A stretch of 24,888 nucleotides of DNA from Rickettsia typhi. Its GTDB lineage: Bacteria > Pseudomonadota > Alphaproteobacteria > Rickettsiales > Rickettsiaceae. The stretch's first letter is position 1, and each line of letters starts with the position of its first letter. Below the pieces are notes generated by a model, which saw nothing but the letters and a program-made list of their open reading frames with translations, searched no databases and was not told where the DNA came from. Position numbers and translations under genes: made by a program. Below are positions 1 through 24,888 of the stretch, piece after piece. Location: assembly GCA_945907105.1 (NCBI GenBank), contig CAMDSB010000018.1, positions 1 through 24,888 of the forward strand, given 5' to 3'.

Positions 1-714
1 GCTGAACTTACCGGTAGGGCTTCTGGGTGCTCAAAAGGCAAAGGCGGATCAATGCATATGTTTAATAGCGAAGGAAAGTTCTACGGTGGACATGGAATTG
101 TAGGAGCTCAGGTACCTATCGGAACCGGCTTGGCTTTTGCCGAGAAATATAATAATACGAATAAATTGTGCTTTACTTTTCTTGGAGATGGGGCAGTAAA
201 TCAAGGGCAAGTGTACGAAGCCTTTAATATGGCCGCACTTTGGAAGCTGCCTGTAATCTATGTTATAGAGAATAATGAGTACTCAATGGGCACCTCTGTT
301 GCAAGATCCACTGTCATGACAGATTTGTATAGGAAAGGAGAGTCTTTTGGTATACCGGGTTTCCAAGCAGATGGTATGGATATTGATTCTATTTATAATG
401 CAACTATGCAAGCTATAGAATACGTCCGTAGAGGAAATGGCCCTTTAATTATTGAGGCTAAAACTTATCGCTATCGTGGACACTCCATGTCTGATCCTGC
501 AAAATATAGGACGAAGGACGAGGTAGAAGAAAAAAAGACTCATGATCCCGTAGCTGCAGTTAGGCAAATAATCACAGATAACGCATATGCAAACGAAGAT
601 CAGTTGAAGGAAATTGAAAATAGGGTAAAAAAAATAATAGCTGAAGTAGCTGAATTTGCAACAACAGAAGCCCTTCCAAGTGAAGATGAGCTTTTTACAG
701 ATATTTTTAAATAG
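1..714 (+). CDS. pdhA: Pyruvate dehydrogenase E1 component, alpha subunit (5' truncated)
   Basis: Decarboxylates pyruvate with thiamine diphosphate and passes the acetyl group to the E2 lipoyl arm; works as a heterotetramer with PdhB in the cytoplasm. The reading frame is open from base 1, so the gene begins outside the window and 237 C-terminal codons are visible; the first in-frame ATG (52) is internal. Visible motifs are TGR..GCSKGKGGSMH near the edge, the ThDP/Mg motif running from LGDGAVNQG to IENN, and the C-terminal loop YRYRGHSMSDPAKYRT typical of E1 alpha. The stop TAG runs into AGGGG, which serves as the Shine-Dalgarno sequence of pdhB six bases downstream, so the two subunits are probably translationally coupled. 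First visible gene of a six-gene operon. Confidence 0.97.
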   Translation, partial: AELTGRASGCSKGKGGSMHMFNSEGKFYGGHGIVGAQVPIGTGLAFAEKYNNTNKLCFTFLGDGAVNQGQVYEAFNMAALWKLPVIYVIENNEYSMGTSVARSTVMTDLYRKGESFGIPGFQADGMDIDSIYNATMQAIEYVRRGNGPLIIEAKTYRYRGHSMSDPAKYRTKDEVEEKKTHDPVAAVRQIITDNAYANEDQLKEIENRVKKIIAEVAEFATTEALPSEDELFTDIFK

Positions 715-720
715 GGGACT

Positions 721-1704
721 ATGGCAGAGATAACAGTTAGAGAGGCTCTAGGGCAAGCCATGAGAGAAGAAATGCACAGAGACAAAAGGGTTTTTGTTAT
801 GGGCGAAGAAGTGGCTGAGTATCAGGGAGCGTATAAGATAACACAAGGTTTGCTAGAAGAGTTTGGACCAAGTAGAGTCATAGATACTCCAATTACGGAG
901 CATGGATTTACAGGACTCGCGATTGGTGCTGCATTTGGCGGACTTCGGCCTATTGTTGAATTCATGACCTTTAACTTTTCGATGCAAGCATTCGATCAAA
1001 TTGTAAATTCAGCAGCGAAAACAAACTATATGTCTGGCGGACAGCTTGGGTGCCCTATAGTGTTTCGTGGGCCTAATGGAGCTGCTGCAAGAGTGGGAGC
1101 TCAGCACAGCCAAAATTATGCAGCATTATATGCGCATATTCCTGGTTTGAAAGTTATCGCTCCTTACAGTGCACAAGATAGCAAAGCGTTGCTTATTAGC
1201 GCAATTCGAGATGATAATCCAGTAATTTTCTTAGAAAATGAGATAATGTATGGTCAGAGCTTTGAAGTTGCGGATATTATTGAGCCAATGGAGATTGGCA
1301 AAGCTAAGGTTCTTCGAGAAGGAACTGATGTAACGATTGTTGCTTTTTCCTTGCAGGTAGGCTTAGCTCTTGAGGCAGCCGAGATACTTGCTCAAAGCGG
1401 CATTAGTGCGGAGGTAATTGACCTTAGAACAATAAGACCGCTTGATGAAAAGACAATTATAGAGTCCGTAATAAAAACTAATCGCTTGGTATGTGTTGAA
1501 GAGGGGTGGTTCTTTGCAGGCATAGGAGCCACTATTAGTTCAATAACAATGAGAGAAGCCTTTGATCATTTAGATGCTCCCGTTGAGATAGTTTCTGGCA
1601 AGGATGTGCCGCTTCCATATGCAGTGAACCTCGAAAAATTGTCTTTGCCTAATACTATGGAAATAGTAGAAGCTTCTAAGAGAGCTTGTTATAGAGATAA
1701 TTAA
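721..1704 (+). CDS. pdhB: Pyruvate dehydrogenase E1 component, beta subunit
   Basis: Partner of PdhA in the E1 heterotetramer. The 327-residue protein shows the transketolase-like fold: [13 protein letters not shown] at the N-terminus, the ThDP-interacting Glu60 in [11 protein letters not shown], the segment [21 protein letters not shown], and the C-terminal transketolase domain with [13 protein letters not shown]. The length is that of a bare E1 beta. Many free-living alphaproteobacteria carry an extra N-terminal lipoyl domain on this subunit; this one does not, as in Rickettsia. The ATG follows AGGGG by three bases and lies 6 bases after pdhA. Confidence 0.97.
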
Positions 1705-1722
1705 AAAAATGAAGGATGGACG

Positions 1723-2973
1723 ATGCCAATAAAAATCTTAATGCCAGCGCTTTCACCAACTATGGAACATGGCAATCTTGCAAAATGGCTAAAAAAGGAA
1801 GGCGATACCATTAAAGCTGGTGATGTAATCGCAGAAATAGAGACTGACAAAGCTACGATGGAAGTGGAAGCGGTTGACGAAGGAATTCTGGCAAAAATCC
1901 TAATACCTCAAGGAACAGAAGAAGTTCCTGTAAATGCTTTGATTGCAGTTTTAATTGAAGAAGATGAAAATGAGTCTGTTTTGGCAGAATTTATTGCAAA
2001 AGAAGCGGCTGCTAAGTCTGTTGATGCCGGTGATAACTCTGATAAAAATCAGGCGGTAATACTACCCCCAGCCTCAAATAATATACCTAATCCTCAACCA
2101 ATGCAGATGTCTTCGGCTCCGAGTTTCGGTAGGGTTTTTGCTTCTCCTTTGGCAAGGCGAGTTGCGGCTATAGATGGTGTAAGTCTAGTAAATATTATAG
2201 GAAGTGGACCTCATGGTAGAATCGTCAAAGCAGATGTTGTTTCTTCCGGTCAAGCAAAAGGTAAAGTTTTTAGGCATGATGAGGAATTTCATTTGGTGCC
2301 AAATAATAATATGCGCAAAATCATTGCAAAACGTTTGCTTGAGTCTAAACTTACTGTTCCCCATTTCTACCTAGCAATCGATTGCATGATGGATGCACTT
2401 CTAGAAGCTAGAGCGCAGGTAAATAATACGCTTGGTGAGGATAAAAATAAAAAATTATCAGTAAATGATTTTGTGATTTTAGCAGCTGCTAAGGCTTTAA
2501 AAGATGTTCCTGCTGCAAACGCAAGTTGGAGTGATGAAGCAATCAAGATTTATAATAACGTAGATATTTCAATTGCTGTAGCGATTGATGGGGGGTTGAT
2601 TACTCCTCTTATTCGAAACGCGGATCAGAAGGATATAATTAAAATTTCTACCGAGATGAAGGATTTAGCTAAGAGAGCTCGTGAGAATAGTTTAAAACCC
2701 GAAGAGTTTCAAGGTGGTGGCTTTAGCATATCCAATTTGGGGATGTACGGCATCAAGAGTTTTAATGCAATTGTTAATCCTCCTCAAGGATGTATCCTGG
2801 CAGTTGGTATGAGTAGCAAAAGAGCGGTGGTGGTTGAAGACAGGATAGAAATAGGAACAGTGATGGACGTGAACTTATCTTGTGATCATAGAGTTGTAGA
2901 CGGAGCGGTGGGGGCACAATTTTTAGCTGCGTTTAAGAAATATATTGAATCTCCTATATTGATGTTTATTTAA
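1723..2973 (+). CDS. pdhC: Dihydrolipoamide acetyltransferase (E2) of pyruvate dehydrogenase
   Basis: Core subunit of the pyruvate dehydrogenase complex; transfers the acetyl group from lipoamide to CoA. The order along 416 residues is: one lipoyl domain (about 1-80) with the lipoylated Lys43 in ETDKATME; an Asn/Pro/Ala-rich linker (about 85-135); a peripheral-subunit-binding domain (about 138-172, FASPLARR...[11 protein letters not shown]); and the catalytic acyltransferase domain (about 190-416) ending in DHRVVDG at 388-394, with catalytic His389. A single lipoyl domain is normal for alphaproteobacteria. AAGGA at 1712-1716 supports the start; the gap to pdhB is 18 bases. Confidence 0.97.
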
Positions 2974-2986
2974 ATTAAGTTTATTT

Positions 2987-4366
2987 ATGGAAAATTTTGA
3001 CGTTGTGGTGATTGGTGGCGGTCCTGGTGGTTATGTTGCGGCGATTAGAGCCTCGCAATTAGGTAAAAAAACTGCCTTAATTGAGAAGGAGCATTTGGGT
3101 GGAATCTGTCTTAATTGGGGATGTATTCCGACTAAAGCTTTGCTAAAATCAGCTGAGTTATATCAAAAAATGAAGCATGCCAAGGAGTTTGGAATTTCAG
3201 CTGGTAATATTGAATTTGATATAAAAAAGATAGTTGAGCGTTCTCGTGATGTTTCGACAAAGCTTGTTGGTGGGATAAAAGCCCTGCTTAAAAAGAATAA
3301 AATCACTGTAATAGAAGGATCTGCAAAGCTTGAAGGGGCTGGACAAATCTCAATCAACGGTAAGGATAAAATTAGTGCCAAGAATATAATTATTGCAACT
3401 GGTGCAAGGGCAAGAAGTTTGCCCGGTTTTGAAGCTAATGGCAAGAATATCTGGACATATCGTCAAGCTTTAGTGCCAGATAATGTGCCTAAATCTATGA
3501 TAATAGTTGGTTCTGGTGCTATTGGGATAGAATTTGCTAGTTTTTATAATGCTCTTGGGTCCGATGTTACAGTTCTTGAAGCCGCGGATAGAATATTACC
3601 TGTTGAAGATGCTGAGATCTCAGTTATGGCAAAAAAAGCCTTTGAAGTGAAAGGTATAAAATTTAAGACTGGAGTCAAATTAGAAGCGCAAAAATCTTCT
3701 GCTAAAGGAGTGAGTGTGACTTTTGCTTATAATGGTAAGAAGGAATCCTTGGAGTCAGAAGTACTACTAATGGCTGTTGGAATTGTTGGTAATGTTGAAG
3801 ATATAGGTCTAGAAAAGACAAAAGTTATTGTTGAGAAAGGGCATATAGTTACAAATAGCATGATGCAAACAGCAGAGAGTGGAATATTTGCAATTGGTGA
3901 TGTGGCTGGAGCACCATGGCTTGCTCATAAAGCTAGTCACGAAGGAATTATTACAGCAGAGTTCATTGCTGGTAAAAACCCACATGCTATTACTAAAACA
4001 AATATACCTGGCTGTACATATTCAAACCCACAAATCGCAAGTGTTGGCCTGAGTGAAGAAGCAGCCAAAGCAGCTGGTTATCAAACAAAAATAGGAAGGT
4101 TCCCATTTTATGCTAATGGAAAAGCATTGATTCTAGGAGATAGTGATGGTTTAATAAAAACTATCTTCGATGCAAAAACCGGTGAATTATTAGGGGCCCA
4201 TATGATTGGAGCCGATGTAACTGAGCTTATTGGCGGATATGTAGTTGCAAAAGAAATGGAAGGGACGGAAATTGATTTGATGAACACGATTTTCCCGCAC
4301 CCAACTTTGTCAGAGATGATGCATGAATCTGTGCTGCAAGCATACGGGAAACAGATACATATTTAG
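2987..4366 (+). CDS. lpdA: Dihydrolipoyl dehydrogenase (E3)
   Basis: Flavoprotein that reoxidises dihydrolipoamide with NAD+. In 459 residues it has the FAD Rossmann motif GGGPGG (10-15), the redox-active disulfide Cys41/Cys46 in GGICLNWGCIPTK, a second Rossmann motif GSGAIGIEFASF (NAD binding), the second FAD segment IFAIGDVAG, and the catalytic dyad His438/Glu443 in HPTLSE of the dimerisation domain. Its place right after pdhC suggests it serves this complex, although it could also serve 2-oxoglutarate dehydrogenase. No clear Shine-Dalgarno sequence is visible in the 13 bases after pdhC, so it may depend on coupling. Confidence 0.97.
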   Translation: MENFDVVVIGGGPGGYVAAIRASQLGKKTALIEKEHLGGICLNWGCIPTKALLKSAELYQKMKHAKEFGISAGNIEFDIKKIVERSRDVSTKLVGGIKALLKKNKITVIEGSAKLEGAGQISINGKDKISAKNIIIATGARARSLPGFEANGKNIWTYRQALVPDNVPKSMIIVGSGAIGIEFASFYNALGSDVTVLEAADRILPVEDAEISVMAKKAFEVKGIKFKTGVKLEAQKSSAKGVSVTFAYNGKKESLESEVLLMAVGIVGNVEDIGLEKTKVIVEKGHIVTNSMMQTAESGIFAIGDVAGAPWLAHKASHEGIITAEFIAGKNPHAITKTNIPGCTYSNPQIASVGLSEEAAKAAGYQTKIGRFPFYANGKALILGDSDGLIKTIFDAKTGELLGAHMIGADVTELIGGYVVAKEMEGTEIDLMNTIFPHPTLSEMMHESVLQAYGKQIHI

Positions 4367-4383
4367 AAATATATAGGGTAAGC

Positions 4384-5007
4384 ATGTCCAATACTTTAAA
4401 ACTTATTCAGACGTTAGGTTCAAAGATTTGTCATGATTTAGCAGGTTCAATTGGTACAATTGATAACTGCCTCGGTTTACTTGATAGTGAGAATAAAATT
4501 ATCGGAGCGCAGGCTAAAGACTTGGTGCTAGAAGAATCAAAAAATTTAGTCAAACGTATTAAATTTTTGCGTAGCACTTATGGATTAGTTGAGAATGAAT
4601 CGATGCTAAGTATAGTTGAAATGGTAGATATCTTGAGGAAATTCTTTGAAGATACTAAAATCAATTTTAATGCCCACATAATGGGTGATTTGTTATCAGT
4701 AGATGCTCATATGGCTAAAGTAGCATATAGTTTAGTTTCTATTGCATCTGAAAATATTGGGCTTGAAGGTGAAATTGACTTATATATTAACGAAAAAAAT
4801 AATACATTATTTAAAATTCAGAGCACCGGACGAAAACTTCACTTGAAACACGGATCCTTTGCTGTTTTAGATGGTGATATAACTGAGCCGCTTACCATAA
4901 CAAATTGTCGTGAACATTATGCAAGTAATATATGTAGTGAGCATAGGTACAAGTTGGCGATAAGTGAAAATACAGAATATATGGAGTATTTTGTTATAAA
5001 GAGTTAG
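4384..5007 (+). CDS. chpT: ChpT-like histidine phosphotransferase
   Basis: Probable phosphotransferase of the alphaproteobacterial cell-cycle relay, passing phosphate from hybrid kinase CckA to CtrA and CpdR. The 207-residue protein opens with the phospho-acceptor helix [16 protein letters not shown], with His17 followed by Asp and Leu as in ChpT, then a second long helix (about 40-70), matching a dimeric four-helix bundle. The rest resembles the degenerate Bergerat-type ATPase domain of ChpT; I see no intact N, G1 or G2 box, so it should not be a kinase. AGGG at 4375-4378 supports the start. It sits between lpdA and fumC with gaps of 17 and 7 bases, an operon setting that would tie cell-cycle signalling to central carbon metabolism. 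The family assignment is from motif and length. Confidence 0.85.
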
Positions 5008-5014
5008 AGGTTTT

Positions 5015-6397
5015 ATGAGTGACTATCGGATTGAAACTGATTCCATGGGTGAAGTTAAAGTAGAAAACCAATATTATTGGGGAGCTCAAACTCAACGTTC
5101 TATTAATAACTTTAAAATTGCTGGTCAGAAGATGCCGCAAGAAGTTATAGAAGCTTTGACTATTATAAAGAGGTCTGCAGCAATAGTTCATATCAGTTTG
5201 GGAGCTCTTGATAAAGACCTAGCCAAGGTGATTGTAGAGTCAACAGATCGAATACTTGCTGGAGAGTTTGATGATAACTTCCCTCTAGTTGTCTGGCAGA
5301 CTGGTTCTGGGACTCAATCTAACATGAATGTTAACGAAGTAATTGCTGGTATTGCTAATGAAAGTTTAACTAGCAAAAAAGGTGGTAAGTCTCCAATTCA
5401 CCCGAACGATCATGTTAATATGGGCCAGTCATCGAACGATTCATTTCCAACCGCGATGCATATAGCAACAGTACTTAGTACCAATAGAAAATTAATTCCA
5501 GCACTAAAAAAAATATATAAGAGTCTCGATACCAAAGCAAAACAATGGAAATCCATTGTAAAAATCGGCAGAACTCATTTGCAGGACGCCACGCCTATAA
5601 CGCTGGGACAAGAGTTTTCTGGTTATGCTTGTCAGATTCAGCTTGGTCTTGAAAGAGTTGAGCAATCACTATTAAGAGTTCATTATTTAGCACAAGGTGG
5701 AACGGCTGTTGGAACAGGTATTAATTGCAAAATCGGTTTTGCAGAAAAATTTGCTGAGGAAGTTTCAAGTTTTACTGGCTATGCTTTTAAAACTGCATCA
5801 AATAAATTCGAAGCACTTGCTTGCAACGATGCCTTAGTTGAGTTTTCAGGTACATTGAATACTCTGGCTGTGAGCATGATGAAGATTGCAAATGATATAC
5901 GTTTGCTTGGTTCTGGTCCAAGGTGCGGCTTTGGAGAACTAAAATTACCGGAAAATGAGCCTGGCTCATCAATTATGCCTGGAAAAATTAACCCAACACA
6001 GTGCGAAGCTATGACTATGGTAGCTGCGCAGGTGATTGGTAATCATACGGCTGTCACTATTGGTGGAAGTAACGGTCATTTTGAACTTAACGTGTTTAAA
6101 CCATTAATAATTCAGAATGTTATTCACTCCATTAACTTGCTCAGTGATGCGATAGTAAGCTTAGTGGATCATTGTATAGATGATATAGAGCCCAATATTG
6201 AGCGCATTAATCTATTGCGTGACCAGTCTTTGATGCTTGTCACCGCCCTTAACCCATATGTGGGTTATGATAATGCAGCAAAAATTGCCAAAAAAGCATA
6301 TAGCGAAGGTACGACGTTAAAAGAAGCCGCAATTGCCTTGAAACTTATATCTTCAGAAGATTTTGATAAATATGTTGTGCCAGAGGATATGGTATAG
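5015..6397 (+). CDS. fumC: Class II fumarate hydratase
   Basis: Interconverts fumarate and L-malate in the TCA cycle as an oxygen-stable homotetramer. The 460-residue sequence carries the superfamily signature [11 protein letters not shown] at 317-327 with catalytic Ser318, and His188 in [10 protein letters not shown]; both fall at the residue numbers used for E. coli Fum[17 protein letters not shown] and [14 protein letters not shown] are the other substrate-binding regions and fit fumarase better than aspartase. AGAGG overlaps the chpT stop and lies just before the ATG, with a 7-base gap. Last gene of the pdh operon; its stop codon is inside the left arm of a long inverted repeat. Confidence 0.97.
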
Positions 6398-6444
6398 TAA
6401 ATTAACTTGAATTAACTATCTCTAACTCAAGTTAATTTACTATA
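6393..6444 (+). terminator. 18-bp perfect inverted repeat at the end of the pdh-fumC operon
   Basis: The left arm TATAGTAAATTAACTTGA (6393-6410) is exactly complementary to the right arm at 6427-6444, with a 16-base loop. The fumC stop codon is inside the left arm. There is no T-tract after the stem, so this is not a textbook intrinsic terminator. It may be a terminator, an mRNA 3' stabiliser or an operator for the ABC gene 16 bases downstream. The pairing is certain; the role is inferred. Confidence 0.6.
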
Positions 6445-6460
6445 TAGCTAAAGCGGATCT

Positions 6461-8233
6461 ATGAATAACATCTCAGCAAAACAAATTTTATCTTATATTG
6501 TTAAAGCCATAAAGCCGTTCCCTTTACCGATATTCACTATGTTTCTGGCGGGGGTAATATGGGCAGTAGATCTTTCACTTAGAGCATATTTATTAAAAGT
6601 TATTTTAAATCGTTTAGCTTCTAGTGAGCAACATAATATTTTTGTTAATTTAATAGTGCCTATTATCTTCTATCTTGGGCTATATCTTTTGCTTTCTATA
6701 TCATTTCGTGTTTATAATTATTTTGTTGAGATTAAAATGATTCCAGCTCTGCGTGCAAAAATAGCCAACGACGCTTTAGAGCTACTGGTTGATAAAAGCC
6801 AAAATTTTTACCAAAATAATTTTTCCGGCAGTTTGACTAATAAAGTCAATGATTTAACAAGTTCTGTTCCGGCAATTGTAAGAATTGTTATTGATCGATT
6901 TTTTAGTCACGGATTAGCTTTATGTATAGCTATTATTACTTTATGGCAGGTGAGCATTCACTTTGCTCTGGGTATGCTAGTATGGACAGTGATTTTGATT
7001 ACGGGAGCCTGGATTTATTCAAAACACATAAGTATGCTAGCTGCCAAATGGTCAGAATCTGCTTCAACTATTACTGGCAATCTCGTTGATGTTTTGTCAA
7101 ATATTCTATCTGTACGATTATTTAGTGCTAAATCTCAGGAGAAAAAATCTTTAGGTAGCGTATTTCAAAATGCAGTTAATGCGGAACGACAACTAGAATG
7201 GGCATATCTTTGGATGTGGGTCTGTATTTCAGTCTCTTCACTCGTGCTACAATCGTTCAATTTTTATTTCCTGCTCAAAGGTAGAGAAGAAGGCTGGATC
7301 ACTGTTGGGGATTTTGCTATCGTCTTACTTATTAATATTTCAATTGCTGATTTTTTCTGGGAATTAACGAAAGATTTTTCTGAGTTTTCAAAGTTACTAG
7401 GACGTATTACCCAAGCCTTAAAAATTGTTTTGGACAAACCTGAGTTTCAAGATTTACCAGGAGCTTATGAGCTAAAAGTGACTAAAGGTATTATTTCTTT
7501 TGATCAAGTATTGTTTCATTACAAAGGAATAGTACCTTTATTTCATAACAAATCAGTTATAATTGAAGCCGGGCAGAAAGTGGGTTTAGTAGGCTATTCA
7601 GGCAGCGGCAAATCAACATTCGTGAATCTGATTTTGAGGCTCTATGACGTAACTGACGGACGTATCCTAATTGATGGCCAAGATATTCGTGAATGTACTC
7701 AAGATAGTCTTCGTAAGAACATTGCAATGATTCCTCAAGATCCATCGTTGTTTCATCGAACTCTGATAGAAAATATTCGTTATGGACGTATCGAAGCTAG
7801 TGATCAGTCCGTAGTTGAAGCTGCTAAAAAAGCGCATGCGCATGATTTTATTACAAAACTACCACAAGGTTATAAGGCTCTTGTTGGCGAAAGAGGTGTA
7901 AAGCTCTCTGGTGGTCAGCGTCAGAGAATTGCTATAGCAAGAGCTATTCTAAAAAACGCGCCTATTTTAATTTTAGATGAAGCTACATCTGCTCTTGATT
8001 CAGTAGTGGAGAGTGATATTCAGCAGAGTTTATGGGAACTTATGCAAGGTAAAACAACGATAGTGATTGCTCACCGTCTATCCACACTTTTGCAGATGGA
8101 TCGTATTCTTGTCTTTGACATGGGTAAAATTGTCGAAGATGGCACTCATACCGAATTACTATCAATGAATGGCCTGTATAAAACTTTGTGGGAAGCACAA
8201 ATTGGTGGTTTTTTATTAGATCAAAAAATATAG
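6461..8233 (+). CDS. ABC exporter, fused membrane and ATPase domains (MsbA-like)
   Basis: Type I ABC exporter half-transporter of 590 residues that should work as a dimer in the inner membrane. Residues about 15-310 form the six-helix membrane domain. The ATPase domain has Walker A GYSGSGKST (378-386), the Q-loop segment AMIPQDPSLF, signature LSGGQ (482-486), Walker B ending in Asp506-Glu507, and the H-loop His538 in AHRLSTL. All catalytic residues are present. Substrate cannot be read from sequence; lipid A precursors, other lipids or drugs are all possible. It is paralogous to the exporter at 13178-14965. The Shine-Dalgarno is weak (AGCGGA). It follows the fumC inverted repeat by 16 bases, so it may be a separate transcription unit. 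Confidence 0.93.
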   Translation: MNNISAKQILSYIVKAIKPFPLPIFTMFLAGVIWAVDLSLRAYLLKVILNRLASSEQHNIFVNLIVPIIFYLGLYLLLSISFRVYNYFVEIKMIPALRAKIANDALELLVDKSQNFYQNNFSGSLTNKVNDLTSSVPAIVRIVIDRFFSHGLALCIAIITLWQVSIHFALGMLVWTVILITGAWIYSKHISMLAAKWSESASTITGNLVDVLSNILSVRLFSAKSQEKKSLGSVFQNAVNAERQLEWAYLWMWVCISVSSLVLQSFNFYFLLKGREEGWITVGDFAIVLLINISIADFFWELTKDFSEFSKLLGRITQALKIVLDKPEFQDLPGAYELKVTKGIISFDQVLFHYKGIVPLFHNKSVIIEAGQKVGLVGYSGSGKSTFVNLILRLYDVTDGRILIDGQDIRECTQDSLRKNIAMIPQDPSLFHRTLIENIRYGRIEASDQSVVEAAKKAHAHDFITKLPQGYKALVGERGVKLSGGQRQRIAIARAILKNAPILILDEATSALDSVVESDIQQSLWELMQGKTTIVIAHRLSTLLQMDRILVFDMGKIVEDGTHTELLSMNGLYKTLWEAQIGGFLLDQKI

Positions 8234-8263
8234 TGCTGTAAGATATTTAAACTACTTGTAGAT

Positions 8264-8977
8264 TTATTCTTTATTACAGATAATAATCGAAATTGGTGAA
8301 ATAGTTGTCTCGTCCTTCCATTCGTAACCATCATCTTCTTTGCCTAGAGGGTTATGTACATCGGTAACAACTAGCCCAGCTTTCTGAAAAACTTCTCTAT
8401 AATCTTTTTCCGTCCAGAAATAATCATCGATTGTAAGATTTATGTCGAGGAACTCTATTTTCACTTTTGAACCGCTAGTAATATTTTTATTTTCTGGAAA
8501 ATCCGTATTTAGTGTAAGCCATTCGTGATGATAAGTATGATCGCTTGCTGAGATAGATATAAATTTTCCTCCTTTTTTTAGCACTCTATGGATTTCTTGA
8601 ACTGTATTTAACATTTCATCTTTTGTCCCGATTTCTAGCAAGACAAAACTGCAAAGAACTAAATCAAAGCTATTCTCGTCAAATGGTACTGCTCCACTAT
8701 TGATTTTAGTATATTTTCCGTTAGGATCTCTTTCTTGCGCTATAGACAGCATTCTTTCATTTATATCCACAGCAACTACATCATAACCAAGTGATTTTAG
8801 AAACAAGGTAGACTCTGCTGTCCCGCAGCCATAGTCTAAAACCTTTTTACCGCTTACATATTTGTTTAAAATATCTGGCATATCTCTATAAGCCAAACAT
8901 GGAGTACCTATGAATTTAAAATTTGAGTATAAATCTGCGTACAAATTAGGGGTGGTGCTTTTATCGGATAATATCAT
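8264..8977 (-). CDS. Class I SAM-dependent methyltransferase
   Basis: 237-residue methyltransferase of unknown substrate. It shows motif I VLDYGCGTAES (46-56), the acidic motif II residue Asp71 in VVAVDIN, the post-II segment FDLVLCSFVLLEI, and the motif EIHRVLKKGGKFISIS, the usual Rossmann-type SAM-binding order. It resembles the UbiE/small-molecule group more than RNA methyltransferases. It stands alone on the minus strand, converging with the ABC exporter (30 bases) and diverging from the translocase gene. Its lone position would fit an accessory acquisition, but I see no mobile-element trace. Confidence 0.85.
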   Translation of the reverse strand: MILSDKSTTPNLYADLYSNFKFIGTPCLAYRDMPDILNKYVSGKKVLDYGCGTAESTLFLKSLGYDVVAVDINERMLSIAQERDPNGKYTKINSGAVPFDENSFDLVLCSFVLLEIGTKDEMLNTVQEIHRVLKKGGKFISISASDHTYHHEWLTLNTDFPENKNITSGSKVKIEFLDINLTIDDYFWTEKDYREVFQKAGLVVTDVHNPLGKEDDGYEWKDETTISPISIIICNKE

Positions 8978-9069
8978 AAACAGTGACTCTTTATATTAAA
9001 ATATATTCCTATATAAATTATTATACTAATTTTGGTAAGATACTGAAATATTTTTTATTAAGCATAGCG

Positions 9070-9098
9070 TTGACATGTAATGTTTCTTGCACTAGCTT
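9070..9098 (+). promoter_or_regulatory. Possible promoter of the ATP/ADP translocase gene
   Basis: A consensus -35 TTGACA at 9070-9075 is followed after 17 bases by TAGCTT (9093-9098), a poor -10. It lies in the 155-base gap between divergent genes, upstream of the translocase start. The -35 match is clear; the -10 is weak. Confidence 0.35.
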
Positions 9099-9132
9099 AC
9101 CTCAAGTAATTTAATTTTAAGGAAAACGTACG

Positions 9133-10662
9133 GTGGATAAAGTATCTGAATCAATTAGTTGGATAGACAAACTAAGACATAGTAAAATGAGGTTTGCTAT
9201 TTGGCCAGTTAGGTCATATGAATTGCTAAAATTCTTTCCGATGGCGTTTCTGATGTTATTCATATTACTTACGCAAAACTTGGTGCGTAGTCTTAAAGAT
9301 GGCTTCATCGTTACGATGATTGGAACCGAAGTTATAAGTTTTATCAAGCTTTGGGGTGAAATGCCTATGGGTATATTGTTCGTTATACTATACACAAAAA
9401 TGTGTAACGTCATGACTACTGAGCAGGTGTTTAGGATTATAGTATCGATTTTTCTGATATTCTTTGCTGTTTTTGCATTTGTTATTTTTCCAAATAAAGA
9501 ATTTTTTCATCCAGATCCAGTTGTAGTAGAACAATACGTAGCTTTGTTTCCTCATTTAAAATGGTTCATTGTGATGTGGGGCAAATGGAGTTTTGTATTA
9601 TTTTATATCATGGGCGAACTGTGGACAGTGATAGTATTCTTCCTATTTTTTTGGCAACTAGCCAATAAAATTACTAAAACTGAGGAAGCTCAAAGATTCT
9701 ATATTTTCTTTGGATTGTTCGGCCAGTTAAATTTGCTTCTTTCAGGGGTAATAATTATTTATTTTACCCAAGGACAACATTTTTTACTTCCTTTATTTTC
9801 AGCAATAAGGGATGGCTCGGAAGTCGTATTGAAATCAATGACTATATTGATTACTGTTTCATGCATAATATGTCTTTTACTGCATAGATATATTGAAGTA
9901 AAAAATATTGAAACCTTAAAAGGAATAATATTAAAAAATAAAAGAACTGATATTCTTAAGTTAACCTTAAGACAAAGCGCTAAAATGGTTTTTACGTCTA
10001 AATATTTGGCACTAATTTGTATCTTGATGATATCTTATAGTACAGTAGTGAACCTTATTGAAGGATTATGGATGTCAAGAGCAAAGGCTTTATATCCAGC
10101 TACAAAAGACTTTATGGCCTACCATGGAAATGTATTGTTTTGGACTGGCATTGCTACGTTAGGTTTTATATTTATTGGTAATATTATTTTAAGGCGTTTT
10201 GGTTGGTTTTGGGGAGCTGTATTAACTCCGCTTATGTTTCTTTTAGTAGGTTCAACTTTTTTTACCTTTGTTCTCATAGAAGAAAAGTTGAGTTATATAC
10301 TGCCAGGTTTAACTGCTTTTGCTCCTCTAGTAATAATAGTATTTGTGGGTAGCGTTCAGAACGTGCTAGGCAAAGGAGTAAAATATTCTATGTTTGATGC
10401 AACAAAAGAGATGGTTTATATCCCTTTGGATCAAGAGATGAAAACTAAGGGCAAGGCAGCAGTTGATGTACTGGGGGCCAAGTTAGGTAAGTCTATTGGA
10501 GCTCTCGTTCAAATAATTAGTTTTACTATCTTTCCTGCCGCGCATCATGAAGACATAGCCGGATTTTTAATGTTTGTTTTCGTGGCTGTTTGTTTAGTAT
10601 GGATTTTGGGCGTTAAGCTGCTTAGAGATGATTATGTGAAGTTGCTTAAGAGAACGACTTAA
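9133..10662 (+). CDS. tlc: Tlc-family ATP/ADP translocase (nucleotide transporter)
   Basis: Inner-membrane antiporter of the NTT/Tlc family, which in Rickettsiales and Chlamydiae exchanges host ATP for bacterial ADP or imports other nucleotides. The 509 residues match the family's usual ~500 and give about twelve hydrophobic segments. Conserved family blocks are visible: [11 protein letters not shown] near the first helix, [49 protein letters not shown] near the C-terminus. The start used is GTG (9133), well placed after AAGGAA (9119-9124); the next candidate is ATG at 9187. Which paralogue this is, and whether it carries ATP/ADP or other nucleotides, cannot be told by eye. It marks the organism as an energy-scavenging intracellular bacterium. 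Confidence 0.95.
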
Positions 10663-10673
10663 AAACATGGACG

Positions 10674-11195
10674 TTAGAGTTGAGTAGGATTTGTACGTTT
10701 CTCCATCTTTTTTAATAGGGTATCACGTTTGAGTTTGGATAAATAATCTAGAAATACTTTGCCATTTAAATAATCTATTTCATGCTGGATGACCGTAGAA
10801 AAAAATCCACTAGCTTCCAGTTCTTTACTGTTTCCTTCGTAATCCAGGTAGTTCAATTTTATTGACTTAGGGCGAGTTATTTCTGCTTTAATGCCTAGAA
10901 AACATACGGATGCTTCGGTAAAAATTTGTGTTTCTTCTGAGCTCCAGGTGATTTCTGGATTTATGAATGTATAGGGTTTTAATATATTTTCTTCTTTCAG
11001 ATCCACAACGACAATACGTTTTAATATTCCCACCATATTTGCCCCAAGACCAACCGCCTTTTCCCTATACATAGTATTAAACATCTGATCAACCAACTTT
11101 CTGATATCATCATTAACAACCTCAACGGGCTGAGCTATTTGCTTAAAAATTTTATTAGGAGCGAAGACTAAAGGTAATGAGATCATATTTGCCAT
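10674..11195 (-). CDS. Peptide deformylase-like protein with degenerate active site
   Basis: 173-residue member of the peptide deformylase family. The fold landmarks align but the active site is broken. Motif 1, normally GxGLAAxQ, reads VGLGANMVG (48-56). Motif 2, normally EGCLS, reads EASVC (94-98), placing Ser96 where the metal-binding Cys should be. Motif 3, normally HExDH, reads HEIDY (138-142), so the second metal-binding His is Tyr142; His138 and Glu139 remain. With two of three metal ligands gone it is unlikely to deformylate nascent peptides. Rickettsia species are known to encode a second 'deformylase-like' protein of this kind beside the true Def; this seems to be its counterpart. 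It converges with the translocase gene (11-base gap) and diverges from icd. Confidence 0.85.
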   Translation of the reverse strand: MANMISLPLVFAPNKIFKQIAQPVEVVNDDIRKLVDQMFNTMYREKAVGLGANMVGILKRIVVVDLKEENILKPYTFINPEITWSSEETQIFTEASVCFLGIKAEITRPKSIKLNYLDYEGNSKELEASGFFSTVIQHEIDYLNGKVFLDYLSKLKRDTLLKKMEKRTNPTQL

Positions 11196-11430
11196 AATTT
11201 ATGTCCTTGGTAATTTAGAGCTTACGCAGCTAATTATTAAATTAAGTTAAAGTACAATGTTTGTCTAGAAAATCTTTTTCTTATTTAGTCCCAATATATT
11301 AATAGGGGGGTGAATTATAAACTGGTGCTTTTATCCTAAATTAGAAGAAAACAATAGTATAAACATAATAAAGATTCACTTTAATTTTTTATCTTGTGCT
11401 ACAATTCTTAACATACGGCTTATACTAAAA

Positions 11431-11438
11431 AAGGAGAT
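11431..11438 (+). promoter_or_regulatory. Strong ribosome binding site of icd
   Basis: AAGGAGAT lies 5-7 bases before the icd ATG and is the best Shine-Dalgarno match to a start codon in the window. TACAAT (11400-11405) and TATACT (11421-11426) upstream are possible -10 boxes; neither has a convincing -35 at 17 bases. The rest of the 248-base divergent gap shows nothing I can name. Confidence 0.6.
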
Positions 11439-11443
11439 ATAAT

Positions 11444-12892
11444 ATGAGTAAAATAGTACCAATCACAGTAGCATATGGAGACGGCATAGGTCCAGAAATA
11501 ATGGATGCGGTTCTTCATGTTTTAAAGAAGGCTGAAGCGCAAATTCGTCTTGAAGTCATTGAGATCGGTGAAAAATTATACCAAAAAAATTATACTTCAG
11601 GGATTGCTGCAGATACTTGGGCGTCAATAGACAGAACTAGGGTGCTGCTAAAGGCTCCGATTACTACGCCGCAGGGTGGCGGGTATAAAAGTCTAAATGT
11701 AACATTGAGAAAAGCACTGGGCTTGTATGCTAATGTTAGACCAACTATCGCTTACTATCCTTTTGTTAATACGCAGCACCCTGATCTTAATGTAGTAATT
11801 GTTCGTGAAAACGAGGAAGATCTGTATGCCGGTATTGAGTATAGACATACTAGAAACATGCGTGAGTCAGTGAAGCTGATAAGTCGAGTAGGGTGTGAGA
11901 AAATAGTTAGATACGCCTTTGATTACGCCGTGTTAAATAATCGTAAGAAGGTGTCTTGCTTTAGTAAAGATAATATCATGAAATTTTCTGATGGTATATT
12001 TCATCAGGTATTTGACGAGATTGCTAAGCAGTATCCACAGATTAAAAATGAACATTACATCGTCGATATTGGTACTGCAAGACTGGCAACTAAGCCTGAA
12101 ATTTTTGATGTGATCGTAACATCTAATTTGTTTGGTGATATTATTTCAGATATTACAGCTGAGATATCTGGCTCTGTCGGACTGGCTGGTAGTGCCAATG
12201 TTGGCCAAAATTACGCTATGTTTGAGGCTATACATGGATCTGCGCCTGATATCGCAGGTAAAAATATTGCTAATCCATCTGGATTGCTCAATGGCGCAAT
12301 AATGATGCTTATTCATGTTGGGCAAGGTGATGTCGCTTCTATCATTGAAAATGCATGGAAAACAACATTAGAAGATGGTATTCACACAGTGGATATTTAT
12401 AACGAAAAAACCTCCTCGAGGAAAGTGGGCACTAAAGAATTTGCTGAGGAAGTTGTCAAAAGACTTGGCCAGAAACCTAAAAAATTAAAAGTTGCCGAAT
12501 ATAAATCTGGTGCATCAACTAGTTCAAAACAAATTACTTACAAAATAGATACTTCCGAGAGTAAGACTCTTGTAGGGGTTGATATTTTTGTTGATATTTG
12601 TGCAGAATCAGCTACCAAAGTCGCGAAAAAAATGAACGCGATAGATGGTGGCAAATTGATAATGAAAACGATTGCCTCTAAAGGCCTGATACTTTGGCCT
12701 AGAGATGATGAATATATGATGGAGTCTGATCATTGGTGCTGTAGATTTATGCCAGATTCAGGAAACATTACTCATAAAGAAATAACGAATTTGTTGGAGA
12801 AAATCGCTGCTGCAGGAGTTGACTTTATAAAGGTCGAAAATCTCTATGAATATGATGGTAAGCGAGGCTATTCGCTTGCGCAAGGGGAATAA
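11444..12892 (+). CDS. icd: Isocitrate dehydrogenase, Rickettsia/Thermus type with C-terminal extension
   Basis: Oxidative decarboxylation of isocitrate to 2-oxoglutarate in the TCA cycle. The catalytic domain (about 1-340) contains the substrate-binding segment KSLNVTLRKALG with Ser83, Asn85 and Arg89, Arg99 in ANVRP, the RENEEDLYAG block, and the metal ligands Asp232 and Asp236 in NLFGDIISDI. Residues about 340-482 form an extra C-terminal domain seen in Rickettsia and Thermus enzymes but not in E. coli Icd; total length 482 matches the Rickettsia protein closely. The cofactor loop reads HGSAPDIAG (264-272), with Asp269-Ile270 where E. coli has the NADP-binding Lys-Tyr, so cofactor preference is open. 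It is monocistronic by position. Confidence 0.95.
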   Translation: MSKIVPITVAYGDGIGPEIMDAVLHVLKKAEAQIRLEVIEIGEKLYQKNYTSGIAADTWASIDRTRVLLKAPITTPQGGGYKSLNVTLRKALGLYANVRPTIAYYPFVNTQHPDLNVVIVRENEEDLYAGIEYRHTRNMRESVKLISRVGCEKIVRYAFDYAVLNNRKKVSCFSKDNIMKFSDGIFHQVFDEIAKQYPQIKNEHYIVDIGTARLATKPEIFDVIVTSNLFGDIISDITAEISGSVGLAGSANVGQNYAMFEAIHGSAPDIAGKNIANPSGLLNGAIMMLIHVGQGDVASIIENAWKTTLEDGIHTVDIYNEKTSSRKVGTKEFAEEVVKRLGQKPKKLKVAEYKSGASTSSKQITYKIDTSESKTLVGVDIFVDICAESATKVAKKMNAIDGGKLIMKTIASKGLILWPRDDEYMMESDHWCCRFMPDSGNITHKEITNLLEKIAAAGVDFIKVENLYEYDGKRGYSLAQGE

Positions 12893-12899
12893 GACCCAA

Positions 12900-13053
12900 T
12901 AGAGTAAACTACGAAAGTTAGAAGCTCTGCAAGTAGGCTGTGCTTACGTGTTAAAATGTCTTCAGCTCTCTTGGAGAGTCTCCTACTATAGAGATAGAAG
13001 AGTTGCGAGCCGAAGAAGAGGTGGTAATTGAAGTGGCAGGAGAAGCCGCGTAA
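12900..13053 (+). other. GC-richer orphan segment, possible gene remnant or dispersed repeat
   Basis: The 285-base gap after icd starts with a stretch richer in G+C than its surroundings and open in more than one frame. One frame runs from 12955 to a TAA at 13051-13053 and reads like an acidic protein tail (EIEELRAEEEVVIEVAGEAA) but has no start codon other than an internal TTG; another is open for about 42 codons up to about 13030. No ribosome binding site is visible. It may be a decayed gene end or an inserted repeat. I do not recognise it. Confidence 0.3.
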
Positions 13054-13081
13054 TCATACTACAAAAATAATGAAACTTGTA

Positions 13082-13110
13082 ATAGTGGAGAACAATATAT
13101 TCTCCACTAT
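13082..13110. terminator. 11-bp hairpin between the converging icd and ABC exporter genes
   Basis: ATAGTGGAGAA (13082-13092) pairs perfectly with 13100-13110 across a 7-base loop. T-rich sequence follows loosely on both strands. It sits between convergent genes and could end transcription from either side. Confidence 0.6.
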
Positions 13111-13177
13111 CAAGTAAATCTTTGCTATTTTTAGGATTAACCCCCCGTGTTTTGCATTAATCCGTCGTAAGTGGTAG

Positions 13178-14965
13178 TCAATAATTATCCCAGAGCATTC
13201 TGTATATTATGCCATCTTTTTGAAGCGTGGTATGTGGTCCGTCTTCGACAATATGGCCATCAGCAAAGACTAGTATTCGATCCATATGTAATAATGTTGA
13301 AAGCCTGTGAGCGATAACTAATACAGTTTTGCCAAACATCAATTTTTGGAGAGATTTTTGTATTAGTTGTTCTGTGTGGCTATCAAGTGAGTTAGTAGCT
13401 TCATCCAAAATAAGGATTGGTGCTTTTTTAAGGAATGCCCTAGCAATACTAATTCTTTGTCTTTGACCACCAGAGAAGTTATTGCCTCTTTCGCCACAGA
13501 TAGTATCATACTGATCAGGCAGACCTATGATAAAGTCGTGTATGTATGCTGCTTTTGCCGCCTCTATTAGTTCTTCATCGGATGCAGTTGGATTAGAATA
13601 TAAAATATTTTCTCGAATAGAGCGGTGAAAAAGAATTGGTTCTTGAGGTATGACTGATATATTTTTATGCAAACTATCAAGGGAAACCTGGCTGATATCT
13701 TGTCCGTCAATTAGGATGGTTCCGCTTTCTATCTCATATAATCTAGAAATCATATTGGTAAAAGTGGTTTTTCCTGATCCAGAAAAGCCTGCGAGGCCAA
13801 CTCTTTCATGTGGAAGAATAGATATAGATTTATTGTCAAAGCTATTGTCATTATTACGAAAACGAAAAGTTACATTTTTAAATTCGATAGATGGAGATTC
13901 AACATATAAATTTTTTGCTCCCGGACTATCTTTAATAGAATATTCTTCGAGTAAGCTAATGCTTTGATTAAATGCACCGATTTGTTCAAACAGGTCACCA
14001 AACTCTTGAGTTAAATCCCAAATGTCCTCAATAACAGATATACAGAGTGTTATAATAAGAACGCATTGACCGATTGTTATTTCAAGATTACTACGCAAAG
14101 ATATTATATAGTAGATCATGAAGCCGATCATTACAGTGCAGGACAAGCCTAGTGCATATCTAAGTTTGAACATAAACCACTGTAAGCGTTGATCGCTTCT
14201 TACAGTATTATGTATGTATTTTTTAAGGTATTTTCGCTCAAATCTATGAGAAGAAAACATTCTAATTACAGAGCTATTTGATATAGCATCAACAATCTTG
14301 CCAGAAACAAGAGCCTTATCTTTGCTAAATACCCTAGAGTAATTATTTATTGTTTTAGAAAAATATAAACTAGTGCCAATAAATACAAAGAGCCAACAAA
14401 AGAAAATAAACGCAACAGTCGAGTGGACAGAGTATAAAGTTGCTAACGCGAATATTAAAACAGATAATTTTCGGACAATTGATTCATTAATATAAGCAAA
14501 AACCATTTCTATGGATCTTGAAGCTTCGGATATCCTATTGGTGATATCCCCAGCAAGATTTGATTGAAAAAATTCATGGCTGTGATGTTGGACGTAATCG
14601 TAAAATTCATCCGTGACATGTGCTTTAATTTTTGGTATTGCTTTTAGGTATAGATAGTCATAAACTCGCCATAATATATTTAAACTTTCCCACCATAAAG
14701 CATAGATTATAACCCACTTGAAGAGTAAAGTTGGCAAATCAACATTTGACAATGCTTTATCCGAGTATGCTTCAATGGAGTCAGTGATATTTTGAAGAAA
14801 TAAACTATCTATTGAAGGTACTAGTCCAGTTAAAAGAGCTAGAGTAATTAAAAGCAATACTTGTTTTTTCTGGCTAGAAAAAAGGAAGTGCATATATAGT
14901 TTAAAAGTGGTGAGCTGCGTTTTTTTAGAATTAATAGAATCGATAAAAGAGATATTATTCTGCAT
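13178..14965 (-). CDS. ABC exporter, fused membrane and ATPase domains (second copy of the type)
   Basis: 595-residue half-transporter with six hydrophobic segments (about 30-310) followed by an ATPase domain: Walker A GFSGSGKTT (393-401), Q-loop VIPQEPILF, signature FSGGQ (497-501), Walker B ILILDEATNSLDS with Asp521-Glu522, and AHRLSTLL H-loop. Phe replaces the usual Leu of LSGGQ, a tolerated change; catalytic residues are intact. It is clearly paralogous to the exporter at 6461-8233, sharing for example HRLSTLLxMDRILVF and the HIVEDGPHTTL-type ending, but the membrane domains differ, so substrates may differ. The 212 bases immediately upstream hold the end of a degraded gene on the same strand. 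Substrate unknown. Confidence 0.93.
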   Translation of the reverse strand: MQNNISFIDSINSKKTQLTTFKLYMHFLFSSQKKQVLLLITLALLTGLVPSIDSLFLQNITDSIEAYSDKALSNVDLPTLLFKWVIIYALWWESLNILWRVYDYLYLKAIPKIKAHVTDEFYDYVQHHSHEFFQSNLAGDITNRISEASRSIEMVFAYINESIVRKLSVLIFALATLYSVHSTVAFIFFCWLFVFIGTSLYFSKTINNYSRVFSKDKALVSGKIVDAISNSSVIRMFSSHRFERKYLKKYIHNTVRSDQRLQWFMFKLRYALGLSCTVMIGFMIYYIISLRSNLEITIGQCVLIITLCISVIEDIWDLTQEFGDLFEQIGAFNQSISLLEEYSIKDSPGAKNLYVESPSIEFKNVTFRFRNNDNSFDNKSISILPHERVGLAGFSGSGKTTFTNMISRLYEIESGTILIDGQDISQVSLDSLHKNISVIPQEPILFHRSIRENILYSNPTASDEELIEAAKAAYIHDFIIGLPDQYDTICGERGNNFSGGQRQRISIARAFLKKAPILILDEATNSLDSHTEQLIQKSLQKLMFGKTVLVIAHRLSTLLHMDRILVFADGHIVEDGPHTTLQKDGIIYRMLWDNY

Positions 14966-15046
14966 ATTAAGGTAATACCTCTTAAATTTACTTGTACACC
15001 TAACTGTGCTATCTAAACTGACAAGAGATTATAGCATATTTGCGTA

Positions 15047-15262
15047 TCAATGCAATTTTTTTGCAGCCCTTTGAGGTAAGAAGTAAATACATCCAATAAT
15101 GAATATTAGCAATAAAGCTGAAGAAGAAAAGCGGCTCAGGTCTAAACCACCTAGTTCAATAGGCTTATCCAGAAAGTCTCCAACAACAGCACCAAGTGGC
15201 CGAGTTAGTATGAATGCTGACCAAAAAAAGAAGGATCCTAGATATATTTGTAAAGTATGTAG
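15047..15262 (-). pseudogene. C-terminal remnant of a COG4705-like membrane protein
   Basis: Reading the minus strand gives an uninterrupted frame of about 72 codons ending in TGA at 15047-15049. It contains FWSAFILTRPLGAVVGDFLD, then KPIELGGLDLSRFSSSALLL and a final hydrophobic helix ending LPQRAAKKLH. FW.AF.LTRPLGA..GD with a following GGL is the hallmark of the C-terminal helices of the uncharacterised multi-pass COG4705 family. An in-frame stop (15269-15271) closes the frame upstream and there is no start codon in the conserved part, so the N-terminal helices are lost. The neighbouring ABC gene is downstream on the same strand. Confidence 0.75.
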
Positions 15263-15378
15263 CCGATTTTAGTACGTATTATTGGTAATAAAAAATGAAG
15301 TGTCAGCATGTCTTGATATCTAGCAAAATATATGTTAATATGAAAAATATATTTTAATAAATTTAATCATAGTTGTTA

Positions 15379-15624
15379 ATGTCAGTAATTGAAGCAGAAA
15401 AAATAGTAGAAAGTAAGGAAGAAATGTCAACGAATGACATTTTTTCTGACATAAAATATATCTGTGGTTCTACATCACTTATTGTAGAGTCTCTACAAAA
15501 AGGCCTTGATATAGCTCAGCTCCCAACAGGAGATGTTATAGTAACTGAAGTTAAGACTATTAACACCCACTATTGCTGGGACAAAAATAAGCAAAAAATG
15601 ATTAAAATCAGCCAAACCCAATAA
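15379..15624 (+). CDS. Small conserved-looking protein, function unknown
   Basis: 81-residue soluble protein starting at ATG 15379; an in-frame TTG two codons upstream is a less likely start. It has an acidic, Glu/Lys-rich N-terminus (about 1-20) and a compact part with DIFSDIKYICGSTSLIVESL, GLDIAQLPTGDVIVTEVKTINTHYCWD and a basic end. The balanced composition and two well-formed predicted strands (GDVIVTEV) suggest a real gene. From memory it resembles small Rickettsiales-restricted proteins (perhaps the DUF2671 group), unverified. No Shine-Dalgarno is visible. It is followed by a likely terminator, so it is a separate unit from the pentapeptide genes. Confidence 0.6.
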   Translation: MSVIEAEKIVESKEEMSTNDIFSDIKYICGSTSLIVESLQKGLDIAQLPTGDVIVTEVKTINTHYCWDKNKQKMIKISQTQ

Positions 15625-15636
15625 CAGGTTTTTTTT
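15614..15636 (+). terminator. Probable intrinsic terminator of the small protein gene
   Basis: AAACC (15614-15618) pairs with GGTTT (15627-15631) across an 8-base loop and runs into eight T's (15629-15636). The stem is short and overlaps the stop codon of the 81-residue gene, but the T-tract is the best plus-strand one here. Confidence 0.5.
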
Positions 15637-15700
15637 GCGTCAGAGTTTGCTATAAAAATCATCATTCATTTTGAATCACGCTCCTTGATGGTGTAGTTGT

Positions 15701-15717
15701 CAAAACGCCTCGTTTTG
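15701..15717. repeat. Short stable hairpin upstream of the pentapeptide genes
   Basis: CAAAACG (15701-15707) and CGTTTTG (15711-15717) form a perfect 7-bp stem with a 3-base loop; GTT/AAC just outside extends it past a small bulge. It could be a terminator half or an operator upstream of the 1000-residue gene. Confidence 0.4.
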
Positions 15718-15753
15718 TAACTAATAATTTAAATTGATCTAAGATAGTCTTAA

Positions 15754-15759
15754 TATAAT
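15754..15759 (+). promoter_or_regulatory. Consensus -10 box upstream of the pentapeptide genes
   Basis: TATAAT at 15754-15759, 67 bases before the ATG of the first pentapeptide gene. The best -35 is TTGATC only 14 bases upstream, or a poor AAATTG at 17. A GGAG (15814-15817) 8 bases before the ATG is the ribosome binding site. Confidence 0.4.
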
Positions 15760-15825
15760 TATCTCTTCGGTCTAATATTTTATACAATATATAAAAATGT
15801 AAATAATATTAGTGGAGAATGGATA

Positions 15826-18800
15826 ATGTCTAAAGTGCCCACAGAGCCTCAGTCAGACACGATAAAGCCAATAAATCTTTCGGTTGCAGTAAAAAGGCAC
15901 CCTATGGATGACGGGGGTTTGCAAGATTTTCTTGAGGCTAGGGGAAAAAATGATCCAATCGCCCAAGGTTCTTTAGTCGAGTATGTTAAGGAAAAATTCT
16001 ATAAAGGTCAAAATGTAGTAGTTGTTCCAGACTTATCTGGCCAGCATATTGAAGGGGCTCATGATTTAAGGGGAGTAGACTTCTCTGGAGTAAAACTAAC
16101 AGGGGCTCATTTTCAGTTTTGTAATCTAGAAGGGGCAAGTTTCTGCGATGCAGATTTGTCAAAAGTGGATTTCTTTGACTGTGAAATGGCTGGTTCTGAT
16201 ATGAGAGGTGCGGATTTAAGCTTTTGCAAAATTGCAGGGTTTGGAGAAAAGTGGGAGGCATACAAGAAAGAAGTAGATAATGCAAAAAGAGATCATCTTC
16301 CGGTGCCTGAAGTACCGGAGGCTTTAGTAAAGAATTATAAGGGTATGAAATTTAGCTCTACGGCTGATTTGATGACTTTGTATGGTGAGATCAATAGGGT
16401 AATTTTAAGTGATGCGGAAAAAGAGTTTGGCCAAGAGAAGCAAGCAAAGTTACTCCTGAAGGATAAAGAGATAAGTGAAGCATATAAAGGCCTTACTTAT
16501 ATTCAAAGTGGTTATGTTCGAACCGGATTTGATTCAGGCAATGAGAAATATGACAAACTAGTTAGAGAGCGCGCTGCGATAGATAGGAGTGTTTTAGATA
16601 AAGAAACAGTAAAATATATAATAGATCCAAGCTTTGTATATATACCAAAAAATCCAGAAAGCTTTGATCCTGGATATGTCAGAGGGAGTAATAAAAAAGA
16701 AAGAGAACAGGAGAAACAATATGTTGAATTAAACAGAGGAGACGTTGAAGCTTACCTTTTAGCATTAAAAACTACTCCAGATTTAACATTAAATGATTTT
16801 GCTAAATCAAAGGCTGCTGAAAAGGGCATTGAGTTACATGAAGGATCAAAGCCAGTAGCTTATGCTAAATATGGAACAGATCTGTCAAACCTAGACTTTA
16901 CTGGTGCAAACTTACAAGAGGCTTGTTTTGTAGGAGCGGCCTTTAGAGGGTGTAATTTTACCGGAGCTAACCTAAGTAAGGCTATATTTGAATCTGCTGT
17001 TATCACGGGGGCGACATTTCAAAATACACGAGCAGAAGATGCAAACTTTTTTCACTGTTTCCTTGATAGATCGACAGTTGTTGATAGTAGTTTTAAACGT
17101 GCGTTTATGAGAGGATCCGAAGCTACTAAGATGCAGATAACGGGCTCTAATTTTGACTATTCTGACGTTATAAATGGCAAATGGGATGGAGTTAATATTC
17201 AAGATGCCACATTTAATTATGCTAATTTAGAAGGGATCTCTCTAGCAAATGCTAAACTTAGTCAAGTTAAGATGCAGCATGCGATGCTTGAAAAAGCAAT
17301 ATTAAACGGTTGTGAAATTATTGAATCTGACTTAACGGGGGCCTTTCTCGAAAGTGCTAAAGTTACGAAAGCAAAAATTAAGGACACTGTTCTTAATGAC
17401 GTGGATGCAAGAAAGATTGATTTAACAGACACTGAAATTGATAAGCTTTGCAAACTTGAAGGAGCAGATCTTGATAATGCAATAATGAAAATGGTAAAGG
17501 CGGACGGGGTTAATTTCGTTGGCGCTCATATGGATGGTGTTAATCTAGAGCATGCTCAGATGAAAGAAGCTGTTCTCGAGGGCGTAAGTATGAGGTTTGC
17601 TAATCTCGAGGGAGCTGTGCTTGAAGGTGTTAGGGCGAATGGTGTTGATATGACCGGTGCAAACGTGACCGACATAAACGCAAAAAAAGGGCAGTTTAAA
17701 GAAGCAATCTTAGAAGGTATAGAAGGTAAGAAGGCAGATTTTACAGAAGCAGTTATGGAGGGTGCAAACCTTAGAGGAGCTAAAGTACAAGAAGCAATAA
17801 TGGAAAAAGTCAACTTGAAGAAAGCTGACTTGCGTAATGCAGAGCTGCAAAAGGCAAACCTTAAAGAGGCTGAAGTAGAAGGCGTTAAAATTAATGAAGG
17901 AACTGATATTGATAAGGCAGAGATCACTGGAGTAAAAGGAATAGCCATTCATGAAGGTGTAGATGGTGAAAAAAAACCAATGAAGCTCGAGACAAAAAAG
18001 GAGATGGACGCCCAAGTTCATGCAGCAGAGGGGAAGGGTTTTTTCTCTAAATTAGCTGGTAATGTATTAAAAGGTGTTGGAGGAGGTTGTAAAAAAGTTG
18101 CGGATTTTATTCGGCAGCCAATTAGCACAAAATGGGGGCGAATAATCGGTGCGGTAGCGGGAGCTTTAATTGTTGGTGCAATTGTAGCAAGTGCAGTGGT
18201 AACTGGCGGGGCAAGTTTAGTGGTTATTGCTGGCGCTGTTGCTGGTGCTGTTGCAGTGGGGGCTGTTGTCGGAGCCGTAGCTGGACATTTTGGAGCTAAG
18301 CATATGGGGCTTTCTACCGTTGCAGCTGGTGTTGCTGGTGGAGTTCTAATCCCGGGCCCTGTAGGTGTAGGTGTTGGCTTAGCTGTAGGAGTAGGTGCAA
18401 ATAAGGTGGTCAAAGTAGCTACAGGTATAGTCACAGGTACAGAGCAGTCAATAGATGAGCTTGGCGGCAATCTTGTAGAGGGTGTAGGTAATGCAGCGAA
18501 AAAATTAGGAGAACATGTAGGAGTATCGGAACAGCAAGAGAAACTGCTTGCTGCTAAGCAGAAATGTCAAGAACAATATGTTGCTCCAGAAAAAGAGCAT
18601 GCTAAAGGAAAAGGCAATGGCAAGGAAGCGTTTGCAAAGGGGCGTGAAGAAGCTGTAAGGTTAGATGAAATGGGGGTTGAAGTTCCAGTACAAAGTGTAA
18701 GTAAAGAGAAACCCAAAACTCATAGTCTAAGTGATGGGCTAAAGGGAGTTAAAGAGGCTCTTAGTAGAAGCGAGCCAGTTGTTGAAACGCGGCCGCGTTC

Positions 18801-18828
18801 TAAGGAGGTAAGCTCTAGGGAATTATGA
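15826..18828 (+). CDS. Large pentapeptide-repeat protein with C-terminal glycine-zipper-like hydrophobic region
   Basis: 1000-residue protein with no recognised enzyme domain. In order: a non-repeat N-terminus with helical stretch DDGGLQDFL...LVEYVKEKF (about 27-58); a first pentapeptide block (about 69-138) of the A(D/N)LxX type; a middle region (about 139-349) with GMKFSST at 173 and YLLALKTTPDLTLNDFAK ending at residue 327; a second long block (about 350-705) that becomes less regular toward its end (repeats such as EAVLEGV, EAIMEKVN); a Gly/Ala/Val-rich hydrophobic region (about 771-871) able to form several membrane helices; and a Lys/Arg/Glu-rich tail ending VETRPRSKEVSSREL. The blocks should fold as right-handed quadrilateral beta-helices. 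No Sec signal peptide is visible. An effector or membrane-inserting role is inference only. It is followed after 7 bases by a paralogue. Confidence 0.9.
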   Translation: MSKVPTEPQSDTIKPINLSVAVKRHPMDDGGLQDFLEARGKNDPIAQGSLVEYVKEKFYKGQNVVVVPDLSGQHIEGAHDLRGVDFSGVKLTGAHFQFCNLEGASFCDADLSKVDFFDCEMAGSDMRGADLSFCKIAGFGEKWEAYKKEVDNAKRDHLPVPEVPEALVKNYKGMKFSSTADLMTLYGEINRVILSDAEKEFGQEKQAKLLLKDKEISEAYKGLTYIQSGYVRTGFDSGNEKYDKLVRERAAIDRSVLDKETVKYIIDPSFVYIPKNPESFDPGYVRGSNKKEREQEKQYVELNRGDVEAYLLALKTTPDLTLNDFAKSKAAEKGIELHEGSKPVAYAKYGTDLSNLDFTGANLQEACFVGAAFRGCNFTGANLSKAIFESAVITGATFQNTRAEDANFFHCFLDRSTVVDSSFKRAFMRGSEATKMQITGSNFDYSDVINGKWDGVNIQDATFNYANLEGISLANAKLSQVKMQHAMLEKAILNGCEIIESDLTGAFLESAKVTKAKIKDTVLNDVDARKIDLTDTEIDKLCKLEGADLDNAIMKMVKADGVNFVGAHMDGVNLEHAQMKEAVLEGVSMRFANLEGAVLEGVRANGVDMTGANVTDINAKKGQFKEAILEGIEGKKADFTEAVMEGANLRGAKVQEAIMEKVNLKKADLRNAELQKANLKEAEVEGVKINEGTDIDKAEITGVKGIAIHEGVDGEKKPMKLETKKEMDAQVHAAEGKGFFSKLAGNVLKGVGGGCKKVADFIRQPISTKWGRIIGAVAGALIVGAIVASAVVTGGASLVVIAGAVAGAVAVGAVVGAVAGHFGAKHMGLSTVAAGVAGGVLIPGPVGVGVGLAVGVGANKVVKVATGIVTGTEQSIDELGGNLVEGVGNAAKKLGEHVGVSEQQEKLLAAKQKCQEQYVAPEKEHAKGKGNGKEAFAKGREEAVRLDEMGVEVPVQSVSKEKPKTHSLSDGLKGVKEALSRSEPVVETRPRSKEVSSREL

Positions 18829-18838
18829 TGATATAATG
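18801..18838 (+). promoter_or_regulatory. Gene junction with strong Shine-Dalgarno and overlapping starts and stops
   Basis: TAAGGAGGT (18801-18809) lies inside the end of the first pentapeptide gene but 27 bases from the start at 18836. Between them ATG ATG ATA TAA (18825-18836) overlaps the upstream TGA (18826-18828), and its own TAA shares one base with the downstream ATG. This could be reinitiation coupling; the sequence arrangement is certain, the function is not. Confidence 0.4.
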
Positions 18839-21241
18839 AATAAAACTGAATCTAAAAAAGTGTTATTTGTGGAGAGTAATGATTCGCATGAGAAAAAGCG
18901 GGCTGCTGCTGGTCGAGTGCTTAAAATTACATCACTAACAGTAGATGACACTAGGGGAACAAGACATAAAGAGGGGATTAAGTTTATGTCGGAGAAAGTC
19001 AAACATTCCGATATAGTGTCTTATATTTTATGGCTTAGCAATAGAAAAAAAGGAGAACATTCATTTAATCATTTTCTTACAAAGCGAGATTCTACAAAGA
19101 ATTCGAAAACTATTATTGTGGCCGACTTCTCTAATTTAACGATTGGTAGCGCCAAAGCGAGAGAGTATTTAGATTTGCGATCGGCAAATTTTATTGGTTC
19201 AATATTTCATAATACAAGTTTTATCGGTTGCGATTTAAGAAACGCAAAATTTTGTGGCGTTCACTTAGAAAAAGTCTTGTTTAAGGAATCTAGTCTCAGT
19301 TTTGTTGATTTTAGTCGTGCTGATTTAAGTAGTTGCAGTTTTGATAAGAGCTATTGCTCTGCGCCGTGGAATGTAATTGAAGGCGTGAAATTTAGCTCTA
19401 CAGTCTCATGCATTAGGTTATATGCAGATATTAAAAACGAAATAGCCAAAAAGAATGAACAACAGAGGGTGCTTGATAACAAGCGTATGCAGCTTGAAGA
19501 AGTCAAGAAGCGCACACCTCTTTTGACTAAAATTGGAGTATCATTAAGATTATGTAAAGCGGTTGGAGAATATGCTAAAGTACGTCATGAATACAAAAAG
19601 ATGAAAGAGGGGGACTTTCATTTTGATCATATTATTCATGGCAGTTTTAGTAATATATTTAAAGCAGAAACTTTTATATTTGATCCAGTTTCTTTACCAG
19701 GAGAAGCGTATAGTAATAATAAAATTAGAAAAAAATACATTGCTCTAACACGTGACCATTTGATTGAGTATTTGAAGAGGCTTAAGCAAACAAAAACTTT
19801 GTCATTGAATGATTTTGCGAAAGAGCTTTATATAACCTCAGCTACTAAAGAAATTAAGCCGGATAAAGAGCTTAAGATCATTGCTGACCTATCCAGCAAG
19901 GTGAATATGTTCGGTAACAATGAGTGGAGTAGATTGAATTTATCAGAACTAGATTTTACTAATGCTGATTTGTCAGGGACTAATTTTTCAGGATCTAATT
20001 TAAAGAATAGTAACTTTAAGGGTTCAAATATTACTAACGCTAGTTTTGAAAGTGCGCTGGTAACTGACGCAGTTTTTCTAAATACAGTGGCAATAAATAG
20101 CAATTTTTATAACGCTGATATAACAGGTAGTCATTTGGAAAAATCAGATTTTTCTGGAGCTATATTTAGTTGGAGCAAGTGTTCAGGCGCCATTTTAAGT
20201 GATGTAAAAATGGATTATTTACAAGCAAATAACTCTGTTTGGAAAGTGGTGAAATTGGAGAGAGTTTCTTTAAATAATAGTGATTTTACCGCTACTGATT
20301 TTAGAGGAGCAAAGTTTTTGAAAATTCAAGCTAAGAGCTCATTATTCAATGACAGCCTTCTGAATAACATACATTTGGACGAATGTGTTTTTGACAAATC
20401 TATATTTGATAGAGTGACAGCCATTCATACAATTTGGGATAATTGCATTGCTAATCAAATCGAGGCAAGAAGATCAAACTTTACAGGTAGTAAATTTGCT
20501 GAAGGAAGTCGATTTGAAAAATCAGATTTCTCATACTCTATTTTTGATGGAGTTAAAGCACCAAGAGGACATTTTGCAGGGGCGGTATTAAACCACATAA
20601 AGGCTGGATGTACCAAATTCGCTGATAGCTGTTTTGAAAATGCTTCGTTTAAATTCGCCGATTTAAATAGTTGCATTATGAGTCAATCAAACTGCCAAAA
20701 AGCAGATTTTACAGGAGCTAAATTATTTAATGTTACAATGACTGGCGCGAATTTGAAAGGCTCAGCTCTGGTTGGTGCTTGCGTTGAGGCGTCTGATCTG
20801 AGCAGAGTAAATTTTGAAAATTCTAATTGGAAAGACTTGCATGCCAAAGACTCTATACTTAATAACATAAATAATCATCGCGTCCTAATTAATGATAATA
20901 CTGAAGTTGTCGGTTGTACTTATAAAGCTATTGAGGGCCAATTTTACTATTATGATGAAGAGAATTTTATGGATATAATGTTTATTGAACAGTTTGAGTC
21001 TAATTTAAAACGAGTGGCAAATGCTGAAAGGATAAGAAAATTAGGTTTCTTATCTTATGCTTTAAAATGGTTTTCTAAGGGGTACAATATTTCAACTAAA
21101 GAAGTAAGGAAGTCGCATAATTATAAGCTACATAATAAAAATGAATTAAAGAAATATCTAAAAAAACTTATATCAGAAGAAAATCATGGACAGGATGTAA
21201 GGTTGTTTAGAATAAAAAATTTTTATAATGAGAGCATGTAA
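18836..21241 (+). CDS. Second large pentapeptide-repeat protein, paralogue of the gene before it
   Basis: 801-residue protein laid out like its upstream neighbour but without the hydrophobic C-terminal region. Order: basic N-terminus; helical module HSDIVSYILWL...HFLTK; first pentapeptide block (about 96-178); middle region with GVKFSST at 183 and YLKRLKQTKTLSLNDFAK ending at about 329; second block (about 351-690); and a basic C-terminal tail (about 715-801, ALKWFSKGYN...LKKYLKKL). Matching landmarks fall at nearly equal positions in the two proteins, so they arose by duplication. The ATG at 18836 has a distant AGGG; ATG 18986 (residue 51) has GAGGGG nine bases upstream and is a real alternative start, giving 751 residues. 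No signal peptide or catalytic motif is visible. Function unknown. Confidence 0.88.
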   Translation: MNKTESKKVLFVESNDSHEKKRAAAGRVLKITSLTVDDTRGTRHKEGIKFMSEKVKHSDIVSYILWLSNRKKGEHSFNHFLTKRDSTKNSKTIIVADFSNLTIGSAKAREYLDLRSANFIGSIFHNTSFIGCDLRNAKFCGVHLEKVLFKESSLSFVDFSRADLSSCSFDKSYCSAPWNVIEGVKFSSTVSCIRLYADIKNEIAKKNEQQRVLDNKRMQLEEVKKRTPLLTKIGVSLRLCKAVGEYAKVRHEYKKMKEGDFHFDHIIHGSFSNIFKAETFIFDPVSLPGEAYSNNKIRKKYIALTRDHLIEYLKRLKQTKTLSLNDFAKELYITSATKEIKPDKELKIIADLSSKVNMFGNNEWSRLNLSELDFTNADLSGTNFSGSNLKNSNFKGSNITNASFESALVTDAVFLNTVAINSNFYNADITGSHLEKSDFSGAIFSWSKCSGAILSDVKMDYLQANNSVWKVVKLERVSLNNSDFTATDFRGAKFLKIQAKSSLFNDSLLNNIHLDECVFDKSIFDRVTAIHTIWDNCIANQIEARRSNFTGSKFAEGSRFEKSDFSYSIFDGVKAPRGHFAGAVLNHIKAGCTKFADSCFENASFKFADLNSCIMSQSNCQKADFTGAKLFNVTMTGANLKGSALVGACVEASDLSRVNFENSNWKDLHAKDSILNNINNHRVLINDNTEVVGCTYKAIEGQFYYYDEENFMDIMFIEQFESNLKRVANAERIRKLGFLSYALKWFSKGYNISTKEVRKSHNYKLHNKNELKKYLKKLISEENHGQDVRLFRIKNFYNESM

Positions 21242-21261
21242 CAAAGATAGTGAATTGATAC

Positions 21262-21290
21262 TTGCTATAAAATATTAAATAGTTTATGCT
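21262..21290 (+). promoter_or_regulatory. Probable promoter of the initiator tRNA
   Basis: TTGCTA (21262-21267), 17-base spacer, TATGCT (21285-21290), each matching consensus at 4 of 6 positions, 56 bases before the tRNA. This lies in the 105-base gap after the second pentapeptide gene, where I saw no convincing terminator. Confidence 0.45.
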
Positions 21291-21346
21291 GCCAATTGAT
21301 TACACAGGAAAGTAAAGACTTTTTCGATTGTCAATTTCCTCATTAG

Positions 21347-21423
<77 letters not shown>

Positions 21424-21433
21424 TTAATATAGC

Positions 21434-21446
21434 TAGAAGTCTTCTA
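21434..21446. terminator. Small palindrome between tRNA-fMet and lspA
   Basis: TAGAA (21434-21438) pairs with TTCTA (21442-21446) over a 3-base loop, 11 bases after the tRNA. There is no T-tract, so a terminator role for either convergent gene is weakly supported. Confidence 0.25.
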
Positions 21447-21476
21447 CCTAGGCTCTATCTGCAGAGTTTATATATC

Positions 21477-21968
21477 TTAGGCCTTCTTATCTTCGCGATA
21501 CCAGTCAATTATATAACTATATATAAAGCACCCTGCACCTATGGTGATAAAACTATCGGCCAGATTAAATGCTGGGAAAGACAATTCATGATAATGAAAA
21601 TACAAAAAGTCAAAAACTGCACCACGAAATATTCGATCAAATAGATTGCCAAGTGCGCCTCCTAATATAAAGGCCAGTCCAGTTTGAAAGAAAATGCTAT
21701 TAGACTTATAAAATATGTAGGATAAGTAAATAATGATAAGACTATTAAAAGCTAAGAATAGGTAGTTACTATATTGATGATACTCTCGAAACAAGCCAAA
21801 ACTAATGCCGTGGTTCCATGCATAAACAAAGTCTAAGAAAGGAAAAATTTCTTTCAGATATCCAGGTTCAGTTTTTAGATGGTAGATAAGTAGAGTTTTT
21901 GAAGTCTGATCAGCTCCAACTAAAACGAATATCATGAATAAATAATAGACTAATGTTTTCTTAGTCAT
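21477..21968 (-). CDS. lspA: Lipoprotein signal peptidase (signal peptidase II)
   Basis: Integral membrane aspartyl protease that removes signal peptides from diacylglyceryl prolipoproteins. With the ATG at 21966-21968 the protein is 163 residues, the family norm; AAGAGG sits just upstream. The frame continues 15 codons to a TTG, but that start has no ribosome binding site and adds an atypical polar stretch. Four hydrophobic segments are visible, with ADQTSK at 19-24, WNHGISFG at 51-58, the catalytic Asp120 in GAVFDF, and Asp138 in FNLADS. Downstream of the M23 peptidase gene on the same strand but 219 bases away with a palindrome between, so probably transcribed separately. Confidence 0.95.
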   Translation of the reverse strand: MTKKTLVYYLFMIFVLVGADQTSKTLLIYHLKTEPGYLKEIFPFLDFVYAWNHGISFGLFREYHQYSNYLFLAFNSLIIIYLSYIFYKSNSIFFQTGLAFILGGALGNLFDRIFRGAVFDFLYFHYHELSFPAFNLADSFITIGAGCFIYSYIIDWYREDKKA

Positions 21969-22076
21969 TAGACCTCTTGAGTAATTAATTTCTATCGGTA
22001 ATTTTATTGTCAAATTTGCGCCTTCGCTTTAAATACAAAAGTACATAGCAGATTGGCTGCGCTTTTCCTAAAAGTT

Positions 22077-22111
22077 CCTATTATTATGTAATTAAATTAC
22101 ATAATAATAGG
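22077..22111. terminator. 35-base perfect palindrome downstream of the M23 peptidase gene
   Basis: Two 17-base arms, CCTATTATTATGTAATT and its exact complement, flank a single central A. It lies 77 bases past the stop of the minus-strand peptidase gene and upstream of lspA. On the minus strand the sequence after it is only mildly T-rich. Terminator, mRNA-stabilising stem or dispersed AT palindrome are all possible. I see no gene in the rest of 21969-22187. Confidence 0.6.
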
Positions 22112-22187
22112 TTAGTGTAATTTTGGGAAGGCCAAGTTTCTGTCACGATCTCGCTAGCTACTAAAAACACCTGGGATTATTAGCATG

Positions 22188-23555
22188 TTAATATAGTTTT
22201 ATACTTGGAACCTCGGCAGCTGTAAGCTCAATTTTGCTATTTAGCTTCTTATTCAAATTATGCATTTGCGTTTTAAAAGCATTGAACTTCGATAGCTTTG
22301 AGCCGGCCAGTTTTATCGACGGTGTAGATTTAAACTCCACTGGATTCACTTGTTTCCCATTTACATGCACTTCATAATGCAAGTGGGGGCCAGTAGCATG
22401 ACCTGTACTTCCAACATAGGCGATTATGTCTCCTTGCTTAACTTTTGAGCCTACTTTTAAGTTATTGGCAAATTTTGAGGCGTGAGCATAAGCTGTAGAT
22501 AGGCCATTTCTGTGTTTTATAAGAACAAAACGCCCATATCCAGATTTCCAACCAACGAATTGTACTACTCCTTCACCAGCTGCGTAAATTGGAGTCCCAG
22601 CTGAAGCGGCAAAGTCAACTCCTTTATGCATTCTGCCGAATCCAAGAATAGGGTGCTTCTTTCTATATCCAAAGTGTCCAGAGATTCTGACTACATCAAT
22701 TGGGGTTTTTAGTAAAGCACTTTTGATGCTTTGACCTTCTTCTGAAAAGAACTCAACATCGGCTTCTTTACCGCTTGGGGAGTATAAATAAATGTTATAA
22801 TCCGTACCGGCTGAAGTAAGAGAAGCATGCAGTATTTTTCCATGATGAGAAAATTCATTATCAGAAGTAACGAATTTCTCTGTTATCACAACAATTTTAT
22901 CGCCAGTCTTTATCTGTCTTTGAAAGTCAATTTGGTGAGAATAAGCATTTACTAATTTTATTATGGTACTAGTGCTGATACCAGCTTGTTGTAATGAAGC
23001 AATCAAGCTTGTATTAATAGTAGTTTCATATTTACTGATAAGTTTTTTCAGTGGTGCAGATATGTTGTGAATCACAAAATCTTCCCCAATTCTAACAAAC
23101 TCCAGGGATCGAGTAGTGTCAATTTTTATTGACATCCTGCTCAGAATTAGGCGCTCTTCAACTAGTTCAGATTCTTCTTGTTCAACTAGCTCAACTTCAT
23201 AATAAAATTTAAGTACTTGACCAATACCTAATTTAGATAAGAGTGGCTGAGTAGATGCAGATTTAATTAAACTTTGTATTTCTGAGTTACTTAGATTTTG
23301 TTTTTTGAGAATTGTGCTTAATGTATCACCTTTCTCTATTACCACTTCGCTAACTATTTCTTCAACGTCATCTTTACTTATATCTCCCGACATATTCCAT
23401 AAAGTTCCTGGTAATCTATCGCTTATATAGTCACTGAAAAGAAAAACGGTTGAGGTTGCAATTAATATTGATAAGAACAAAGAGGTGCGCTGAGCAACTT
23501 TTTGAAATAAAAAAAATGTTGAGTACGCAAATAAGATGCGAATTATTTGAGTCAT
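22188..23555 (-). CDS. M23 family metallopeptidase (LytM domain), membrane-anchored
   Basis: Probable peptidoglycan DD-endopeptidase of the MepM/YebA type. The 455 residues comprise a short cytoplasmic N-terminus, one membrane anchor (about 24-41), a LysM/OapA-like region with VVIEKGDTLSTILKKQNLS (about 71-90), a central beta-rich region, and the LytM domain (about 295-410). The zinc site is complete: His310 and Asp314 in MHKGVDFA, His393 in HLHYE, with catalytic His391. A basic C-terminal extension of about 45 residues follows. An intact peptidase implies that the bacterium still remodels peptidoglycan. The 235-base gap upstream separates it from the next minus-strand gene. Confidence 0.93.
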   Translation of the reverse strand: MTQIIRILFAYSTFFLFQKVAQRTSLFLSILIATSTVFLFSDYISDRLPGTLWNMSGDISKDDVEEIVSEVVIEKGDTLSTILKKQNLSNSEIQSLIKSASTQPLLSKLGIGQVLKFYYEVELVEQEESELVEERLILSRMSIKIDTTRSLEFVRIGEDFVIHNISAPLKKLISKYETTINTSLIASLQQAGISTSTIIKLVNAYSHQIDFQRQIKTGDKIVVITEKFVTSDNEFSHHGKILHASLTSAGTDYNIYLYSPSGKEADVEFFSEEGQSIKSALLKTPIDVVRISGHFGYRKKHPILGFGRMHKGVDFAASAGTPIYAAGEGVVQFVGWKSGYGRFVLIKHRNGLSTAYAHASKFANNLKVGSKVKQGDIIAYVGSTGHATGPHLHYEVHVNGKQVNPVEFKSTPSIKLAGSKLSKFNAFKTQMHNLNKKLNSKIELTAAEVPSIKLY

Positions 23556-23737
23556 GCGGTATCTATAATTTCTTTAGGAATTAAGCCGTTACTAAGGTAA
23601 TATGCACTATTTGTATATGGAATGCAATAAAATAAAACCAAGGTAATTATTAAATTGCACTCGAGTTGTAAGTTTATTCAGTCATTTATCATGCTTATAA
23701 ATGCCAGTTTTGGATAATGGAAAACAGCTCGTTCTAT

Positions 23738-23757
23738 ATTTTTTTCTGTAAAAAAAT
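23738..23757 (-). terminator. A/T hairpin downstream of the 180-residue membrane protein gene
   Basis: An A plus seven T's (23738-23745) pairs with seven A's plus T (23750-23757) across a CTGT loop, 34 bases past the stop of the minus-strand gene. The stem has no G:C pair, so the terminator call is tentative. Confidence 0.35.
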
Positions 23758-23790
23758 TTCTTTCAAAATATGGCCAGCTATTTGCCAAGC

Positions 23791-24333
23791 CTATAAACCT
23801 GAATCAAAGTCTCCTGTAACAGTAATTTCATTTTGTTCAACGTGACCAAATACCAATTTGACAGCGTGATTAAATTCCTCGAGTGTATGATCTATTAATT
23901 TGCAGTTAGTAGTATTACGTTGAATATCTGACCTAGCATCATTTTCTGCCAGAATCACCATCTGATCGTTGTCTTCATGAGATTTAGTTTCTTCTATGCT
24001 AAAATCAGTTTGTTTTTTTGAACCAATAGTCTGATTATTTTTTTTACCTTTCGCCTCTGTTTTAGTTATGTTGTAACCTTCGTCATCGTTAATATGTATC
24101 GAACAAATAGCCTCTTGCATTTGTCCATTAGGACCAATGCGCTTAACTTCAATTCTGGCGTCGCTGTAGTGCATCTCTTTTGATTTCGCCTGTTGTCTAT
24201 AGCAGTTAATTGCCCCAAGTAACGAGGCGAGCCCGGCAAATAATGTTCCTACTATAGATATAATGTCGTAGGCTGTTAGTCCTCCAGCTAATGGTGGTGC
24301 TGTTGGATCGGTAATATTAGTTCCATTATACAT
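23791..24333 (-). CDS. Hypothetical single-pass membrane protein
   Basis: 180-residue protein I do not recognise. A short N-terminus (NGTNITDPTAPP) is followed by one hydrophobic segment (about 21-43, YDIISIVGTLFAGLASLLGAINC) and a hydrophilic, charged domain (about 44-180) rich in Lys, Glu, Asp and Asn. A predicted strand region RIEVKRIGPNGQMQEAICSIHIND follows the membrane helix, then a low-complexity Lys/Asn/Glu stretch. GGAG lies 9 bases before the ATG. The single anchor and polar domain would suit a surface or secretion-related role, but nothing specific supports one. Confidence 0.7.
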   Translation of the reverse strand: MYNGTNITDPTAPPLAGGLTAYDIISIVGTLFAGLASLLGAINCYRQQAKSKEMHYSDARIEVKRIGPNGQMQEAICSIHINDDEGYNITKTEAKGKKNNQTIGSKKQTDFSIEETKSHEDNDQMVILAENDARSDIQRNTTNCKLIDHTLEEFNHAVKLVFGHVEQNEITVTGDFDSGL

Positions 24334-24574
24334 AAAATATTACTCCAAAATAATTCTATTCATTTTTATTAATTATATAAGCTTAAGAGGTTAATTAAAA
24401 TAAAAACTTTAATTTCCTAACTTATTTTTGTGTGCCTAACTATATTTGGAGAAAAGTTGTTGGGAAAGGTCGAGAAATCTACAACTAAAACTAATGTTCG
24501 TATAGTTTTCCTAATCTTCATTGTATAAAACTTAGATTAAATAGATAAATTATTGATTTTTTTAAAATTTGTTG
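24334..24574. other. AT-rich gap upstream of the rRNA promoter
   Basis: No open frame of note on either strand. The last 30 bases before the rRNA promoter (ATTGATTTTTTTAAAATTT region) are very A+T rich and could act as an UP element; the part next to 24334 must hold the promoter of the minus-strand gene, which I cannot pinpoint. Confidence 0.4.
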
Positions 24575-24603
24575 TTGACAGGAGGGGCGAGGTTGCTTAT
24601 AAA
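24575..24603 (+). promoter_or_regulatory. Strong 16S rRNA promoter
   Basis: A perfect -35 TTGACA (24575-24580), a 17-base GC-rich spacer and TATAAA (24598-24603), with A/T-tract DNA directly upstream. This is the best promoter in the window and lies about 170 bases before the 16S 5' end. Confidence 0.85.
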
Positions 24604-24653
24604 TACTCCCAACGAAGCGTACTCGGCCTACTACTTACAGGAATGCAACGCAA

Positions 24654-24665
24654 GCTGTTTAAAAA
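24654..24665 (+). promoter_or_regulatory. boxA-like antitermination site in the rRNA leader
   Basis: GCTGTTTAAAAA resembles the boxA core GCTCTTTAACA, differing at two positions. It lies about 50 bases into the expected leader transcript, where NusB/NusE would bind. Confidence 0.5.
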
Positions 24666-24702
24666 GTAAATATCAAATACCAAGTAATTAGATAAAGGTA
24701 GT

Positions 24703-24746
24703 GACAGTAGTAAAATTTACCATCGCAAGATGGTAAAAAACCTGTC
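24703..24746 (+). other. Structured rRNA leader hairpin
   Basis: TTTACCATC (24716-24724) pairs with GATGGTAAA (24729-24737) closing a GCAA tetraloop (GNRA type). GACAG (24703-24707) and CTGTC (24742-24746) can extend it as an outer stem. Probably a processing or folding element of the 16S precursor. Confidence 0.6.
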
Positions 24747-24779
24747 GTTAATTTTTTTGAAAATGTGATGACAGGAATC

Positions 24780-24888
24780 AAACTTGAGAGTTTGATCCTG
24801 GCTCAGAACGAACGCTGGCGGTATGCTTAACACATGCAAGTCGAACGAATGCCTTTGGAGCTTGCTTCAAAGTCGTTAGTGGCAAACG
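24780..24888 (+). rRNA. rrs: 16S ribosomal RNA, 5' end (cut by window edge)
   Basis: The universal 5' segment AGAGTTTGATCCTGGCTCAG begins at 24787, followed by AACGAACGCTGGCGG and ACACATGCAAGTCGAACG. The mature end is placed 7 bases before AGAG by analogy with E. coli. The sequence is of alphaproteobacterial type; only the first 109 bases are present, so linkage to 23S cannot be judged. Confidence 0.97.

What the first reader, a model, noticed from the sequence alone, without database searches (positions are those of the whole stretch)
15826..21241. Tandem collinear pentapeptide-repeat giants: a candidate two-protein system
Two adjacent genes encode 1000- and 801-residue proteins with the same layout: helical module, short beta-helix, linker, helical module, long beta-helix. 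Landmarks occur at nearly equal positions: G(M/V)KFSST at 173 and 183, LNDFAK at 322 and 324, second block start at about 350 in both. Only the first has a hydrophobic C-terminal region. Duplication followed by division of roles (one membrane-inserting, one soluble partner) is a plausible but unproven reading.
Basis: partly seen in the sequence, partly recalled or inferred. Interest (0 to 1): 0.75.

Follow-up and report, generated by a model that had tools for sequence, protein, structure and literature searches.

The report
Tandem SrfD-like effector gene pair
Two neighbouring genes of a Rickettsia relative encode large look-alike proteins of the same family as SrfD, a protein that Rickettsia sends into host cells and that binds the protein-export channel of the endoplasmic reticulum; one of the two has a membrane-anchor-like end and the other does not, which suggests that the family is older than Rickettsia and may work as a pair.

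Summary
Gene A (15826-18828, 1000 aa) and gene B (18836-21241, 801 aa) are collinear paralogues: cap, short pentapeptide beta-helix, helical module, second cap, long beta-helix. Their non-repeat parts are homologous by profile comparison, and AlphaFold2 gives both the same order of elements. Only A has a hydrophobic C-terminal region. New here: the small cap before each beta-helix appears to be an internal duplicate.

A matches collinearly, over about 700 columns, the ~960-aa Rickettsia ORF that I identify as SrfD, a secreted, ER-localised, Sec61-binding effector (PMC11258249). That paper says only Rickettsia encodes full-length SrfD homologues; A is a full-length counterpart in other Rickettsiaceae. 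B keeps the three SrfD modules reported as needed for Sec61 binding, lacks the anchor, and has its own conserved C-terminus.

B was found in 7 of 85 genomes of the family; A lies directly upstream in 6 of the 7. A-type genes also occur alone. In two relatives a LepB/Risk2-like kinase candidate follows B.

Best reading: two secreted effectors, A anchored and B soluble, acting at the host ER. Family membership is well supported; secretion and Sec61 binding are inferred from SrfD; an A-B complex is untested.

The parts
15826..18828 (+). Gene A, 1000 aa, SrfD-type protein with hydrophobic C-terminal region
   Evidence: ORF; profile alignment to the SrfD group over 704 columns, E 1e-83; homologues
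15886..16032 (+). A cap 1 (residues 21-69), strand-helix-helix-strand
   Evidence: AlphaFold2; profile comparison with second caps
16084..16233 (+). A first pentapeptide beta-helix (residues 87-136)
   Evidence: periodicity score; Pfam pentapeptide families; model
16237..16713 (+). A helical module (residues 138-296), counterpart of SrfD CC1
   Evidence: profile match with the B, R and SrfD groups; long helix 180-221
16714..16866 (+). A cap 2 (residues 297-347), contains LNDFAK
16900..17892 (+). A second, long pentapeptide beta-helix (residues 359-689)
18130..18399 (+). A hydrophobic region (residues 769-858), predicted membrane helices
   Evidence: hydropathy; low confidence in the model
18451..18768 (+). 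A C-terminal helices (residues 876-981); by position the counterpart of SrfD CC2
   Evidence: partly low confidence; position only, no sequence match shown
18836..21241 (+). Gene B, 801 aa, paralogue without hydrophobic region
   Evidence: ORF; homologues; model
18980..19126 (+). B cap 1 (residues 49-97)
19193..19342 (+). B first pentapeptide beta-helix (residues 120-169)
19349..19729 (+). B helical module (residues 172-298)
   Evidence: model, low confidence at 171-205 and 263-295
19730..19888 (+). B cap 2 (residues 299-351), contains LNDFAK
19973..20860 (+). B second, long pentapeptide beta-helix (residues 380-675)
20903..21238 (+). B C-terminal domain (residues 690-801); the family consensus carries GQFYHYDEDNFMDIMFIEQ
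   Evidence: consensus of B relatives; database search with residues 685-801 gave 24 proteins, all carrying pentapeptide domains; no match to A, R or SrfD C-termini
15373..15624 (+). Small gene upstream of A, DUF2671 (83 aa); also upstream of A in L002, L003, L004/L067 and L062
   Evidence: Pfam PF10877; tblastn and blastp

Best explanation
A and B are two members of the SrfD family of rickettsial secreted effectors, encoded as an operon-like pair. Most likely both are exported into the eukaryotic host cell, plausibly by the rvh type IV secretion system. A works like SrfD: its two capped beta-helices and the helical module between them form a rigid docking scaffold for an ER partner such as Sec61, and its C-terminal hydrophobic region inserts in the membrane. 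B has the same docking scaffold without the anchor, and a different conserved C-terminal domain, so it would be a soluble companion that binds the same site or binds A. Shown: homology, predicted architecture, linkage, purifying selection. Inferred from SrfD: export, ER targeting, Sec61 binding. Conjecture: A-B complex and division of labour.
For: SrfD: secreted by R. parkeri, ER-localised, co-precipitates Sec61; PPR1, CC1 and PPR2 each needed, TM and CC2 mostly dispensable. The ~960-aa ORF in Rickettsia-like genomes is SrfD: in L054, 9 of 11 residues named in that paper's constructs fall in register (2 at offset 0, 7 at +2; best other single offset 5 of 11; 0.78 expected); its neighbours, by my reading of Pfam hits, are RluB-, RsmD- and RadA-like (L054 for the first two, L056 for the third), names that the paper lists among genes flanking srf loci. 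A aligns with it from A24/S6 to A763/S753, E 1e-83; non-repeat parts alone: cap E 7e-6, central module E 9e-9 (reversed controls 0.16 and 0.067), juxtamembrane segment E 2e-8. A groups with SrfD 98/99. B aligns with SrfD, E 3e-51. T4SS coupling-protein family PF02534 over cut-off in 7 of 7 genomes with B. A directly before B in 6 of 7. dN/dS about 0.13 for both, against 0.03 for two housekeeping neighbours.
Against: Secretion and Sec61 binding were shown for SrfD of one Rickettsia, not for these proteins. [quoted passage not shown] The SrfD branch is long (1.54); SrfD with B instead of A is not firmly rejected (p-AU 0.066). The alignment stops just before the hydrophobic region, so the anchor itself is shared by position and character, not by alignment. 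G006 has B but no A was found; G021 has A with no B after it. Expression of SrfD did not change secretion of a Sec61 client, so even the prototype's function is open.
Confidence: 0.62

Rival explanations
1. Two independent SrfD-family effectors that merely sit side by side; each has its own host target and they never meet.
For: A-type genes occur without B, and B occurs without A in G006. C-terminal domains of A and B do not match. In the best tree they split before A and SrfD did.
Against: In 6 of the 7 genomes with B, A is directly upstream on the same strand, with 3 to 97 bases between.
Confidence: 0.45
2. Bacterial scaffold or envelope proteins that stay in the bacterium: A anchored in the inner membrane, B its cytoplasmic partner.
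For: No export signal was shown; pentapeptide proteins with internal roles exist (HetL, MfpA, Qnr; names). Neighbouring genes are housekeeping.
Against: The closest characterised relative is secreted. The central module was found only in Rickettsiaceae among the genomes searched, and the two genes have about four times the dN/dS of two neighbours.
Confidence: 0.15
3. DNA-mimic gyrase-binding or topoisomerase-protection proteins (Qnr/MfpA type), or an anti-phage pair (Hailong HalA type).
For: NCBIfam matches to Qnr, MfpA and HalA models.
Against: Qnr, MfpA and HalA scores are far below the curated cut-offs (for A: HalA 40.8 against 250, Qnr 97.5 against 240, MfpA 66.7 against 360), as expected for any pentapeptide repeat; architecture and size differ.
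Confidence: 0.02

Closest known systems
SrfD of Rickettsia parkeri (PMC11258249; passages and sections 7, 10, 11 read)
   Same: Gene A: same order and nearly same positions of PPR1, helical module, PPR2, hydrophobic region and C-terminal helices; profile homology of both repeat and non-repeat parts
   Different: Different Rickettsiaceae lineage; long branch between; A is followed by a tandem paralogue; flanking genes differ from those at the SrfD locus
~1460-aa paralogue in other Rickettsiaceae genomes (L051, L052, L053, L063, L065)
   Same: Same caps, helical module and two beta-helices by alignment; very strong module match to A and B (E 4e-37, 6e-40)
   Different: Long C-terminal part that matches neither A nor B, no comparable hydrophobic region; in L051, L052, L063 and L065 it follows a gene related to the window's gene 1723-2973, which in L052 is a 2-oxoacid dehydrogenase E2
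cREM-4, candidate rvh effector (PMC11077975; passages read)
   Same: ~950 aa, internal pentapeptide repeat, RvhD4 interaction reported for the R. typhi protein, ancestral duplication reported
   Different: Could not be matched to a sequence here: the passages read give no locus tag for it, and supplements were not available. It may or may not be SrfD
PipB2, PipB and NleL/SopA effectors
   Same: Secreted effectors that contain a pentapeptide beta-helix (names)
   Different: Far below the NCBIfam cut-offs (for A: PipB2 129.8 against 354, PipB 98.2 against 274, HECT-type family 60.3 against 500); the duplicated cap and helical module were not looked for in them

Membership tests
SrfD family (gene A) | PPR1 - CC1 - PPR2 - TM - CC2 order at matching positions | tested here: met
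   SrfD constructs 57-116, 126-257, 305-686, 766-821, 848-890 (order of domains); A 87-136, helices 141-253, cap 2 plus PPR2 297-689, hydrophobic 769-858, helices 876-917. The last is by position only
SrfD family (gene A) | Homology outside the repeats | tested here: met
   cap 7e-6, central module 9e-9 (reversed controls 0.16 and 0.067), juxtamembrane 2e-8
SrfD family (gene A) | Groups with SrfD in a tree of the wider family | tested here: inconclusive
   98/99 support, but SrfD+B not rejected, p-AU 0.066
SrfD family (gene A) | Secreted into host; ER localisation; Sec61 binding | not testable with these tools
   experimental, shown for SrfD
SrfD (gene B as SrfD proper) | C-terminal transmembrane helices | tested here: not met
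   no hydrophobic stretch; C-terminus does not match. B is a paralogue within the wider family, not SrfD
SrfD wider family (gene B) | Capped PPR1, helical module, capped PPR2 | tested here: met
   cap 3e-10, module 4e-6, whole 3e-51; model
rvh type IV substrate | Genome encodes a T4SS coupling protein of the RvhD4 kind | tested here: met
   PF02534 over cut-off in 7 of 7 genomes with B; that it is RvhD4 is my reading; the window's own genome is not held
rvh type IV substrate | Binding to RvhD4 or translocation | not testable with these tools
   -
Qnr / MfpA / HetL / HalA pentapeptide families | Score over the curated NCBIfam cut-off | tested here: not met
   all of these below cut-off for both genes. 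The only NCBIfam model over its cut-off is the 113-position Alr5209-family pentapeptide model, for A (141.7 against 125); B is below it (73.2)

The most novel reading that the evidence does not exclude
A and B are a two-protein effector machine for the host ER: an anchored SrfD and a soluble partner that assemble on Sec61. In two relatives (L002/G002 and L066/G003) the gene right after B encodes a LepB/Risk2-like lipid-kinase candidate, making a three-gene ER-remodelling effector operon. The family arose before Rickettsia, and Rickettsia keeps only part of it.
Probability: 0.25. Interest if true: 0.82.

Novelty: new variant of a known kind. Interest (0 to 1): 0.62.

Why it matters
SrfD is a rickettsial secreted protein with a reported host partner, and why it binds Sec61 is open. 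The paper describing it states that only Rickettsia encodes full-length homologues. Finding the architecture in other Rickettsiaceae, next to a paralogue that naturally lacks the anchor, moves its likely origin back, marks which modules evolution keeps (two caps, two beta-helices, helical module), and gives a ready comparison of anchored and soluble forms plus a candidate partner.

Tried and rejected
No whole genome is held for the window, so 'own genome' tests were made on relatives. The first genome-contig scan found nothing; the second found six loci. Plasmid and phage collections gave generic pentapeptide matches under 60% identity, none covering 80% of the query (B against plasmids; A against phages). 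The profile of the central module found no convincing solved structure; the best of 6 hits, E 0.01, is a chimera of a Helicobacter protein. Foldseek against PDB: the top 50 rows that I saw of 220 (A) and 425 (B) are pentapeptide proteins and other beta-helix proteins with low TM-scores. Promoter and terminator scans: 26 promoter-like sites against 18.3 (sd 4.0) expected, 6 terminator-like against 3.3 (sd 1.9), all 6 of these on the minus strand, so none of this kind follows A on its own strand. Rfam shows only the tRNA in 14900-22200. A shared C-terminal tail (TRxRS) between A and the kinase-like neighbour of two relatives was tested: shuffle p 0.003, 0.014 and 0.036 in 3 of 6 comparisons, 0.21 to 0.57 in the other 3, and 0.27 to 0.93 for the 6 with B tails; the motif, chosen after seeing it, is in the last 25 residues of 4 of 236 complete ORFs, 2 A-type and the 2 kinase-like ones. 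Kept as a lead only. I first took weak second hits in SrfD-bearing genomes for decayed duplicates (written so in a notebook entry); several lie in ~600-aa pentapeptide ORFs, so I do not claim that. Literature searches, in a library without preprints and most subscription papers: SrfD, (one paper, PMC11258249); rickettsial pentapeptide proteins.

Full report
What is there. The window is from a member of the Rickettsiaceae: its relatives in the genome collection carry record titles such as 'Rickettsiaceae bacterium' and 'Rickettsiales bacterium' (one, L003, is titled Rickettsia typhi and one, L004, Alphaproteobacteria bacterium; I take the first for a misnamed assembly, an inference), and the window holds a TLC ATP/ADP transporter. 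Genes A and B lie at 15826-18828 and 18836-21241 on the + strand, 7 bases apart. Upstream is a DUF2671 gene (15373-15624). Downstream are a tRNA-Met (21347-21423) and, on the other strand, signal peptidase II (21477-22013).

BLASTP gives 25% over 625 aa, E 2e-47. Since repeats inflate such scores, I cut the non-repeat parts out of family alignments and compared profiles: cap E 7e-8, central module E 8e-17, C-terminus no match (0.11); reversed central profiles gave at least 0.038 in 12 of 12 pairings (the cap and C-terminus had no reversed control in that call). AlphaFold2 models (12 and 21 sequences; mean pLDDT 74.1 and 73.4, pTM 0.63 and 0.55) show the same order of elements in both. The hydrophobic part and the end of A, and the N-terminus, parts of the helical module and parts of the C-terminus of B, are of low confidence.

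Internal duplication. In both models the same strand-helix-helix-strand cap stands before the short and before the long beta-helix. Profile comparison of the first cap with the central module of the four groups (16 pairings) finds the end of that module, in register, in 15: E from 8e-7 to 3e-4 in 11, weaker (1e-3 to 2e-2) in four, and nothing for SrfD against itself. Reversed controls gave 0.025 or worse, so the weakest of the four stand hardly above them. So each protein looks like a doubled unit, cap plus beta-helix, with a helical domain inserted. Support is good in the B and ~1460-aa groups against themselves (9.5e-6, 2e-6) and weak in A against itself (0.011).

Identity. A search for rickettsial pentapeptide effectors led to SrfD of R. 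parkeri. From the paper (PMC11258249; passages and sections 7, 10, 11 read): SrfD is secreted, sits at the ER, co-precipitates Sec61 alpha and beta, has domains in the order PPR1, CC1, PPR2, TM, CC2, and its deletion constructs take out 57-116, 126-257, 305-686, 766-821 and 848-890. In the 85 genomes of the family of G003, one search shows 14 with an ORF of 953-973 aa of this family (three of them examined in full, L054-L056; the rest typed by length and score). In L054 this ORF has 9 of the 11 residues named in the paper's constructs in register, against 5 at the best other single offset and 0.78 expected; blocks at 60-114 and 370-681 and a hydrophobic part from 762; and neighbours that I read from Pfam hits as RluB-, RsmD- and, in L056, RadA-like, names that the paper gives among srf-flanking genes. 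I conclude that it is SrfD. This was done without a named sequence, so it is a strong inference rather than a lookup.

A is SrfD-like along most of its length. The profile of A aligns with that of SrfD from A24 to A763, 704 columns, E 1e-83, nearly without shift through the long beta-helix (A360/S356, A500/S496, A680/S677). The last aligned segment is a non-repeat juxtamembrane stretch (E 2e-8), directly before the hydrophobic region in both. B aligns with SrfD too (B48-727, E 3e-51), but its own C-terminus does not match that of SrfD (E 0.62) and it has no hydrophobic region. In a tree of 42 rows (40 different) and 752 columns, B (15 rows), A (14), SrfD (4) and the ~1460-aa type (5) are each single groups with support of 100/99 or better; A and SrfD join at 98/99; four further single members (X) do not form one group. 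Caveats: the SrfD branch is long and the program warns of long branches meeting; holding SrfD with B costs 12 log units, p-AU 0.066; with the ~1460-aa type 11, p-AU 0.015; A with B 15, p-AU 0.060.

Distribution and linkage. The central-module profile finds 45 of 343 Rickettsiales genomes, all among the 85 of one family, three of them (G045, G055, G056) only by weak matches in other or short ORFs, and 0 of the other 258; in a sample of the class only G003 itself matches, 1 of 385. B-type genes are in 7 of the 85 genomes (G001-G006, G037; from the scores and the comparisons; a 464-aa piece at a contig end in G077 I take, from its score, for the ~1460-aa type). A lies directly upstream in 6 of the 7: gaps 7 (L001), 31 (L002), 6 (L066), 11 (L067), 97 (L057) bases by mechanical start codons, and in G005 a 216-aa A-like end stands 3 bases before B at a contig end while the rest of an A-type gene stands at the end of another contig. 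In G006 B has no A beside it and none was found in the assembly. A occurs without B after it in G021; in G036 the contig ends 322 bases after A (no B start found in either place). In the protein database, A and B homologues share contig lengths 61628, 119313 and 96705, which suggests three pairs, the first being identical to the window's genes.

Selection and recombination. Against the relative L066, dN/dS is 0.136 for A and 0.134 for B; for two neighbours, an ABC transporter and isocitrate dehydrogenase, 0.035 and 0.032; against L001, 0.125 (part of A) and 0.198 (B). Both genes are kept but change faster than these housekeeping genes. In L002, A is a mosaic: 31-63% identical to the window's A in windows up to about its residue 540, then 80-93% up to about 960, falling to 67-78% at the very end; B there matches the window's at 74-82% and the upstream DUF2671 at 84%. 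Both flanks being close argues against a plain assembly error, but that was not excluded.

How it most likely works. Shown: homology, predicted fold, linkage, purifying selection, and presence of a T4SS coupling protein in 7 of 7 genomes with B. Inferred from SrfD: export and ER/Sec61 docking by PPR1, helical module and PPR2, all present in A and B. In SrfD the TM region was mostly dispensable for Sec61 binding, and SrfD without it stayed at the ER, so B is expected to be able to dock without an anchor. Conjecture: B is a soluble partner or competitor of A, its conserved C-terminal domain (consensus GQFYHYDEDNFMDIMFIEQ) acting where A has its anchor. Against: SrfD's export route is unknown and its effect on Sec61 clients was not seen.

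An effector cluster in relatives. In L002 and L066 the gene right after B, same strand (36 and 47 bases later), encodes a 519- or 530-aa protein, 82% identical between the two, with a Pfam LepB_N match just under cut-off (24.9 and 24.0 against 25) and a segment SGDHDVNPGN...RIDFGHAF that I read as the kinase active site described for Risk2 and LepB (PMC11077975, passages; the reading of the motif is mine). It is not after B in the window or in L001.

Compared with what is known. Works like SrfD: likely. Is a member: A, by the sequence features that could be tested, yes, with the tree test inconclusive; the experimental features could not be tested. B is a paralogue in the wider family, not SrfD, since it lacks the anchor. 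The paper's statement that only Rickettsia spp. encode full-length SrfD homologues is extended here. cREM-4 of PMC11077975 may overlap; its sequence could not be checked. Pentapeptide effectors in other bacteria (PipB2, NleL) share the repeat only, far below cut-offs. Searches for SrfD in this library found one paper. One other paper (PMC13134042, passages) mentions an expressed pentapeptide repeat protein among putative effectors of Megaera, and PMC10847448 (one passage) counts pentapeptide proteins among putative Rickettsiales effectors; neither passage names this family.

Noticed in passing
L002:1120-4302 (gene A of G002): Mosaic gene: first half closer to the L057/L058 type, second half close to the window's A, breakpoint inside the long beta-helix near residue 520-540.
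   Followed up: partly
L002:6776-8335 and L066:4630-6222: Gene right after B in two relatives: LepB_N-like just under cut-off, possible Risk2-type lipid kinase; not after B in the window.
   Followed up: partly
L051, L052, L053, L063, L065: A ~1460-aa relative of the pair with the same N-terminal half and a long C-terminal part without a recognised domain beyond pentapeptides (Pfam scan of L052's only). One search shows it in 13 of 85 genomes (ORFs 1435-1485 aa; 658 aa in G072), two of them (G083, G072) with stop codons inside the matched stretch; the G083 ORF itself is open over 1478 aa.
   Followed up: partly
G003:C8, G001:C57, G002:C5, G004:C60, G006:C133 (L018): A further pentapeptide protein of about 590-616 aa in these five genomes, and ORFs of like length in others of the family.
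   Followed up: no
L049:8562-11994 (G084): A 768-aa family member is followed by an overlapping 387-aa ORF on the same strand; possibly a longer gene that is split. Not mended.
   Followed up: no
window 15373-15624: DUF2671 gene stands before A in the window, L002, L003, L004/L067 and L062; whether it is linked in function is unknown.
   Followed up: partly
C-terminal tails of A in L066 and L067 and of the kinase-like genes in L002 and L066: All four hold a TRxRS-type motif in the last 25 residues, as does the window's A; weak and post hoc, but a possible shared export signal.
   Followed up: partly
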